Shown here one piece after another: positions 1 to 64,000 of a stretch of DNA of 64,000 bases (position 1 is the stretch's first letter; each line of letters starts with the position of its first letter). Source of the DNA: Streptomyces sp. B21-083 (GTDB lineage Bacteria > Actinomycetota > Actinomycetes > Streptomycetales > Streptomycetaceae); assembly GCF_036898825.1 (NCBI RefSeq), contig NZ_JARUND010000001.1:4154001-4218000 (forward strand). Reading direction: 5' to 3'. The notes under the pieces were generated by a model. The model was not told the DNA's origin, ran no database searches, and saw nothing but the letters and a program-made list of their open reading frames with translations. The position numbers and the translations under genes are program-made.

Positions 1-1349
1 CCGGGGGTGCCGCCGCCCGGGGACGTGGTGACGTTCACCGTGGCCGAGCGGGTCGAGCGGTTGCCGGCCGCGTCCCGTGCGTACACGGCGAAGGTGTAGG
101 CCGTGGCCGCGGTGAGGCCGGTGACCGTGACGGTGTTGGTGGTGGAGGCGGCGGCCGTGGTCTCCGTACCGCCGCTCACGCGGACGACGTCGTAGCCGGC
201 GACGCCAACGTTGTCAGTGGCCGCCGCCCAGGTCAGGGTGGTCGACGTGGCCGTGGTTCCGGACGCGTTGGGGGTGCCGGGGGCGGTCGGGGCCTGGGTG
301 TCGGTGCCCGTGCCGCCGCCGTAGACCGTGGCTTCCCGGGACGTCTGGGCGATGCCGTTGGCGCCGTTGAAGATGCGCTGGCCCCAGGAGCTGAGCTGCT
401 TGGGGTCGAAGCCGATCGACAGGTCGAGGACCGGGTCCGTGTTGCCGCTCCACGACCAGGCCAGGTAACCCAGCTTCAGCTGCTGGGCGGTCGCCATCAT
501 CGTGTCCTCGTCAGGGTCGCCGTACTGGTCGGCCGGACCACCGAACTCACCGATCAGGATGGGGAGTTTGGCCGTGACGAAGGCGTTCAGGTAGTCGGTG
601 ATCTCCGCCGCCGTGTCGAAGACGCTGTACATGTGGATGGAGAAGATCAGGTTGCCGGTGGTGTCGGCGTTGTACACGGACTGGGCGTTGGCGCGCATGA
701 CACCCTGCCAGTCCTGACCCCAGTTGGGCGCGTCCACCATGATCGTGTGCTGGAAACCGGCGGCACGCAGTTTCTGTACGGCGGCGATCGTGGGGGCGGT
801 CCAGCCGGCCGGGTCGGTGTTGCCCCAGGGCTCGTTGCCGATGTTGATGACGACGTAGTCCTCTTGGCCGGCGAGCACGCTCTTGAGACCGATCCAGTAG
901 TCGGCGGCCTGGTCGAGTGTCCCGGCGGCGGCCTCCTCGCCGTAGCCGGTGGTGTCGTGCACCTCCAGTACGCAGATCAGGCGGTTCGCCTTGCACTGCG
1001 CGACGATCGCGGCGACTTCGTCGGCGGTGTTCCTGGTCCAGCGATGCCCGTCGGCGAGGACGACCCGGACGGTGTTGGCGCCCAACGCCTTGACGTCCCT
1101 GAGGGATTGGGTCTGGGTCGGGTACCAGGTGTAGGCGTGGTTGACGCCCCGCATCACGAAGTCGTTGCCGTTGCCTTCGAGGAGACGGCCGTTGGAGATG
1201 TGCAGGCCGGCGGCCGCGACGGCACGGGGTGGCTCGGCCTGCGCCTGGGCGGGGCTCGGGGCGAGCACCAGGAGGCCTAGGAGGGTGACCAAGGCGGTCA
1301 GCAGGATGGTCAGAGGGCTCTTTCGCGTGGTGCTTCTCGTTGTTCTCAC
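1..1349 (-). CDS. Secreted GH5-type endo-beta-mannanase with fibronectin III domain (3' end outside window)
   Basis: This is an exported glycoside hydrolase, most like GH5 endo-1,4-beta-mannanases that cut mannan chains outside the cell. The GTG start at 1349 follows a GGAG site and begins a signal peptide ending near AQAQA. About 449 codons are visible. The catalytic domain starts near residue 47 (GLHISNGRLLEGNG, then VMRGVNHAYTWYP). The acid/base is in INIGNEPWG and the nucleophile in LIGEFGG. A linker and a fibronectin type III domain (TAPGTPNASGTTATS onward) follow, and the ORF runs off the left edge, so a carbohydrate-binding module may follow. A CebR-type palindrome lies 50 bp upstream, which suggests repression relieved by cello-oligosaccharides. 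The substrate call (mannan rather than cellulose) is inferred from the HAYTWYP-type region and is less sure than the GH5 fold. Confidence 0.85.
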   Translation of the reverse strand, partial: MRTTRSTTRKSPLTILLTALVTLLGLLVLAPSPAQAQAEPPRAVAAAGLHISNGRLLEGNGNDFVMRGVNHAYTWYPTQTQSLRDVKALGANTVRVVLADGHRWTRNTADEVAAIVAQCKANRLICVLEVHDTTGYGEEAAAGTLDQAADYWIGLKSVLAGQEDYVVINIGNEPWGNTDPAGWTAPTIAAVQKLRAAGFQHTIMVDAPNWGQDWQGVMRANAQSVYNADTTGNLIFSIHMYSVFDTAAEITDYLNAFVTAKLPILIGEFGGPADQYGDPDEDTMMATAQQLKLGYLAWSWSGNTDPVLDLSIGFDPKQLSSWGQRIFNGANGIAQTSREATVYGGGTGTDTQAPTAPGTPNASGTTATSTTLTWAAATDNVGVAGYDVVRVSGGTETTAAASTTNTVTVTGLTAATAYTFAVYARDAAGNRSTRSATVNVTTSPGGGTP

Positions 1350-1398
1350 TGCGACTCCAGGGAGTGAGCGCCAAGAAACTTCAGCATCAGCAGAAATG

Positions 1399-1412
1399 TG
1401 GGAGCGCTCCCA
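1399..1412. promoter_or_regulatory. CebR-type operator upstream of the mannanase gene
   Basis: A perfect 14-bp palindrome TGGGAGCGCTCCCA is present. It is identical to the box described for the LacI-family cellobiose regulator CebR in Streptomyces. It lies 50 bp before the mannanase start codon, a position suited to blocking transcription. The same box recurs at 62606-62619 before the GH30 gene. Confidence 0.8.
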
Positions 1413-1467
1413 TAAAACGCACTACGACAGGGACACGTCAAGGCGTCGCACGCACATCGGCCGTTGG

Positions 1468-2463
1468 TCAGCCGATGCCGGACCGTGTGCTGCGGAACGT
1501 ACGTCGGTACGCGTCCGGCGGCACGCCGATCGTGCGGTTGAAGTGGCGGCGCAGCGTTGTGGCGGTGCCCATGCCGACGGCCTCCGCGATGGCGTCGACA
1601 CTGTCGCCGGTGGCCTCCAGCAGCTCCTGGGCGCGCCGGATCCGCTGGGTCAGCAGCCACTGCAGCGGGGTGGTGCCGGTGACGGTCCGGAAGTGGCGGC
1701 CCAGGTGGCGCGAGCTCATGTTCGCCCGGCGTGCCAGGTCCTCCACGGTCAGGGCGCGGTCGAGCCGTTCGATCGCCCAGGGGAACAGTTCGGCGAGCGG
1801 ATGGTCGTCCTGGGCGGGCACCGGCGCGGTGACGAACTGCGCCTGACCGCCAGCCCGGTGCGGAGCTACGACGAGGCGGCGAGCGACGGTGTTGGCGATC
1901 GCCGAGCCGTGGTCGAGTCGTACGAGATGCAGGCACAGGTCCATGGATGCCGCCTTGCCGGCGGAGGTGAGCACGCTGCCGTTGTCGACGTACAGCACGT
2001 CCGGGTCGACCTCGACGAGGGGATGGCGGGCGGCCAGGACATCGGTGTGCCCCCAGTGGGTGGTCGCGCGCCGGCCGTCCAGCAGACCGGCGGCGGCCAG
2101 CACGAACGCGCCGGTGCACAGGGAGGCGACGCGCGCTCCCGCCTCATGGGCCGCGCGTACCGCGTCGACCAGTTCGACGGGCGGCGCCTGGTCGACGTCG
2201 GCCCAGCCGGGGACGATCACCGTGTCGGCGTACGGGAGTTGATCGAGGCCGGCGTCGGGCTCCAGCAGGAATCTGCCGGCGCGGATCGGGCCCGGACCGC
2301 AGAGGGTGACGTCGTACCAGGGGTCGACGAGGTGGGTGAGATCGGCGCCGAAGACCTCGTAGGCGATGCCGAGCTCGAAGTGGAGCATGCCGTCGGTGAC
2401 GGCGATCGCGACGGTCCTCGTGCCCGTCCCCGTGCCCGCCGCCGTGCCCGTACTCACGTCCAT
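1468..2463 (-). CDS. GlxA/AraC-family transcriptional regulator (DJ-1/PfpI plus HTH)
   Basis: A 331-residue regulator with an N-terminal DJ-1/PfpI-like domain (about residues 17-185) and a C-terminal AraC-type double helix-turn-helix (about 215-320). The N-terminal domain shows a VIVPGWAD turn and the nucleophile-elbow-like SLCTGAFVLA. The HTH region contains RANMSSRHLGRHFR and GMGTATTLRRHFNR. The ATG start at 2463 has a GGGAGGAG site. It is divergent from the dehydrogenase-like gene at 2595 across 131 bp, so control of that neighbour is plausible but is inferred only from position. The ligand is unknown. Confidence 0.88.
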   Translation of the reverse strand: MDVSTGTAAGTGTGTRTVAIAVTDGMLHFELGIAYEVFGADLTHLVDPWYDVTLCGPGPIRAGRFLLEPDAGLDQLPYADTVIVPGWADVDQAPPVELVDAVRAAHEAGARVASLCTGAFVLAAAGLLDGRRATTHWGHTDVLAARHPLVEVDPDVLYVDNGSVLTSAGKAASMDLCLHLVRLDHGSAIANTVARRLVVAPHRAGGQAQFVTAPVPAQDDHPLAELFPWAIERLDRALTVEDLARRANMSSRHLGRHFRTVTGTTPLQWLLTQRIRRAQELLEATGDSVDAIAEAVGMGTATTLRRHFNRTIGVPPDAYRRTFRSTRSGIG

Positions 2464-2594
2464 GCCGGCTCCTCCCTCTGCCCTACACCCATGTCCGGAA
2501 TTGTACGGGGCATGTCGTTCCGGACACTCGTGTCGATCGGTCGCAGCCGTCAGGATGGTGGTGGTTGATCATTCGAACGCAACGGGGAGAACTC

Positions 2595-3632
2595 ATGGGA
2601 TCGGCATCCGGGCAGACAGTCGTGGTGTTCGGCGCGTACGGGCACACCGGGCGGTTCGTGGTGGCGGAGTTGCTGGCGCGCGGGTTCGTCCCGGTCCTCT
2701 CGGGGCGGGACCCGGAGCAGTTGCGGAAGCTGGCGGCCTCCCATCCGGGGCTCGACGCCCGCCCGGCCTCGGTCGACGACCCGGGCTCGCTGGACCGGGC
2801 GCTGGCCGGCGCGTCGGCGGTGATCAACTGCGCCGGGCCCTTCGCGGCGACGGCCGCGCCGGTGATCGAGGCGGCGCTGCGGGCCGGGATCCCCTATGTG
2901 GATGTGGCGGCGGAGATCGAGGCCAACGTCGACACGTTCACGCACTTCGGGGAGCGTGCGCGTGCCGCGAACGCCCTGGTGATCCCCGCGATGGCGTTCT
3001 TCGGCGGCCTCAGCGACCTGCTGGTCACCGCCGCGATGGGCGACTGGACCTCGGCCGACGAGGCGCACATCGCGTACGGCCTGAGCAGTTGGCACCCCAC
3101 CGCCGGTACGCGCGTCGCGGGGGCGGTGTCCCGGGAGCGCCGGGACGGCCGCCGGGTCCGTTTCAGCGGAGGGCGGCTGGAGTACCACGACGACGCGCTG
3201 CCGACCCAGAAGTGGACCTTCCCGGAGCCGATGGGCGCCCGGGAGGTGATCGGCGAGTTCTCGATGGCCGACGTGGTCACGGTCCCGAGTCACCTGGCGA
3301 TTCCCGAGGTCCGGTCCTACATGGCGGCGGAGGCGGCCAGGGAACTGTCGGCGCCGGACACCCCGGCGCCGGTCGCGGTCGACGAGGACGGGCGGTCCGC
3401 GCAGACGTTCGTCGTGGACGTCGTCGTACGGGTCGGTGGGGCCGAACGGCGAGCGGTGGCGCGCGGGCAAGACATCTACGCGGTCAGCGCGCCGCTGGCT
3501 GTGGAGGCGGTGGAGCGGGTGCTGACGGGGCGGACTCGGGCGGTGGGGGTCGTGTCGGCCGGTGCGGGTTTCGACGCGGTCGACTTCCTCGGCGCTCTGT
3601 CCGCGCACATCTCGTTGGAGCTGGTTCGGTAG
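2595..3632 (+). CDS. Saccharopine-dehydrogenase-like NAD(P)-binding protein
   Basis: A 345-residue protein whose N-terminus is a Rossmann nucleotide-binding fold (VVVFGAYGHTGRFVVAELL, then LSGRDPEQLRKLA). The next strand ends in VINCAGPF, as in trans-acting enoyl reductase and saccharopine dehydrogenase-like proteins. The substrate is not evident. I prefer the ATG at 2595 because GGGGAGA precedes it by a few bases; an in-frame start 30 bp upstream lacks such a site. It ends just before the 76-bp tandem repeats and converges on the ATPase gene. It is divergent from the GlxA-type regulator and may be its target. Confidence 0.8.
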   Translation: MGSASGQTVVVFGAYGHTGRFVVAELLARGFVPVLSGRDPEQLRKLAASHPGLDARPASVDDPGSLDRALAGASAVINCAGPFAATAAPVIEAALRAGIPYVDVAAEIEANVDTFTHFGERARAANALVIPAMAFFGGLSDLLVTAAMGDWTSADEAHIAYGLSSWHPTAGTRVAGAVSRERRDGRRVRFSGGRLEYHDDALPTQKWTFPEPMGAREVIGEFSMADVVTVPSHLAIPEVRSYMAAEAARELSAPDTPAPVAVDEDGRSAQTFVVDVVVRVGGAERRAVARGQDIYAVSAPLAVEAVERVLTGRTRAVGVVSAGAGFDAVDFLGALSAHISLELVR

Positions 3633-3652
3633 GGGGCAGCGGGGCGGGCGGG

Positions 3653-3860
3653 AGGTGGGCCGGGCCCGCTACCCCGCCCGGGCCGTCTCAGGTCCTGCGC
3701 CAGGCAGGGGGTGGCGGGCGTGGCGTGGAGGCGGGCCGGGCCCACTGCCCCGCCCGGGCCGTCTCAGGTCCTGCGCCAGGCAGGGGGTGGCGGGCGTGGC
3801 GTGGAGGCGGGCCGGGCCCGCTACCCCGCCCGGGCCGTCTCAGGTCCTGCGCCAGGCGGC
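3653..3860. repeat. 76-bp tandem repeat, 2.7 copies, including the ATPase gene 3' end
   Basis: Three near-identical copies start at about 3653, 3729 and 3805 (period exactly 76 bp, measured at the GTCTCA landmark at 3685, 3761 and 3837). The third copy contains the stop codon and last codons of the ATPase gene; the first two carry copies of those codons without the gene. The unit is very GC-rich and lies between two convergent stop codons. Confidence 0.9.
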
Positions 3861-5267
3861 GAGCAGTTCCTCCGGTCCGTACGCCGCCTGGTGCCCGGAG
3901 CAGCTGACCCCGTTGCGGGAGACCACGACCAGCGGTACGGGCTCGTCGGTGATCGCCGCCCGGTGCTTCTGCAGCGCGGCCAGGTCGTGGTTGTCGAACA
4001 CGGAGTTCTCCAGCCACTTCACGGACCCCAGGAAGAGCAACTCCTTGGCCACCGGCTGCCGGTCGGCGCCCACCAGGTCGATCTCGACGTCGTTGCCGCG
4101 GGTCCAGTACCCGCCGATCGCCGGGGTGGCGGGCAGGGACCCGTCCGGGAGGAGACGGGCGAGGGATTCCCGGACCACGGGTTCGATCGCGCGTCCCCGC
4201 CAGCTCGTCCACTGCTCTCTGATCCGGCTCAGCGTGAGATCTCCCCTCAGCCGCTCGATCTCCGCCATGTGCGGATCCAGGAACGCGAGCCAGAACCGCA
4301 GATAGGGGTCGGCCACTCGGTAGCGGCGTTCCTTCGACGGCCGCAGGGAGAGAGGCAGTTCGGCCGCGACCACCCTCTTCTCGGTCAGGACGTCCATGGC
4401 CCGGGTGAGAGTGGTGTGGGCGATGCCGCCGGCGGCCCGCGCGATGTTGGTGAAGGTCCGCTCCCCGCTTCCGATGGCCCGCAGCACCTCCCTGCTCATC
4501 GCCTGCGGCGGAAACTCCGCCGCCAGCGAGCGCTCGGCGGAGACCAGCAGTGCCGAGATCGGGTTGTCGAGCGAGTCGCGGAGGAACTCCCACACGTCCG
4601 CACCGGGCCGCCATTCCGCGCAGATCAGCGGGAGACCGCCGGTGATCAGGGCGGCGTCGAAGGCGGCTGCCGGTGCCAGGGCGAGCATCTCGCCGATGTC
4701 GGCCGGGTTCAGCGGGCCCACGACCATCTCTCGCCCGCGCTGGTGGAAGGGGCGGTCGTAGCTGTTCAGCGCCTCCATCATCGACAGATCGGAGCCGACC
4801 AGGAGGAGGAGTACCGGCTTGCGGCTGAGCAGACGGTCCCAGGCCCGCTGGAGCATGCCCTCGAAGGCGTCGATGCGGTCCATGAGATACGGCACCTCAT
4901 CGATGACGACGACGCTGGGGGTGTCGTCGGGCAGGATCTCCGCGAGGAGCCTGAAGGCCGCGTTCCACTGCGCCGGGGGCTCCTCCGAGAATGTTTCCCG
5001 CCCCGGCAGGGTGGACCGGGCGACGGAGTCGAGAAGCTCCGTCAGCTCATCCTCGGCGGTGCCGCCGGCCGCCGTGAAGAAGAGGTACGGCGTCTCGGAC
5101 TCCGTACGCCGCAGAAACTCCTCGACGAGGCTGGACTTGCCGACCCGGCGCCTTCCGCGCATGAGGATGCACTGGCCTGGTTTCGCCGAGGAAGCGGCGG
5201 CGCCGACGGCCTGAAGGGCGTTGCCGAGCACGTTCAGCTCGCGGTCCCGACCGATGAAGCGACGCAT
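3840..5267 (-). CDS. AAA ATPase with DUF234-type C-terminus
   Basis: A 475-residue protein of the 'archaeal-type' ATPase_2 family. The start MRRFIGRDREL places the typical FIGRDREL opening first. Walker A is MRGRRRVGKSSLVEEFL (about residue 36) and Walker B is VVVIDEVPYLMD (about 115). The C-terminal half has a winged-helix segment and a DUF234-like nuclease-type end (EPVVRESLARLLP, then GNDVEIDLVG). Such proteins occur in stress and mobile contexts; the role is unknown. I chose the ATG at 5267 (GGGGG ahead) over an in-frame start 63 bp upstream, which would translate through a strong inverted repeat. Its last codons lie in the third copy of the 76-bp repeat. Confidence 0.82.
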   Translation of the reverse strand: MRRFIGRDRELNVLGNALQAVGAAASSAKPGQCILMRGRRRVGKSSLVEEFLRRTESETPYLFFTAAGGTAEDELTELLDSVARSTLPGRETFSEEPPAQWNAAFRLLAEILPDDTPSVVVIDEVPYLMDRIDAFEGMLQRAWDRLLSRKPVLLLLVGSDLSMMEALNSYDRPFHQRGREMVVGPLNPADIGEMLALAPAAAFDAALITGGLPLICAEWRPGADVWEFLRDSLDNPISALLVSAERSLAAEFPPQAMSREVLRAIGSGERTFTNIARAAGGIAHTTLTRAMDVLTEKRVVAAELPLSLRPSKERRYRVADPYLRFWLAFLDPHMAEIERLRGDLTLSRIREQWTSWRGRAIEPVVRESLARLLPDGSLPATPAIGGYWTRGNDVEIDLVGADRQPVAKELLFLGSVKWLENSVFDNHDLAALQKHRAAITDEPVPLVVVSRNGVSCSGHQAAYGPEELLAAWRRT

Positions 5268-5285
5268 GAGGGTACCCCCGTAGCC

Positions 5286-5309
5286 GATAGTATCGATAGC
5301 GATACTATC
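5286..5309. promoter_or_regulatory. Inverted repeat, probable operator of the ATPase gene
   Basis: GATAGTATCG and CGATACTATC form a perfect 10-bp inverted repeat with a 4-bp centre, 18 bp upstream of the ATPase start codon. It is strikingly AT-rich for this genome. Its place and symmetry suit a repressor site; the regulator is unknown and none is encoded beside it. Confidence 0.5.
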
Positions 5310-5458
5310 GCCAGCGCTACCATCTCGCACGGGTTGTCGGACGACGGGCGACGGACCGACCGGGGTGCCGGACCAACCTGAACGGACGGAATCCCGGCGA
5401 CCGCGACCAGCTCCTTCAGCAGGTCACGCCGTCCGTACGCGGTGAGCGGCCCGTTCTT

Positions 5459-5539
5459 TTACAGGACCGCGGGTTCTCCGGAGCACCTCACCAGGTCGCC
5501 GGCGATCTGGCGGTACGGGGGAAGATCTCGGCCGGGCAT
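5459..5539 (-). pseudogene. Possible GntR regulator N-terminal remnant
   Basis: A 26-codon reading frame starts MPGRDLPPYRQIAGDL, which looks like the opening of a GntR-family HTH domain (PPYRQIA-DL), and then ends quickly without the rest of the domain. It sits between the PPOX gene and the ATPase promoter. It is too short to function and is most likely a leftover of a deleted gene. The call rests on one short motif. Confidence 0.35.
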
Positions 5540-5573
5540 CGACGTCACCCCGGCTCGGGCTGTCTCGGCGAGG

Positions 5574-5999
5574 CTATGAGAAAGCCCAGCCGCTCCACTT
5601 CTCCACCCGAACGGCGACCACAGGGCCCTGGGGAGGGGAGTCCTTGTACTGGCCGTACCGGTCGTACTTGCCACACAGCGACTCCACCGCGCGGAGCCGC
5701 TCCTCGCCGTCCTCCAGGACTTCCCCGCGACCGTCGGCGCGAGCCCACCACAACCGCGACCAGTCCTCGTCATAGTGGTCGACCAGTACCGTCACCGACG
5801 GATTCTCCCGGATGTTGCGCAACCGCCGTAGGTTCCACGTGCTTTTGGGCTTGTGGTCGACGGCGAAGTACAGGACGTCGCTCACGACGACGAAGGTCAC
5901 GGGTACCGCGTGAGGCACCCCCTGGGGGTCGGCCGTCGCCAGCCGGGCGACGGCCGACGCGACAAATCGTTCCCGGGCGACGAGCGGCGAGAGTTTCAT
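5574..5999 (-). CDS. PPOX-class (F420-dependent type) oxidoreductase
   Basis: A 141-residue split-barrel flavin/F420-binding protein, close to the Rv0121-like group in layout. Recognisable parts are RFVASAVARLATADPQG at the start, VPVTFVVVSDVLYFAVDHKPK in the middle strands, and PSVTVLVDHYDEDWSRLWWARADG. The length is normal for the family. It probably reduces or binds a small substrate with F420H2 in the cytoplasm, substrate unknown. The ATG at 5999 opens the conserved fold directly. The window also holds the end of an FbiC-type F420 biosynthesis gene. Confidence 0.85.
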   Translation of the reverse strand: MKLSPLVARERFVASAVARLATADPQGVPHAVPVTFVVVSDVLYFAVDHKPKSTWNLRRLRNIRENPSVTVLVDHYDEDWSRLWWARADGRGEVLEDGEERLRAVESLCGKYDRYGQYKDSPPQGPVVAVRVEKWSGWAFS

Positions 6000-6129
6000 G
6001 CCTCACCGTAGCCACGCGGATCTCCATGCTCCTGCCGTCATCCGCCATGAACGAGGGGGCCGTAAGCGGCACCCGTGACGTTGTCCATCCCCGCCGATGG
6101 GGACGTGCCTCCCGACCTGTAGCAGTCCG

Positions 6130-6632
6130 GAGCAGCAGGCCGAGTCCTACGCGACCGGCTGCCTGTGCTGTTGGACAACCGGCAGTTGGAGAGCACCCGG
6201 TACGCGATCCGCCTCGCCGAGGCGTGAGAGGAGTCCGACGGTGACTGAAAACCTGTCCGCGGTGGCACGCTTCCTGTACGAGGCGACGCCCGACCTGCTC
6301 ACGCGCACTCTGGTCGCGGGACTGCCGGACCTCGTGCACTCGCCCCGAGCACTCGTCCGGCGCGGTTGCTCGACAAGATGCCGCCCGAGCGGATCGTCGT
6401 ACCGCCGGCTCCTGCCGCCCTTGGCCCTCGGCGCTCCCGGCTGATGGAGTGCACGGAGTGCGGGGTGCCTGGGCGGGCGGAGGCTTTGCCGGGTGGGCTT
6501 TGCCGGGGGTGTCGGAGCCGGGACGGGAGTTGGACGGGAAGGTCTGAGCCATCACCACTCCGACCCGATCCGACCGTGCGCGCTCTGGCCGGGCAGGTGC
6601 GTGCCCGGATCCACACGATCCAACGTGCATGA
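6130..6632 (+). pseudogene. Decayed, frameshifted gene (possible HTH-type Streptomyces protein)
   Basis: Two reading frames join into one plausible protein across a shift near 6358. The first (from about 6241) reads VTENLSAVARFLYEATP and continues through LVAGLPDLVHSPRALVR. The second reads LLDKMPPERIVVPPAP and a Cys motif CTECGVPGR...CRGCR to a stop at 6632. An upstream stretch near 6150 may also belong. No single frame spans the whole. The C-terminal CxxC pair resembles small zinc-ribbon tails of Streptomyces HTH proteins; I cannot name the family securely. Confidence 0.4.
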
Positions 6633-6684
6633 AGCCGTCGACTGGGCACCTCGCCGACCGACGGGAACTGTGACTGATCAAATT

Positions 6685-6720
6685 TCAGGAGCCTCGACCG
6701 TCATCGTTTGGGGCTCCTGA
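6685..6720. terminator. Hairpin at the end of the orphan toxin tip
   Basis: TCAGGAGCC pairs perfectly with GGCTCCTGA around an 18-nt loop that contains the stop codon of the minus-strand fragment. No T-run follows. It is probably a terminator or processing hairpin. Confidence 0.4.
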
Positions 6721-6912
6721 AGTACACATGGCTATCGCTGCCACGACCGTCAACCCGCACCTGCGCCACGGCGATATTCTTGCCTGCGCTAACACCGAGG
6801 CCGCCATTTGCATTGGCTCGGTGGCTGGCCGCCGCGTCAGCGAGATCGCAGTTGTGAACCAGGACCGGCGTAGCCCCCGCCAGCACACAGTACGTGTGGA
6901 CGTTACTAAGCG
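6701..6912 (-). pseudogene. Orphan Hint tail plus deaminase-like toxin tip
   Basis: This fragment has no start of its own. It begins with the end of a Hint domain (VHTYCVLAGATPVLVHNC), almost the same as the Hint end of the large RHS protein, and continues for about 44 residues with different sequence. That part holds SAGKNIAVAQVRVDGRG, which resembles the first strand of nucleic-acid deaminase toxins, and then stops before any HxE/CxxC zinc motif. Such displaced C-terminal cassettes are known downstream of polymorphic toxin genes and can replace the active tip by recombination. This one looks truncated, so it may be inert. The deaminase assignment is tentative. Confidence 0.6.
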
Positions 6913-6916
6913 AAGC

Positions 6917-6945
6917 AGCCCTGCCAGAGACTAACCGGCAGGGCT
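6917..6945 (-). terminator. Terminator hairpin after the immunity gene
   Basis: AGCCCTGCC and GGCAGGGCT form a 9-bp perfect stem with an 11-nt loop, starting 11 bp after the immunity stop codon at 6956. It lacks a clear U-tract, as is common in Streptomyces. It would end the toxin-immunity transcript before the orphan tip. Confidence 0.6.
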
Positions 6946-6955
6946 GGTCCTTCTA

Positions 6956-7375
6956 CTAGCGGCAGCGACCAGGTTGCGTCACGCTGGAGATTCCGAATTT
7001 CTCCAACAACTCGGAGATGAGCGCGGTTTCCACCAGTGTGCCTTCAAAGCCAGATCGTTTCAGTTCATCCGACAATCTCTTCGCTTCTTGAATTGACGTG
7101 CCGAAGGCTGCTCGGAAGGACTTCAGTATTGTTCCCCCGTGCGCTACGGCATAGACGAGTTTCAGGCAATGGGGTCCATGCTGCTCCAGGATCGCGTTCC
7201 GCACTCTTGACGGTGCCCAACCCTCACCCGAGTCGTGCGAAATCCCGCATGTGTCGCAATCCCACTCGACTTCCCAACCGAGGGACCCGTTGTTGGCGGA
7301 CTGAACCAGCCACTCCGTGCCGACCCCGCCGCACTGGCGGCACGGCCCGGGTAGCTGAGCTGCCTGTTCTGTCAT
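6956..7375 (-). CDS. Candidate immunity protein for the RHS toxin
   Basis: A 139-residue cytoplasmic protein whose ATG overlaps the toxin stop codon by 4 bp (ATGA), so the two are translationally coupled. It opens with a putative zinc ribbon (C12, C15, C40, C43). The second half (about residues 70-130) is helical, with LKSFRAAFGTSIQEAKRLSD followed by GTLVETALISELLEKFGI, a pattern like the C-terminal fold of ribosomal L7/L12 seen in some immunity-like proteins. Base composition is clearly lower in GC than the RHS core, as is the toxin tip, which fits shared transfer. The immunity role is inferred from position; the fold call is weak. Confidence 0.65.
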   Translation of the reverse strand: MTEQAAQLPGPCRQCGGVGTEWLVQSANNGSLGWEVEWDCDTCGISHDSGEGWAPSRVRNAILEQHGPHCLKLVYAVAHGGTILKSFRAAFGTSIQEAKRLSDELKRSGFEGTLVETALISELLEKFGISSVTQPGRCR

Positions 7376-10300
7376 TGCCAGCCCCTGATCGACTTGTAGC
7401 GTTCGACGATTCCGTAAAATCGATCCGATGTCCCGGAGCCATCGCGTGGATGATGGTTGCGGAGACCGCGCGCGAACCAGCGGTGGTGCAGTTCCTCGTG
7501 GATCACCGTGGTGCGAAGGAGCGCCCGGCTCCCAAACCTCTTGTATCCAATTTGCGTTCCTGTGTTGGGCATCGCCATGCCGGAGTTGACCCCGTAGCTG
7601 TAAACGGGGCGGAAGGTGAGATCGAGGTCCGGGAAATCTTCGTTGATGATGGCATCAATGGCACGATTCCTGGATGCTGTCGTTTTTCCGGTGGCGTTAC
7701 TGAGCTCTTCGCTGCTCTTCCAGACGTTGCCGCTTCCCTGTTCTTCGGCGGAACCGCAGTTGTGAACCAGGACAGGCGAGGCCCCTGCCAGCACATAGTA
7801 CGTGTGCAGGCTACTGACGGTGAGGTTGTGGACGGTGGCGTTCTGGCCCGTCCAGCGTTCGACCGCGGTGATCTGGACGAGGGTCCCGGATCCTGTCTGG
7901 AGCCACTGGCCAGCCGTAAGGTCAGTCGCGTCGATCCACTCACCGAGTTCGGGGACCCAGAACGGATGGCCCTCGGTCGCGGTGACCTCGGCGGTCTTCG
8001 ACCCCTTCTTGCCGTCGGTGTCGATGGTGACGTTGACCAGGTGCTTGAGGCCCTTGCCCTTGATCTCGGCGGTGACCGTCTCGGTCTCGGTCTCGCCCGT
8101 TTCGGGATCGGTGGCCATGACCTTGTCGCCGACCTTGACGTCCTTGATCGCCTTGGTCGAGCCGTCGGCCATCAGGACGCGGGTCTCCGGGGTGAAGCTG
8201 TTGATCGAGCAGCTCGCGCCCTCGCCAGAACCTCCGTCGGACCCGCCCCCCGAATCCTCCCGCCCCGAATCCCCCCGCTTCCCGCCGGACTTGTTCTCCG
8301 CCCGGCCCCCGCCCGACGACCCCTTCGACTGTGCCGTCTTGCGAGCCTGAACCTGCGGAGTATTGCCCCGGGCGCCCTTGGAGCCTGTGTGGGCCTTCTT
8401 CTTCGCGGCCTCGGCTGCGGCCTTCGCCGCCTCCCGCGCCTTGCGTTTTGCTTCTGCCGCGGCGGCCTCCGCCGCCTTCTTCGCCTTGATCAGGGCGGCC
8501 TTCGCCGCCTTCGCCGCCTTCAGGCCGATCTCCGCCGCGGCTTTCGCTGCCTTCCAGGCCTTCACCGCGCCCATCGTCGCCTTGAAGGCCTTGAACATCT
8601 TCTTGCCCTTGGAGAAAACGCTCGTCCACGGAATCGCGTCCATCAGCAGGCTGCCGCAGGCCCACAGGTCGCCCTGGGAGAAGCAGCCGACCACGTCGTT
8701 CCAGCCGATGAACTCCTTGAACACCGCCCAGCCGACCGACAGGATCACGTCGCCGATCGACGTCGACAGGGTGCGCTGGAAGTCCGCGATCTTCGCGTCC
8801 AGCGCCGCTATCGACGCGTCGAAGCTCGATGCCGAAGACGTCAGACCCGACGGGTCCGAGTGGGTGACCGGGTTGTTGTTGGCGTAGGAGTAGCCGTTCG
8901 CCTGGAGCGGGTCGCTCTGGTCCAGGACCGGGTCCGCCGAGATGAAGCGGCCGGTCGCCGGGTCGTACTCCCGGGCGCCCAGGTGGACCAGGCCGGCCGC
9001 CTTGTCGTCGTCACCCGTGGCGTACGCCGTGTTCGAGCGTGACGTGTTGTAGGCCTTGCGGTCCTCGCCCCACGGGTCCTTCTTCGTCACCCGTACCGCC
9101 TGGCCGCCGTCCAGCCGGACCTCGGCCAGCGGGGTGCCGTTGTTGTCGACGGCCTGGGCGAAGAGGTGTTCGCTGGTGCCCGTCGTCGAGGACGCCTCGC
9201 GGAAACGCGTCACCGTCGGGGCGCCGCCGTGGCCGTAGGTGCGCTCCGCCGAGCGGACCTTGCCCGACACCGTCAGGGAGACGGTCGTGTCGGGCAGGTG
9301 CAGGACCGCACCGGCGGTCGAGCGCTCCAGTACGCGGTCGCCCATGCCGTCGTAGACGTACGTCGTCTTCGAGGCCGGCTTGAACACCTGGCCCGTCGCC
9401 GAGGCCGAGCAGGTCGCCAGGACCAGGTCGGTGCTGTTCGCGGTCGACGGGGCGTTCATGCACAGCGTGGTGCCCTTGAGCTTGAGGAGGCCCGTGTCCT
9501 GGACCTCCCAGAGCTGCGTCGCCGTGTCCTTGTTGCAGGGCTGGACCTGGACCGCCGCGCCCGCCGCCGCGCTGGTCGGCTGGGCGCAGGCACCCGCGAC
9601 CACGAACTGGCCGATGGCCGCGTTCTCGACGGTGCCGTTGTTGTCGGCGTCGAGGGCCTTGAGGCGGAAGTTCTGTGCCTTGGACGCGTTGCAGGCGTAG
9701 ATCTGGATGACACTGCCGGCCGCGGGGTTGCCGCCGGAGAGGTCCATGCACATGTCGGACGTGCCCAGCCAGGGCCCGGAGCCGTCCGGGCCGAAGCCCG
9801 TCACCGTCTCGATCTGGCCGTCCCACGTCCAGGTGAGGCCCTGGGACGTGTCGCCGCCGGTGGTGCGGTTGATGAGGTTGCCCGCCGCGTCGTACGTCTG
9901 CGTGGAGCGGGTCTTCACCTCGGCCCCGGCAGCCGTGTGGCTCGTCGCGTCGTACGAGGTCAGGGTGTGCGGCTGGTCGTTCCTGACCGCCGTGTCCTCG
10001 CTCTTGCCGTAGTTGTAGGCGGTGGTCACGTCGTTCTTGGTGTCGACCACCCCGGACGTGACCGTCGGGTCCGCCTTGTGGACCGTCTTCGACTTCCGGT
10101 TGCCCAGCACGTCGTAGTCGTAGGACTGCCAGTAACCGTCGTTGTTGGACGAGACGTTGACCTTGCCGTCGGAGTACACCGGCTCGGCCGTCGTCTTGCC
10201 GGCGGCCGTGCAGGCACCGCCGTTCGGTGTGGTCCACGCCGTCTTCAGCTGGCCCAGCGTGTCGTACGTGAAGCACTGCTGGTCGGTGGGGGCCGTGGTG

Positions 10301-13300
10301 CCCGAGCCGATCTTGTCCGCGACCGAGAGGATGTTGCCCGACGGGTCGTAGGCGTACCCGCGCGTGCTCACCGTGTTGCCGGTGACGCTGGTGTCGGTCG
10401 CGTTCTCGCGGACGAGCTTGCTGGTGAGGAGTTCACCTGTCGACTCGTCGAAGCTGCTGTCCTGCCAGACGCGGTGGCCGACCTCGCCGACCGTGGAGCG
10501 CATCACCTGGCCGTAGGGCGAGTAGGACGTCTCGGCGACGTACCAGTCCCGGCCGGAGACGGTGGTGGGGAGTCCGGCCTCGTTGTACCGGTTGATCACG
10601 GTCTCGGCGGTCAGACCGCCGACCTCCGGAGTCGTGTACTTCTCCAGCTGGCCGTCGTCGTTGTACGTGTAGTCGTACGTGTAGTTGGTCTTGAAGCCGT
10701 CCGCGGTCGTGCCCGAGGTGGTGCCGTCGGGCATCTTCAGCGTCATCGACGTCGGCTGGTAGTCCGCCGTGTAACCGGCGACCGACGTCGTGTACGCCTT
10801 GCCGCCGTCGTTGTAGCGGGTCGCGAAGGCCAGCTGGCCCTTGCCGCCGGGCGCCGAGTCATAGCCGTACGACTGGACCGTGCTGCCCGAAGTCCCGCCC
10901 GGAGCGGTGTACTTGACCTCCGACACCCGGTGGTAGCGCTCGTAGCTGTAGCCGGTCTTGCCGCCGAGGCCGTCGGTCGCCGTGCCCACGCGGCCGTAGG
11001 TGTCGTAGTCCGTGTGCGTGGCGCCGGTGTCCGGGTCGGTGGTGTCGGTGACCCGGCCGAGCGCGTCGTACTTCCAGGTGCGGGTGTGGCCGACCTCGTC
11101 CGTGGACGTGGTCATGTCGCCGCGCAGGTCGTAGTCGTACGTCGTGCTGATCGCGCCGGCCTCGGTCAGCGTCGTGTCGCTGTACGTGTCCTGCTGGACC
11201 GTGCGGCCCAGCGCGTCCGTCCACACCCGGGAGCCGGGTGTGCCCTTCGGCTGGCGGACGATCGTGTAGTCGAGGCCGTACTCGTAGCGGGTGCGGCGAT
11301 CCGTCGTCTGCACCGTCGCGTTGCCGTCGGCGGCCGGGGAGCCCGTCTGCGCGAAGGAGTGGTGGACGGGGGTGACGGTGAGCACACGGCCCAGACCGTC
11401 GTACGTGTAGGTGGTCGCGTTGGGGACGAGGGACTCGGAGGCGGGCACGATCAGGTCGGTGCCGGGGTCGTCCGCCATGTAGTAGGCGTTGCGGGTGAAC
11501 CTGACCTGGCCGGCCGCGTTGTGGAAGGTGTCGGTGATCAGCTTGCCGCCGCCGACCGCCGGGGTCTGGGACTGGCGTTCACGGCCCAGGCCGTCGTAGA
11601 TCGTGGTGGAGGCCTTGTAGACGGCCTTCTCCCCGTCCTTGCCCCTGGTGGGGTTGTCCGAGAGCGACTCGGTGACCACGGACACCGGCTTCTCGGCGAC
11701 CGTGTTGTACGTGTAGCGCACGGTCGGGTCGTCCGTGGCCGGCTGGGTCGGGTCCCAGGCCTCGATGGTGCGGCCCAGCGGGTCGTACGCGTACGACGTG
11801 ACCCGGTTGTTGGCGTCCGTCGAGGTCAGCGTGGCGCCTCGGCCGGGCTCCACCTTGGTGGTCGAGACGAGGCCGGTCTCCGCACCGCCGCTGTCGAGCT
11901 TGGTGCCCTGCACCGTCTTGATCTCGTAGACCTGGCCGGAGTCCGGCGTGTAGGTCGTGAGGTTGGTCAGTCCGCTCGCGTCCGTCACCTTGGTGACCCG
12001 GCCGAAGGCGTCGTACGTCGTCCGCGACTCGGGGTTGGTGGCCTCCCAGCCCGTGCCCGCTCCCGTAGGCGTCTCGGTACGCGTCGACTGCCCCTTGGTG
12101 GGCGCCGCCCCGAGGTCGGTGGAGCCGTCGTAGTAGACGCGCGAGCCGGTGACCAGCGTCGACGCCGTGGATGCCGACAGGGCCGTCGAGCAGGCGGTCG
12201 TGCCGGTCGTCGTGATCGTCTGGTTGACCAGGCCGATCAGGTGGACGCTGTCCGTGGCGGTGGAGTCGTTGTTCACGTAGGACGTGCGGGTGCACGAGTC
12301 GTCGGTGGTCTTCGCCTCGTCGCCGTACTCGCGGACCACGGTCGGCAGTCCGTACGAGTCGTAGTCGGTCTGCGTCTTCACCGTGCGCAGCGTCGCCGGG
12401 TCTCCCGGCCGGGTGCCCGAGGACTTGGTGATCGTCTTGACGGTGTCGAGCGTCACCCGCTCGGACACCACGTCCGGACCGTCCTTCCGGTCACGGGTGG
12501 CCAACCGCACCGGCGCGTCAGGGTAGTTGACTGTGCGCGACAGCCAGCCCGACGACGTGGCGGCGCCGGCGTCGGGGTAGGTCAGCGACTCGGCGACCAT
12601 GCCCGCGTACGCCTGGCGGTCGTCCGCGATGTCCGCGCCGGTGATGTCCTTGAACTTGAAGGAGCGCTTGACGTCGTCGTCGGGCTTCTCGGGCGTGTTG
12701 TCCTCGAGGACGTCGTCGCTCATGCCCCGGAAGTAGCGGGTGACAGACTTTGCGGCGACGCTGCCGTCAGGGGCCGACGGGACACCCGAGATCGTCGTGA
12801 TGACGGGGTAGCCGCGCCAGTCGTCCCAGGTGCGGGTCTTCGGGCGGGAGAACTCCGCCTGGTTCTTGGCCCACAGGGCGCCGACCGTCCTGTCGGACGT
12901 GTTCGTCTCGTACTCGTACGTCGTCGTGACGTCCGTGGCGTCCGCCAGCTGCGGATACTCGGTGATCGACCCGACCACGTACTTGTGGAACCAGGAGATC
13001 CGCTTGTCGGTCAGCTCGCCGTCCGCGTGCCAGTAGGCCGGATAGCAGCGCAGGGTGTTCTCGTCGACCTCGGGGAAGTCCTTGCCGGTGAGGCAGGCGT
13101 CCTCGGGTGCCAGGTACGTGACGTGGGTGCGGCCTCCGTACTCGGAGACCACGTCCTGGATGCGCAGTCGGCCGAAGAGGGGGTCGGTGTCGCCCGTGGC
13201 CCTCTTCACGCGGTTGGGCAGGACGAGCTTGTTGCGGCCGAAGACCACCGGGTTCAGGCGGGCGGTCGAACCGTCGACCGCGTAACCGGTACGGGTGATG

Positions 13301-15624
13301 GACTCCAGCCACAGCGCGGTGTACTCACCGGTCAGACCCCACGGGAACGACTGGTCGAGGCTCCAGGCGTCCACCTTCGAGAGGGCGGTGGTGCCGTACG
13401 TCGAGTCGTCGATGCCGCAGGCGTTGCGGGAGCCGGTGTCGTCCGCCGAGTTGTACTCGGTCAGCCGCACACCCTGCTCACGCTGGGCGCACGCCGTGAC
13501 CGTCGCCAGGCGCTTGCGCGACCAGAACGTGGGGGCGTACGTCGAGCACTTCGCGCCCGTCTTGCAGGCGAGGTCGGCGGGGGTGTCGAACCACGGACGG
13601 GTGAGGTACGACTGCTTGGAGTCGAAGTTGGCGTCGGAGCAGTTCCACTTCCAGTCGCCGTCCTTCTCGAAGCAGCGTTGCTGCGCCGTGAACTTCATCC
13701 GGCCCAGCGGCTCGGTGGAGTAGAGGGTGTTCGAGCGCTGGCCGTAGTCGATGCGGGAGAGGTAGCCGGCCCGGTCGTACTCGACCGCCTTGGCTTCCTT
13801 GTTGTTCCTGGCGTAGGCGTTGGTCTCCTTGTTCCACCACAGCGACATCGCGTTGCCGTTGAGGTCGACGACGTAGTCGAGCTGGAAGCGCCAGCCCTGG
13901 TCGCAGAAGGAGTCCTCGAACTTGGTGGCGTGGCACGGATCGCTGCTGTGGTTGCCGGCGACCGGCACCTTCAGGACCGACTGGGTCTCCTCCTTGCCGG
14001 AGGTCCAGCCCGGCAGGCGGTTCATGCCGAAGTAGTACTGGGTGCCGTCGCTGGTGGTGGCCCGCCAGAACTCCCCGTTGTTGTCACCGTTGTTGGAGGT
14101 GGCGTTGGGGTCGCCGATGAGGGTCTTGTAGTCGGCCGAAGTCAGCAGTTCCACGCGGGTGTTGTCGCCGCGCGAGGTCGTCCATGTGCCGTCGGTGTCG
14201 CTGCGTACCAGCTCGGTGGTGGTGCCGTTCAGCGTCAGCACCGCGTTGTTCGAGCCCCAGCACTGGTCGCCGGTGAAGTGCTTGTCGTTGTTCGCGTCGG
14301 CGGTGTCCGCCGCGCAGCCGACGAACGTGCGGGTGATCGCGCCCGGGTTGTAGTCCCAGCCCTCGCCGATCCAGGAGACCTGGTTGTTGGTGGCGGACGT
14401 ACGGCCGTCCGAGGACTGCGAGTTGTAGCTGAGCGTCACGTTCGGGGACGGGCCGGAGGGGACCTGCGGGCCCGCCATCGTGTACGCGTAGGTGAACGCG
14501 CCCGAGGAGCCGCCCTGCGACCAGGTACCGGCCGAGGACAGCGGGGTCGCCGCGAAGTCGCCGCCCGAGCCCGCTCCGTAGGAGGTGCCGACCAGCAGCC
14601 CGCCGGCGGAGGAGTCGGCCGCCTGCCGCACACCGGCCTGGCTGTCGCCGCGCCACACCGCCGATTCGGCCGAGCCCTTGCCGGTGCTCGCGGCGGTGGA
14701 GGCGCTCGTGGACGAGGACGTGGCCGTTGCCGTGGAAACCGATGCCAGGGCGGCGGTGTCGACGGTCAGGTTGAGCAGCGTCTCCTGGATGTCCTTGGTC
14801 TTGTCGGTGGAGTCGCTGGTCTCGTCGGTCGCGCCGTCCTCGCCGGGGTCCGTGTCCGAGCCGGAGGAGTCGCCGCCCGCGTCGACCGAGACGGTCACCT
14901 CGTCGGTGGTGCGCTGGACCTCGGTGGTCACCGGGAGGCCCGTCGAGCACTCCTCCAGCTCAGGAGTGGTCGCGTAGCAGGCGGGCATCAGGGCGAAGGA
15001 CAGCCGGTCCAGCCACTGCGCGCTGTACGTCTCGGCGAAGCGCGTCGCGTCGATCTGGACGACCGCGTCGCCGGTGGCGGTGTCGGGGGCGTCGACCTGG
15101 AGCAGCAGGCCCTGCGTGCCGGCGGCGACGGCCTCCGTCTCGGGCTTGACCGAGACGTTCCAGGCGCCTTCGAGGGAGTCTGCCTGCGCCTGCGTGGTGC
15201 CCGCGGGCGCGGTGACGCCGACGGTCACGGTGCCGTCGGCGGAGGCGGCGACCTGCTTGGGGGCGCCGCCCGCTGTCACGTCGGCGACCGGGGCGGTCAG
15301 ATCGACGGCCGCCGGGACCTCGACCACCGCGGCCGGGGTGTAGTCCGTCAGCTTCTCCAGCGCGGGCGCCTCGAGCTGCTCCAGGTTGTCGGTCTTGGCC
15401 TCGTCGAGCGGGACGGCGTCCGTCTTCTGCGGATCGTCCAACTCGACGGTCGTACGGGCGTCGTTGTCGGGGCCGAACGCCACAGCGCCCTGCAACGAGG
15501 TGACGTTGAGGGCGAGGAACAGCACGGCGACGACTCCGAGGCGCGCTCTTCGGCGCAGGAGCCGGTCACGCGGCGATCTCTCCGTCAGCCAACCTCTGCC
15601 GCACCACGACAATCCCCCACGCAT
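7372..15624 (-). CDS. Giant secreted RHS/YD-repeat polymorphic toxin with Hint domain and HExxH C-terminal toxin
   Basis: A protein of about 2,750 residues. I prefer the ATG at 15624 (GGGGAGGGG ahead) over an in-frame TTG 90 bp upstream. It starts with a basic signal segment (RRARLGVVAVLFLALNVTS). A long YD-repeat shell follows, full of YDALGRVTDTTDPDTG-type repeats, with a ricin-type beta-trefoil-like insert at about 1950-2080. The RHS core ends at DPSGL near 2255. An Ala/Lys-rich helical stretch leads to a Hint domain (C2472 to C2623, ending VLVHNC), expected to cleave itself and free the last 127 residues. That tip carries VIHEELHHRW (H2709, E2710, H2713), a zincin metallopeptidase signature. 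By family knowledge such proteins deliver toxins to competitor cells. The tip and the following immunity gene are AT-richer than the rest. Confidence 0.85.
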   Translation of the reverse strand: MRGGLSWCGRGWLTERSPRDRLLRRRARLGVVAVLFLALNVTSLQGAVAFGPDNDARTTVELDDPQKTDAVPLDEAKTDNLEQLEAPALEKLTDYTPAAVVEVPAAVDLTAPVADVTAGGAPKQVAASADGTVTVGVTAPAGTTQAQADSLEGAWNVSVKPETEAVAAGTQGLLLQVDAPDTATGDAVVQIDATRFAETYSAQWLDRLSFALMPACYATTPELEECSTGLPVTTEVQRTTDEVTVSVDAGGDSSGSDTDPGEDGATDETSDSTDKTKDIQETLLNLTVDTAALASVSTATATSSSTSASTAASTGKGSAESAVWRGDSQAGVRQAADSSAGGLLVGTSYGAGSGGDFAATPLSSAGTWSQGGSSGAFTYAYTMAGPQVPSGPSPNVTLSYNSQSSDGRTSATNNQVSWIGEGWDYNPGAITRTFVGCAADTADANNDKHFTGDQCWGSNNAVLTLNGTTTELVRSDTDGTWTTSRGDNTRVELLTSADYKTLIGDPNATSNNGDNNGEFWRATTSDGTQYYFGMNRLPGWTSGKEETQSVLKVPVAGNHSSDPCHATKFEDSFCDQGWRFQLDYVVDLNGNAMSLWWNKETNAYARNNKEAKAVEYDRAGYLSRIDYGQRSNTLYSTEPLGRMKFTAQQRCFEKDGDWKWNCSDANFDSKQSYLTRPWFDTPADLACKTGAKCSTYAPTFWSRKRLATVTACAQREQGVRLTEYNSADDTGSRNACGIDDSTYGTTALSKVDAWSLDQSFPWGLTGEYTALWLESITRTGYAVDGSTARLNPVVFGRNKLVLPNRVKRATGDTDPLFGRLRIQDVVSEYGGRTHVTYLAPEDACLTGKDFPEVDENTLRCYPAYWHADGELTDKRISWFHKYVVGSITEYPQLADATDVTTTYEYETNTSDRTVGALWAKNQAEFSRPKTRTWDDWRGYPVITTISGVPSAPDGSVAAKSVTRYFRGMSDDVLEDNTPEKPDDDVKRSFKFKDITGADIADDRQAYAGMVAESLTYPDAGAATSSGWLSRTVNYPDAPVRLATRDRKDGPDVVSERVTLDTVKTITKSSGTRPGDPATLRTVKTQTDYDSYGLPTVVREYGDEAKTTDDSCTRTSYVNNDSTATDSVHLIGLVNQTITTTGTTACSTALSASTASTLVTGSRVYYDGSTDLGAAPTKGQSTRTETPTGAGTGWEATNPESRTTYDAFGRVTKVTDASGLTNLTTYTPDSGQVYEIKTVQGTKLDSGGAETGLVSTTKVEPGRGATLTSTDANNRVTSYAYDPLGRTIEAWDPTQPATDDPTVRYTYNTVAEKPVSVVTESLSDNPTRGKDGEKAVYKASTTIYDGLGRERQSQTPAVGGGKLITDTFHNAAGQVRFTRNAYYMADDPGTDLIVPASESLVPNATTYTYDGLGRVLTVTPVHHSFAQTGSPAADGNATVQTTDRRTRYEYGLDYTIVRQPKGTPGSRVWTDALGRTVQQDTYSDTTLTEAGAISTTYDYDLRGDMTTSTDEVGHTRTWKYDALGRVTDTTDPDTGATHTDYDTYGRVGTATDGLGGKTGYSYERYHRVSEVKYTAPGGTSGSTVQSYGYDSAPGGKGQLAFATRYNDGGKAYTTSVAGYTADYQPTSMTLKMPDGTTSGTTADGFKTNYTYDYTYNDDGQLEKYTTPEVGGLTAETVINRYNEAGLPTTVSGRDWYVAETSYSPYGQVMRSTVGEVGHRVWQDSSFDESTGELLTSKLVRENATDTSVTGNTVSTRGYAYDPSGNILSVADKIGSGTTAPTDQQCFTYDTLGQLKTAWTTPNGGACTAAGKTTAEPVYSDGKVNVSSNNDGYWQSYDYDVLGNRKSKTVHKADPTVTSGVVDTKNDVTTAYNYGKSEDTAVRNDQPHTLTSYDATSHTAAGAEVKTRSTQTYDAAGNLINRTTGGDTSQGLTWTWDGQIETVTGFGPDGSGPWLGTSDMCMDLSGGNPAAGSVIQIYACNASKAQNFRLKALDADNNGTVENAAIGQFVVAGACAQPTSAAAGAAVQVQPCNKDTATQLWEVQDTGLLKLKGTTLCMNAPSTANSTDLVLATCSASATGQVFKPASKTTYVYDGMGDRVLERSTAGAVLHLPDTTVSLTVSGKVRSAERTYGHGGAPTVTRFREASSTTGTSEHLFAQAVDNNGTPLAEVRLDGGQAVRVTKKDPWGEDRKAYNTSRSNTAYATGDDDKAAGLVHLGAREYDPATGRFISADPVLDQSDPLQANGYSYANNNPVTHSDPSGLTSSASSFDASIAALDAKIADFQRTLSTSIGDVILSVGWAVFKEFIGWNDVVGCFSQGDLWACGSLLMDAIPWTSVFSKGKKMFKAFKATMGAVKAWKAAKAAAEIGLKAAKAAKAALIKAKKAAEAAAAEAKRKAREAAKAAAEAAKKKAHTGSKGARGNTPQVQARKTAQSKGSSGGGRAENKSGGKRGDSGREDSGGGSDGGSGEGASCSINSFTPETRVLMADGSTKAIKDVKVGDKVMATDPETGETETETVTAEIKGKGLKHLVNVTIDTDGKKGSKTAEVTATEGHPFWVPELGEWIDATDLTAGQWLQTGSGTLVQITAVERWTGQNATVHNLTVSSLHTYYVLAGASPVLVHNCGSAEEQGSGNVWKSSEELSNATGKTTASRNRAIDAIINEDFPDLDLTFRPVYSYGVNSGMAMPNTGTQIGYKRFGSRALLRTTVIHEELHHRWFARGLRNHHPRDGSGTSDRFYGIVERYKSIRGWQ

Positions 15625-16026
15625 GGTCGACCGACCCCTCCCCGTAACCACACGCCATCGGCAACGTCCGGGCCCATGACGGAAACGGTCGCAGTGATGG
15701 CACATGGTGATCAATGACGGGTCGAAATTGACCCCTTTCGGAGATCCGCGTCAAGATCGGATAAGTTTGTGTTAGCTATGTCACTAGCCAAAATCAGACA
15801 AAGAACGGCAAAGAATCTCCATTTCCGGATGCTGCTTACGGCCCCCCTACGCCCCGCCTGCATCGGGGTGTTGATCTCGACGGGTCGGCTTGCACATACT
15901 CCAACCGTCCGAAAACGGGGGGTCGCGCGTTCGCACGGTGGGACAAGCCAGGCCCGAGGACAACCCGAAGAGCCATGCCGCAGCGGCCTCACCGCGACGC
16001 GGCCCAGCGTGTTGGAGAAGGGTTCC
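15625..16026. other. Divergent intergenic region between RHS and FG-GAP genes
   Basis: This 400-bp stretch separates two large exoprotein genes read outwards. It holds an in-frame extension of the plus-strand gene from 15769, but that lacks a ribosome site and has unremarkable translated content, so I treat it as untranslated. A TTGACC at 15728 could be a -35 element, though I see no well-spaced -10. The part from 15720 to 15830 is AT-rich for this genome, as promoters here tend to be. Confidence 0.4.
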
Positions 16027-19000
16027 TTGAGCGACCACGAAAGCGCCGCCGCCGCATCCGGCGAAGCGACCACCAGTGCACCAACACCCCCTGGAAGACG
16101 GGGAGTTAGACGCGGCGCAGCCATCGCGGTCGCCCTCGCGCTACTGGCCGGCGGGGCCACCGTCCTGGCCCTGAGCGACGACTCGCCGGCCACGAAGAGC
16201 TCACCCGGGGCGGACGCGAAGGCCAAGCCGGCGAAGAGCGCGGTCGGCGCCGAGGACGCGGCCCAGCGAAAGGCGCGCAGGACCGGCAAGAAGGTCGAAG
16301 TCGCCGCGCTGACCGACGAGTTCTCCCGGACCTTCGCCAATCCCGACGGCTCCTTCACCTACACGGCCTCCGTGGCGCCGGTGCGGGCGAAGAACGCCCA
16401 GGGAAAGTGGGCCCCGGTCGACACCTCGCTGCGGGAGGGAAAGGCCGGCTGGTCCACCGTGAACAGCCCCCATCCCGTGACTTTCAGTTCGGGAGACCCG
16501 AGCCGCCCCCCAAGTGAAAGTAAATCCAAGGTAAACAGCGCGGGTATTTCTGGTAAATCGCCGGTCAATGCCGGGGCGTCGGCCGTCAACACCGCCGTCT
16601 ATCGCGCCACGAGCGATCGCGCGGCCGTCGCCGTACCGGCCGCCGACGACGCCGAACCCGCCTGGACCTCGCTCCTGACGATGTCCGTCGAGGGCCACGA
16701 CGTCCAGGTCGAGTGGCCCGGCACACTCCCGGAGCCGGTCGTCGAGGACAACCGGGCGCTGTACGAGGGGGTGTTCCCGGACGTCGACCTGATGCTGACC
16801 GCGCGGGACAGCGGGTACACCCACGTCCTGGTCATCCACACCCCGGAGGCCGCCGCCGCGCTGGCCGCGAACCCGCCCCGCTACCGCTTCACCTCACCCA
16901 CGCTCGCGTTCTCGCTCGACCCGTCCACCGACGTCATGCGGGGCGAGGACAAGGACGGCAACGAGATCACCGTCTCGCCCACCCCGTTCCTGTGGGACTC
17001 GGCGGGCACGCACGACACGGACACCCCGACCGCCGACCCGGACGCCGCCACCGGCACCAACGAGGACCCCGAGGACGTCGAGAAGGCCGAAGCGGTCGCG
17101 CAGGCCGACCCCGTCGCCTACGCCCTCCCGGCCGCCGCCTCGAACGAGACCCTCGCGCTGCCCGCCGTCAACGGTCCCGGCGAGGGCGGCCACGCCACCA
17201 CCGCCGGGGCTTCCCTGAACCAGGTCAGCCGCGTCCTGACCATCACCCCGCCGGGCGACTACCTCGACCGGACGGGCGCCAAGGCGCCGGTCTACCCGCT
17301 GTTCCTGGACCCCTCGACCTCCGCGCTACGGTCCAACTGGACCAGCGTGTACAAGAAGTACCCCAGCTCCAGCTTCTACGACGGCGCCAACTACAACCAG
17401 GACACCAAGGAGGCCCGCGTCGGCTTCGAGCGTGACACCTGGGGCACCTCGCGTTCGTTCTTCAAGCTCAAGCTGCAGAAGACCATCACGGGCGCGGACG
17501 TCTCCAGCGCCACCCTGAAGGTCCTGGAGACCCACTCCTGGTCGTGCAGCAAGCGCACGATGCAGCTGTGGCGCACCGGTTCCTTCTCCAGCGGCACCAC
17601 CTGGAACAGGCAGCCCAGCTGGAGCAAGAAGATCACGTCCAAGTCGTTCGCCTACGGCTGGAAGTCCAACAGCTCCTGCCCCGACACCAACGTCAACTTC
17701 ACCGTCACCTCGCTGCTCCAGGACGCCGCGGACAACGGGTGGAGCTCCTTCAACGTGGGCATGGTGGCCTCGACCTCGTCCTCCGCGCCGACCACCTCCG
17801 CGTCGAGCCTGGAGACGGACACGTACTCCTGGAAGAAGTTCCAGGCGGAGGGCAATGGTTCGCCGACGATCGCCGTCACCTACAACCGCAAGCCGAACGC
17901 CCCGACCTCGGTCACCATGAGCCCCGGCTCCTGCGACACCAGCGCGTCGCCCTACATCAACCTGGGCAAGACCGTTCCGACGATCAGCGCCAAGGCCACC
18001 GACCCCGACAGCGACCTCGCCAGGCTGGAGTTCGAGGTCTGGCGCGAGGGGTCGTACGACACCACCCACAAGTACTTCTCCGACTCGGTGGACGACGGCG
18101 AGACCGCCTCGGTCAAGCTCGACTCCACCAGGTTCGCGCTGGCCAACGGCAACAACTACGTGTGGCGGGTGCGTTCCTGGGACGCCAAGGTCAGCAGCGT
18201 GTTCTCGCCCACCAGCGGCTCCGGGTTCTGCCGCTTCCACTACGACAGCGATCTCCCCGACTCGCCCACCAACGTCACCTCGGCGCAGTTCCCCGCCGAC
18301 AGCGACAACGACAACAACGGCGAGGTCTGGTCCACGGTCAAGTTCGGCACCGCCGGGAACTTCACCTTCACCAAGGGCGCCGACAGCGACATCGTGAAGT
18401 TCGTCTTCTCGATCAACAACACCACCTACGACCACTACGCCTGCGCGGGCACCAAGCAGGGCACGGGCGCGGCCACCTGCACCACCGTCATCACGTCGAC
18501 GGAGGACTACACCGGGATGCAGCCGCCCTCGGCCGGCCCCAACACCCTCTACGTGAAGGCCGTCGACTCGGCGGGCAACATCTCCCCCAACCCGTACAAG
18601 CACTCCTTCTACGTCACCCCGCGCCCGACCGCCGACAGCGCCGGTGACCTCAACGGCGACGGTTCCCCCGACTACGGGCACGTCACCGCCGCGGGCAACC
18701 TCTGGATCGACACGACGGACCAGAACGGCAAGTGGAGAGCCAGCACCTGGGGCACGCACGCCAACGGGACGCTGCTGGCGGACGCCGCCACCGCCCCGCA
18801 CATCTGGAACGGCGACGCCGCGAACCCCGTGTACGCGCTGGTGACCCACAACGGCGACTTCGCCCCCGGCGACGGCGTCACCGACTGGGTCGTGCGCACC
18901 CCGGACAACCGGCTGTTCATCTACCCCGGTGACGGCTACGGCGCCGTCAACGTCAGGGAGCGCGTCGAGGTACGGCTGCCCGCCAACATGCCCGCCCCGT

Positions 19001-19536
19001 CCACCTGGTCGGAGATGAAGGCAGCGGGCGACCTCACCGGCGACGGCCGGCCCGAGCTGTTCGTCGCGGGCGGGGTCGGCGGCGGCGAGCTGTGGATCCT
19101 CTCCGGGTACACGGGCGGCGCCTTCACCACCGCCACCCAGCACACCACCACCTCCTGGGAGGGCCGCGACTTCGTGGCCATCGCCGACTACAACGGCGAC
19201 AAGGCGATGGACCTGACGTACCGGACCACGGCGGGCAACATCGTGCTGCGCAAGGGCATCCTCGGCAGCGACGGGGTGAGCACGGTCCTCAGCAGCCTGG
19301 GCACCTCGGGCGGCAGCCTGGACGGCGACTACGTCTACGGCGCCACCGCGTTCACGACCGCCGCCTACCCGCTGCTGTACGGCAGCCCGGACATCTCCGG
19401 CGACGGTGTCCCGGACATGCTGGCGACCAACTCGGCCGGCGCCCTGCTCATGTTCTCGGGCTCCGCCACGGCCAACGACGCGTCCCCGGACACGCTGGGC
19501 GCCGACGGCTGGACGACGGTACAGCGCCTGGGCTGA
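16027..19536 (+). CDS. Large exported FG-GAP/VCBS repeat protein with DNRLRE-like domain
   Basis: A 1,169-residue surface or secreted protein. The start is probably TTG at 16027, preceded by GGAGAAGG. A basic region and one hydrophobic segment (AAIAVALALLAGG, about residues 30-50) serve as signal or anchor. The middle (about 437-600) resembles DNRLRE beta-sandwich domains, with SSSFYDGANYNQDTKEARVG and WNRQPSW. Then come Ig/fibronectin-like parts (about 620-860). The last 300 residues have calcium-binding-type FG-GAP blades: DLNGDGSPDYG, DLTGDGRPELF, DYNGDKAMDLT and DISGDGVPDML. It is divergent from the RHS toxin, and similar exoproteins often accompany YD-repeat genes in Streptomyces; a joint role in surface display is inferred only. 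A strong terminator follows. Confidence 0.82.
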   Translation: MSDHESAAAASGEATTSAPTPPGRRGVRRGAAIAVALALLAGGATVLALSDDSPATKSSPGADAKAKPAKSAVGAEDAAQRKARRTGKKVEVAALTDEFSRTFANPDGSFTYTASVAPVRAKNAQGKWAPVDTSLREGKAGWSTVNSPHPVTFSSGDPSRPPSESKSKVNSAGISGKSPVNAGASAVNTAVYRATSDRAAVAVPAADDAEPAWTSLLTMSVEGHDVQVEWPGTLPEPVVEDNRALYEGVFPDVDLMLTARDSGYTHVLVIHTPEAAAALAANPPRYRFTSPTLAFSLDPSTDVMRGEDKDGNEITVSPTPFLWDSAGTHDTDTPTADPDAATGTNEDPEDVEKAEAVAQADPVAYALPAAASNETLALPAVNGPGEGGHATTAGASLNQVSRVLTITPPGDYLDRTGAKAPVYPLFLDPSTSALRSNWTSVYKKYPSSSFYDGANYNQDTKEARVGFERDTWGTSRSFFKLKLQKTITGADVSSATLKVLETHSWSCSKRTMQLWRTGSFSSGTTWNRQPSWSKKITSKSFAYGWKSNSSCPDTNVNFTVTSLLQDAADNGWSSFNVGMVASTSSSAPTTSASSLETDTYSWKKFQAEGNGSPTIAVTYNRKPNAPTSVTMSPGSCDTSASPYINLGKTVPTISAKATDPDSDLARLEFEVWREGSYDTTHKYFSDSVDDGETASVKLDSTRFALANGNNYVWRVRSWDAKVSSVFSPTSGSGFCRFHYDSDLPDSPTNVTSAQFPADSDNDNNGEVWSTVKFGTAGNFTFTKGADSDIVKFVFSINNTTYDHYACAGTKQGTGAATCTTVITSTEDYTGMQPPSAGPNTLYVKAVDSAGNISPNPYKHSFYVTPRPTADSAGDLNGDGSPDYGHVTAAGNLWIDTTDQNGKWRASTWGTHANGTLLADAATAPHIWNGDAANPVYALVTHNGDFAPGDGVTDWVVRTPDNRLFIYPGDGYGAVNVRERVEVRLPANMPAPSTWSEMKAAGDLTGDGRPELFVAGGVGGGELWILSGYTGGAFTTATQHTTTSWEGRDFVAIADYNGDKAMDLTYRTTAGNIVLRKGILGSDGVSTVLSSLGTSGGSLDGDYVYGATAFTTAAYPLLYGSPDISGDGVPDMLATNSAGALLMFSGSATANDASPDTLGADGWTTVQRLG

Positions 19537-19554
19537 CGCCAGGGGCACACGACC

Positions 19555-19595
19555 GAGGGGCCCTTCCGTCCGGTGACCGGACGGAAGGGCCCCTC
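19555..19595. terminator. Strong rho-independent-type hairpin after the FG-GAP gene
   Basis: An 18-bp perfect stem (arms begin GAGGGGCCCTTCCGTCCG) encloses a 5-nt loop, 18 bp after the stop codon at 19536. It is the most stable hairpin noticed in the left half. Confidence 0.85.
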
Positions 19596-19855
19596 GTCGT
19601 CTCCCCGGGGGGTGCGTCAGGCGGTCGGTCTCACCGTCGCCGGCGCTGTTGTCGCCGACGCCTCACCCTTCGCCAACGGCCACCCCATGTGCGTACCGAA
19701 GATGGTCAGCTGGATCCGCAGGGCACCCGACAGGTCCACGCCCCCGTACAGGGCCCAGGAACCGGACGCCGAGCCCGTCCCGTCGCTCGATCCCCGAGGT
19801 GCGCTTCCTTCACTTTCCTCACATCACACTCTTGTGATGTGGATCACTTCCCGAC
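19596..19855. other. Gap with an open frame without start, possible gene remnant
   Basis: On the minus strand a frame from about 19826 to 19617 reads GVDLSGALRIQLTIFGTHMG near its end and stops with PATVRPTA. It has no start codon or ribosome site. It may be the tail of a lost gene; I do not recognise it. The hairpin at 19820-19841 borders it. Confidence 0.3.
19820..19841 (-). terminator. Hairpin after the ABC exporter gene
   Basis: CACATCACA and TGTGATGTG form a perfect 9-bp stem with a 4-nt loop, 14 bp past the exporter stop codon. I read it as a terminator; the AT-rich palindrome could also bind a regulator. Confidence 0.5.
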
Positions 19856-21907
19856 TCACTGTTCGCCGTCCAGCCGGTACTGCTCCGACTGCACCAGATA
19901 CATCCGCCGGAACAGCCCCGGCCCGTCACCGTCGGCCCTCAACAGGTCCGCGAACGTGCCGTGTTCGGCGACCCGGCCCCGTTCCATGACGTAGATCTCG
20001 TCCGCGTGCCGGACGCTGTGCAGCCGGTGGGTGATCAGGATGATCGTCTGGCCCGCCGCGGCAAGGCTGCGGATCTGGTCGAAGACGCGCTGCTCGGTCT
20101 CCGCGTCCAGGGCGCTCGTCGGTTCGTCGACGACCAGGATGCGGGCGTCCCGGTGCCGGGCGCGGGCGATACCGAGGCGCTGCCACTGGCCGCCGGAGAT
20201 CTGGTGGCCGCCCTTGTAACCGCGGGCTAGGAGCGTGTCCCAACCACGGGGCAGGGCGGCGATGGTCTCGTCGGCGCCCGCGTACTCGGCGGCGGCGTGC
20301 AGGAGTTCGTCCTCGTGCGGGGCGTCGGGCCGGCCGATGGCGACGTTGACCCGGGCGGTGAAGGGCCAGCGGTAGAAGTCCTGGGCCACGACGGCGATCC
20401 GGTCGAAGAGGTCACCCCGGTCGAGCTCGGTGGAGTCGACCCCGTCCCAGAGGATGCGGCCCGCGTCGGGCGCGTACAGCCCGCACAGCAACTTGGCGAG
20501 AGTGCTCTTCCCGCTACCGTTGTTGCCGACCAGCGCGATGATCCGGCCGGCGGGGATGGTGACGTTCACCGCGTCGAGGGCGGGGTCGGTGTCCGTGCCC
20601 GGGTACGTGAAGGAGACGTTCTCGAAGCGGATGGCGTTCACATGCGCGGGCAGCGGGCGACCGGTCTCCGGGATGAGCCGACGGTCCGCCTCCTGGCACA
20701 GCCGCTCCAGGTCGGCGACGAACAGGCTCTCCTCGTAAAGGTAGTTGAGCTGGACCACCAGTCCCTCCAGGTTGGCGGAGCCGGTCCGGATGGCGATGAC
20801 CGCCGTACCGGCGACGGCCAGGTCCATGGCCCCCGTCCACAGCAGCAGCCCGAGCACGCCGTACGCGGCGGCCGTCGTGATGCCCGTCCACCCCGACGCG
20901 ATCAGCCCGGTACGGGCGGCCAGTGAGGCGAGCCGGGTCTGTTCCCGCTCCCCCGTCTCGGCCATGGTCCTGAAGTGCCGCAGCAGAAACGGCCCGATGT
21001 TGTGCACCCGCACCTCGGACGCGGCCTGCGTGTCGATCAGCAGCCGCCCCAACAGCTGCCCCGCGCGCGCGTGTTGGACCCAGGTGTGGAAGGAGACGTA
21101 CCGGCGGCGGGCGATGGTGAGCGCGCTCCAGGCGCTGGGCAGTGTCATCAGCGCGAGGAGCGGGAGGAGGGCCGGATGCAGCACGGTGAGCACCCCGGCG
21201 GCCGCGGCCAGCGCGATGCCCGCCGTCATGACGGACGTACAGAAGCGGATCATGCGGCGCGCGGACTCGGCTCCGTACTGGGCGGAGTCGAGCAGTTTGT
21301 GGAACTCCTCGTCCTCCACGGCGGCCAGCTCGACCCGGGCCACCCGCTCCAGGTACTCCTCGGTCGCCACCCGGAACACCTTCGGCTCCAGCCGCCCGGT
21401 ACCGGCGGTGGACGCGGACCGCAACAGTGCCCCGACGATCGCGGTGACCGCGACGACCACCAACGCCGGTACGGCGTCCCGCAGTCGGTCGGTGGTGTCG
21501 CCGCCGCCGAGCAGCTGGGTGAGCACCCGGTTGACGGCGACGAGCCCTACCGCCTGCGCCACTCCCCCGCCCAACTCGGCGACCGCCACCCGGCGCAGGG
21601 CGCGCGGGTCGGCCCGGTGGGCGAGCCGGACGGTGGCGCCGATCAGCCGGGGCATCCGCGCGACCATGGTCCGCAGCCCCAGCTCCAGGAACGACCCCTG
21701 ATGCTGGTTCCACCCCATGTCGTACCTCAACGGCCCCCCGAAGAGCAGCCGTTCGGACTCGGAGACACCGTCGTCGTCGGCACCGGGTTCGTCGGAGGCC
21801 GGTTCGTCGGAGGCCGGTTCGTCGGAGGCCGGTTCGTCGGAGGCCGGTTCGTCCGTGCCGGGCTTGTCGGAGGCGGGTTGTTCCGTATGTTCGTCACGCG
21901 TCGTCAT
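19856..21907 (-). CDS. ABC exporter half-transporter (fused membrane and ATPase domains)
   Basis: A 683-residue type I ABC half-transporter that should act as a dimer in the membrane. After an acidic, repetitive N-terminal tail (DEPAS repeated four times) come about six membrane segments (residues about 60-350) and an ATPase domain from about 425. Visible motifs are Walker A GNNGSGKST (about 461), signature ISGGQWQRLGIARA (about 572), Walker B ILVVDEPTSALD (about 597) and the switch histidine in ILITHRLHS. The substrate is unknown; lipids, peptides and drugs are all possible. It stands alone, with no partner half nearby. Confidence 0.9.
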   Translation of the reverse strand: MTTRDEHTEQPASDKPGTDEPASDEPASDEPASDEPASDEPGADDDGVSESERLLFGGPLRYDMGWNQHQGSFLELGLRTMVARMPRLIGATVRLAHRADPRALRRVAVAELGGGVAQAVGLVAVNRVLTQLLGGGDTTDRLRDAVPALVVVAVTAIVGALLRSASTAGTGRLEPKVFRVATEEYLERVARVELAAVEDEEFHKLLDSAQYGAESARRMIRFCTSVMTAGIALAAAAGVLTVLHPALLPLLALMTLPSAWSALTIARRRYVSFHTWVQHARAGQLLGRLLIDTQAASEVRVHNIGPFLLRHFRTMAETGEREQTRLASLAARTGLIASGWTGITTAAAYGVLGLLLWTGAMDLAVAGTAVIAIRTGSANLEGLVVQLNYLYEESLFVADLERLCQEADRRLIPETGRPLPAHVNAIRFENVSFTYPGTDTDPALDAVNVTIPAGRIIALVGNNGSGKSTLAKLLCGLYAPDAGRILWDGVDSTELDRGDLFDRIAVVAQDFYRWPFTARVNVAIGRPDAPHEDELLHAAAEYAGADETIAALPRGWDTLLARGYKGGHQISGGQWQRLGIARARHRDARILVVDEPTSALDAETEQRVFDQIRSLAAAGQTIILITHRLHSVRHADEIYVMERGRVAEHGTFADLLRADGDGPGLFRRMYLVQSEQYRLDGEQ
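21786..21845. repeat. 15-bp in-frame tandem repeat, 4 copies, in the ABC exporter gene
   Basis: The unit GGTTCGTCGGAGGCC is repeated four times and encodes DEPAS copies in the acidic N-terminal tail. Being a multiple of 3 it can change copy number without breaking the frame. Confidence 0.9.
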
Positions 21908-22012
21908 CCGAGTGGGTCCCCCTTGGCGAACCGGTCGCTCGTGAACGGTCAGACGGTCACGCCCAGTTCTTCCCCAGCCTCACGCACGGCGCACCCGGCG
22001 ACGGACCCGTTC

Positions 22013-22246
22013 TCAGTTCGAACTCCCCCGATCACCCCCTCCAGCAGCCGCCGGATCATCCCCGAACCACCCCTGCCGGAGTTCGCCGTCCGATCCGGGG
22101 ACCGCGGTCCCGCGCCCCTCCCGTCGCCCCGCCGCCACCAGCCCCGCCGTCACGCACACCGACCCCGCCGCCATCACCGTCATCGCCGTTCCCGGAGAGG
22201 TGAGTTGAGCGATCGTGCCCGCGAGGGCCGCGCTCACGCCCTGCAT
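22013..22246 (-). pseudogene. C-terminal remnant of an MFS transporter
   Basis: About 78 residues that look like the last membrane helix and cytoplasmic tail of a major-facilitator permease (QGVSAALAGTIAQLTSPGTA, then MTVMAAGSVCVTAGLVAA). Nothing resembling the other eleven helices is present upstream; the sequence runs directly into the remnant of a divergent ArsR-type gene. It is most likely a deletion scar. Confidence 0.55.
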
Positions 22247-22971
22247 CGTGAGCACGCCTGGCTGACCGCCCACCTGCCCGCGTACCGCCGCACCTCGTCC
22301 GCTCCCGCCCCGGCCCGCTCCCCGCCGCCCTCGCCGACCGGGACGACCTCCCCCGACGCGCCGCGGACCTCCTCACCCACATCTGGGAGGAGGCCGTACT
22401 CCCGGACTGGGACCGGCGTCGGCGCGTCCTCGAAGCCGACGTGGTCGCGCGGACCGCGCGGGTCGGTCAGGACGGCTGGGCCGCCGTACTGGACGCCCTG
22501 CGCCCCGGCACCCGCTGGCTCGACGGCGACCGGCTCCAGGTGAACGTGCACGAGTACCCGCCCCGGGAGATCTCCGGCGCCGAGCTGGTCTTCGTCCCCG
22601 TGACACCGAAGGCGGGGTGGGTGTCGTGGGAGGCGCCGGAGCGGTACGCGGTCATCTATCCGTGCGCGGGCGCGCTGGCGGGCCGGGACGGTCGCCGTGG
22701 CACCGCGTCCGCCGCGCTCGGGGCGCTTCTCGGACCGGCCCGGGCCGCAGTCCTCGTACTCCTCGGCTCGCCGCACAGCACCACCCAGCTGACCGCCGTG
22801 ACCGGGCAGACGCTCGGCTCGGTCGGACGGCATCTGCGGGTGCTGCTGGACGCCGGGCTGGTGGAGCGGCGGCGGGCGGGGCGGTCGGTGCTGTACTCGC
22901 GTACGGCCTCCGGTGAGGTCTTGGTCAAGGCTCCGGGGGCGGAGCCCGGGCCCGACACCTACCGGAGCTAG
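22228..22971 (+). pseudogene. N-terminally truncated ArsR-family (DUF5937-like) regulator
   Basis: The frame is open from 22252 to the stop at 22971 and encodes the middle and C-terminal part of an ArsR-type repressor: WEEAVLPDWDRRRRVLEAD, REISGAELVFVPVTPKAGW, and the winged HTH GSPHSTTQLTAVTGQTLGS with VERRRAGRSVLYSR. No good start precedes it; an upstream frame (HAWLTAHLPAYRR) seems to belong to the same gene but is shifted. The HTH is complete, so a shortened protein from a GTG (for example 22441) cannot be excluded. It faces the MFS tail, its probable former target. Confidence 0.55.
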
Positions 22972-22980
22972 CATCCGGTT

Positions 22981-23508
22981 ATGACCACAGATGCCACTTC
23001 CCCCGCCTCCTCTCCCTCCCCCGACTCCCCCCTCGCCGTCGAGATCGGCGCCCTCACGGGCGGTTCCGCGGACCTCGCCCAGTACGCGGGCAAGGCCGTC
23101 CTCATCGTCAACGTCGCCTCCAAGTGCGGGCTGACCCCGCAGTACGCGGGGCTGGAGAAGCTCCAGGCGCGGTACGCCGACAAGGGCTTCACCGTGCTCG
23201 GGGTGCCCTGCAACCAGTTCATGGGCCAGGAGCCCGGCAGCTCCGAGGAGATCGCCGAGTTCTGCTCGGCGACGTACGGCGTGACCTTCCCGATGACCGA
23301 GAAGGTCGAGGTCAACGGGGACGCGCGGCACGCCCTGTACGACCGTCTGGTCGGTTTCGCCGACGGCGAGGGCCACACCGGTGACATCCGCTGGAACTTC
23401 GAGAAGTTCCTCGTCGGCCGCGACGGCCAGGTCGTCGCCCGCTTCTCCCCGCAGACCGAGCCGGAGACGGACGAGCTGGTGAGCGCGGTGGAGAAGGCCA
23501 TCGGCTGA
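22981..23508 (+). CDS. Glutathione peroxidase family protein
   Basis: A 175-residue thioredoxin-fold peroxidase that reduces hydroperoxides in the cytoplasm. The catalytic set is visible: Cys in NVASKCGLTPQY, Gln in VPCNQFMGQEPG and Trp in RWNFEKFLVG. The peroxidatic residue is Cys, not selenocysteine. Actinobacteria lack glutathione, so thioredoxin or mycothiol is the likely donor (family knowledge). An N-terminal Ser/Pro-rich tail of about 18 residues is extra. It starts 10 bp after the ArsR remnant, and a GC-rich terminator follows. Confidence 0.93.
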   Translation: MTTDATSPASSPSPDSPLAVEIGALTGGSADLAQYAGKAVLIVNVASKCGLTPQYAGLEKLQARYADKGFTVLGVPCNQFMGQEPGSSEEIAEFCSATYGVTFPMTEKVEVNGDARHALYDRLVGFADGEGHTGDIRWNFEKFLVGRDGQVVARFSPQTEPETDELVSAVEKAIG

Positions 23509-23530
23509 CCCTGTCCGCCCTCCCTCCAGA

Positions 23531-23566
23531 GGCCGGGCCCCTGCCAGTCTCAAGGGGGGCCCGGCC
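23531..23566. terminator. Hairpin after the glutathione peroxidase gene
   Basis: GGCCGGGCCC pairs with GGGCCCGGCC (10 bp, extended by one C-G pair) around a short loop, 23 bp after the stop codon. Confidence 0.75.
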
Positions 23567-23612
23567 ATCCGTCACGGGGGTGCGGACGACCGGGGCCGGC
23601 CTGGTGCGTTCG

Positions 23613-23930
23613 TCAGCGCCGGTGGAACACCTCGGTCGGCCGCCAGGGTTCGGGCATCGGGGGCAGCTTGCTGAACGAGGAGAGTGCGACCCGTTCAGCC
23701 AGGGATGCCGCATCCTCACCGGTCTCGCTCGCAGCGGCCTGGAAGTCGGCTGCGACACCCGCCGGCGTCCACTGGTGCCCGTCCCACTCCTGGACGCCGC
23801 GCGGGGCGTCCGGGGCGACGTGGGCCCCCTGGTCCGGTTCCTCGCCGAGCGGGGTGGCCCGACGCTCCCCGGGCACGGGACGGCGTTCCTCGCGCCGTGC
23901 CGCCCATTCCTCAAGGGGCTCGTCGTCCAT
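23613..23930 (-). CDS. DUF6087-like small hypothetical protein
   Basis: A 105-residue hydrophilic protein beginning MDDEPLEEWAARREERR and containing GAHVAPDAPRGVQEWDGHQW, which I recognise as the DUF6087 pattern common in Streptomyces. Function is unknown. No signal or membrane segment is present. It is 71 bp downstream of the graspetide methyltransferase gene on the same strand, so it may ride on that transcript. The WDGHQW motif resembles short domains of other Streptomyces accessory proteins. Confidence 0.7.
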   Translation of the reverse strand: MDDEPLEEWAARREERRPVPGERRATPLGEEPDQGAHVAPDAPRGVQEWDGHQWTPAGVAADFQAAASETGEDAASLAERVALSSFSKLPPMPEPWRPTEVFHRR

Positions 23931-24001
23931 GGGGGTTGCTCCCTCCTCATCGGCTGTGTCCAGTCTGCCGGGCCGGCGCCACGGCCGGGACCCTTACGGG
24001 C

Positions 24002-25135
24002 TTACAACGTTGCCGACCACCCGCCGCGCGCCAACGTCGTCTCTCCCTCAGGGGTGATGGTGACCCTTGCCCCGTACACGGGCAGTTCGCCGTGCTCGAC
24101 CCACCTCCACCGGATCTCTTCGAGCATCGTGTAGAGGCGGCGCGGACCGCCCTGGTGGACGGTCGTGGTGCGGCTGCCGGGCGTGGTGTGGGCGCGGGCC
24201 CACGACCCGTCGGGGTGCAACATCCACGTCATCCGGCCGCCGTCGTCATCGGTGCCGTTGCGGTGCTCGATGCCGGGGGCGGTGAGGGAGAGCATCGACC
24301 ACACTTCCCATGCCTGCATGACGTCGAGCACCGGGAACGGGGATGTGGTGACTTCGTCCCCGTCCTGGTCGCTGACCCGCTTGTACAGCTCTTCGAGCTG
24401 GGGCGGGTAGTCGTCGCTCGTGCGGGTCGCCATGAACGCGGCCCGGTCCCACTCGATCCGGCCGGTGGCCCCGCCGTCGTCGTGCTTGTCGGCGGTGAGG
24501 ATCAGCCCGGTTGCGGCGATGGTGGTCACGAGGCGCCCGCCCGGCCGCAGCACGCGCAGCCAGGAGGCCGGGACGCGGGGCATGGACACCATGGACACGA
24601 TCCCGTCGTACTCGCCGGGAAGCGGCCCGGCGGCATCCTGGGTGAGCACCTTCGGGTTGTGGCCGATGGCGGCGAGCCGGTCCGCGGCGGCCTCGGTCAG
24701 GTAGGCGTCGACGTCCACGGTGGTCACGTAGTCGTCCCCGAGCCACGCGCACGCCAGGGCGGCGCTGTACCCGGAGCCGGTCGCCACGTCCAGGAAGTCC
24801 CGGCACTCGCTGAGCCTCCCGTGCGTGAGCATGCTGACCACCAGGCTCGGCAGGGTGCTGGAGGAGGTAGGCCGCCCGGTCACCGCCTCGCCGTCGGGGG
24901 CGTGGTCGGCGTGCACCGGGCCGACCCGCGTCACGAGGGTCCGGTCCGCGTACGAGGCGCCGGCCCACTCCGCCTCGTCCGCGGGGCCGTCGGCAGGCGT
25001 CCAGCCCTCGGGGCCGGCGGCGTACCAGCGGGGCACGCACAGGTGCCGGGGCGTGGCCATGACCGGCCCGTACAGCGGGGAGGTGGGGTGCACCACCTCG
25101 CGGGCGAGCGCGGCGGCGTGCTGCTGCCAGTCCAT
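24002..25135 (-). CDS. tgmC: PIMT-like methyltransferase of a graspetide cluster
   Basis: A 377-residue SAM-dependent methyltransferase related to protein-L-isoaspartate O-methyltransferase. SAM motif I is FLDVATGSGYSAALA (about residue 113), after TSSSTLPSLVVSML. Later comes WLRVLRPGGRLVTTI. In related clusters (fuscimiditide, ThfM) such an enzyme methylates an Asp side chain of the cross-linked peptide, which then closes to an aspartimide. The C-terminal extension of about 150 residues is typical for this subgroup. Its ATG overlaps the ATP-grasp stop codon by one base (TGATG), so the two are translationally coupled. Confidence 0.88.
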   Translation of the reverse strand: MDWQQHAAALAREVVHPTSPLYGPVMATPRHLCVPRWYAAGPEGWTPADGPADEAEWAGASYADRTLVTRVGPVHADHAPDGEAVTGRPTSSSTLPSLVVSMLTHGRLSECRDFLDVATGSGYSAALACAWLGDDYVTTVDVDAYLTEAAADRLAAIGHNPKVLTQDAAGPLPGEYDGIVSMVSMPRVPASWLRVLRPGGRLVTTIAATGLILTADKHDDGGATGRIEWDRAAFMATRTSDDYPPQLEELYKRVSDQDGDEVTTSPFPVLDVMQAWEVWSMLSLTAPGIEHRNGTDDDGGRMTWMLHPDGSWARAHTTPGSRTTTVHQGGPRRLYTMLEEIRWRWVEHGELPVYGARVTITPEGETTLARGGWSATL

Positions 25136-26100
25136 CAGGTGACTCCTTGCAGTTCATCAGCGATCGCCGCAGCGATCGGCTGCCCGGTCGCGCCCTGTAT
25201 CCAGTCCCATTGCCCGCACGGATTCACCTCAAGGAACCACCACCTCCCGGAGGGGTCAACGACGAGGTCAGCGGCCCCGTAACGGAGGTGGAGCCGGTCC
25301 ATCAGGCCGCGCATTCCGGCCACCACGTCGGGAGGAACCGTCGTGGTGGTGTAGGCGAGCGAGCCGTAGTCGGATCGCCAGTCCTCGTGTGCGGCCTCGC
25401 TGTCAGCGTGGATTTCGGCGGCGAACATGCGTCGGCCGACGACAGTCAGGCGGACCTCGTGGCTCTTGTCGAGCCAGGCTTGGAAGAGGTGGGCGGTCGT
25501 CTCGATACCGCGTAGGTCGGCGAGATCCTCCGGGGTGAGGCGGCGGGTGTATACGGTTTTGAGCTGGCCGTCCTCGATCAATACCGGGGACGACACGGGC
25601 TTGCAGATGAGCGGGCCGGGGAGTTCGGCGGCGAACTGCCGTACCGCCTCGGGCCGGTTCGTGATCAGTGTGGGTGGGATGCGCAGCCCGCAGGCGCGGG
25701 CGGCGTCGAGTTGGACCGGCTTGTACTCGGCCCGGGCCATGAAGGTGGGGTGGTTGACCCATCGGCAGTCGAGCGCGGACAGGACGCCGCCGAGCCCGGA
25801 CCGGGCCTGCGCGGCGGCGAACCGCTCTTCCGGGGCGGTCATGCCGCCGGGGAACTGGAATGCCCCGGGGGCGCGGTAGTACACCCCGCCGACCCGGGAC
25901 AGCTCCACCGTGCGGTGCGCGGTGGCCAGTTCACCCGCCCATCCGTGCCCCCGGTCGATCCGGCCCGTCAGCGAAAGCTGCTGAGGGAAGTCCGCGGTGT
26001 CCATGCGGAACACCTCGACCCGTCGGTCGGTCAACTCCGTGACTACTCGATCGGTCGGCCAATCGTCGTTGGCCGCGATCACCAGGACAGGCAGGGACAT
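25135..26100 (-). CDS. tgmB: ATP-grasp peptide ligase of a graspetide cluster
   Basis: A 321-residue ATP-grasp ligase of the ribosomal peptide maturase type (SAV_5884-like). It should form ester or amide links between Thr/Ser/Lys and Asp/Glu side chains of the precursor encoded just upstream. Visible parts are LPVLVIAANDDWPTDRVV at the start, GGVYYRAPGAF, ELPGPLICKPVSS (ATP-binding lysine region), and the metal-binding end WWFLEVNPCGQWDWIQ. It begins 3 bp after the precursor stop codon and overlaps the methyltransferase by one base. Length is normal for the family. Confidence 0.92.
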   Translation of the reverse strand: MSLPVLVIAANDDWPTDRVVTELTDRRVEVFRMDTADFPQQLSLTGRIDRGHGWAGELATAHRTVELSRVGGVYYRAPGAFQFPGGMTAPEERFAAAQARSGLGGVLSALDCRWVNHPTFMARAEYKPVQLDAARACGLRIPPTLITNRPEAVRQFAAELPGPLICKPVSSPVLIEDGQLKTVYTRRLTPEDLADLRGIETTAHLFQAWLDKSHEVRLTVVGRRMFAAEIHADSEAAHEDWRSDYGSLAYTTTTVPPDVVAGMRGLMDRLHLRYGAADLVVDPSGRWWFLEVNPCGQWDWIQGATGQPIAAAIADELQGVT

Positions 26101-26103
26101 GTT

Positions 26104-26400
26104 CTAGTCCTTCGGTCCTTCGTCCAGCGGCGGCGGGTTCGTTGTCGAGCCGTCCGGCACAGTCGGGCTGTGGGTGTTGGCCATACAGGTCAACAGGCCG
26201 CCGTCAGACGACACGTTGACCTGTTGTCCCGCGTCGTAAAAGGAGGCCGGGATGGTGACGGCTCCGGTCGAGTCCGGCGTGCGGGCGAACCGCAGGGCCC
26301 AAGGCCGCGTGTCCGGCCCGGACGGCGCCTCGGTGCTCAGCGGAAGCCTGCCGGCGGCGAGCGGGAACGCTTCCCGCGCCCGGTCCAGGGTGGTGGTCAC
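26104..26400 (-). CDS. tgmA: Graspetide precursor peptide
   Basis: A 98-residue precursor. The GTG start at 26400 (AAGGAG seven bases ahead) gives MTTTLDRAREAFPL; longer in-frame starts lack a site. The leader holds RPWALRFAR (residues 32-40), matching the P(F/W)ALRF motif that I recognise as the ligase recognition element of this family. The C-terminal tail, the likely core, has acceptors T80, S85, T86 and T87 and donors D83, D93 and E94 around a PPP stretch, and ends DEGPKD. D83-G84 is a candidate site for the aspartimide expected from the PIMT-like enzyme. No export gene lies next to it. Confidence 0.85.
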   Translation of the reverse strand: MTTTLDRAREAFPLAAGRLPLSTEAPSGPDTRPWALRFARTPDSTGAVTIPASFYDAGQQVNVSSDGGLLTCMANTHSPTVPDGSTTNPPPLDEGPKD

Positions 26401-26561
26401 AGGTGTCTCCTTCGGTCTGGTCTGCCAGGGAAACCCGGCCGGGGCTGAGTGGAGCGACGAGGCAGCCCCGGCCGGGGGCTTTGAGAGGGCCGCCCGCCAT
26501 CTGAACCGGCGGGCGACCCGTGTTGGTCCGCCTCGGAGGGAGGGGACCGGCCGGCGCCGGT

Positions 26562-27161
26562 CTATGCGGCGGGTGTGGGCGGCGCGTTGTCCGCCGCCAC
26601 TTGCCGGAACCGGCCGACCGCGACGAGCTGGGACACCACGTCCGGGACCGCGAGGGCACCGGGGCCGTCCATCGAGACGCACCAGTACGAGCGCACGCCC
26701 TCCGGTTCGGTCGCGTCGGGCCTTGGCACGCCGAGGAAGGTGTTACTCCCGAGGAACTCCGCCTTCGGGGCAAGGGGAGAGGTCTTCCACTCCCGGCGCT
26801 GCCCGGTGCTCACAGGGACGAGGACGTAGTACGACTGGGCGAACTGGTCCATGAACACGGGAGCGCCGTGCAGTGCCTCCGCGAGGAAGTCGTCGACCTC
26901 TGCCGTGTTCTCCGTGGCAGCCGCGGCGCACACCAGGTCGGTCGAGAGCCGGACCGCACCGAAGAGGCCACCGCACCGCAGAAGCGCGATGCCGTTCCTC
27001 TGCTCCCACGCCGCCCGGGCCTCCTTCACTGCCGCCAGGAGCCAGGTCCCCACCGCGAACTCTCGGTCCTTGCGGGAGTGCACGAGCACGCCCGCCCCGG
27101 TCTCCACGGGGGTGAGTACTTCATGGGGGACGGCGGATTCTGCGTCTCTGGGGTGGGGCAT
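26562..27161 (-). CDS. Hypothetical protein upstream of the graspetide genes
   Basis: A 199-residue soluble protein of unknown function. The ATG at 27161 has GGGAG six bases ahead; an in-frame start 42 bp upstream is less likely. It shows VETGAGVLVHSRKDREFAVG near the start, LLRCGGLFGAVRLST in the middle, and VFMDQFAQSYYVLVPVSTG later. These look conserved, because I have seen similar proteins beside HTH regulators in Streptomyces, but I know no function. It lies 161 bp before the precursor in the same direction and is divergent from the TPR-like regulator at 27323. Confidence 0.7.
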   Translation of the reverse strand: MPHPRDAESAVPHEVLTPVETGAGVLVHSRKDREFAVGTWLLAAVKEARAAWEQRNGIALLRCGGLFGAVRLSTDLVCAAAATENTAEVDDFLAEALHGAPVFMDQFAQSYYVLVPVSTGQRREWKTSPLAPKAEFLGSNTFLGVPRPDATEPEGVRSYWCVSMDGPGALAVPDVVSQLVAVGRFRQVAADNAPPTPAA

Positions 27162-27322
27162 GGGGGGCTCCCTGGTCCACGGTCGTACTCGTCTGGGTAC
27201 CAAGACAACCGCCGTACCGCCGCTGTGGGGATGCCGTATCGACCGGGGACTGCCCGCGAGCGCCCTGCCGTTTTGACTGTCGCTTTACTCGACGCTTCGG
27301 CGACGCCCTCTAACGTTCTGTT

Positions 27323-28597
27323 ATGCCAGGGACACGGAACGACGCGCTCGCATCATGGATGCAGAAGCACGGAATGCTCGTCAGCGAGCTGACTTCCCTG
27401 GCCAACACAGAGATTGAGAATCTGACGGACCGTTACGGAACGGTCCACGAGAGACACATCTTCAAGCTGCTCAGTGGCGAACACCGTTCGCCCAACGCCC
27501 TATTGAGGGCGGCGCTTGAGAAGGTCACAGGTCGGACAACCGCAGAGTTAGGCTTTGCCCCTCGGGGGAGTAAGAAGTCAAACCCTTGCCCCGCACCCGA
27601 GGACGACCCCTTGTATCGCCGCACTTTCCTCGCCGCGGTCACCGCGGCAGGCGTCTCTGCTAGCACGCCGACCGTCACAGGGACCCGGCGTCACCGCCTC
27701 AACTCCGATGACGTCGAGGTGTGGAAGGCCGAACTCGTGGCCTGGACCACAGCGGAGAGCATGTACGGCGGTACCTCGGAGCTGGAAAAACGAGCCGAAG
27801 ACGTCACCGACGAGGTGATCAGCCTCCAGCAGGCGAACAACGCGTCCGCGCGGATCCGCTCTGAGCTTTACACTGTTGCCGCAGCCTTCTCCAACAGCGC
27901 CATGTGGGCGGCCATCGACGGCCAGCGCTTCGAGTCAGCCGAACGCCACCTGGACAGAACCATCCGCCTCGCCGGTCTGTCCGGCGACCCGGCCACCGAG
28001 TTTCGCGTATGGAGCCACGCCAGCGTTCTGTTCCGGCAACTCGGCCGCCCCGCCGATGCCTTGGCCGCAGCCGAGAAGTCCCGGGCATGCTCCATCACCC
28101 GGCGCGACCCGCTGTTCGCCTCGCTGTCGATGTCCCGTATAGCGCTCAACCACGCCGAACTCGGCGATGGCAGAAGCGCCATGCGCTATCTGGACCTGGC
28201 GCAGAAGGCACTCGAGCGCGCCGATCCGAACAAGCACCGCCCGACCTGGATCGACTACTACGACCAGGCCGAACTCGACCACCTCGCCATGGCGGCGAGC
28301 ATGCGGCTGGCCCACTGGCCCGAAGCCGAGAAGCATGCGCACCGCAGCCTCGCGTACGTACGGCCCGACCTGAAGCGCAACATGGCCCTCGTACGCGCGA
28401 ACCTCGCGGGTGCGCAACTTGGCCAGAGAGACCTCGAACAGGCCGTGGCCACCGCTCAGCGCATCCCTGAGGGAATGATGAGGCACGCCCGGGTCCGTGA
28501 ACTCCTGGACCGCTTCACTGAGCAGGTCACCACTCTCGCTCCCCGCAATCACGAGGCCCGCGACTGGCAGGCCCTCTACCGAACGGCGGTCGCATGA
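27323..28597 (+). CDS. Streptomyces regulator with HTH-like head and TPR-like body (copy 1)
   Basis: A 424-residue protein. Residues 1-80 look like a DNA-binding head (HIFKLLSGEHRSPNALLRAALEKV, here split: SGEHRSPNALLR, then ALEKVTGRTTAELGF). A short RRTFLAAVTAAG segment near 103 resembles a Tat or anchor motif but follows a DNA-binding domain. The rest is alpha-helical repeats with SNSAMWAAIDGQRFESAERH, TRRDPLFASLSMSR and YDQAELDHLAM. A rare TTA leucine codon at 27548 (residue 76) suggests dependence on the bldA tRNA. Its stop overlaps the acetyltransferase start (ATGA). A homologue with the same partner lies at 53291-54571. It probably controls the divergent graspetide block. Confidence 0.75.
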   Translation: MPGTRNDALASWMQKHGMLVSELTSLANTEIENLTDRYGTVHERHIFKLLSGEHRSPNALLRAALEKVTGRTTAELGFAPRGSKKSNPCPAPEDDPLYRRTFLAAVTAAGVSASTPTVTGTRRHRLNSDDVEVWKAELVAWTTAESMYGGTSELEKRAEDVTDEVISLQQANNASARIRSELYTVAAAFSNSAMWAAIDGQRFESAERHLDRTIRLAGLSGDPATEFRVWSHASVLFRQLGRPADALAAAEKSRACSITRRDPLFASLSMSRIALNHAELGDGRSAMRYLDLAQKALERADPNKHRPTWIDYYDQAELDHLAMAASMRLAHWPEAEKHAHRSLAYVRPDLKRNMALVRANLAGAQLGQRDLEQAVATAQRIPEGMMRHARVRELLDRFTEQVTTLAPRNHEARDWQALYRTAVA

Positions 28598-29163
28598 CGG
28601 ACACCGGCTCCCTGAAACTCCTCCGCACCAGCGACATGGAGAAGCACCGCCAGCTCATTCTCGACATCCACGTAGAAGTCCGAACCGAATTCGGGCTGAT
28701 GGACAACCCCTTCAACGCCGTGGAACGGTTCGACGAGCGCCTGGCCAGCTATGCGTCCCGGGACGGCTGGGAAGTCGTCATCGCCTACCAGGCCGATGAG
28801 CCGGCCGGCTACATCTTCGGCTCACCACTCATGCGCGGATCCCTGTGGTGGTCCTCCATGCGACAGCCCCAGCCGGATGAATTCACTAGGGAAACGGGAA
28901 GCCGGACGTTCGCCGTCCAAGAGGTCCTGGTCCGCGAGGCATTCCGCGGCACCGCAGGGGCAGGAACCTCCCGGCTGTTGCACGAGACGCTCCTCGCCGA
29001 GCGCGATGAGGAGCGCGCCACGCTCCTGGTCGATCCCACGCGGTCCGAGGGACGACTGAAAGCGGTATACGAGTCGTGGGGGTACCGGGACATCGGCGCT
29101 CAGCAGCCGTTCGACGACTCCCCGGTTTTCGCCACGATGCTGCGCGACCCGCTGCGCCAGTAG
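28594..29163 (+). CDS. GNAT-family acetyltransferase (copy 1)
   Basis: A 189-residue acetyl-CoA-dependent N-acetyltransferase. The beta4-alpha3 region reads VQEVLVREAFRGTAGAGTS, an altered Q/R-x-x-G-x-G/A loop, followed by LLHETLLAERDEERATLLV, and the end YESWGYRDIGAQQPF is the usual beta6-7 stretch. The substrate is unknown. It overlaps the regulator by 4 bp, so the pair is coupled. The second copy (52755-53294) shares YRSWGYEDIGQSQP at the same place, so both modules descend from one ancestor. Confidence 0.83.
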   Translation: MTDTGSLKLLRTSDMEKHRQLILDIHVEVRTEFGLMDNPFNAVERFDERLASYASRDGWEVVIAYQADEPAGYIFGSPLMRGSLWWSSMRQPQPDEFTRETGSRTFAVQEVLVREAFRGTAGAGTSRLLHETLLAERDEERATLLVDPTRSEGRLKAVYESWGYRDIGAQQPFDDSPVFATMLRDPLRQ

Positions 29164-29204
29164 CCGGAGCGCCGCGCCCCTGACATCAGAAGAGGGATCA
29201 CAGC

Positions 29205-29678
29205 ATGCGCATAGGGATCACCGGACACCGCGGACTCAGCAAAGACGTAGAGCAACAGGTACGCGCGATGCTCGACGAGGCCGTACGCGGCTTTGACGCC
29301 ACCGATCTGACGGCCGTGTCGTGCATCGCCGACGGCCCCGACTCCTGGTTCGCCGAAGCGGTTCTGAAGCACGGCGGACGGCTTGAAGTCGTCGTCCCCG
29401 CCACCGAGTCCCGCGAGACCCTCCCGGAGCGGCACCACCCCGTCTATGACGAGCTGTACGCCAGCGCGGTCGATGTCCACGAGACCGGCATGACCGAGTC
29501 GACCTCCGGGGCGCACCAGGCGGGCAGCGAGATCCTGGTGGGCCTGGCGGACGAGCTGATCGCCGTGTGGGACGGGAAACCGGCCCGGGGGTATGGCGGG
29601 ACAGCGGATGTGGTTGCCTACGCCGAGCGGACCGGCGTACCCGTGACGGTCCTTTGGCCTGAGGGCGCCAGCCGCTGA
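29205..29678 (+). CDS. SLOG-like Rossmann protein
   Basis: A 157-residue single-domain protein with a Rossmann-like nucleotide-binding pattern. It starts MRIGITGHRGL, has SCIADGPDSWFAEAVLKHGG in the middle, and ends with ELIAVWDGKPARGYGGTADV and VPVTVLWPEG. The GITGHR opening and G-GTA-V turn fit SLOG/DprA-type domains, some of which sense nucleotide messengers or release cytokinin-like bases. It follows the acetyltransferase by 41 bp with an AGAGGGA site, so it is probably co-transcribed. The role is inferred only from fold. Confidence 0.7.
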   Translation: MRIGITGHRGLSKDVEQQVRAMLDEAVRGFDATDLTAVSCIADGPDSWFAEAVLKHGGRLEVVVPATESRETLPERHHPVYDELYASAVDVHETGMTESTSGAHQAGSEILVGLADELIAVWDGKPARGYGGTADVVAYAERTGVPVTVLWPEGASR

Positions 29679-29720
29679 CCGGCACGAACAGCGCCGCCCG
29701 CGCCCCTCGTCCGTACGAGG

Positions 29721-29745
29721 TTGACCTTGCCCCTGGGGCAGGGTC
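29721..29745 (+). promoter_or_regulatory. MerR-type promoter/operator
   Basis: TTGACC is followed by an interrupted palindrome, GACCTTGCCCC against GGGGCAGGGTC, between -35 and expected -10. MerR regulators bind such dyads in long-spacer promoters, and tipA-like promoters look alike. It lies 52 bp before the MerR gene, so autoregulation is likely. Confidence 0.65.
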
Positions 29746-29796
29746 GAGCGTCCTGTGTCACCGGGCCGAGCGTGCCCGGTGACGGAGGATGGCGGC

Positions 29797-30681
29797 GTGG
29801 ACGACTACCGGGACGACGAGCTGCTCACCATCGGCGCGTTCGCCGCGCGGGCCCGGCTCTCGGCCAAGGCTCTGCGGCTGTACGACCGGCTCGGGCTGCT
29901 CGCCCCCGCGTACGTCGACGAGACTAGCGGCTACCGCTACTACCGGCCGGCGCAGACCGAACGCGCCCGGCTGGTGGCCCTGTTGCGGCAGCTGGACATG
30001 CCACTCGCCCTGATCGGCGAGCTGGTGACCCAGGCCGAGCTGGACGGGCCCGCCGCCGCAGAGCGGCTCGCCGCCTACTGGGCGGACGTCGAGGCGCGGA
30101 TCGCGGGTCAGCGCACACTCGCCGGCTACCTCCGTGGACGACTGTCGGGGAGGAGCTCCGAGATGGACGAGCTGTACGGAACATTCGTGGTCGAGACCGT
30201 GGACGTACCCGAGCGGGTGGTGCTGACGGAGAAACGGCACACTCTCGTGGATGAGCTGCCCGCGTGGATCGGGGCGTCGCTGGGGCGCCTGGAGGCAGGG
30301 GCCCGGGAGTGCGGGGGTGTGAGTGCGGCGCCGTTCGTCGTATACCACTCCGAGGTGTCCATGGAGAGCGACGGTCCGGCCGAGTCGTGCGTTCCGGTCG
30401 CCGACGCGGCCGCCGCGCGCTCCTGGGCGAAGACGCACGGACGGTCCTGGGCGACGGCGGTACGGGTGGAACCGGCCCGGCGGCTCGCGTACACGCGGAT
30501 CACCAAGGCGCAGGTGGCCCATCCGCAGATCATCGCCGCCTTCGAGGCCGTGGAGCGGTGGATGGCCGGGCGGGGAATCGAACCGGCGGGGCCGTGCCGC
30601 GAGGTGTACTTCGCGGACTGGGACGCGGCGGGACCGGACGACGCGGTGTGCGACATCGCGTTCCCCGTGAATGTGTCCTGA
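29797..30681 (+). CDS. MerR-family regulator with GyrI-like effector domain
   Basis: A 294-residue regulator. The N-terminal MerR HTH is clear (LLTIGAFAARARLSAKALRL, then YDRLGLLAP and SGYRYYRPAQ). A linker helix follows, and residues about 140-290 resemble a BltR/GyrI-type ligand-binding domain, with CVPVADAAAA and REVYFADWD. I chose GTG at 29797 because GGAGG lies eight bases ahead. Ligands of this group are often hydrophobic drugs. It sits alone behind its own probable operator, and the membrane protein downstream could be a target. Confidence 0.88.
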   Translation: MDDYRDDELLTIGAFAARARLSAKALRLYDRLGLLAPAYVDETSGYRYYRPAQTERARLVALLRQLDMPLALIGELVTQAELDGPAAAERLAAYWADVEARIAGQRTLAGYLRGRLSGRSSEMDELYGTFVVETVDVPERVVLTEKRHTLVDELPAWIGASLGRLEAGARECGGVSAAPFVVYHSEVSMESDGPAESCVPVADAAAARSWAKTHGRSWATAVRVEPARRLAYTRITKAQVAHPQIIAAFEAVERWMAGRGIEPAGPCREVYFADWDAAGPDDAVCDIAFPVNVS

Positions 30682-30908
30682 CAGGTGTCCGGAAGGGCGC
30701 GGCCGGAATTATCCGGTCGCGCCCGCCCGGGAACCGTCCGAAGCTGGTAAAGCTCTTTCCCGTCATGCCCCGGTCACCACCCGGTCACGTGGGGCCCTGC
30801 AAACCAACGGCCGGGGTGCCATTAGCGTCTACCCCGTTGGATACCTCCACAGGGCAGACACCACCAGTCGTCCGCGCGCGCCCGAGCCGAACGGAAACGG
30901 AACTTGCA

Positions 30909-32720
30909 GTGGCCTTTGCCGAGCTGACCCCACGCCGACCTGCCATGCGCGCCGAGAAGCCCACGCAGGCACGTGAGGTGTGGCACGAGCGTCACCGGGT
31001 GGCACTGACGGTGACCGCGTCCGCGGTGCCGTTGTACTTCGTGTGGTGGGCGGTGTTCGCGACCGGCGGCGGCGACCTGGCCGCTCAGGTGGCGTGGGCC
31101 GAGTTCGCGAAGATGTACCCGGACTCCGCGTACAACCTGTTCTGGTACGGCGGACTCCACGCGGCCAACTACAGCCTGATGTCGCCGTATCTGATGGCCG
31201 CCATCGGGGTCGTCGCGGCCACCATGCTGTCGGGGGTCGCGGCCACGCTGCTCGGCGCGGAACTCGTGGCCCGGACGGGCGTACGCAAGCCGCTGTGGCC
31301 GGCCCTGGCGGTGGGGTTCTCGCTGTGGTGCCAGGTGATCTCGGGGCGCTCGACGTTCGTGCTGGGCACGGCCTTCGGGATGGCGGCCGTGCTGGCCGTG
31401 GTGAGCGGGCGCGGCGCACGGCATCTCGGCTTGGCCGCCGTGTGCGCGACGCTGGCCACCACCGGCAGCCCCGTCGCCGGTCTGTTCGTCCTCGTCGTCG
31501 GCGCCGCCTACTTCCTGTCGCGCGACTGGGGCCGGGCCGCGGCCCTGCTCGTGCCGCCGGTGGCCGTCGTGGGCGTCACGACACTGCTGTTCCCGTTCGA
31601 GGGCGAGCAGCCCATGCCGTTCAGCCGCATATGGCCGCCCGTCGTGCTGTGCGCGATCGTCGTCCTGACGGCCCCGAGCACCTGGCGCACACTCCGTCTG
31701 GGCGCCATGGTGTACGCGGCCGGTGTGGTCCTCTGCTACCTGATCCCGACTCCGATCGGTACGAACGTCGAGCGGCTCTCGGAGCTGGCGGCCCCGGCGA
31801 CACTGCTCGCCATCATGATGTACCGGACCGAGCGGCGACAGCAGGAGCACCAGGAGCAGCAGCAGGGTGAGGAGCCCGGCGGGGAGCGGGACGGGGACGG
31901 CCACGGGGTCCGTCTCGGGGAAGCCGCCGTTCCCCGGCTGCCCCTCCCCTGGTTCACGGCCCGGCGGCGCATGGTGGCCCTCGGGCTCGCGATGGCCATC
32001 TCCGTGAGCTGGCTGTCCAGCAAGACCATCGCCGACATCGTCACCAACACCACGGTGCCCGAGTGGGCCGTCAAGACGGACGGCGTCGTGAACGAGCTGA
32101 AGCGGCTGGGCGCCGAGGAGACGCGCGTCGAGGTCGTACCGGCCCGCGACCACCGCGAGGCCGCCATCCTCGCCCCGTACATCAACATGGCCCGCGGCTG
32201 GAACCGGCAGGCGGACGTCGAGCGGGGCCGGCTCTTCTACGAGGGCCACGCCGGCACCGCGGAGCCCGAGGGCGGCTTCTCCGCCGCGGCCTACAAGGCC
32301 TGGCTCTCCCAGTGGGCGGTGGGCTTCGTCGTCCTCGTCAACGGCGAACCGGACGGCCCGGCGAAGCTGGAACACGCCCTGGTGACCAGCGGGCCGAGCT
32401 ATCTCCAGCCGGTCTGGGAGGACGCCAACTGGAAGATCTACCGGGTCAAGAACGCGACCCCGCTGGTCGACAAGCCCGCCTCCGTGGTCAGCGCCGACGG
32501 GGCCAACATGGTCGTCCGGATGCCGAAGGCCGGCGCGGTGACCGTACGGATCGCGTACTCGCCGTGGCTGTGGGCGGAGGACGGCTGCCTGACGGACGAG
32601 GGCGAGTTCACCAAGCTGACCGTCGAGCAGCCCGGTGACGTCCGGATCAGCTCGACGTACGGCGGCCCGTCCCGGGAGACGGCGTTGCAGTGCGAGAAGG
32701 AAGCGGACGCGAACAAATAA
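30909..32720 (+). CDS. Polytopic membrane protein, MFS-permease-like
   Basis: A roughly 603-residue membrane protein. The start is uncertain; GTG at 30909 has only a weak site and ATG at 30945 is possible. Around nine hydrophobic helices occur in residues 30-380, broken by a Gln/Glu-rich cytoplasmic stretch (about 310-330). A soluble C-terminal part of about 230 residues follows, with REAAILAPYINMARGWNRQ and WEDANWKIYRVKN. This layout resembles glycosyltransferase-C or O-antigen-type proteins more than a transporter, though Streptomyces homologues are usually called 'MFS permease'. No catalytic motif is certain. Confidence 0.65.
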   Translation: MAFAELTPRRPAMRAEKPTQAREVWHERHRVALTVTASAVPLYFVWWAVFATGGGDLAAQVAWAEFAKMYPDSAYNLFWYGGLHAANYSLMSPYLMAAIGVVAATMLSGVAATLLGAELVARTGVRKPLWPALAVGFSLWCQVISGRSTFVLGTAFGMAAVLAVVSGRGARHLGLAAVCATLATTGSPVAGLFVLVVGAAYFLSRDWGRAAALLVPPVAVVGVTTLLFPFEGEQPMPFSRIWPPVVLCAIVVLTAPSTWRTLRLGAMVYAAGVVLCYLIPTPIGTNVERLSELAAPATLLAIMMYRTERRQQEHQEQQQGEEPGGERDGDGHGVRLGEAAVPRLPLPWFTARRRMVALGLAMAISVSWLSSKTIADIVTNTTVPEWAVKTDGVVNELKRLGAEETRVEVVPARDHREAAILAPYINMARGWNRQADVERGRLFYEGHAGTAEPEGGFSAAAYKAWLSQWAVGFVVLVNGEPDGPAKLEHALVTSGPSYLQPVWEDANWKIYRVKNATPLVDKPASVVSADGANMVVRMPKAGAVTVRIAYSPWLWAEDGCLTDEGEFTKLTVEQPGDVRISSTYGGPSRETALQCEKEADANK

Positions 32721-32758
32721 CGACGAGGCAAGCGAAGAGACAAGCGAAGAGACACAGC

Positions 32759-32796
32759 AACGCCCGCCCCAGGTCGTACGACCTGGGGCGGGCGTT
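32759..32796. terminator. Bidirectional terminator between convergent genes
   Basis: A perfect 38-nt palindrome (arms begin AACGCCCGCCCCAGGTCGT) lies between the stop codons at 32720 and 32843 and ends in TT on one side and AA on the other, as expected for a terminator used from both directions. Confidence 0.88.
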
Positions 32797-32842
32797 CCTG
32801 TGTGCCGTGCTCGTGGTGCGCGTACCGCGTACCGCGTACCGC

Positions 32843-35800
32843 TCAGCCGATGCGCGTCAGCTTCTTGTCGAAGCCGGGCTCGGCCAGGTCCTTCTGGAGC
32901 TGTACGGGGACCTTCACGGCGCCGCCGTCGCCGTCGCCCACGGTGAGGGTGCCCACCGCGGTGCCCGCCTTCGCGGAGTGCGGCAGGTCGTCGGCGGCGG
33001 CGAAGGACAACTCGACCTTCCGCCCGGCCCAGCCGATCGCCGTGACGTCCTTCGACAGCACGACCGGTGTCTGCCCGCCGAGCCCGTCGTCGACGTACCC
33101 GACGACGTCACCCTTCTTCAGGATCTTCGACGAGAGCAGTGCCTCGCGGGCGGCGATCATCGCCGTCCGGCTGACGTTGTTGACGGTGTCGATGATCGGC
33201 GCCGTGTGCTGGCCGAGGACCGCGCCGACGACGATGGCCGTCTCCCCGCCGACCTCCTTCGTGGCGGCGAAGAGCAGGTTGCCGCCGGCCGCGCTGGTGG
33301 TGCCGGTCTTGATGCCGATGCCGCCGTCGGCCGGGATGACCTCGTTCCAGTTCCGCCACTTCTTGCCCGTCGGGTCGACCCAGAAGGGCTGGCTGGTGAT
33401 GGCCATCAGGGCCGGCATCTTCACCAACTGGTTGCCCAGCTTCACCTGGTCCTCGGCGGTGGAGACGGTGGTCTCCTTGAGGCCGGAGGCGTCGGTGTAG
33501 GTGGTGTTCTTCATCCCGAGTTCCTTGGCGGTGGCGTTCATCTTCTTGATGAACGCCGCCTCGGTCCCGTCGTCCCAACGCGCCAGCAACCGGGCGATGT
33601 TGTTCGCGGACGGGATCATGACGGCCGACAGCGCCTGCTTCAGGGTGAGGGTGTCGCCCGTCTTGACGGTGTCCAGGGTCGACTCGCCCTTGCCGTCCGT
33701 GTTGTAGCCGCCCTCCTTCTCGGCGGTCGCGTCGATCTTGATCTTCGGACCCTCCTCGCCGACCTTCAGCGGGTGGTCCTTGAGGACGAGGTACGCGGTC
33801 ATGGCCTTGGCGACCGAACCGATGGCGACCGGCTTCTGCTCGCCGAACTTCCCCATGGTCCCGATGCCGTTGACATCCATCCAGCCCTGCCCCTCGGACG
33901 GCCACGGCAGCGCGGCGGCCGTCCCGTCGAAGGTGTAGGAGTCCTTGGCGGTCAGGGTGAGTTCGGGGGCCGGCAGCGGACGCAGAGCCTGTACGACTGC
34001 AAAGACGATCGCCAACAGGATGGCGACCGGCGTCCAGATCTTGACGCGCCGCGCGATCGTCCGCACCGCGGTGTCCCGGGGCGGCGGCGTGTTCGTCAGC
34101 TCGGCGAGCAGATCCAGCGGCGGCAGGGGCGGCAACGGCTGCTGCGTCGTCCGCTCCGGCCCGACCTGCGGGATCGCGGCAGTGGCATCGGCGGGGGTCA
34201 CCTTGGCCGACTGCGCGGCCGGAGCCTTGGCGGGCCCACCGGCAGGCGGAACAGCGGGCGGAGCCTTGGCGGGCCCACCGGCAGGCGGAACAACGGGCGG
34301 CGCCTTACGGGTGGCCGGATCGTCCAGCTGCCTGAGCGCTACGAATTTGCTGGTGCGCTCAGCAACGGACTCACCCTTCTCCTCCGCACCCGAGTCGTCA
34401 GCCTTGGGCTCACCGGCCCCCTTGTCGGCGTGGGCCGGGAGGTCCCCCAGCTTGAGCATCGTCGTCGGCTGATCGACCGCCGGCACGACGGGCGGCCGGG
34501 CAACCTTGAAGACGGCGGTGGGCTGATCGACGGGGGGCTCGGGGGCAGGAGCGTCGGTGGGCTTGTCGGGGCCGGGGGCCGGTTCGGCGTCGGCATCGTC
34601 AGCACCGGCGGCGGAGTTGCCGCCGTCATTGGCGTCGGCCTCCGCGTCGGACTCGGGCCCCGAATCGGCCGCGCTCCCGGACTGGGCACCGGTGCCGGAC
34701 TCGGACTTGGTCCCGGACTCGGACTTGGCGCCGCCCACGTTCTCGGCCCCGGCTCCGTCTACGGAACCGGACTTGGGCGTGGGCTCGGACGCGGGCTCGG
34801 TCTTCGGCTGGGACCTGGCTCCCGACCCAGAGCCGGGCCCGGTCCCGGTGACGGGCGAAGACGTAGACATAGACGCTGTGCCGGTTCCGGCGGCCGTACC
34901 AGTGCCGGACTTGGTTTCCGGCGCGGACTCGGCGCTGTTCACGCTCCCGGACCTCGCGCCGACGGCAGAGCCGGACTTGGGCTCGGTCTTCGCCCCGGAG
35001 CCGGCCCCGGCGCCGGTGCTGGGCGCAGACGCGGGCGCGGTGTCGGCCCCGGTTGCCATCCCCGTACCGGACTTGGCTTCCGGCGCGGACTCGGCGCTGT
35101 TCACGCTCCCGGACCTCGCGCCGACGGCAGAGCCGGACTTGGGCTCGGTCTTCGCCCCGGAGCCGGCCCCGGCGCCGGTGCTGGGCGCAGACGCGGGCGC
35201 GGTGTCGGCCCCGGTTGCCTTCCCCGTGCCGGACTTGGCTTCCGGCGCGGACCCGTTGCCTGTTGCCGCCTTCTGCTTCTCGGCCCCGGCGAGGGGTGCC
35301 GTGCCGGACGCGGACGTCGGAGCGGTATCGGCCCCGATTGCGGTTCCGGCGGCGGACTCGGACCTGGTTTTCGGCGCGGGATCGCTGCCGGTTTCCGGGT
35401 TCTGGTTCTCTTCCGGTTCGCTCTTCCGGGTGCTCTCCGGCTCGGAGGAGACCTCGGCGGCGTCGGCGGATGCCCCGTCAATGGCCTCAGGGGCCGCCTC
35501 TGCGGCCTCGGGGGGCTCGCCTGGCCCTGCGACGCCTGCGGCACCCGCCGCGGGCTTCTCGTCGCCCTCAGGGGCGTCGGCCGGAGTCTCCGCGTCCGGG
35601 GTCGGGTTGGCGTCCGCATCGGGGCCGGGCTTCTTGGCGGCACCCTCGACGCCCTCGTTCTCGCCCTCGCCCTCGTCCGCGCCGGAGACCCACGCGGCCA
35701 CCGCCGCACGCAACCGGGTGCTGCCCGTGCCGTCGGTACCGCCGGCCGAGCCGGACTCGGCGGCCTCCGCCGCGGCCTCGGGCTCGCTCTCCGCCTCCGG

Positions 35801-36055
35801 GGCCGTGTCCGCCGTACTCACGTCATCGGCGGAGCCGCCCGCGTCCGCCGGGAGTTGCGGCCGCTGGAACACCCGTGTCGCCATGTCCACGCCACCGCGC
35901 GCCGGGGACTCCCGGTCCCGGGCCACCGCGAGCCGTGGGTCACGGGCCCCGGCGCCTGATTCACCCCTGGCCCCGGGAACCGGACCCGCGCTCCCCGACG
36001 TCGGGTCTTCCGACGACTCGCGCTGCTTCGACCTGTCGGGGGACTCGCCCGCCAC
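32843..36055 (-). CDS. D-alanyl-D-alanine carboxypeptidase (S11) with long low-complexity N-terminal region
   Basis: A 1,070-residue membrane-anchored penicillin-binding enzyme. GTG at 36055 has AAGGAGG six bases ahead and gives VAGESPDRSKQ, so longer starts are rejected. Residues about 1-670 are a cytoplasmic acidic and Ala/Ser/Gly-rich tail including a 54-residue tandem repeat. One membrane helix follows (WTPVAILLAIVFAVVQAL, about residue 680). The catalytic domain has SxxK in GSVAKAMTAYL, SxN in IPSANNIARLL and KTG in GIKTGTTSAAG. It trims the pentapeptide stem of peptidoglycan outside the membrane. The tail is far longer than in most S11 enzymes. Confidence 0.92.
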   Translation of the reverse strand: MAGESPDRSKQRESSEDPTSGSAGPVPGARGESGAGARDPRLAVARDRESPARGGVDMATRVFQRPQLPADAGGSADDVSTADTAPEAESEPEAAAEAAESGSAGGTDGTGSTRLRAAVAAWVSGADEGEGENEGVEGAAKKPGPDADANPTPDAETPADAPEGDEKPAAGAAGVAGPGEPPEAAEAAPEAIDGASADAAEVSSEPESTRKSEPEENQNPETGSDPAPKTRSESAAGTAIGADTAPTSASGTAPLAGAEKQKAATGNGSAPEAKSGTGKATGADTAPASAPSTGAGAGSGAKTEPKSGSAVGARSGSVNSAESAPEAKSGTGMATGADTAPASAPSTGAGAGSGAKTEPKSGSAVGARSGSVNSAESAPETKSGTGTAAGTGTASMSTSSPVTGTGPGSGSGARSQPKTEPASEPTPKSGSVDGAGAENVGGAKSESGTKSESGTGAQSGSAADSGPESDAEADANDGGNSAAGADDADAEPAPGPDKPTDAPAPEPPVDQPTAVFKVARPPVVPAVDQPTTMLKLGDLPAHADKGAGEPKADDSGAEEKGESVAERTSKFVALRQLDDPATRKAPPVVPPAGGPAKAPPAVPPAGGPAKAPAAQSAKVTPADATAAIPQVGPERTTQQPLPPLPPLDLLAELTNTPPPRDTAVRTIARRVKIWTPVAILLAIVFAVVQALRPLPAPELTLTAKDSYTFDGTAAALPWPSEGQGWMDVNGIGTMGKFGEQKPVAIGSVAKAMTAYLVLKDHPLKVGEEGPKIKIDATAEKEGGYNTDGKGESTLDTVKTGDTLTLKQALSAVMIPSANNIARLLARWDDGTEAAFIKKMNATAKELGMKNTTYTDASGLKETTVSTAEDQVKLGNQLVKMPALMAITSQPFWVDPTGKKWRNWNEVIPADGGIGIKTGTTSAAGGNLLFAATKEVGGETAIVVGAVLGQHTAPIIDTVNNVSRTAMIAAREALLSSKILKKGDVVGYVDDGLGGQTPVVLSKDVTAIGWAGRKVELSFAAADDLPHSAKAGTAVGTLTVGDGDGGAVKVPVQLQKDLAEPGFDKKLTRIG
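34905..35240. repeat. 162-bp in-frame tandem repeat in the carboxypeptidase tail
   Basis: A segment beginning GTTCACGCTCCCGGACC at 34937 recurs at 35099, exactly 162 bp apart, with nearly identical sequence over about 120 bp. It is a multiple of 3 and duplicates 54 residues of the low-complexity tail (GAGAGSGAKTEPKSG and neighbours). A degenerate third start follows. Confidence 0.85.
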
Positions 36056-36288
36056 CGATGCCTCCTTGATGCGCCGCACGCTCACCGTGCGTGTACCGAA
36101 CCGTGGACCGTCAATCGCCGCCCGGACGACACTGTCCGAACCGCCTACCAGTGTCCTGTGCGCGACCTTGACTCCTGAGGTAGACGAGAACGACATACCT
36201 ACTGGTTCCACAACGAACCGGTCACGCCCTCTCGACAGATGAATGTGAGAGGGGTCACCCTGTCATTCATCCACGCGGGGAGGCATGG

Positions 36289-37044
36289 ATGGGCAGGAGC
36301 CGCAGATCAATTCCGGAAGAGCTTCTACTGCTGGCGTTGGACCCGGCCACGGGTACCACCGCACAGCCGCAGTCGCTCGACCTCGGTCTGGCCGGAGCAC
36401 AGCTAGTGGAGCTGGCGATGGCCGGACGGATAGCCCCGGACGGGGATCGTATCGCCGTGGTCGTTCCACGGCCGACTGGAGATCCAACACTGGACAGTGC
36501 GTTGGAACTGCTTCGCCGACGCGGAGCACCCGTACGCGCGGTCAACTGGATTGGCGGGCCCCGCCTGGGGCTGCGTCAGACCTACCTCTCGCATCTCGAG
36601 CGGTGCGGCATGGTGCATGCCGTGGCGGGACAGATGTGCGGGGTGCTGCCGACAACTCGCTACCAGGCGACGGACACGGAGATCAGCCGGGAGATCAGAG
36701 CCCGACTGGACACCGCCATCCGCACCGGCGTCCCGCCGGACCCGCGGACGGCAGCGCTCGCCGCCCTGGCCCATGCGGTCGGTCTCGGCAAGCACCTGTA
36801 TCCGGGTAACGAGGGACGTTCGTCCCGCTCCCGGCTGCGGGACCTGATCCGGCACGACCCCATGGGCGGTCTGGTGGCCCACGCTGTCATGGACGTGCAG
36901 AACGGCGTCGCGGTCCAGCCGCGCCGCAGCCCGGCACCGGCCGGCCGTCAGGCCACCCCGGGAGCCAGGCCAGCACCGGAGCCCGCACGCGGCGTTCCGA
37001 TGCAGCCGCACCGCGGATCCATGGCGCGCGCCGTGGCTCACTGA
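36289..37044 (+). CDS. GOLPH3/VPS74-like protein
   Basis: A 251-residue protein whose start IPEELLLLALDPATG, then AGAQLVELAMAGRI, fits the GOLPH3 (GPP34) helical family found in many Streptomyces. The eukaryotic members bind PI4P; the bacterial role is unknown. GGGGAGG lies five bases before the ATG. The last 50 residues are Pro/Arg-rich and probably disordered. It is divergent from the carboxypeptidase across 233 bp. Confidence 0.85.
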   Translation: MGRSRRSIPEELLLLALDPATGTTAQPQSLDLGLAGAQLVELAMAGRIAPDGDRIAVVVPRPTGDPTLDSALELLRRRGAPVRAVNWIGGPRLGLRQTYLSHLERCGMVHAVAGQMCGVLPTTRYQATDTEISREIRARLDTAIRTGVPPDPRTAALAALAHAVGLGKHLYPGNEGRSSRSRLRDLIRHDPMGGLVAHAVMDVQNGVAVQPRRSPAPAGRQATPGARPAPEPARGVPMQPHRGSMARAVAH

Positions 37045-37575
37045 GCCGCAGTCCCACGGCGAACGCCCGGTCCACGAGGCACCCGTACGACCCCGCACGA
37101 CCTCGCACCACCCCGTACGACTCGCACGCGCACCACGCAGGACCTCAACAGCGCCGCACCGCAGTCCCCAAGACCGGTTCGGGAGCCGTCGGCCCGCGCG
37201 GGTCGGTGAGGGACCGTAAGGATGTCCGCACGGACTCCGACACGGCCCTCACCGCCCCGCGCGGCCGCATGTCCGGGACCGGACACCCGGCCCGAAGTGC
37301 CACGCACCCGACGGGCGCACGACCGGTCGGACGGCCGGGCACAGAGCGGGCATCCGGCACATGGCGTCCGGCACATGCGTGTCCGGAGGCGTCCGGACAC
37401 GGGCCCGGCAGGATAAGCGGAATCCGCCGAACTGGCGTGTACCGCGCGCATATCTCCCGTCTCGGCATCGCATATCCGCAGTTTCCCAGCGGTACCACGC
37501 ACCTTGGTGGCAGTCTGCTCAACAGCAGATACGGAAAGTGGCAAGTACAGGCACGCAGCCGGAGGTGCACGTCCC
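37045..37575. other. 531-bp gap before the DUF5753 regulator
   Basis: No convincing gene is seen on either strand. The sequence is rich in short CACGA and CCGTACGA words (37075-37135). The ribosome site GGAGGT of the downstream regulator is at 37561. Any promoter is not obvious. Confidence 0.5.
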
Positions 37576-38433
37576 ATGGCGTCCAACGTCAATCCCACCG
37601 TCAGGCGACGCCGACTCGGCCAGGAGTTGCGCAGGCTGCGCGAACAGAAGGGCATGACGGCCGAAGAGGTCGCCGAGCGGCTGCTGGTCTCCCAGTCGAA
37701 GATCAGCAGGCTGGAGAACGGCCGCCGCAGCATCAGTCAGCGCGATGTCCGCGACCTGTGCGGGGTGTACGAGGTCGAGGACCAGCGGATGGTCGACTCC
37801 CTGATGGAGATGGCCAAGGACTCCCGACAGCAAGGCTGGTGGCACGCGTTCGGGGACGTCCCGTACAGCGTGTACATCGGACTGGAGACGGACGCGGCGT
37901 CACTGCGCGTCTACGACCCCCAGGTCATCCCGGGGCTGTTGCAGACCCGTCCGTACGCGGAGGCGCTCATCACGGGCGCGCTCCCGGAGACGGCCTCCAG
38001 CGACATCGACAACCGCGTCCAGGTCAGGCTGCGTCGGCAGGAACGAATCACCGCGGTGGAGAACCCGCTGCGCCTGTGGACGGTGCTCGACGAGGCGGCG
38101 CTGCGCCGGCTCGTGGGCAACAAGCTGCTGATGCGGGAGCAGTTGGAGTCCCTGGTCGAACAGTCGCAGCTGCCGCACGTCACGGTGCAGGTCATCCCCT
38201 TCGAGATGGGGGCTCATCCGGGCCTCAACGGCCAGTACGCGATCCTGGAGTTCCCCGACGCGGCCGATTCCAGCGTGGTCTACATCGAGGGCGTCACCAG
38301 CGACCTGTATCTGGAGAAGGCGCAGGACGTTCAGAAGTACAGCGTCATGTACGAACACTTGCGGGCACAGGCCCTGAACGTGGACCAATCCCGGCAATTC
38401 ATCGCGGACTTGGCGAAAGAGTACGCACGCTGA
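37576..38433 (+). CDS. XRE-family HTH regulator with DUF5753 domain
   Basis: A 285-residue regulator of the WhiJ-like class. The HTH is at about residues 13-70 (LGQELRRLREQKGMTAEEVA, then SKISRLENGRRSIS). The rest is a DUF5753 ligand-sensing domain (YDPQVIPGLLQTRPYAEALI, WTVLDEAALRR, YIEGVTSDLYLE). GGAGGT lies nine bases before the ATG. As usual for this family, a small DUF397 gene follows on the same strand (229 bp downstream); such pairs are linked to developmental control in Streptomyces. Confidence 0.93.
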   Translation: MASNVNPTVRRRRLGQELRRLREQKGMTAEEVAERLLVSQSKISRLENGRRSISQRDVRDLCGVYEVEDQRMVDSLMEMAKDSRQQGWWHAFGDVPYSVYIGLETDAASLRVYDPQVIPGLLQTRPYAEALITGALPETASSDIDNRVQVRLRRQERITAVENPLRLWTVLDEAALRRLVGNKLLMREQLESLVEQSQLPHVTVQVIPFEMGAHPGLNGQYAILEFPDAADSSVVYIEGVTSDLYLEKAQDVQKYSVMYEHLRAQALNVDQSRQFIADLAKEYAR

Positions 38434-38662
38434 CGCCCTGGAGAAGCAAGGGCCGCACATTACACCTCCGCATCACGCCAGTGGAAGACCCGGCTGGTAT
38501 ATGCCACCCGGTCGAGTGAACGGTTGGTCCGCATAAGGGCGTTGGCGAGTAGCGTCGATCAGGCCATCGAGGAACAACGTTGGCGCAAACCGTGCCGAGG
38601 GCTCCGCAGGGTGCCCTCCGGTCGGCGACAGCAACTCACCCCCTGGTCAAAGCGGAGCGAAC

Positions 38663-38872
38663 ATGGCAATTCAGCAAGGCGCCACGAGCACCTGGACGAA
38701 GTCCTCGTACTCCACGGGCAACGGCGCGTGTGTCGAGGTCAAGTCCCCGGTCCTCGCGGCGATGTCGGTCCGGGACTCCAAGGTCCCGTCAGGTCCGACG
38801 CTGGCTTTCCCGGCCGACTCATGGAACTCGTTCGTGGCAGAGATCAGCCGGGGAGCGTCCGACCTCATCTGA
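38663..38872 (+). CDS. DUF397 protein
   Basis: A 69-residue protein with the DUF397 pattern: TWTKSSYSTGNGACVEVK, then VRDSKVPSGPTLAFPADSW and F-A-I at the end. Members are small partners, often antagonists, of DUF5753 regulators such as the one upstream. GGAG lies nearby before the ATG at 38663. No cysteine cluster or signal is seen. Confidence 0.92.
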   Translation: MAIQQGATSTWTKSSYSTGNGACVEVKSPVLAAMSVRDSKVPSGPTLAFPADSWNSFVAEISRGASDLI

Positions 38873-38915
38873 TGCTTCACCGCCACTTCTCACAACTCCA
38901 TAAGCAGCACAGGAA

Positions 38916-38956
38916 GAGCCCTCTCGACTGGCCCGCCGTCCTGGCCGAGGGGGCTC
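38916..38956. terminator. Hairpin between convergent DUF397 and EthD-like genes
   Basis: GAGCCCTCTCG pairs with CGAGGGGGCTC (11 bp, one G-T pair), about 45 bp after the DUF397 stop codon. It could serve both directions. Confidence 0.55.
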
Positions 38957-38998
38957 GGCCATGCCCGGCCGGCCCCGGCCACCCTCAGCCGCCCAGAG

Positions 38999-39919
38999 TC
39001 ACCTGAGCTGGTCCACGTACAGATCCGTCCCCGGCACCGTGGGGACGAACGGCGCCACCAACTCCACCCGCCCCAGGCCCCCTTCACCGACCGCCTCCCC
39101 TAGTCCCGTGAAGTGCGCCTCCCAGCAGTCCCGTGGATCCGCCTCCAGGAACCACAGCAGCGTCAGCCGTACGTCCACGCCCTCGACCTGCTTCACGTAC
39201 GTCATCCGGTCACCGGGCAGCGGGGTCGGGTGGAAGACGGTGACCATCGCGGCAGGCGACCCGGCCAGCTTCCCGGGCAGGTACCGGGTCCGCAGCCACT
39301 CCAGCAACTCCCCCCGCGCCTCCGGGGTTTCGGCGTCGACGACCTGCAACACCAGGCCCGCGTACGGGTGGTCGAGGGCGTGGAAGTCACGGGGGCCGGT
39401 GTCGCCGTCCCGGTAGACCGTCGTCTCGTGGTCCTGGAACGCGGTGAAGACGTGGGTACGGTCCTGACAGACGCGGTCGTCTCGATTCAGCCGTTTGTTG
39501 ATGCCGACGGTCCAGCGCATGTGGTCGGCGTAACGGCCCTGCGTGATCCAGTAGGTGGAGAGGTAGCAGCCCGCCGTGACCGGCTGCGCCACCGCCGACT
39601 TCTCGGGGTAGCGCAGGAGTTGGAGGTCCCGGGTCGCGACCCAGCGACGGCCGGAGAACATCCAGGGCATGGCCATCGCGCCGGCGATGTAGTGATCATC
39701 CTCGTACCAGCGGTTGTACGCGTGCTCGTGCCCCGGGTGCGGCTCGACCATGGTGATGAGCGCGTGGCCCGGGTGGACACCGTACGGGCCGAGGGCCGCG
39801 AGTTCGGCGTACACCTCGCTGCGGGTCTCCTCAGCCGTTCCATTCGCGACCTTCCCGTTGCCAGCCCTCTCGTTCGCGACCGTTCCCTTCCCGGCCGTTC
39901 CCTTCTTGTCCATTCCCAT
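38999..39919 (-). CDS. Hypothetical protein with EthD/NIPSNAP-like repeats
   Basis: A roughly 306-residue protein. I chose the ATG at 39919 (GGAGAGGGG ahead); another at 39913 is equally possible. The first 30 residues are low-complexity (Lys, Gly, Asn, Ala). The body has EPHPGHEHAYNRWYEDDHYI near residue 60, like the dimeric alpha-beta barrel EthD group, and a second half ending LLWFLEADPRDCWEAHF. Function is unknown. It is divergent from the SDR gene, and the pair shares an operator-like dyad. Confidence 0.6.
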   Translation of the reverse strand: MGMDKKGTAGKGTVANERAGNGKVANGTAEETRSEVYAELAALGPYGVHPGHALITMVEPHPGHEHAYNRWYEDDHYIAGAMAMPWMFSGRRWVATRDLQLLRYPEKSAVAQPVTAGCYLSTYWITQGRYADHMRWTVGINKRLNRDDRVCQDRTHVFTAFQDHETTVYRDGDTGPRDFHALDHPYAGLVLQVVDAETPEARGELLEWLRTRYLPGKLAGSPAAMVTVFHPTPLPGDRMTYVKQVEGVDVRLTLLWFLEADPRDCWEAHFTGLGEAVGEGGLGRVELVAPFVPTVPGTDLYVDQLR

Positions 39920-39970
39920 CCCCTCTCCTCCTCTTCCTTCCTCTTCCTTCCTCCTTCGGACGCCCATACT

Positions 39971-39985
39971 CTGACGCTCCGTCAG
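39971..39985. promoter_or_regulatory. CTGACG-N3-CGTCAG dyad in a divergent promoter
   Basis: CTGACG and CGTCAG form a perfect 6-bp inverted repeat around 3 bp, midway between the EthD-like and SDR genes. It resembles TetR-family operators; no TetR gene is adjacent. Confidence 0.5.
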
Positions 39986-40014
39986 GTAATCCGCCAGAGT
40001 CGAGGAGGGCTTCG

Positions 40015-40800
40015 ATGTCGCTGCTCACAGGGAAGACCGTGGTCGTCTCCGGTGTCGGGGCCGGGCTGGGGCGTCAGGTCGTGGCGGCTGTCCTGCGGGA
40101 CGGGGGGAACGTCGTGCTCGGGGCGCGTACCGAGGTGCACCTCGTGAAGACCGTCGCCGAGCTGGATCCGGACGGGGCTCGGACTGCGTACCGGTCGACC
40201 GACATCACCGACGAGGGTCAGTGTCAGGCGCTGGCCGCGCTGGCGTGCGAGCGGTTCGGGCGGATCGACGGGGCCGTCCATGTCGCCGCCTGGGACAGCT
40301 ACTTCGGGGGGATCGAGGACGCGGACTTCGAGAGCTGGGCGGGTGTCGTCGACGTGAACCTGCTGGGCACGCTGCGGATGACGCGGGCCTGTCTGCCGGC
40401 GCTGAAGGAGCGGGGCGGGAGCGTGGTGTTCATCGGGACGCAGTCCGCCGTGGCCGCGCCCTCACAGGTGCGGCAGGCCGCGTACGCCGCCTCCAAGGGG
40501 GCGTTGACGAGCGCGATGTACTCACTGGCCCGGGAGCTGGGACCGCACCGGATACGGGTCAACACCGTGCTGCCGGGGTGGATGTGGGGGCCGCCGGTGG
40601 AGGCGTACGTGCGGTTCACGGCTCAGGGGGAGGGGGTGCCGGAGACCGAGGTGCGGCGGCGGCTCGCGGAGCGCATGGCGTTGCCCGAGCTGGCCACGGA
40701 CGGGGATGTCGCGGACGCTGTGGTGTTCCTGGCTTCGGAACGCGCTCGGGCCATCACCGGACAGTCTTTGCTGGTGAACGCGGGTGAGCTGATGCGGTAG
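40015..40800 (+). CDS. Short-chain dehydrogenase/reductase
   Basis: A 261-residue SDR. The nucleotide-binding turn is VSGVGAGLGRQV (a variant of TGxxxGxG). Catalytic Ser lies in FIGTQSAVAAP and the YxxxK pair in YAASKGAL. LPGWMWGPPVEAYV and the end ITGQSLLVNAGELM are also typical. It oxidises or reduces a hydroxyl/keto group with NAD(P); the substrate is unknown. GAGGAGGG precedes the ATG. Divergence from the EthD-like gene hints at a shared degradation or modification step. Confidence 0.92.
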   Translation: MSLLTGKTVVVSGVGAGLGRQVVAAVLRDGGNVVLGARTEVHLVKTVAELDPDGARTAYRSTDITDEGQCQALAALACERFGRIDGAVHVAAWDSYFGGIEDADFESWAGVVDVNLLGTLRMTRACLPALKERGGSVVFIGTQSAVAAPSQVRQAAYAASKGALTSAMYSLARELGPHRIRVNTVLPGWMWGPPVEAYVRFTAQGEGVPETEVRRRLAERMALPELATDGDVADAVVFLASERARAITGQSLLVNAGELMR

Positions 40801-40984
40801 CTGATATTCCGCCAATCTTTCAGTGGTCGCGCTGAGTTCATGGACATGAACCGAGGTCAGTGCGGCGAACTTCTTTACTCCCTCTTGACCATACGGGCTG
40901 TTGTCGCTGCCATGCCAGCGAATCGACGATGAGCGGGCGCTCGACACCCCGCTCGACCAGCTCGACGCCCCTGGGAGGGAGCAC

Positions 40985-42565
40985 ATGAACGGTCTCGACT
41001 GGACCGTGCTCATCGCGTACTTCGGTGTGATGGTCGCCATCGGTGTCTGGTCCCACAAACGGGTCGACAACGTCAGCGACTTCTTCACCGCGGGCGGGAA
41101 GATGCCCTGGTGGCTGTCCGGCATCTCCCATCACATGTCCGGATACAGCGCGGTGATGTTCACGGGTTACGCCGGTATCGCGTACACGTACGGCGTCACG
41201 TCCTTCGTCACCTGGTCCTTCCCCATCGCCCTCGGCATCGCCATCGGCTCCAAGCTGTTCGCGCCGCGCATCAACCGGCTGCGCTCCCGGCTCCATGTGG
41301 CGTCCCCGTTGGAGTACCTGAAGAACCGGTACGACCTGAAGACACAGCAGGCGCTGGCCTGGTCCGGGATGCTGCTGAAGATCGTGGACGTGGGCGCCAA
41401 GTGGGCCGCCATCGCGACCCTGTTGTCCGTCTTCACCGGGATGTCCCTCAACCAGGGCATCCTCATCACCGGCGCGATCACCGCCGTCTACTGCACGATC
41501 GGCGGTCTCTGGGCCGACGCGCTCACGGAGTTGGGGCAGTTCGTCATCCAACTCCTCGCCGGTATCGCGATGTTCGTGGCCGTCGTCAGCAAACTCGACG
41601 ACCACGGAGGGTTCTTCGGGGTCTGGGACGACCCCGCGCTGCAGGGCCACGGGAAGCCGCTGGTGGGTCCGTACGGCACGGTCTTCCTGCTCGCGTTCCT
41701 CTTCATCAAGCTGTTCGAGTACAACGGCGGCATGCTCAACCAGGCGCAGCGGTACATGGCCACGGCCACTCCCCGGGAGGCCGAGCGGTCCGCGCGGCTG
41801 TCGGCGATCCTGTGGCTGGTCTGGCCGTCGGTGCTGTTCTTCCCGATGTGGATGTCCCCGCTGCTGGTCCAGTCGCAGAAGCCGGACGGTTCCGACTCCT
41901 ACGCCCTGATGACCGAACAGCTGCTGCCGCACGGGTTGTTGGGGCTCGTCATCGTCGGTTTCTTCTCCCACACGATGGCCATGTGCTCGTCCGACGCGAA
42001 CGCCATCGCCGCCGTCTTCACCCGGGACGTCGCGCCGGTGGTCTGGAAGCGGGCGCGGACCTGGACGGACTCGTCGGGGCTGGTCGCGGCGCGGGTGACG
42101 ACGGTCGTCTTCCTCGGGCTGTCGATGGCCGCGGCGACGCAGGTCAACTCCCCCGCGTTCAAGGACATCATCACGGTCGTCATCAAGTGGGTGGCAGGCC
42201 TGATGGGTCCGATGGCGATTCCGATGATGCTGGGCCTGCTGCGGCCGTTCCGCCGGTCGGGGCCGACGGCGGCGCTGGGCAGTTGGTCGATGGGGCTGCT
42301 GGCCTTCTGGCTGGTGAACTACCCGATCAACTGGAGCGTGGACGGCGGGGTGCCGCTCCAGTACCAGGTGTCGATCCCGCTGGCCGTGTCGCTGGTGCTC
42401 TACATCCTGATCGGCTTCCTGCGGCCCGAGGACACGCCGGAGCGGTTGGCGATCATCGAGACCGTGAACACGGACGGGGACGACGACACCACCTCGGTCC
42501 GGGTGTCCGTCCCCACCCCGGAGCCGGCGGACGCGACGCCGGGGAAGGGCTGGACGAAGGACTGA
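40985..42565 (+). CDS. Sodium:solute symporter (SSS family)
   Basis: A 526-residue membrane symporter. GGGAGGGAGC precedes the ATG at 40985, so longer starts are rejected. About 13-14 helices follow: VLIAYFGVMVAIGVW first, then SGYSAVMFTGYAGIAYTYG (substrate/Na+ region), YLKNRYDLKTQQ, and KLFEYNGGMLNQAQRYMAT. The pattern is closest to Na+/sugar (SglT-like) members, so a sugar or polyol is likely, driven by sodium. It is not in an operon; its stop codon lies in a 9-bp tandem repeat. Confidence 0.9.
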   Translation: MNGLDWTVLIAYFGVMVAIGVWSHKRVDNVSDFFTAGGKMPWWLSGISHHMSGYSAVMFTGYAGIAYTYGVTSFVTWSFPIALGIAIGSKLFAPRINRLRSRLHVASPLEYLKNRYDLKTQQALAWSGMLLKIVDVGAKWAAIATLLSVFTGMSLNQGILITGAITAVYCTIGGLWADALTELGQFVIQLLAGIAMFVAVVSKLDDHGGFFGVWDDPALQGHGKPLVGPYGTVFLLAFLFIKLFEYNGGMLNQAQRYMATATPREAERSARLSAILWLVWPSVLFFPMWMSPLLVQSQKPDGSDSYALMTEQLLPHGLLGLVIVGFFSHTMAMCSSDANAIAAVFTRDVAPVVWKRARTWTDSSGLVAARVTTVVFLGLSMAAATQVNSPAFKDIITVVIKWVAGLMGPMAIPMMLGLLRPFRRSGPTAALGSWSMGLLAFWLVNYPINWSVDGGVPLQYQVSIPLAVSLVLYILIGFLRPEDTPERLAIIETVNTDGDDDTTSVRVSVPTPEPADATPGKGWTKD

Positions 42566-42629
42566 GGCGGCTGAGGCGGCTGAGGCGGCTGAGGCGGCTG
42601 AGGCGGCTGAGGCGGCTGAGGCGGCTGAG
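42562..42629. repeat. 9-bp tandem repeat at the symporter stop codon
   Basis: Seven perfect copies of CTGAGGCGG plus a partial one begin with the last bases of the symporter gene. Each unit contains TGA, so the stop codon itself is repeated in frame. Confidence 0.95.
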
Positions 42630-42645
42630 GGACGGTCCCATGGCG

Positions 42646-43066
42646 GTCACCCGTCCCTCGTCATCCGCCTGGCGTCATCCGTCCGGCGTCATCCGTCCGG
42701 CGTCATCCGACCCGGGTCATCGGCCCGGCGCCATCCGACCCACGTCACCCGCCCGGCGCCATCCGACCCGCGTCACCCGTCCCACGTCATCGGCCCGGCG
42801 TCACCCGTCCCACGTCATCGGCCCGGCACCATCCGTCCCGCGTCATCGGCCCGGCACCATCCGTCCCGCGTCATCGGCCCGGCACCATCCGTCCCGCGTC
42901 ATCCGCCCGGCGTCACCCCATCCCGCGTCATCCGCCCGGCGTCACCCATCCCGCGTCACCCGCCCGGCCTCACCCACCCGGTGTCACCCAACCCGCGTCA
43001 CCCGTCCCGCGTCACCCGTCCCGCGTCATCCGCCCGGCGTCACCCGACCCGCCTCACCCGTCAAGC
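42646..43066. repeat. 14-bp minisatellite, about 30 copies
   Basis: Units of the form GTCAtCCGtCCcGC (14 bp, one of 15 bp) run without a break over about 420 bp between two convergent genes. Two variants, roughly GTCATCGGCCCGGC and a CCATCCGTCCCGC form, alternate in the middle. The right end runs to the stop codon of the ADP-ribosylglycohydrolase-like gene at 43061. No spacers occur, so it is not a CRISPR array. Confidence 0.93.
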
Positions 43067-44203
43067 CCGTGGATACCGTGCGAGCCACCCCGGTGAAGAT
43101 CCCGCCGGGCCGTGGAGGGCCGGTCCCTGGGTCATCTCCATGGCGAAGTCGTCGGCGATGACCAGCATCGTCGGTCGGCCCTCCAGTTCCGCCAGCCAGG
43201 CGGGCGGGAGGGCCGTCTCGCCGTGCAGGGCGCCCAGCAGGCCGCCGGTCAGGGCGCCCGTCGCGGCCGAGGGGCCGCCGTGGTTGACCGACAGGGACAG
43301 CCCGTGGCGGACGTCCTCGCCGACCAGCGCGCAGTACACCGCCACAGACAGGAGGCCCTCCGCCGTGCCGGCGCCGGCCAGGTCCGCGACCCGCGCGGGG
43401 GACGGGATGCCCTGGCGTACGGCGCCCAGGGCACGCTGGAGGGCCTCCGCCACCTGCTGGTGGCCGGCTCTCGCCGCCAGCAGGGCCAGCGCCCGCTGGA
43501 CCGCCGCGTCGAGGCTCTCGCCGCGCGCCAGGCCGTGCACGATCACGGCGTACGCGCCCGCCGCCAGGTAACCCGTCGGGTGGCCGTGGGTCTGCGCGGC
43601 GCACTCCACCGCCAGCTGCATCACGAGCTGCGGTTCCCAGCCGACCAGAAGCCCGAACGGGCCCGAGCGGGCCGCCGCCTCCACGCCCCCCTCACCGGGG
43701 TTCTTGGGCGCGTCCAGGGTGCCCATCGTCTCGTCGCCGAGGCCGAGCAGACAGGAGAGGGCCGGGTCGCGACGGGCGTACAGCCACTCCTCGCGGGCCA
43801 GCCAGCCGTCCTCCTTGCGCCGCTCGTCGGGCCCCCAGTCGCTCTGGGTGGCCGCCCAGCGGCGGTAGGCGCGGTGCAGGTCGGTCGGCGGGTGCCAGGC
43901 GCCGGTGTCGCGACGGACCTGGGCGCGGATCAGGCCGTCCAGGGTAAAGAGGGTGAGCTGGGTGATGTCGGTGATCGCACCGCGTCTGCCGTACGCGAAG
44001 GCCAGATCGGTGAGGCCCTCCGCGCCGTACGCCTCGTGGATGGAGTCGAGGGTGAGTCCGTCGAGTGGCGCGCCCAGGGCGTCACCGAGAGCCGCGCCGA
44101 GCAGTGTGCCGCGGACCCGGCTGCGGAAGTCCTGCTGTTCGGAGCGGCCCCAGATGGCGCCGGACGCGGCACCGGCCACTCCACCGGATGTCATCACGCC
44201 CAC
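43061..44203 (-). CDS. ADP-ribosylglycohydrolase family protein with altered metal motifs
   Basis: A 380-residue DraG-like protein. GTG at 44203 has GGGAGG ahead. The family start RGTLLGAALGDALGAPLDG is clear. The second motif reads GAITDITQLTLF, where most members have TDDT, so one metal-binding aspartate is isoleucine. The C-terminal motif is SVNHGGPSAATGALTGGLLG instead of the usual DxDT-AA form, which I recall as normal for this Streptomyces subgroup. It may be a binding protein rather than a hydrolase of ADP-ribosyl groups. It ends within the minisatellite. Confidence 0.85.
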   Translation of the reverse strand: MGVMTSGGVAGAASGAIWGRSEQQDFRSRVRGTLLGAALGDALGAPLDGLTLDSIHEAYGAEGLTDLAFAYGRRGAITDITQLTLFTLDGLIRAQVRRDTGAWHPPTDLHRAYRRWAATQSDWGPDERRKEDGWLAREEWLYARRDPALSCLLGLGDETMGTLDAPKNPGEGGVEAAARSGPFGLLVGWEPQLVMQLAVECAAQTHGHPTGYLAAGAYAVIVHGLARGESLDAAVQRALALLAARAGHQQVAEALQRALGAVRQGIPSPARVADLAGAGTAEGLLSVAVYCALVGEDVRHGLSLSVNHGGPSAATGALTGGLLGALHGETALPPAWLAELEGRPTMLVIADDFAMEMTQGPALHGPAGSSPGWLARYPRA

Positions 44204-44406
44204 CTCGGACCTCCCTCACAGCACCGTTCGTACGATTGACAGCTCAGCACTGTAATCGACCGGGAACGGTCTGCTCAGGGCCCGGATTGGTATGCGGAAT
44301 CTGGCCCGACTGGGCATGAGTGGTCCCAGCTGGTCACCAATCGGGAGCCTTACGCCGTCTCCACACACCCCTCACAGCCCTCACACGTGTTCCCCCGCCT
44401 CACCCG

Positions 44407-44433
44407 CCTTGCATGCCCTGCATGCCCTGCATG
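44407..44433. repeat. Short CTGCATGCC tandem repeat
   Basis: CTGCATGCC recurs three times in a row just past the 3' end of the TPR-ATPase gene. No function is seen. Confidence 0.6.
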
Positions 44434-44446
44434 CCTCCCGCCTACG

Positions 44447-47400
44447 TCAGCGCGCGTACCGCCCGCTGATCGTCTCCCGCGCCTCCCGCACCCGCGCCAG
44501 CCGTACGGCGAGCCGCTCAGCCTCCTCCGGCGAACCGCCCGGCGCCCGCGCCAGCTCGCCCATCAGGTCGGCCAGCCACGCCACGTCCACCCACTCCCGC
44601 GGTCCCGTGAGCAGGACGGCGAGATGCTCGTCCAGTCCCGCCCAGTCGCCGAGACCCGCCGCGATCACCGCGTGCGGAAAGCCGGAGGCGCCCTCGGTCG
44701 GCTCCCAGCCGGAGGCCAGCCGGTCCGCCTCACGCCACACCGGGCGCGCGGCGTCCCGGCCCCGCTCCCCGGCGACCGCGAGGGCGAGGCAGAAGACGCC
44801 GCCGACCTCGCGCAGGGCGCGCATCCGGTCCGCCGTCTCCCGGGCGGCCCGCCACTCCCCCGCCTTGCGCTGGGTGCGGGCCAGCTCCTCAAGGCCGGCC
44901 GGCTCCACGAGCCCGAGCCGCGCGGCCTCCGCGAGCGCCGCCGCCGCGTCCTCGGGGCGACCGTCCAGGAGGTGGAGCCGCGCGAGGGTGTGGTGCGCCC
45001 AGGCCAGGTCGTCGCCGATCACGAGATAGCGGCGCAGATCGGTACGTGCGTCCTCGGGGCGGCCCACCGCCAGCAGGGTCATGATCCGCCGCATCAGCTG
45101 CCAGGCCCCGTCCGGGTCGAGCGCGACCGCCCGGTCCAGATCCGCCAACGCCGCTCCGTACAGCCGCAGTTCGTGCAGTACGGCGCCACGGCAGCCGACC
45201 GCCCGCACACTGCCCGGGAACAGTGACAGAACCCGGTCCAGGTCGACGCGCGCCTCTTCGAACCGGCCCAGACAGCGCAGCGCCTCGCCCCGGTTCCACA
45301 GCGCCAAGGCGCTCTCCGGCTCCAACTCGAGCGCCCGGTCGGCGTCTTCGTACGACGCCTCGTATCCGTCGATCCGCCGGTGCACCACCGAGCGCTGCAC
45401 CAGCGCCCAGAGGTACGACGGATTCAGTTCCAGCGCCTTGTCCAGGTCGGCCAACGCCTCCTCGTGGCGACCGAGCCGGCCGCGCGAGGCTCCCCGGCTG
45501 GCGTATCCCGACGCGTAGGCCGGGGCGAGTTCGAGGGCCCGGTCGTAGTCGGCGAGGGCCTCGGCGTCGCGGCCGGCGACCCGCAGCGCGTCGCCGCGCT
45601 GGCACACGACCCAGGCCACCTCGGGGCCGAGCGCCACCGCCCGGTCCAGGTCGGCGAACTGAGCGGTCTGCTCCCCGCGCGAGCGGTGCACCCGGGCCCG
45701 CCGGACCAGCGCCCACAGATGCTCGGGGTCCACTTCCAGAGCTCGGTCGAGGTCGGCGAGGGCCTGCTCGATGTCGCCGGTGCCGTGCCGGGTGACGCCG
45801 CGGGAGGCCCAGGCGCCGGCCAGGTCGGGGCCGAGGACGACGGCCCGGTCCAGGTCACGGATCGCCTCCTCGTGGTGGCCGAGGACACGGTGGTAGTCGC
45901 CGCGTGCGAACAGGACACGGGCGGTGTCGGGGGCGAGTTCGTCGGCGCGGTCGAGGTCGGTGATGGCGGCGGCGTAGTCACGCTGTTCGGCGCGGGTGAC
46001 GCCCCGGCCGTAGTAGGCGCGCTCCAGTTCGGGATCGAGGGCGAGGGCCTGTTCGTACTCGCCGAGTGCCCTCTCGTACTCCCCGCTCAGCCGCAGTTCG
46101 CGGCCGCGCAGCATGCGTGCGACGGCCTGCCCCCGCGCGTCGAGCCCGGCCCGGCCCAGCAGCAGCGCGAGCACGCCGAGCACCCCGCCGGCCCCGCTCT
46201 CCCCTCCGCCGTCTCCGCCGTCGCCTTCGTCCGTGAGCGCTTCGAGGAGGTCGTGTCCCCAACTCCGTACCGCCGACGCCTCGTTGTCGTCCCCGGCATC
46301 CACCAGCACCCGCGCCAGGCGCCGGGCGACCACCTCCCCGTGGTCGCAGGCGTCGACGACGTCCCGCAGGACGAGGGGCAGCGCCGTACGGGGGGACGCG
46401 CACAGCAGGTGGTACGACTCCGCGAACCGCAGCTCCCGCCACTCCTCCGTCGCCCACAACTCGTCTGCGTGGAGAGGCACTTCGGCTTCGGCGCGCCAGC
46501 CGGCGAAGGTGTCCGCCAGCCAGGTGTGCTGCTCGGCCCAGCGGCGCGGGGAGCGGCGGCGCTGGAGACGGAGCATGGGTGCTCGTACGACGTCGTGGTA
46601 CTGGACCCGGTCACCCCGGTCGCTCACGAACGGCAGGGCCCTCAACCACCCGAACAGCACGTCGAGTTCGGCCTCGCTCCGCGCCTGCGCCGGGGCGGGG
46701 AGCGCGGCCCGGAAGATGTCCGCGTCCAGGCGCCGGGGCAGCGCGCACGCGAGGGCGGCGGCCCGGCGCAGGGGGTCGGACTCCCACTTCAGGAACCGTT
46801 CGACGGCGGTCGCGCTCGGGTCGCCGATGTCGTCCGGGTCGGCGGGGCGGGCCGCGGCGAGGGTCGACACCAGCACCGGCAGTCCGCCGGTGAGCCGCAG
46901 CACCTCCTCGACGACCGGCTCGTCCGTCACGCCCCTGTCGGCGAGCAGTCCGCGCGCCTCGGCCTCCGTGAACGGCCCGAGGGGCACCTCGGTGACGAAG
47001 TCGGCGAAGCCTCCCCAGCGTCCCGTGTCGAATCGCCGCTGACCTGCGGTGACGAGGACGAGGTTGGCGGGGAAGGAGAGGTCGCCGTAGCGGTCGGTGG
47101 TCATGATGTCGTGCAGCCAGCCGTCGAGGAACGGGCCGGTGCGCTCGTACGTGTCGAGGAACAGGACGATCCAGGGCACGGCCGCGCAGATGTCGTCCAG
47201 CTCGGCGAGCAGCACCGGCGTGAGGACGCGCTCGGGCGCGAGGACGAGCTGTACGTCGTCCTGGTTGCGCAGCCGGGCGGCGATCCCGGCCCGTACCCGG
47301 TCGGCGCCCTGGGCGATCCGGTCGGCGTCGAGTGCCCCGGCGAACGGTCCGACGACGGGGATGAGTCCGGCGCCGACGAGCCCGATCCGGGCGGCCGTCA

Positions 47401-47818
47401 GACTGCCGGCCGAGGGACTTTCGGGCTGCGGTTCGAGGCTCGCGACGGCGGACTCGGCCTCGTGCCGCCGCTCACGATGGGCCGCGAGGAGCCGCTCCAG
47501 TTCCTTGAACCGCCGTCCCTGGGCGGCGAACTGACGGCACATCACCGCCAACGCCTCCGGGACGCTGCCGGCGCCCTCGTCGACGTACGCGGTGAGCGCG
47601 CCGCGTTCCTTGGCCTGCTGCTCCAACTCCCTCACCAGGAAGGTCTTTCCGACCCCGGCGTTGCCGTGCACATGGAAGCGGAAGTGGTGGCGTTCGTCGT
47701 CCGGCGGCAGCTCGAAGTTGGCCCGGAACGCCGCCCGTTCGGCACTCCGGCCGACGAACCCGGCGCGTCCGCGCTGCTGGATCAGCTGCCGCATCGACGG
47801 CCGCGGGGCCTGAGCCAT
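44447..47818 (-). CDS. STAND-like ATPase with long TPR array
   Basis: A 1,123-residue protein. ATG at 47818 with GGGAG ahead is preferred to an in-frame start 153 bp upstream. Residues about 20-400 form an AAA/STAND-like ATPase: GFVGRSAERAAFRANF, Walker A FHVHGNAGVGKTFLVREL (about 50) and Walker B WIVLFLDTYERTG (about 230). The C-terminal half (about 590-1000) has around ten TPR units of 34 residues, for example ALGEYEQALALDPELERAYY and ALADLDRALEVDPEHLWAL. STAND proteins act as switches or defence sensors; no effector domain is visible here. Confidence 0.85.
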   Translation of the reverse strand: MAQAPRPSMRQLIQQRGRAGFVGRSAERAAFRANFELPPDDERHHFRFHVHGNAGVGKTFLVRELEQQAKERGALTAYVDEGAGSVPEALAVMCRQFAAQGRRFKELERLLAAHRERRHEAESAVASLEPQPESPSAGSLTAARIGLVGAGLIPVVGPFAGALDADRIAQGADRVRAGIAARLRNQDDVQLVLAPERVLTPVLLAELDDICAAVPWIVLFLDTYERTGPFLDGWLHDIMTTDRYGDLSFPANLVLVTAGQRRFDTGRWGGFADFVTEVPLGPFTEAEARGLLADRGVTDEPVVEEVLRLTGGLPVLVSTLAAARPADPDDIGDPSATAVERFLKWESDPLRRAAALACALPRRLDADIFRAALPAPAQARSEAELDVLFGWLRALPFVSDRGDRVQYHDVVRAPMLRLQRRRSPRRWAEQHTWLADTFAGWRAEAEVPLHADELWATEEWRELRFAESYHLLCASPRTALPLVLRDVVDACDHGEVVARRLARVLVDAGDDNEASAVRSWGHDLLEALTDEGDGGDGGGESGAGGVLGVLALLLGRAGLDARGQAVARMLRGRELRLSGEYERALGEYEQALALDPELERAYYGRGVTRAEQRDYAAAITDLDRADELAPDTARVLFARGDYHRVLGHHEEAIRDLDRAVVLGPDLAGAWASRGVTRHGTGDIEQALADLDRALEVDPEHLWALVRRARVHRSRGEQTAQFADLDRAVALGPEVAWVVCQRGDALRVAGRDAEALADYDRALELAPAYASGYASRGASRGRLGRHEEALADLDKALELNPSYLWALVQRSVVHRRIDGYEASYEDADRALELEPESALALWNRGEALRCLGRFEEARVDLDRVLSLFPGSVRAVGCRGAVLHELRLYGAALADLDRAVALDPDGAWQLMRRIMTLLAVGRPEDARTDLRRYLVIGDDLAWAHHTLARLHLLDGRPEDAAAALAEAARLGLVEPAGLEELARTQRKAGEWRAARETADRMRALREVGGVFCLALAVAGERGRDAARPVWREADRLASGWEPTEGASGFPHAVIAAGLGDWAGLDEHLAVLLTGPREWVDVAWLADLMGELARAPGGSPEEAERLAVRLARVREARETISGRYAR

Positions 47819-47982
47819 CCGTACGTCTCCCTGTGTCGTGGCGGTGTCGTGGCGAACCTTCTGCCGCATCAGTGCCGCATCCATCAGTCTGACCAAACTC
47901 CCCAACTCGCCTACGGTGAACGGGAGGTCAACCGAGGAGGGGACGTGGAGACGGCGTCCGGGCCGATCCATAGAGTTGCCTC

Positions 47983-48528
47983 ATGACCACAACAGGTACC
48001 CCCCACTCCACGCGTACCACTCCCCCCACACATACCGCGCTCACCCTCGCCGCGACGGTATTGACGGCGACCGTCGCGCTCTACATCGCCCTCGTGGCGC
48101 TCGGCAACATCACCGACTTCGGTTCGAACCAGCAGTTCGTGCGCCATGTCCTCGCGATGGACACCACGTTCAAGGACGACGACCTGATGTGGCGGGCCAT
48201 CACGTCGAAGGGCCTGGCGGACGCGGCGTACGTGGCGATCATCGCGTGGGAGACACTCGCCGCGTTCGTCCTCGTCGCCGGTACGTGGCTGTGGGTCCGC
48301 CGCGACCTCGAACGGGCGCGGAGCGTCTCGACGTACGGCCTGCTGATGCTGATGCTGCTGTTCGGCGCCGGTTTCATCGCGATCGGCGGCGAGTGGTTCG
48401 CCATGTGGCAGTCCGACGACTGGAACGGCCTGGACGCGGCGACACGGGTGTTCCTGCTGAGCGGGGTGGTGCTGCTGGTGCTCCACCTGCCCACGGGTGC
48501 GCCCCGAGCGGCGGCCGAGGAGTCGTAG
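47983..48528 (+). CDS. DUF2165 membrane protein
   Basis: A 181-residue protein with four predicted membrane helices: TLAATVLTATVALYIALVAL, then YVAIIAWETLAAFVLVAGTW, LLMLMLLFGAGFIAIGGEWF, and RVFLLSGVVLLVLHL. The W-E-x-x-A and GGEWF-MWQS signatures match DUF2165. Function is unknown. It is divergent from the TPR-ATPase gene across 164 bp. Confidence 0.88.
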   Translation: MTTTGTPHSTRTTPPTHTALTLAATVLTATVALYIALVALGNITDFGSNQQFVRHVLAMDTTFKDDDLMWRAITSKGLADAAYVAIIAWETLAAFVLVAGTWLWVRRDLERARSVSTYGLLMLMLLFGAGFIAIGGEWFAMWQSDDWNGLDAATRVFLLSGVVLLVLHLPTGAPRAAAEES

Positions 48529-48574
48529 GGAGCGGCGCGGTTATCTGACGACTGTCTGACAACCGCCAAGCCGA

Positions 48575-49144
48575 CTACTTGACGACCGTCACCTCGGTGC
48601 CCGTGTCCCCGAAGGCCCAGAGGGCGGTGCCGTCCGCCTTGGACATGCGGATGCCGCCCGTCTGGACGCCGGACGCGGGCTGCGGTGAGGCGCCGTCGAC
48701 GGCGTTGGAGAAGGCGATCGAGAGCCCGGAACCGGTGGCGAAGAACATGACGTGCTCGATCGCGACGCCGTCGGAGCCGGTCCGGGCCTCGACCCGCTGC
48801 CCGACCGTGTACTTTCCGGGGTCCGGGCTCACCGAGCCCGGCCACACCACGAACGTACGGCGGGTCTGCTCACTCGCGTCGACCAGCCAGACCCGCTTCT
48901 GCCCGAGCGAGTAGACGACCCGCCGCCCGGTTCCCGACCCGTCCGGCACGGCCGCCTCGACGGCCTGGCTGGGTTTGGCGGAGGGCTTCGCCGAGACGGA
49001 GGCGTTGGGCCTGGCGGCGGCGGTGGCGTGGGGCTGCGGACCCTGTTCGGCCTTCACCGCCAGCACGGCGACGGCGGCGACCGCGCCCAAGGTCAGACCG
49101 GTGACCCAGACCGATGAGGGAAGCCGTCGGGCAGCCACGGTCAC
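48575..49144 (-). CDS. L,D-transpeptidase (YkuD)-like protein without the catalytic Cys
   Basis: A 189-residue exported protein with one N-terminal membrane segment (VWVTGLTLGAVAAVAVLAV), a short Ala/Ser/Pro linker and a YkuD-like domain (RRVVYSLGQKRVWLVDASE, then GVAIEHVMFFATG). True enzymes have SHGC(I/V)R; here the place reads SGVQTGGIRMSKADGTALW, so both the His and the Cys are absent. It cannot work by the usual thioester route and is probably a structural or binding derivative. GTG at 49144 has GGAG five bases ahead. Confidence 0.75.
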   Translation of the reverse strand: MTVAARRLPSSVWVTGLTLGAVAAVAVLAVKAEQGPQPHATAAARPNASVSAKPSAKPSQAVEAAVPDGSGTGRRVVYSLGQKRVWLVDASEQTRRTFVVWPGSVSPDPGKYTVGQRVEARTGSDGVAIEHVMFFATGSGLSIAFSNAVDGASPQPASGVQTGGIRMSKADGTALWAFGDTGTEVTVVK

Positions 49145-49297
49145 GCATCTCCTCAGCTACGGAACCCGCCGCCGGGTACTCCGCCGGGGGTCGGATCATC
49201 GTACTCCGACGTGCGTGCCCTCCCTGGACGGTCGAGGAGCGGGGAGGGCATCCGGGTGGGCGGGGCCCCGGTGTCAGTTCTGGTATCAGTCCTTGCG

Positions 49298-50179
49298 TCA
49301 GTTCTGGTGGACGACGTTGCGGCCGGGGCCGCCGCTGAGGGCGTCCTTGCCAGGACCGCCGTACAGCCTGTCGTTTCCGCTGTTGCCCTGGATCGTGTCG
49401 TTGCCGCTGTTGCCGTAGAGGATGTCGTCGCCCGGGCTGCCGTAGATCAGGTCGTTGCCGGTGCCACCGCGGATCGTGTCGTTGCCGGTCCCGCCGGTCA
49501 GGGTCTGCCGGCCCGCACCCCCGGAGATGAGGTCATTGCCCGTGCCCCCGTCCACGCGGCTCCCCTCGCCGTCGGCGGAGATCGTGTCGTTGCCGTCCTG
49601 GCCCCAGGCCCTACCCCGGTCGTGCACGGTGATGTTGTCGTCGCCGGGTCCGCCGTAGACGAGGTTGACGTCGGTGCTGCCGGTCTGGGTCGACGTGTCC
49701 TTTCCGGCGCCCAGCTCGATTGCGGTGGGGAATTCGTAATTTGTGTGGTTGTTGTAGGTGACGGTGTCGTTGCCGTCGCCGAGTTTCATGGTCAACATTA
49801 CGTACTTGTGGGTGGCGTCCGGGGTGTGCTGGTTGCAGGTGATCTTGGTGCGGTCTGCGGGGTCGGGGTAGTTGCAGACGTGCCCGGGGTCCTCGATCGG
49901 GACGACGTCGTGGATGAAGTACATGAAGTAGAGATTCACGCCACCGTCCTCCCACGCCTCGACTGTCACCTTGTTGGTCTGGCCCGGCGCCGCCTTGTAG
50001 ACGAAGGACTTGCCGTCAGCGCCCATCGTCACGGTGGCCACCGGTTCCGCGGCGCCGGCGGGCAGGGCGACCAGGGCGGTCAGTCCGGTGGTGACGGTCA
50101 GGGTCAGTGCCGAGGCCACGCGGAGCGCCTTGCGGCTGACGAGCCGGCGTACGGGACTACTCGCGGAGCGAGCGGGCAT
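49298..50179 (-). CDS. Secreted RTX-type calcium-binding repeat protein
   Basis: A 293-residue exported protein. ATG at 50179 opens a signal peptide (RKALRVASALTLTVTTGLTA, ending ALPAGAAE). The C-terminal 110 residues hold nine-residue Ca2+-binding repeats: GGTGNDLISGGAGRQTL, GGTGNDTIRGGTGNDLIYG, then GNSGNDRLYGGPGKDALSG. The N-terminal half is a beta-rich domain with four cysteines or fewer. No enzyme domain is seen. An upstream in-frame start (50266) lacks a signal peptide. Confidence 0.88.
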   Translation of the reverse strand: MPARSASSPVRRLVSRKALRVASALTLTVTTGLTALVALPAGAAEPVATVTMGADGKSFVYKAAPGQTNKVTVEAWEDGGVNLYFMYFIHDVVPIEDPGHVCNYPDPADRTKITCNQHTPDATHKYVMLTMKLGDGNDTVTYNNHTNYEFPTAIELGAGKDTSTQTGSTDVNLVYGGPGDDNITVHDRGRAWGQDGNDTISADGEGSRVDGGTGNDLISGGAGRQTLTGGTGNDTIRGGTGNDLIYGSPGDDILYGNSGNDTIQGNSGNDRLYGGPGKDALSGGPGRNVVHQN

Positions 50180-50479
50180 TGCACAGCCTTCAAGAGGGAC
50201 AAGCGGGTTCGACACCCCCAGGTGACTCGCGGCGCGCGCAAAGGGTTGTGCACAAAGAATCCGCACAGCGTTGCCAGAGTGATTGACGAGGAGGGTGGGG
50301 CGATCTACCTTCTGATCGACTTTCCGAACCTAGTTCGAAATTTCGGCCAATTCGCTTCTCCGGCTGCACTTTCATGTCCCCCATCACCCCATACGTTCCA
50401 TACGTGGCGTGCAGCCGCTCACTCCGCTCCCGGACCAGCACCCGCACACCCCCGTAGCCGCACCCGCTTGGAGACACCG
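50180..50479. other. Divergent promoter region of RTX and GH43 genes
   Basis: The region is AT-richer than its flanks and contains the palindrome CGAAATTTCG at 50336-50345 overlapped by GAAC-N3-GTTC at 50326-50336. Such CGAA-TTCG dyads resemble sites described for pentose-responsive repressors (BxlR type); the link is tentative. Confidence 0.45.
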
Positions 50480-51868
50480 ATGAGCGCACGACCCCAGCCC
50501 TCCCGCCGTCTCTTCCTCGGCATGGCCGCCACCGCCCCGCTCGCCGCGTCCGGCGTCCTGACCCTCGGCGCCGGCACCGCCCACGCGGCCGACTCCGCGT
50601 ACGTGATGTGCTACTTCACCGAGTCGACGAGCCTCGGCGCCGGCACCGACTACGGCCTCCACCTGGCCGTCAGCCCGGACTCGCTCAACTGGACGCCACT
50701 GAACCAGAACAACCCCGTGGTCACCCCCACCGCAGGCGCCCTCGGACTGCGCGACCCGTTCCTCATGCGCAAGCAGGACGGCACGTTCGTCGCCATCGCC
50801 ACCGACCTCAAGAGCACGGACTGGTCGTACAACAGCCAGTACATCCATGTCTGGGACTCGGCCGACCTGCGCACCTTCACCGGCTACCGGCGCCTGAAAC
50901 TCCACGACATGACCACGCACAGCTGGGCACCCGAGGCGTTCTGGGACGCGGGCCGGGGCCAGTACGCGGTGATCTACTCGGCGGTCAACTCCAGCGGCCA
51001 CAACGTGATCATGGTGAACTACACCAGCGACTTCGTCACGGCGTCGGCTCCGCAGGTCTTCTTCGACCCCGGCTACGACGTGATCGACGGTGACATGGCG
51101 GTCGGCGTCAACGGCTACAACTACCTCTTCTTCAAGAAGAACCAGACCCTGGTCTCCGCCCGCTCCACGACCCTCAACCCGGGCAGCTTCACCGAGTACA
51201 GCGCGGGCGTGGCTCACGGCGGCACGGAAGCCCCGACCGTCTTCAAGTCGCTGTCGTCGAACACCTGGTACCTCTGGGGCGACACCTACACCCCGAACGG
51301 TGTCTTCTACGCCTGGCAGACCTCCGACCTGGCCTCCGGCACCTGGACCGCGCTCGACCAGAAGACCTACACGCAGCCGGTCAACTCCAAGCACTGCGGC
51401 ATCACGACGATCACGACGACCGAGTACAACAACCTGCTCACCAAGTGGGGCGCCCCGGCCTGGAACCGCCTCAAGTCGTACAACTACCCGGCCCGTTACG
51501 TCCGCCACGCCAACTACGTCGGCCGCATCGACGAATACCCCTTCGACCAGTACACCGACTCGGAGTGGAAGCTCGTCCCGGGCCTGGCGGACAGCACCGG
51601 CATCTCCTTCCAGTCGGTCAACTACCCCACCCGCTATCTCCGCCACTACAACTACGCCCTCCAACTCGACGTCAACGACGGCACGTCGACCTTCGCCGGC
51701 GACGCGACCTTCTACCGCACGGCGGGCCTGGCGGACAGCTCCTGGGCATCCTTCCGCTCGTACAACAACCCGACGCGGTACATACGCCACTCGAACTACG
51801 TCCTGCGCATCGACCCGATCTCGACGACCACGGAGAAGCAGGACGCCACGTTCCGGGTGGGGTACTGA
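50480..51868 (+). CDS. Secreted GH43-like glycoside hydrolase with AbfB (CBM42) domain
   Basis: A 462-residue exported enzyme. ATG at 50480 has GGAG six bases ahead. The signal has a twin-arginine motif (SRRLFLGMAATAP). The five-blade propeller part (about residues 37-320) starts AYVMCYFTESTSLGAGTDYG and has LGLRDPFLMRKQDGTFVAIA, with the Asp of RDPF as the expected catalytic base region, and SWAPEAFWD. The last 135 residues form an arabinose-binding AbfB trefoil with three repeats, such as FRSYNNPTRYIRHSNYVLRI. It should release arabinose or arabinan pieces from plant walls. Confidence 0.86.
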   Translation: MSARPQPSRRLFLGMAATAPLAASGVLTLGAGTAHAADSAYVMCYFTESTSLGAGTDYGLHLAVSPDSLNWTPLNQNNPVVTPTAGALGLRDPFLMRKQDGTFVAIATDLKSTDWSYNSQYIHVWDSADLRTFTGYRRLKLHDMTTHSWAPEAFWDAGRGQYAVIYSAVNSSGHNVIMVNYTSDFVTASAPQVFFDPGYDVIDGDMAVGVNGYNYLFFKKNQTLVSARSTTLNPGSFTEYSAGVAHGGTEAPTVFKSLSSNTWYLWGDTYTPNGVFYAWQTSDLASGTWTALDQKTYTQPVNSKHCGITTITTTEYNNLLTKWGAPAWNRLKSYNYPARYVRHANYVGRIDEYPFDQYTDSEWKLVPGLADSTGISFQSVNYPTRYLRHYNYALQLDVNDGTSTFAGDATFYRTAGLADSSWASFRSYNNPTRYIRHSNYVLRIDPISTTTEKQDATFRVGY

Positions 51869-52012
51869 TGCTGGACGGGGGGTGAGTGTCCCGCGCACGG
51901 CTACGGGCTGTCCCGCCTGCTTCTCGGGTTCTGCTGATCGTCACAACTTCCGACGTCCGGGTGGGCGATGAAGGACATAAACGCTGAAGGGTGGCGCCCG
52001 AACGAGTAAGAG

Positions 52013-52465
52013 GGTGCCCCTGGGGGCGCGCAGGGAGCAGCAGAGTGCCCCGATTGCCGGAGCCTTCACTTCGGGACCATCCCCGCACGTGCGGGGAGCA
52101 GGCATCCAGTTCGATCCAGCCCGTGCCCGGACCGGGACCATCCCCGCGTGCGGGGAGCAGTGACATCGGCGGTCCAGCGGTAGGTGCGGGTCAGGACCAT
52201 CCCCGCGCGTGCGGGGAGCAGTCTGGACCGGTCTCGACGGCACAGCCGCATTCGGGACCATCCCCGCGCGTGCGGGGAGCAGCCAATCGCCGGACTACGT
52301 GGCGGGGAGCACGGGGGACCATCCCCGCGCGTGCGGGGAGCAGACGGAATCCGGGGGCAGCATGGTGGGCGCGTTGGGACCATCCCCGCCGGTGCGGGGA
52401 GCAGCAGGAGGCGGAAGTCCTCCCGCCCGTGCGCCCGGGACCATCCCCGCCCGCGCAGGGAGGAT
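52013..52465 (-). CRISPR. CRISPR array, type I-E-like repeats, no cas genes in window
   Basis: Six clear repeats start at 52074, 52135, 52194, 52255, 52316 and 52377, with degenerate ones at 52013 and 52438. In the likely transcribed (minus) direction the 28-29-bp repeat begins CTGCTCCCCGCACGCGC and ends GGATGGTCC(C); the CCCCGC/GCGGGG stem is typical of type I-E. All seven spacers are 33 nt (32 if the repeat is 29 nt). The repeat at 52135 lacks two bases. Both ends being degenerate suggests an old array. The leader should lie right of 52465; I see no clear leader and no cas gene up to either edge. Confidence 0.93.
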
Positions 52466-52754
52466 CTCAACCGCTCCCTGATCGAGGACGCCAGTCGCCT
52501 GCTCCCCCACTCGCGGGGTGTTCTCAACCGTGCGCTTCGGACGCCCGATGGTCTCCGCATGGCCAGCCCGTGAGCTCTAACCCGTCGCGCTGCTGCCCAC
52601 TCTCACAGTGCTGCGCAGGGACTGGAAGTCTCCGAGGAGATCCGGTGCTTGGTACGGGCACGTGCCGGAAGCCTGCGAGCGGACGGAGGACCTCGCATAC
52701 AGCGGCGGCTCGTCCCCGGCATGAGGAGCAGGCCGCCCCAGAAACAGGTGCTGG
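52466..52754. other. Gap between CRISPR array and acetyltransferase gene
   Basis: No intact gene is seen. A short plus-strand frame ending near 52760 (LEVSEEIRCLVRARAG) may be a remnant but I do not recognise it. The CRISPR leader, if any remains, should be here. Confidence 0.35.
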
Positions 52755-53294
52755 TCAGCAGGTAGTCCGGATCATCACCACCAGGTTCGGCGAAGCTACT
52801 GACGGCTGGCTCTGACCGATGTCCTCGTAGCCCCACGACCGGTAGAGCGCGTGGACCTTCCCGTCTCCCGCTGCCCGGTTGACCATGAGCGTCACGTACG
52901 GCTCGTCGCGCGTGGCGAGGAAGGCGTCGTGGAGGCGTCGCGCGGTACCCGTGCCCCGCCACTGGGTGCGTACGCCGATCTCCTTCAGGGCCACGGCCGG
53001 ACGCTCTGTGTATTCGTGCGCCGGCGCCGGGACCGTGCGCTGCCAGTACCGGTTACCGTGCTCGATCGTGTTGCCGTAGACGTATCCGACCGGATGCCCG
53101 TTTACGTACGCGAGCACAGCCCCGAAACCCGACTCGACGCCATGCCGGTCCAGGCGCTCCCCGAACGCGGTGACCGCGTAGTTCGGCAGGTGGAGCAGCG
53201 GGGCCCGTACGTCGGCGTACACATCGAGGAGGTCACCGCGGACGGTGTAGAGGGTGGTGAACGTGCGCAACTCGATGCCGGGCGCCGGGGTCAC
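52755..53294 (-). CDS. GNAT-family acetyltransferase (copy 2)
   Basis: A 179-residue acetyltransferase. GTG at 53294 overlaps the stop codon of the preceding regulator (GTGA), the same coupling as in copy 1. The acetyl-CoA loop lies in IGVRTQWRGTGTARRLHD (R-G-T-G-x-A), followed by VTLMVNRAAGDGKVHALYRS and WGYEDIGQSQP. FGAVLAYVNGHPVGYVYG is the central sheet. Substrate unknown. Compared with copy 1 the loop R-G-T-G-T-A is the more canonical one. Confidence 0.85.
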   Translation of the reverse strand: MTPAPGIELRTFTTLYTVRGDLLDVYADVRAPLLHLPNYAVTAFGERLDRHGVESGFGAVLAYVNGHPVGYVYGNTIEHGNRYWQRTVPAPAHEYTERPAVALKEIGVRTQWRGTGTARRLHDAFLATRDEPYVTLMVNRAAGDGKVHALYRSWGYEDIGQSQPSVASPNLVVMIRTTC

Positions 53295-54571
53295 GCGGCC
53301 ATCCTCCAGGCGGCGGTGTGCTCGGTCCAGGTGTGCACGGTGGTGCCGTCCGGTCCGGTGGCTCGTAGCGCGGCCCCGAACTCCTGCAGCATGCGCGCTA
53401 CCCGGACGTGTTGCGTAGCAACGTCGACGGGGACTTTCATCGCCGTAGCCGTGGCGGCATCGCCGTCGCCCTGGGCAAGTTGGGCGTGTGCGAGTCGGGT
53501 GGTCGTGATGGCCCGGGAGCGGACCATGTGGGGCCGGAGGGCAGACAGACAACGGTGGGCATGGAACTCGGCGGTCGGGTAGTCGCCGAGCGTCAGATAC
53601 GCCGACAGGGCCAAGGAGTCCAGCTCGGCCTGATCGTAGAAGGCGAGCATCCACACCGGCCGATAGTCGGCAGGGTCGGCGCGCAGCATGGCGTCCTGTG
53701 CCTGCTCGAACGCCCGCCGGGTGCCGCTGCGGTCCTGCGCCGCGCCATGGATGGCCGCCTGTCGGGCCAGGCCGAGGGACGCGAACAAGGGGTCGCGGCG
53801 GGTGAGGTGCAGGTTGCGGGCAACGTCGTTCGCGGCAAGCGCGTCGGCAGGACGCCTCATGTGGCGGTACATGGTCCCCGCGTGACTCCAGATGCGGAAC
53901 TTGATCGCCTGGTCGCCGGACATCTCGGCGAGGGTCTGTGCTTCTCGCATGTGCGTCTTCGCGTCCTCGTAGCGGCGGCCGTCGATCGCCGCCCACATCG
54001 CCGAGGAGCGGAACGAAGCCGCGCAGGCATACAGGTTGCCGCGTACACGCTGGCTGGCACTGCCGGCAATCTGTAGGTTCAGCGCCTCGTCGGCGAGCGC
54101 GGCGGCCCGCTGCTCGATGCCGAGTTGGCCGCCGTGGCGGTGGTCACTGGCGATGATCTCCGCGAAGCGTTGCTGCAGGCGGTCGACGTCGCCCATGCCG
54201 ATACGGCGCGGCGATCCACTGCCGGGCACGGCTGCTGCTGCGGCAGTGGCGGCGATGCCGCCGACGAGGGTACGGCGCTTCATGTCGAGGTCCTCCTGCG
54301 ATGCGGCTGGGGTGGACCGGGCCTGGCCCCGTGGCACGAACCCTAAAGCCGTGGCGGGTAGGCCGCTGACGTCCTCAAGGGCCCTGCGGGTAGCCGATTT
54401 CGGCCACCGTACCCGCCCCGCTTTCCAGGAGCGGACGGATGATCCGTCCAGCCCGCCGGACCGTCCGGTCAGTCGCCCCACGGCCGTGTTGACCGCATCG
54501 GCAAGGGAGTTGGAGCTGTGACCGTGCTCGTTCATCCACGCCTCAAGAACGGTGTTGCGCGTGATGCCCAT
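53291..54571 (-). CDS. Streptomyces regulator with HTH-like head and TPR-like body (copy 2)
   Basis: A 426-residue homologue of the protein at 27323. The head (about 1-85) has GGLDGSSVRSWKAGRVRWP, which looks like an HTH turn. A KRRTLVGGIAATAAAAAV segment follows (about 99-115). The body is helical with SSAMWAAIDGRRYEDAKTH, LTRRDPLFASLGLAR and FYDQAELDSLALSAYL, the same landmarks as copy 1. It is coupled to its acetyltransferase by a 4-bp overlap. Its promoter faces the RsbW-like ATPase and the radical SAM operon, so it is the likely local regulator. No bldA codon was noticed here. Confidence 0.78.
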   Translation of the reverse strand: MGITRNTVLEAWMNEHGHSSNSLADAVNTAVGRLTGRSGGLDGSSVRSWKAGRVRWPKSATRRALEDVSGLPATALGFVPRGQARSTPAASQEDLDMKRRTLVGGIAATAAAAAVPGSGSPRRIGMGDVDRLQQRFAEIIASDHRHGGQLGIEQRAAALADEALNLQIAGSASQRVRGNLYACAASFRSSAMWAAIDGRRYEDAKTHMREAQTLAEMSGDQAIKFRIWSHAGTMYRHMRRPADALAANDVARNLHLTRRDPLFASLGLARQAAIHGAAQDRSGTRRAFEQAQDAMLRADPADYRPVWMLAFYDQAELDSLALSAYLTLGDYPTAEFHAHRCLSALRPHMVRSRAITTTRLAHAQLAQGDGDAATATAMKVPVDVATQHVRVARMLQEFGAALRATGPDGTTVHTWTEHTAAWRMAA

Positions 54572-54803
54572 CCACGCACGGTAGCCGCACGACCCCCCAT
54601 CCGTCAGGTAACGGCGAGGTCAAATCGCCCTAGGCCTCACCGTCTGGCACTCGTCTGACCGCCCTAACCAGCTGGCTACGACTCGCAGTTGTCTGGTCAC
54701 AGGCTGCTCCTCCCCGAGTGCGGGCGGCTGTTGACGGCCCGGCCCGCTCCTGAGTCCGCCAAGGGGCGGGCCGGGCACCGAGACAACGACAAGGGCTCCA
54801 CCA

Positions 54804-55250
54804 ATGACGAGTCTCAGTACGCCAGTTCAGGCTGCCCCGACCGGGCCTCCCGCCTACAGCCAGACCTTCCCGTGCGAGCCGACGACGGCCTCGATAGCCC
54901 GCAAGCTCGTCCGCGACGCCCTCGCCGTATGGCACCTGAACGACTTCGCCGACCCCGCAGCGCTGATCATCTCGGAACTGGTCACGAATGCCATCAGACA
55001 TACCCCGGGCCAGTCGATCCGTCTGCTCGTCCGACGGCCGAGTACGGCGCTGGTCCGCGTCGGGGTGGTGGACCGGGCGCCCACGCGTCTGCCGGTGTTC
55101 AACCCTGTCGCTGCCGACGACGAGTCCGGCCGTGGCCTGCTCCTGATCGACGAACTCGCGGACCGCTGGGGCTATGACCTGCGGGGCTCCGGTCGTCGCC
55201 CGTGGGGCAAAGAGGTGTGGGCCGAGCTCCTCACCGAGGCCGACCAGTGA
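54804..55250 (+). CDS. RsbW-like histidine-kinase-fold ATP-binding protein
   Basis: A 148-residue HATPase_c protein. The N box is in LIISELVTNAIRHTPG and the G1/G2 boxes in VVDRAPTRLPVFNP and DESGRGLLLIDELADRWGYD. This is the standard size of the many Streptomyces anti-sigma-type regulators. Partner unknown; neither a sigma factor nor an anti-sigma antagonist lies nearby. It sits between regulator copy 2 and the radical SAM gene, 137 bp upstream of the latter, and could belong to the same unit. Confidence 0.9.
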   Translation: MTSLSTPVQAAPTGPPAYSQTFPCEPTTASIARKLVRDALAVWHLNDFADPAALIISELVTNAIRHTPGQSIRLLVRRPSTALVRVGVVDRAPTRLPVFNPVAADDESGRGLLLIDELADRWGYDLRGSGRRPWGKEVWAELLTEADQ

Positions 55251-55387
55251 CCGCAGCCCTCGGCGCCTTCGCTGCTGTTTGGCTCCGGCCGCGCCCTGAG
55301 CGACATGCGCCACCGCAGAAGCTCATCCGCGCCTTCGGACAAGCGGCCGCCAAACCAGAAGTGCACCTACGGAAGGAGCACCAGACC

Positions 55388-56407
55388 ATGACCATTCCGC
55401 TTTCGAACACCAACGACGTGGACTGGACCGCGCTGCGGAACTTCGCCATGCTGCGCGGCCAACTCAGGGTCTCCCTGACCCCGAAATGCAACGAGAAGTG
55501 CTGGTTCTGCCACAACGAGGGTGACGTCCCGCCGCCCTTCACACACCTGCACCGCGATGCGCTGCCCCGCGACCGCGAGATGACCGCTGAGGACTTCCTG
55601 ACCGTCCTGGGCGCCCTGATGAACGCGGGGCTCAAGCGGGTGTACTTCACAGGCGGGGAACCGCTTATGTCGCCCTTGTCCCGGCCGATCCTCACCCAAC
55701 TCCCCGAACGCGGACCGGACACGAGCTACACCCTGATCACGAACGGAACGCTGGTTCGCACTCATCAGAAATGGCTCTCTACGACCGCCCTGGACAAGGT
55801 GAAGGTTTCCCTCCACTACTTCTCGGACGCGTCGCTCAAGGCCATCGCCAATACCCGCATCGGCATCGCGACCATCCTCGACGGGATCGAGGCGGCCCGC
55901 GAGCTGTTCGAGCGAGTGGAACTGAACACGCTCGTACAGCGGGAGAACGAACACGAGCTGCACGACATCCTGGCCTTCGCTCTCGACCGTCGTATGCCTG
56001 TCCAGTTCATCGAGCTGGTGGACACCGACTTCAACACCAAGCGAAAGGACTCCGCGATCGGCGCCCAAGGCATCATCGATCATCTGCGCACCCTGACCAG
56101 GGACGAAGAGGTCGAGGTCTCCGGCGTCGGGCAGGGACGGCGGATCTTCCGCATCGACGGCATCGAGATCGACGTCATCCATCGCGAACTCGGGCGCCAC
56201 CACGTCGGCCAGTGCGGCGCTTGCCCTGTCAGGTCCAAGTGCGTGGAGGGGTTCTGGTCCCTTCGCGTCGACCACGCCGGCGGAGTCCAACCCTGTCTGT
56301 TGCGGGACGACCTCCGCATGGACATCCGGCCTCTGCTGGCTGATCCGAAGCAGCTTCCCGCGGCCGTCGCACGGCACGTCTCGGCCTTCACCGAGGGCAC
56401 CCTGTGA
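55388..56407 (+). CDS. MoaA-like radical SAM enzyme
   Basis: A 339-residue radical SAM protein, first gene of a tight operon. The [4Fe-4S]/SAM motif is SLTPKCNEKCWFCHNEG (CX3CX2C, about residues 35-45). VYFTGGEPLMSP gives the GGE motif and LITNGTLV follows. The C-terminus has extra cysteines (GQCGACPVRSKCVEGF, then GGVQPCLLRDD), so a second cluster as in MoaA is likely, but the substrate is not GTP for certain. AAGGAG lies before the ATG at 55388. The stop overlaps the kinase start (GTGA). Confidence 0.88.
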   Translation: MTIPLSNTNDVDWTALRNFAMLRGQLRVSLTPKCNEKCWFCHNEGDVPPPFTHLHRDALPRDREMTAEDFLTVLGALMNAGLKRVYFTGGEPLMSPLSRPILTQLPERGPDTSYTLITNGTLVRTHQKWLSTTALDKVKVSLHYFSDASLKAIANTRIGIATILDGIEAARELFERVELNTLVQRENEHELHDILAFALDRRMPVQFIELVDTDFNTKRKDSAIGAQGIIDHLRTLTRDEEVEVSGVGQGRRIFRIDGIEIDVIHRELGRHHVGQCGACPVRSKCVEGFWSLRVDHAGGVQPCLLRDDLRMDIRPLLADPKQLPAAVARHVSAFTEGTL

Positions 56408-57039
56408 TCCCCCTGCCCGCCCCGTACACGCCCGGGGTTGCGGAACGCCAGGGGCCGTTCGTGGTCCTGGAAGGCGTCTCCGGAGTCGGGAAGTCGACGC
56501 TTGCCCGAAGGTTGGCCAAGCGGCTCGGCGCCGCAACGATCCATACCCTCACCGATCCGCACACCAACTGGTCCGACTCGGTCAACCGGGAGCTTCGGCC
56601 GCTTCCGCAAATTGCCTTCTACCTCTCCGGTCTCCTGCACGTCTCCGACCTCGTACGGCAGGCCCTCAGCGTGGGACCAGTTGTCGCGGACCGCTACGTC
56701 GTATCGGTCATGGCCTGCCATGCCGCCGTCAACCACGCCGGCCTGGGCCAGGTGCAAGAAATGATCGCCCCGTTCCTGCCGTACCTCGTGGCGCCTGACG
56801 CCACCTTCTGCCTGGTCAGCTCCGGCAGCTCGCTGAAAGAGCGGATGGGCACCAAGACGGACGTGAAGCAGGACGACACCGACCTGTTCGACATCCCCGG
56901 CCGTCTTGCCAGGCTCCAGCAAAACTTCCATGCCGTCATCGACGAGGACCCCACGGCAGTCATGCTCCCCACCGATGGTCGCAGCCCGGACGACCTGGCG
57001 GATGCCATCGTCAAGTACCTGGAGGACAGGCGTGCTTAA
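56404..57039 (+). CDS. dTMP-kinase-like P-loop kinase
   Basis: A 211-residue P-loop protein of thymidylate-kinase type: FVVLEGVSGVGKSTLARRLA (Walker A), VVADRYVVSVMACHAAV (the DRY motif that binds the nucleotide), and FCLVSSGSSLKERM where dTMP kinases have the lid arginines. The lid differs from housekeeping dTMP kinases, so another substrate is likely. The GTG start overlaps the radical SAM stop codon by 4 bp; its end overlaps the next gene by 8 bp. This argues for a shared pathway. Confidence 0.85.
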   Translation: MIPLPAPYTPGVAERQGPFVVLEGVSGVGKSTLARRLAKRLGAATIHTLTDPHTNWSDSVNRELRPLPQIAFYLSGLLHVSDLVRQALSVGPVVADRYVVSVMACHAAVNHAGLGQVQEMIAPFLPYLVAPDATFCLVSSGSSLKERMGTKTDVKQDDTDLFDIPGRLARLQQNFHAVIDEDPTAVMLPTDGRSPDDLADAIVKYLEDRRA

Positions 57040-57535
57040 TCCGATCGACAGCGACGCCGTCATCCGTGACGGCCGCATCGCAGGGGTGTTCCCGGGCGAG
57101 ATCCACGAGGGCGTGGCTTGGTGGGTCGCCGCCTGCTTCGTCCTGATCAGCCAGGCCCGGCAGATGGCCGTGGCCCACGACGAGCACCCCGTCACGGCCG
57201 AGTTCCACCGACGGTTCTGCCGGGGGGCTGTCAATGCCGAGCACTGGGGTTGCCACGTCTCCAGTCTTGGTACGGCCGACGAAGCCCAGCTCCTGCACGC
57301 CATGAAGGAACTAGGAGGCGTCCCCGGAGCCCTGCTGACCACGACCGACAGCGGCGGCGGCGGCGGGCAGATGATCACGATTCGCCTCTACGACGCGGAC
57401 GGCCGGCCGGTCACCGAAGACACGGGCCTGGCAAGGCTACGAAAGGTGATCGCCTCCGACCGGATTCCCATCCCGGTGAACGACCAGGCCAAGGGGCGCA
57501 TCACCGACCGCCGCGGCCTGGTGGTGACACTGTGA
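57032..57535 (+). CDS. Single-domain phosphohexomutase-like protein
   Basis: A 167-residue protein similar to domain I of phosphomannomutase/phosphoglucomutase: RIAGVFPGEIHEGVAWWVA, then MAVAHDEHPVTAEFHRRF and LLTTTDSGGGGGQMITIRLY, which stands at the phosphoserine loop (TASHNP in true mutases). Domains II-IV are absent and the catalytic Ser-His is replaced by TTTDSG, so it cannot be a normal mutase. GTG at 57032 has GGAGG ahead and overlaps the kinase by 8 bp; the stop overlaps the next gene (GTGA). The similarity is judged by eye. Confidence 0.6.
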   Translation: MLNPIDSDAVIRDGRIAGVFPGEIHEGVAWWVAACFVLISQARQMAVAHDEHPVTAEFHRRFCRGAVNAEHWGCHVSSLGTADEAQLLHAMKELGGVPGALLTTTDSGGGGGQMITIRLYDADGRPVTEDTGLARLRKVIASDRIPIPVNDQAKGRITDRRGLVVTL

Positions 57536-58316
57536 CCGACACGGCCGAGGTCATCCAAAGCCAGACCAGCATCCTCTTCGTCACCCTGGACTCCCTGCGC
57601 CACGATGTCGCCCGAGCCGCCTTGCACGCCGGTCAGACGCCGCGCCTGGCCAGCGTCCTGCCGGGCGGGGTGTGGGAGGAACGCCGTACTCCCGGTACCT
57701 TCACCCTCCCCGCGCACATCGCCTTCTTCTCCGGCTTCCTCCCCAAGCTTCCGCAGCCCGTACAGCCGCCCCGGCTGTGGGAGTGCCGCCCGCCCGCGTT
57801 CAAGACCGTTGATCCGCGCACGTTCGTCTTCGACGCGCCGAGCCTTCTTGCCGGGCTCGCCCAGCACGGATACCGGACGGTGTGCATCGGCGGCGTGACC
57901 TACTTCTCACGGGAGACACCACTCGGGTCGGTGCTGCCCGACATGTTCGACGAGGACCACTGGCGTCCCGAGTTCTGCTCCCCGGAGCCCGATTCCACGC
58001 GGCACCAGGTAGACCACGCCCTGACCATCGCCGAACAGTCCACCGACCGGCCGCTGTCAACGTCTCCGCCACTCATGTCCCCCACGGCCACTACATCGGC
58101 GACAGTGCCGACTCCTGGCGATCCCAAGCTGCCGCGCTCGCGTACGCGGACGCACACCTCGGCCGCCTGATCGACGGGCTCACCGGCAAGAAACGGTGGC
58201 TGATCATCATGTGCGCCGACCACGGTGACGCATTCGGCGAGGACGGCTACCACGGCCGTGGCATTGCTCACCCGACCGTGCTGAACGTGCCGTTCGCGGC
58301 CTGGCTGTCGGAGTAG
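57532..58316 (+). pseudogene. Sulfatase-like metalloenzyme, frameshifted
   Basis: Two frames together encode an alkaline-phosphatase-superfamily protein of about 260 residues. The first part has ILFVTLDSLRHDVARAAL (metal Asp) and GTFTLPAHIAFFSGFLP (nucleophile Thr). The second, in another frame from about 58060, has VNVSATHVPHGHYIGD and WLIIMCADHGDAFGEDGYHG (metal DHG and His). The shift is near 58062, at CCGCTGTCAACGTCTCC. It overlaps the previous gene by 4 bp. Either the gene is recently broken or there is a sequencing error; codon use is good on both sides. Confidence 0.75.
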
Positions 58317-58335
58317 ACGGCTACGCTCCCGGGCC

Positions 58336-59037
58336 ATGACCGACTCACCCCAAGGGGACGCTCTGCGCGACGCCTCCGTAATCGTGGCCCGAGACGCGGA
58401 CGGCACGGTCGCCGTCCTGGCCGCCGTGTTCCCGCAGCACGGCGGCGAGTACGTGTTCCTGCCCGGGGGACGCCGAGAGCCTGGCGAAACACCGGAAGAA
58501 TGCGCGCGCCGCGAGCTGCTCGAGGAAGCCGGCGTCACCGCCCGGACCTGGCGGCCCCTCGGCTCGTACGCCATCACGCTGGACTCTCCTGCCCGCATCC
58601 ACCTTTTCCTGGCCGAAGGCCTCACCTGCGGCCCGCAACAACTCACGCCCAGCGAAGAGCACTTCAAACTCGCATGGTGGCCAATGCCTGACGCGATCCA
58701 GGCCGCCACCGAAGGACGCTTCCTACTTCAGGGGGGCCCACTGGCACTGCTGCTGGCCCAGCAGGTCACAACAGCCCGACAAAAGCGGAACCCTGTTGTC
58801 GCATCAACGTCCTCGACCGGCTCTCCGACAGGCAACTCGACCGCCCCGTCACCAACGGCCTACGAGCGGTCGCCCTCGGGATCGAGTCCGGCAGTGACCG
58901 TGTCCTCAGGGAGATGGACAAGCGGATCCGACGCCGACATGACCGAACGCGTCGCGCGCCGAATCGCCGATGCCATCCCGCCTTTGCCGCTAGCGTCGAT
59001 CGCCACACCCGACGAACCGAACCCCCAGGAACCGTGA
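58336..59037 (+). CDS. NUDIX hydrolase with tail from a decayed gene
   Basis: The first 150 residues are a NUDIX hydrolase: VFLPGGRREPGETPEECARR and ELLEEAGV give the full Nudix box, and HFKLAWWPMPDAIQ follows. The natural end is probably near LLLAQQVTTARQK (about 58790). The remaining 80 residues are Ser/Pro/Thr-rich and read through a remnant of a radical SAM gene in another frame, so they are accidental. The stop at 59037 overlaps the next NUDIX gene (GTGA). It should hydrolyse a nucleoside diphosphate derivative. Confidence 0.8.
   Translation: MTDSPQGDALRDASVIVARDADGTVAVLAAVFPQHGGEYVFLPGGRREPGETPEECARRELLEEAGVTARTWRPLGSYAITLDSPARIHLFLAEGLTCGPQQLTPSEEHFKLAWWPMPDAIQAATEGRFLLQGGPLALLLAQQVTTARQKRNPVVASTSSTGSPTGNSTAPSPTAYERSPSGSSPAVTVSSGRWTSGSDADMTERVARRIADAIPPLPLASIATPDEPNPQEP
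58788..58975 (+). pseudogene. Remnant of a second radical SAM gene
   Basis: Inside the tail of the NUDIX gene, a different frame reads INVLDRLSDRQLDRPVTNGL and LRAVALGIESGSDRVLREMD, the hallmark middle of B12-type or MiaB-like radical SAM proteins (GIESGSDRVL). After a shift near 58925 the NUDIX frame reads DADMTERVARRIADA, the next expected stretch. Neither the CxxxCxxC motif nor the C-terminus remains. It is a deleted gene core. Confidence 0.7.
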
Positions 59038-59477
59038 GCGCGCAACCCGCACAGCCCGTCATCGACACCCATGTCATCCTCCGCGACGGCGACAAGATCC
59101 TCATGTCGCAGCGCGGCGGCCCTTACGGCCGCTATCGGTGGCACATGCCTTCGGGCAAGCTCGACAAGGGCGAGCCGTTGAGTTCCGGCGCCGCTCGGGA
59201 GCTGTATGAGGAGACAGACGTCACCGTCGACCCCGCCCACCTTCGCCTCGTGCACGTCGTGCATCACCGGCAGAACGAGGAGGTCGAGCGGATCGGCTTC
59301 TTCTTCGAGGCCACCGAGTGGGAGGGAACGCCCCACAACCAGGAACCCGAGAAGTGCCTCGCGCTCGCCTGGTTCAGCGTGCACGATCTGCCCGAGGACA
59401 TCATCGAGTACCCAGAAGCAGGCCTGCTCGGCTATCTGAACGGCATCGACCGCCTCAACGAGCATGGCTGGCAGTAA
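59034..59477 (+). CDS. NUDIX hydrolase
   Basis: A 147-residue NUDIX enzyme. The box is GKLDKGEPLSSGAAREL followed by YEETDVTV (final Gly is Asp). Before it stands DTHVILRDGDKILMSQRGG, and after it VVHHRQNEEVERIGFFFEA. The pattern is near 8-oxo-dGTP/CTP-type NUDIX proteins. GTG at 59034 overlaps the previous stop. It is the last intact member of the operon. Confidence 0.88.
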   Translation: MSAQPAQPVIDTHVILRDGDKILMSQRGGPYGRYRWHMPSGKLDKGEPLSSGAARELYEETDVTVDPAHLRLVHVVHHRQNEEVERIGFFFEATEWEGTPHNQEPEKCLALAWFSVHDLPEDIIEYPEAGLLGYLNGIDRLNEHGWQ

Positions 59478-59486
59478 CTCTCGTCG

Positions 59487-59642
59487 CCGTTCGCGACCTG
59501 GCCGTCAGCGTAGGCACCTACGCCGACGGCCATGACCGACGCACCCCACGGGGACGCTGTGCGCGACGCGTCCGTAATCGTGGCCCGGGACGCGAACGGC
59601 ATGGTCGCCGTCCTGACCGCTCCCAGCAGTCGGGAGGGCTGA
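59487..59642 (+). pseudogene. Duplicated fragment: sulfatase end plus NUDIX head
   Basis: The stretch from 59487 to about 59620 copies 58290 to about 58425: CCGTTCGCG...CTGGC, the spacer, and the first 30 codons of the NUDIX gene (MTDAPHGDAVRDASVIVARD). It ends at a stop 36 codons in. It is a non-functional duplication, at about 80-85% identity by eye. Confidence 0.8.
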
Positions 59643-59705
59643 ACCGTCCCCCAACGGGTAGCAGAACTGTGGACGGCGCCGGCCGGTATCGAGGGATGGA
59701 GTCGC

Positions 59706-59852
59706 ATGCCAGGCATGATCGAACGTATCAAGCAGTTCGCACGGAGCCCTCAAGGGCGTCGTGCGGTCGAGCAGGCGCGGCGGGCCGCCGCCGATCCCCG
59801 CCGGCGGAGCCAGGCCAAGCGCCTGCTGAGTAGGTTCCGCGGCCGTCACTGA
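59706..59852 (+). CDS. Small basic protein (48 aa)
   Basis: ATG at 59706 with GGAG a few bases ahead opens a 48-residue, Arg-rich helical protein: MPGMIERIKQFARSPQGRR, then ARRAAADPRRRSQAKRLL. Similar short proteins are frequent in Streptomyces; function unknown. Charge pattern suggests nucleic acid or membrane surface binding. Homology is from memory only. Confidence 0.6.
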   Translation: MPGMIERIKQFARSPQGRRAVEQARRAAADPRRRSQAKRLLSRFRGRH

Positions 59853-59992
59853 CGACCACAACCGCCCTGTACCAAGGGCGACTTGGTTGGTCGGGTGGGC
59901 TGGGAGATGTGCTGCTGGGCGCCCTACGGGGCAGTGCGGCTCTGGCACTTGACACTGCCCCGCGTGCGAACGGGTGTGTACCCGGGCCGGAG

Positions 59993-60994
59993 CTACGGCC
60001 TCAGTGCGCCGTCGAACTGGATCCAGGCCGACCAGCTGCCGCCAGGGCTGGCCTGGGATCGATGCCACACCTGCCCCGCGCTGTTCACCCCGAACAGCTC
60101 GATCCGGCCGTTGGCGTTGGTCTCCGCCGCGACCTGTGTCAGTCCGCCGTCGAGCTGGACCCAGGCCGACCAGGAACCACCGATAGTGGTCTGTGAGCGG
60201 GTGTAGATCTGCCCCGCACTGTTGGACCCGAAGACCTGCAACCGGCCGTCCGCGTTACGAGCCGCCGCGATCGAGTCCAAAGCACCGTCGAACTGGACCC
60301 AGGCCGACCAGCTACCACCAGGCGTGACCTGCGAACGGTGCCACACCTGCCCCGCGCTGTTCACCCCGAACAGCTCGATGCGCCCATCGGCGTTCGTCTC
60401 CGCCGCGACCTGTGACAGCCCGCCGTCGAGCTGGACCCAGGCCGACCAGGAACCACCGATGGTCGTCTGCGAGCGGGTGTAGATCTGCCCCGCACTGTTG
60501 GACCCGAAGATCTGCAGGCGGCCGTCGGCGTTGCGGGCCGCCGCGATCGATGTCAGCGCACCGTCGAACTGAACCCAGGCCGACCAGCTGCCACCAGGCG
60601 TGACCTGCGAACGGTGCCACACCTGCCCCGCGCCGTTCACGCCGAACAGCTCGACGCGCCCGTCGGCGTTCGTCTCCGCCGCGACGGAACGCAGCCCGCC
60701 GTCCAACTGGGCCCAGTTGGACCAGTCTCCGCCGATCGTGGTCTGCGAACGGTTGTAGATGTTGTCGGCACTGTTGGTTCCGAAGAGCTCCAGCCGCCCG
60801 TCCGCGTCCCGGGCGGAGGCTATGGAGGAGCCGTACGCGGAGACCGTGACTGCGGGGGTGACGCCCTTCGCGGGTGCGGCGGCCGAGGCTATACCGGATA
60901 AACCGATGGCCGGCGTGGCGATCAGTACTGCCGAAACCACCGAAACCGTTGCGGACACCACCAGTCGACGGATTCGTCTGTCGGGATTTCCCAT
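59993..60994 (-). CDS. Secreted beta-propeller lectin-like protein
   Basis: A 333-residue exported protein with a signal peptide (LVVSATVSVVSAVLIATPAIG, ending ASAAA) and six repeats of 46 residues. Each has the form (N/D)ADGR(L/I)E(L/V)FG, then Q(I/V)(Y/W)-RSQ and GGSWSAW(V)Q(L/F)DG. This is the pattern of PLL/tectonin-type sugar-binding propellers, such as the Photorhabdus fucose lectins. Repeats alternate in two types (RNADGRLQ and TNADGRIE), so the true unit is two blades (92 residues). It probably binds sugars outside the cell. Six blades fit one propeller. Confidence 0.82.
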   Translation of the reverse strand: MGNPDRRIRRLVVSATVSVVSAVLIATPAIGLSGIASAAAPAKGVTPAVTVSAYGSSIASARDADGRLELFGTNSADNIYNRSQTTIGGDWSNWAQLDGGLRSVAAETNADGRVELFGVNGAGQVWHRSQVTPGGSWSAWVQFDGALTSIAAARNADGRLQIFGSNSAGQIYTRSQTTIGGSWSAWVQLDGGLSQVAAETNADGRIELFGVNSAGQVWHRSQVTPGGSWSAWVQFDGALDSIAAARNADGRLQVFGSNSAGQIYTRSQTTIGGSWSAWVQLDGGLTQVAAETNANGRIELFGVNSAGQVWHRSQASPGGSWSAWIQFDGALRP

Positions 60995-61047
60995 GCGACT
61001 GACCTGCTTTCTGGTTCAGGAACAGAAACGGGAACAGAAAGTGGAGC

Positions 61048-61078
61048 AGGAACAGGAACAGGAACAGGAACAGGAACA
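61048..61078. repeat. AGGAAC hexamer repeat before the lectin gene
   Basis: AGGAAC is repeated five times in the upstream region of the lectin gene, 54 bp before the start codon on its transcript side. Copy number changes could alter promoter or leader spacing. Confidence 0.8.
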
Positions 61079-61205
61079 AGGCGACCCTAGGACCGGGGCG
61101 CAGAAAAAGCTGGACGATTTCTGGACTGTCGCCGTCGCTCACATAGCGCCAACCTGTTGCCGCTGGAGCGGCATTATTTGCCGTTGCGCGCCTCCAGGGC
61201 GGCGG

Positions 61206-62525
61206 TCAGCCCGTCACGAACGTCCGCACGCTGCGAGCGGGCAGCGTGGCGGTGAAGGAGCCGTTCGACACGCCGGATGCGCCCTGGGGCGCGACGTTCC
61301 TGCTCCCGTCGGTCAGCCAGGACGAGACGCTGGACGGTGTGCTGTTCGCCAGGGTGAACTGCTGACTCACCGCGGAGGCCCCCTTGTTGACGGCGACCAC
61401 CACGACCGTGGAGCCACTGCCCCGGTACGCCGAGACGTAGACGTCCGACGCCGGTTTCGCCGTCGCCTCGATCCGTACGTATCCGGGCCGGACGAACCTG
61501 GCGAACTGGGCCATGCAGGCACCGCGCTTGCTGATCGCGCCGTCCTCACGCATGGGGCCGTAGCCGCGCCGGATGTACCACCAGATGTACGCCTGGAACT
61601 CGGCGTCCACCATGGCGTGGTGGATGTGCTCCCCCACGTCGAGCGCCTGGGGCCAGAGGTCCGCCGAGTCGGTGCTGTTGGGGTAGTAGACCTCGGTCAT
61701 CCAGAGTTCTTTGCCCGCGCCCTTCTGTTTGAACAGGGGATAGGGGAAGTTCGCGTACGGCGTGCCATAAAGGTGGGCCCCGATCACGTCCACGTTCGCG
61801 AGTGCCGCCGTGTCGTTGAGGATCGGGTCCGACATGTTCTTCAGGTACTGGAAGGACTCCGGCGCGATGACCTTGGTGCCGATCGAGCCGGCGTTCTCCC
61901 GCAGGAATCGGGCCATTTCCGCAGGGGTCCACCACGTCCAGTCCTGCGCGTAGTCGGGCTCGTTCTGCACCGATATGGCGTACAGATTCACTCCGTTGTT
62001 CCGCAGGTACGTAGTGAAGTCGTTGAGATGCTGGGCGTAGGCGCCGTACATGTCGTACCTGAGACGTCGGGCGTTGGTCTGGCTGCCGTGGACGAAGGTC
62101 TCGACCATGGAGGCGGGAGGATTCCACGGCGACGCGATGACGGCCACCCCGAGTTCGGCCGCGCGTTTCGCCGTCGCCAGGTCACGGTTCCAGGCCGCCC
62201 GGTCCTCGGGTACCGGGATCCGCAGCAGCGACAGTCCGAGCCGCCCCTCTCCGGTTCCGAATGCCGTGTCCCGCTGGGCAGTTGTGAGGTCGCCGATCCA
62301 GGCCGTGTGGTTCATGCCTCCGAAGCCCCGGATCGTCTGGCGGCGCGCCGACGGATCGACGACCACCGTGGCGGCGGCCGTCGCCGGAGCCGCCGCGGCT
62401 CTCGAAGCACCGGCGGCCGACGCCGCGGCGGTGAGGACCGGCAGGGCCCCCATCGTCGCCAGGACGGTCCTGCGGCTCGGTGATCCCTGGCGCCCGTTCA
62501 CGGGCTGGTTCTGGCTGTGCGTCAT
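61206..62525 (-). CDS. Secreted GH30 (subfamily 8-like) xylanase
   Basis: A 439-residue exported hydrolase with a twin-arginine signal (SRRTVLATMGALPVL). The (beta/alpha)8 domain starts QTIRGFGGMNHTAWIGDL. The acid/base Glu is in ISVQNEPDYAQDWTWW and the nucleophile in KELWMTEVYYPNS. The side beta-domain ends SVRTFVTG. This pattern matches glucuronoxylan-cutting GH30_8 enzymes; it lacks a separate carbohydrate-binding module. A CebR-type operator lies 81 bp upstream. It is convergent with nothing; FbiC follows the other side. Confidence 0.87.
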   Translation of the reverse strand: MTHSQNQPVNGRQGSPSRRTVLATMGALPVLTAAASAAGASRAAAAPATAAATVVVDPSARRQTIRGFGGMNHTAWIGDLTTAQRDTAFGTGEGRLGLSLLRIPVPEDRAAWNRDLATAKRAAELGVAVIASPWNPPASMVETFVHGSQTNARRLRYDMYGAYAQHLNDFTTYLRNNGVNLYAISVQNEPDYAQDWTWWTPAEMARFLRENAGSIGTKVIAPESFQYLKNMSDPILNDTAALANVDVIGAHLYGTPYANFPYPLFKQKGAGKELWMTEVYYPNSTDSADLWPQALDVGEHIHHAMVDAEFQAYIWWYIRRGYGPMREDGAISKRGACMAQFARFVRPGYVRIEATAKPASDVYVSAYRGSGSTVVVVAVNKGASAVSQQFTLANSTPSSVSSWLTDGSRNVAPQGASGVSNGSFTATLPARSVRTFVTG

Positions 62526-62912
62526 GTCTCCTCCTGGCCTGCCTGCTGACTACCTGCCGGCTATTTGCTGGCTACCTGCTCTGATTCGGACCCTAGCGGT
62601 CCCAATGGGAGCGCTCCCACATGGAAAAAGACGACTCCACAACGCGCCATTCTCGGCGTGCGGGACCGTGCGGCAGTCAGCCCTCGGATTCGTGCGACTC
62701 ACGGCTCCGAGCGGCGTGGATGACACCCGGGCGGTACGGCGAGGAGACCACCGTCCGCCCTTCCGACACGCCCCGGACCGGGGCGATACCGGCGTTCACC
62801 TCGGGTTACGGCAGAACACAGCCGATGGCCGGTTTCGCACCCTCGGGCATTGAGGGGGATCATGTGGCAGTTGGTCCCGTGCCGTTGGTCCCGTGCCGTT
62901 GCCCCCGTGCCG
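62526..62912. other. Intergenic region between GH30 and FbiC genes
   Basis: It holds the GH30 promoter with the CebR-type box, and near 62872 a direct repeat of GTCCCGTGCCGTTG. No gene is seen on either strand. Confidence 0.5.
62606..62619. promoter_or_regulatory. CebR-type operator upstream of the GH30 gene
   Basis: A second perfect TGGGAGCGCTCCCA palindrome, identical to the one at 1399. It lies 81 bp before the GH30 start codon, so both secreted hydrolases probably belong to the CebR regulon. Confidence 0.8.
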
Positions 62913-64000
62913 TCAGTCCAGCACAGGCAGCAGCTCCGGCAGATGGCCGTCCGACAAGGCCGCCGCCTGCTGCCGTTCCTCCGTGACCTCCCCGTAGAGG
63001 GTGGTCCGGGGTTTTGCGGGCCGCCCGGCCGCCTCCGCCACCGCGATCAGGTCCTTGACCGACTTGTAGGAGCCGTACGACGACCCGGCCATGCGCGAGA
63101 TCGTCTCCTCCATCAGCGTGCCGCCCAGGTCGTTCGCGCCCGAGCGGAGCATTTCCGCCGCGCCCTCCGTGCCCAACTTCACCCAGCTGGTCTGGATGTT
63201 GGGGATGTGGGTGTGCAGGAGGAGGCGGGCCATGGCGATGACCGCACGGTTGTCGCGCATCGTCGGGCCGGGGCGGGCGATGCCCGCGAGGTAGACCGGT
63301 GCGTTGGTGTGGATGAAGGGGAGGGTGACGAACTCCGTGAAGCCGCCCGTCTGTTGCTGGATGCGGGCCAGGGTCCGGAAGTGGCCGAGCCAGTGGCGCG
63401 GTTGGTCGACGTGGCCGTACATCATCGTGGAGGAGGAGCGGATGCCCAGCTCGTGGGCGGTCGTCACGACCTCGATCCAGGTGGCCGTGGGCAGCTTGCC
63501 CTTGGTGAGGACCCAGCGGACCTCGTCGTCGAGGATCTCCGCCGCCGTGCCGGGGATCGTGTCGAGGCCGGCTTCCTTCGCGGCCGTCAGCCACTCGCGG
63601 ATCGACATCCCGGTGCGGGTCGCGCCGTTCACCACTTCCATGGGCGAGAAGGCGTGTACGTGCATGCCGGGTACCCGTTCCTTCACCGCCTTCGCGATGT
63701 CGAAGTACGCCGTCCCCGGCAGGTCGGGGTGGATGCCGCCCTGCATACAGACCTCAACTGCCCCGAGATCCCAGGCCTGTTGGGCGCGGTCCGCCACCTG
63801 GTCCAGGGACAGCGTGTACGCGTCGGCGTCGGTCCTGCGCTGCGCGAAGGCGCAGAAACGGCAGCCGGTGTAGCAGACGTTGGTGAAGTTGATGTTCCGG
63901 GTGACGATGTAGGTGACATCGTCGCCGACCGCCGACTTCCGTACGTCGTCGGCGACTTGGCACAGGGCGTCCAGGGCGGGGCCGTCCGCGTGGAACAGCG
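62913..64000 (-). CDS. fbiC: FbiC, C-terminal (CofH) half, cut by window edge
   Basis: About 362 codons of the C-terminal half of the F0 synthase, which makes the deazaflavin core of F420 from a tyrosine and a pyrimidine precursor. The second radical SAM motif [16 protein letters not shown] (CX3CX2C) and [10 protein letters not shown] are visible, followed by [11 protein letters not shown] and [14 protein letters not shown], as in CofH. The gene's 5' part lies beyond the right edge, so a separate cofH cannot be excluded, but Streptomyces normally has the fused form. The product serves enzymes such as the PPOX protein at 5574. Confidence 0.9.

Follow-up and report, generated by a model that had tools for sequence, protein, structure and literature searches.

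In Photorhabdus asymbiotica, the 4'-thiothymidine cluster thmA-C combines a radical SAM enzyme, a kinase and a triphosphatase, with flanks that vary between species, and thmB encodes a nucleoside kinase distantly homologous to abmG, according to PMC12691670. A gene cassette in Streptomyces sp. B21-083 resembles thmA-C in composition, being a compact grouping of radical SAM enzyme, kinase and phosphate-cleaving enzyme amid changing flanks. However, its kinase is thymidylate-kinase-like whereas thmB is a nucleoside kinase, its phosphate-cleaving enzyme is a NUDIX protein, and it has a hexomutase domain in addition, as well as an STM4013-type hydrolase (PMC12691670).

Two other systems offer partial parallels. 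The cassette shares with the STM4011-STM4014 set an STM4013-family hydrolase alongside radical SAM chemistry, but its conserved block has no STM4011-, STM4012- or STM4014-type gene. The first-pass annotation of this DNA had judged the likeness to STM4011-STM4013 neighborhoods to be partial, and this is borne out by a separate STM4011-STM4014-type set elsewhere in the same genome (C1:534-538 kb, locus L057; genes named from their sequences). Prokaryotic viperins likewise combine a radical SAM enzyme with a nucleotide-type kinase, but the cassette enzyme falls far below the viperin cut-off and carries an additional C-terminal cysteine site. Our literature searches yielded neither a paper on the five-gene set nor a named pathway containing it, as had been anticipated; the searched passages of PMC13118837 and PMC7159879 do not mention it.

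Composition and linkage of the cassette

The window, the whole 64,000-nucleotide stretch of DNA that was analyzed, contains the following features.

53291-54571, minus strand: divergent NsdA-family TPR regulator, a recurrent neighbor outside the core (NF053720, 268.9 bits; cut-off 75)
54804-55250, plus strand: anti-sigma-like HATPase directly upstream, a recurrent neighbor outside the core (PF13581, 38.5 bits)
55388-56407, plus strand: MoaA-like radical SAM enzyme, 339 aa, core gene 1 (PF04055, 78.7 bits)
56404-57039, plus strand: thymidylate-kinase-like P-loop kinase, 211 aa, core gene 2, overlapping gene 1 by 4 nt (PF02223)
57032-57535, plus strand: stand-alone phosphohexomutase domain I, 167 aa, core gene 3, overlapping gene 2 by 8 nt (PF02878 and fold)
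57532-58170, plus strand: first part of the hydrolase, core gene 4, damaged and ending at a premature stop (NF038075, 220.7 bits, profile 3-166)
58055-58056, plus strand: site lacking 10 nt that relatives have (aligned to the DNA of 14 relatives)
58056-58316, plus strand: last third of the hydrolase, out of frame, with a CADHGD motif (NF038075, 102.4 bits, profile 176-259)
58336-58776, plus strand: NUDIX hydrolase 1, conserved 147 codons, core gene 5 (PF00293, 61.1 bits)
58777-59037, plus strand: read-through tail of NUDIX hydrolase 1 (DNA alignment with locus L021)
59034-59477, plus strand: NUDIX hydrolase 2, 147 aa, outside the conserved cassette (PF00293, 65.6 bits)

The five-gene set is genuine and non-random. 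On one strand and within ∼3.4 kb, it runs from the MoaA-like radical SAM enzyme through the thymidylate-kinase-like kinase, hexomutase domain I and the STM4013-family hydrolase to the NUDIX enzyme. Loci were gathered with the cassette's own genes as queries: the window, 26 loci from the radical SAM query, 16 from the hexomutase domain query and 1 from the hydrolase query gave 44, from which 4 duplicates were removed. Matches to all five genes in the same order and on the same strand occur in 36 of the resulting 40 non-redundant Streptomycetaceae loci; because the loci were collected with cassette genes, this fraction measures linkage and not frequency, and a match may be to a damaged copy. The order recurs across seven genera of this one family. 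Flanks vary among the 36 loci with the full set, and the short overlaps are mostly kept: radical SAM and kinase genes overlap in all 38 loci measured, kinase and hexomutase genes in 33 of 36, and hexomutase and hydrolase genes by 4 nt in 35 of 37 (a junction value of −794 at L045, which is a read-through frame, was left out of this count).

These results bear on several proposals of the first-pass annotation. Its protein classes (radical SAM, thymidylate-kinase-like, hexomutase domain I, alkaline-phosphatase superfamily, NUDIX) hold by profile, or by fold for the hexomutase domain, and its view that the genes act as one set agrees with the order shared among the seven genera. The check on conserved gene order that it had suggested is answered by the 36 of 40 loci with all five genes in order; its wider scope, across Actinobacteria, goes beyond what was seen, the hits among sampled genomes of the class and phylum all being from the window's genus. 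The sequence bears out, to the nucleotide, the GTGA junctions at 56404 and 57532 as well as the 8-nt overlap at 57032. Of the claim that at least five genes overlap by 4-8 bp, the frames and most overlaps stand, but five intact coupled genes do not, the hydrolase being split. At 59034, the GTGA does not mark a conserved junction of the operon.

Properties of the encoded enzymes

By fold comparison the radical SAM protein is MoaA-like; the peptide enzymes SuiB and PqqE rank equal to viperins or higher, with DesII and GDGT-MAS close behind. It scores 128.1 bits against the NCBIfam MoaA equivalog, below the cut-off of 284.05. The N-terminal CxxxCxxC (C34, C38, C41) is present in 23/23 sequences, its own included. 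The enzyme departs from MoaA (GTP 3',8-cyclase) in other features. Where MoaA has Lys163 and Arg192 (S. aureus numbering), which we take to be its triphosphate-binding residues, the cassette proteins have Glu (E178) in 22/23 and Gln (Q206) in 23/23 sequences; with these residues absent, the sequence does not imply a nucleotide substrate. The MoaA C-terminus carries CxxCx13C with an Arg pair, whereas the cassette proteins have CxxCx5Cx17C with four conserved cysteines; VEGFWxLR occupies the Arg pair region in the alignment, and the Gly-Gly tail is missing, the proteins terminating in TEGTL or TEGIL. A true MoaA is encoded elsewhere in the genome.

The kinase exceeds the PF02223 cut-off (39.1 versus 27 bits) but not that of the dTMP kinase equivalog TIGR00041 (51.7 versus 83.25). 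Hallmarks of dTMP kinases are a P-loop and a DR(Y/H) motif, and the P-loop and DRY are conserved across 24 aligned kinases taken from called genes, two of which start late by start choice. A dN/dS of 0.50 against L029 indicates weak constraint.

By sequence the third protein matches its profile weakly (PF02878, 14.3 bits; cut-off 22.5), although its fold is clearly that of domain I. Unlike domain I of phosphoglucomutase/phosphomannomutase, it is a lone protein without the (T/S)ASHNP catalytic phosphoserine loop: SHNP occurs in 0 of 120 listed members (185 found), in keeping with its earlier description as a domain I devoid of catalytic residues. Six full-length mutases set alongside were chosen by their SHNP motif and are not an independent control. 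Among the members listed, the stand-alone proteins are mostly 163-170 aa.

The protein originally placed in the alkaline-phosphatase superfamily is assigned to NF038075 (STM4013/SEN3800), whose cut-off of 250 bits is passed by the relative at L021 with 347.7 bits; the two pieces in the window, scored separately, each fall below it. Formylglycine sulfatases carry the nucleophile motif C/S-x-P-x-R. This motif was not found in the cassette hydrolase at loci with the gene; PG[TS]FTLP[AT]H was seen in 36 of 37 such loci and not found in one. The STM4013 family is matched in 96/199 sampled genomes of the genus, and our literature searches found no functional paper on its hydrolases.

NUDIX hydrolase 1 is matched in 39/40 loci. 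NUDIX hydrolase 2, which the first-pass annotation had counted in the set, was rejected as a pathway member: at E ≤ 1e-6 it is matched in only 1 of 43 other loci, L021.

Damage, distribution and neighborhood

The set is not intact in Streptomyces sp. B21-083, contrary to the original impression. Ten nucleotides present in 14/14 relatives compared are missing at 58055/58056 in the DNA alignment, and the hydrolase gene appears to have been split by this small deletion. In addition, NUDIX 1 ends with a TGA stop in L021, the nearest relative, but has CGA at 58777-58779 here, such that the frame continues to 59037. (Another frame within 58777-59037 holds a remnant resembling a radical SAM gene, with a weak TIGR04479 match, E 5e-4.) The hydrolase step has probably been lost here or taken over by an intact STM4013 paralogue at C1:535132. 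Whether this copy is a decaying operon with no function left, a reading compatible with any account of the cassette's product, appears to us evenly balanced. The two lesions favor decay, as do genes matched as two pieces in different frames at six other loci (the hydrolase at L022, the hexomutase domain at L028, the radical SAM gene at L035, L102 and L104, and the kinase at L061). Conversely, the remaining genes are open with dN/dS of 0.12-0.33 against L021, the paralogue is intact in the same genome, and sequencing or assembly error may account for the damage seen.

Among sampled genomes, the stand-alone hexomutase domain was found in 2/296 of the class (with 12 candidates scored in each) and the radical SAM profile in 2/346 of the phylum (with 6 scored in each), in each case both from the window's genus. 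The cassette is also present on two mobilizable plasmids, and uninterrupted copies exist, for example on a Streptomyces albidoflavus plasmid; the cassette of NZ_CP109086.1 is uninterrupted. The cassette seems to travel between related soil bacteria. Exchange of single genes is suggested by the radical SAM and hydrolase gene trees, which disagree on the placement of L110-L114 (support for the hydrolase-tree grouping is 87/96, not starred).

Flank families were derived with a codon-usage gene caller that misses some genes tblastn finds. An HATPase-type cluster occurs at 9/27 loci, some several kb distant, and an NsdA-type cluster at 8/27. No flanking family is common to more than 9/27 loci, so the set includes no scaffold-making gene or transporter. 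About 3 kb upstream of the cassette, the window carries seven CRISPR repeat copies. The exact repeat pattern occurs 26 times at L031 (1 of 117 loci, many of them short), and one plasmid copy has a cas3 gene nearby; these cases are too few to claim a link.

Possible products of the cassette

What is directly established comprises composition, order, overlaps, sampled taxonomic range, presence on two plasmids, the lost mutase motif and the lesions carried by this genome. The enzyme classes suit the phosphorylated small-molecule theme raised by the first-pass annotation, and the cassette probably makes or modifies a nucleotide-like small molecule. As the best explanation we tentatively propose that the five genes form a mobile cassette for a modified small molecule of nucleotide type. 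Several results weigh against this reading: the missing MoaA triphosphate-binding residues, the lack of a flanking family common to more than 9/27 loci, the fold ranking of SuiB, PqqE, DesII and GDGT-MAS, and the weak constraint on the kinase against L029. The thymidylate-kinase-like enzyme would add a phosphate to a monophosphate substrate, and the MoaA-like enzyme could make a carbon-centered change (ring closure, epimerization, dehydration or atom swap) on a phosphorylated compound. The hydrolase, lacking the sulfatase motif, might remove or move a phosphoester; the NUDIX enzyme may cleave a diphosphate or triphosphate form for quality control or self-protection; and the hexomutase domain could be a non-catalytic assembly or binding subunit.

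It is also conceivable, though unlikely, that the enzymes act on a sugar phosphate or a nucleotide sugar, with the hexomutase-like domain binding the sugar phosphate, NUDIX cleaving the nucleotide sugar and the hydrolase acting on a sugar phosphoester. A related hydrolase adjoins a sugar-1-phosphate nucleotidyltransferase-like gene at three loci in two genomes, an arrangement that would fit a sugar phosphate equally well. However, domains II-IV of hexomutases bind metal and sugar, and here domain I stands alone without them and without the catalytic serine loop. Moreover, no sugar-modifying family is prominent among the 25 of 109 flank families listed; one glycoside hydrolase family is present, but accounts for 2/123 flank proteins.

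An anti-phage defense cassette making a chain-terminating nucleotide, in the style of viperin with a kinase, is improbable. Its distribution is patchy and mobile, and PADLOC matches the radical SAM protein to pVip (47 bits), the kinase to the candidate family PDC-M51B (56 bits) and VakA (30 bits), and both NUDIX proteins to PDC-S07 (28 and 36 bits); these matches, 20-56 bits overall, are none of them decisive. The NCBIfam viperin cut-off of 180 bits is missed widely at 46.4, against 128 for MoaA, no defense family is prominent among the same 25 listed flank families, and the cassette has no match in the phage collection. A peptide-modifying (RiPP) role is very improbable: the four-cysteine C-terminal site resembles those of twitch/SPASM maturases, but no conserved small ORF lies within 700 nt of the cassette, where only HATPase ends and their antisense frames recur (in 4 loci; a distant or very short precursor may still exist), and to our knowledge kinases and NUDIX enzymes are not usual in RiPP clusters.

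For the nucleotide-type cassette, a fuller account can be formulated, which we regard as somewhat doubtful: a family-wide, horizontally moving cassette would make an undescribed nucleotide-derived metabolite, with the second iron-sulfur cluster of the radical SAM enzyme ligated entirely by four cysteines and the dead hexomutase domain serving as a standing subunit. Five enzymes of familiar classes whose order is fixed constitute a tractable target; the uninterrupted copies, at ∼3.4 kb, could be expressed in one piece. A first functional assignment could follow for an STM4013-family hydrolase, as well as for a hexomutase domain that lacks the catalytic serine.

Linkage and range of the five genes

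The reading frames listed in the first-pass annotation are present in the window (C1:4154001-4218000, in the frame of contig NZ_JARUND010000001.1, within a 10.5-Mb genome), and three of the short overlaps it claimed were recovered, measuring 4 nt at 56404 and 57532 and 8 nt at 57032. Family searches agree with its enzyme classes: they identify one radical SAM protein, one kinase of the thymidylate-kinase-like type, a phosphohexomutase domain I with a weak match, and two NUDIX proteins. They find the STM4013-family hydrolase of the window spread over two frames.

55388..56407 (+), radical SAM gene
56404..57039 (+), kinase gene
57032..57535 (+), stand-alone hexomutase domain, lacking the catalytic serine loop
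from 57532 (+), STM4013-family hydrolase gene (NF038075)
58336..58776 (+), NUDIX 1
59034..59477 (+), NUDIX 2, outside the conserved cassette

The radical SAM protein is matched in 12 of 199 genomes of the genus, the window genome counted, and a scan of named genomes for its gene gave 15 loci, 12 of them in Streptomyces. Gene calling on the window and 26 other loci yielded a single common block (radical SAM - kinase - hexomutase domain - hydrolase - NUDIX) and no further gene family common to more than nine of the 27. With 16 loci found through the hexomutase domain and one through the hydrolase, the set grew to 44, or 40 after redundancy was removed. Conserved order, the check proposed at first pass, was found by tblastn for all five genes at 36 of these 40 loci, all within Streptomycetaceae; the loci were gathered with cassette genes as queries, so that the counts measure linkage and not commonness, and the 36 include L061, whose radical SAM match spans only the last 40 residues. 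Reduced forms consist of radical SAM - kinase - NUDIX (two loci) and radical SAM - NUDIX (one), all three retaining the radical SAM and NUDIX genes; L038 is the sole locus of the 40 in which the NUDIX match is missing. The radical SAM and kinase genes overlap at all 38 measurable loci, the kinase and hexomutase genes at 33 of 36, and the hexomutase and hydrolase genes by 4 nt at 35 of 37, with a gap of 11-24 nt from hydrolase to NUDIX at 33 of 36.

Within the family, 297 genomes were sampled, and the hexomutase profile matched 41 of them, at 42 places. By a division of our own, 18 places (18 genomes, 7 genera; E 1e-32 or better; frames of 165-379 aa) were taken as the stand-alone domain, and the other 24 (near 1e-16 to 1e-18; 469-763 aa) look, from their sequences, like ordinary phosphomannomutases. 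Class-wide, 7 of 296 sampled genomes matched, with the stand-alone form in two; among 346 genomes sampled across the phylum the radical SAM profile matched two, and both pairs belong to the window's genus. Only the first candidates per genome were scored (12 for family, 12 for class, 6 for the radical SAM search of the phylum). Organism names on the best 120 of 185 database matches of the hexomutase domain are all Streptomycetaceae where given.

Mobility, possible exchange and flanks

At E <= 1e-40 the radical SAM protein has matches in two plasmid records, each typed as mobilizable; phage records gave no match. Streptomyces albidoflavus NBC 01791 has a linear plasmid of 172 kb whose annotation gives the whole series (radical SAM protein, thymidylate kinase, hypothetical protein, STM4013/SEN3800 family hydrolase, NUDIX hydrolase), and none of these five genes contains an internal stop. 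A 1.7-Mb plasmid of Kitasatospora sp. NBC_01519 carries ordered matches to all five. The uncharacterised mobile five-gene cassette, observed here in Streptomycetaceae only, is real.

Judged by sequence, the cassette at L022 (Wenjunlia tyrosinilytica) is a mosaic. Its identity to locus L021 is 89% for the radical SAM protein, 63% for the kinase and 66% for the hexomutase domain. At L110-L114, from genus g231, trees disagree; identity to L021 there is 80-85% for the hydrolase, 59-62% for radical SAM and 38-41% for the kinase.

The flanks of 25 loci gave 123 proteins, of which nine match DUF5753 (0.75 expected) and six match DUF6879 (0.10 expected); the expectation is the density in the window's own genome alone and the loci are non-independent, so small probabilities are indicative only. 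These families are among the 25 of 109 flank families listed. At L116, on plasmid NZ_CP109086.1, a cas3 gene lies on one side of the cassette, and on the other are genes whose annotation is lasso peptide biosynthesis B2 protein. The gene at the window end (62913-63797 and beyond), which looks like FO synthase, clusters with a gene near the L021 and L029 cassettes, and the cassettes of the window, L021 and L029 may occupy a common chromosomal site. A CRISPR-type repeat (GGGACCATCCCCGC..GCGGGGAGCAG) occurs seven times at 52070-52468, with a spacing of 59-61 nt; because the Cas profile PF09344, covering one cas family, has no match in the window genome, this array may be an orphan.

Damage to the window copy

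The window copy of the cassette is damaged. Compared with 14 relatives, its hydrolase gene has lost 10 nt at 58055/58056, and the frame meets a stop at 58170, leaving the last third, including the CADHGD motif, out of frame; the L022 hydrolase is likewise shortened, at a different place. The NUDIX 1 stop, TGA in L021, is CGA at 58777-58779, and the frame extends to 59037. Between NUDIX 1 and NUDIX 2 lies a remnant resembling a radical SAM gene (TIGR04479, E 5e-4), broken in L021 too. Sequence inspection also revealed a partial copy of the NUDIX 1 start behind NUDIX 2, at 59533-59640, so that NUDIX 2 and the remnant are enclosed by two copies of one sequence; a 29-residue match to the NUDIX 1 start occurs at the corresponding place in L021.

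Values of dN/dS against L021 are 0.14 (radical SAM), 0.30 (kinase), 0.33 (hexomutase domain), 0.18 (first part of the hydrolase), 0.23 (NUDIX 1) and 0.12 (NUDIX 2). The last third of the hydrolase gives 0.68, a value drawn from three differences and so too thinly based to interpret. Against L029 the values range from 0.12 to 0.50, the kinase being highest. Given these values the damage looks recent, and a sequencing or assembly error is possible.

The hydrolase and the possible product

Across the 199 genus genomes, partial matches left aside, STM4013-family proteins form a main group at 414-432 bits and a second at 333-357 bits. Nine of the 13 places in the second group are in the cassette, one (genome G122) adjoins a cassette whose radical SAM gene is reduced, and the remaining three (two in G090, one in G149) adjoin a sugar-1-phosphate nucleotidyltransferase-like gene, assigned by family search in L058 only. 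Loci L058, L059 and L060 represent this second context; L058 and L059 also carry a methyltransferase gene, which in L058 matches TIGR04188 (ATP-grasp peptide maturase system) at 324.9 bits, below the cut-off of 380. The window genome has a main-group copy at C1:535132, whose neighbours look like STM4014, STM4012 and STM4011. In 36 of 37 loci the nucleophile region of the cassette hydrolase reads PG[TS]FTLP[AT]H, which differs from the formylglycine motif; 'sulfatase' is therefore a fold name here.

The best precedent for the cassette is thmA-C of Photorhabdus asymbiotica. PMC12691670 describes it as a radical SAM enzyme with a nucleoside kinase and a triphosphatase, which together suffice to yield 4'-thiothymidine in E. 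coli BL21(DE3); the triphosphatase confers resistance, and the flanks vary between species. The two share a common logic, a likeness of composition. A sugar phosphate, ranked next as the cassette product, seems rather unlikely; because the cassette has the logic of thmA-C, we tentatively favour the reading that it would make a nucleotide-type compound.
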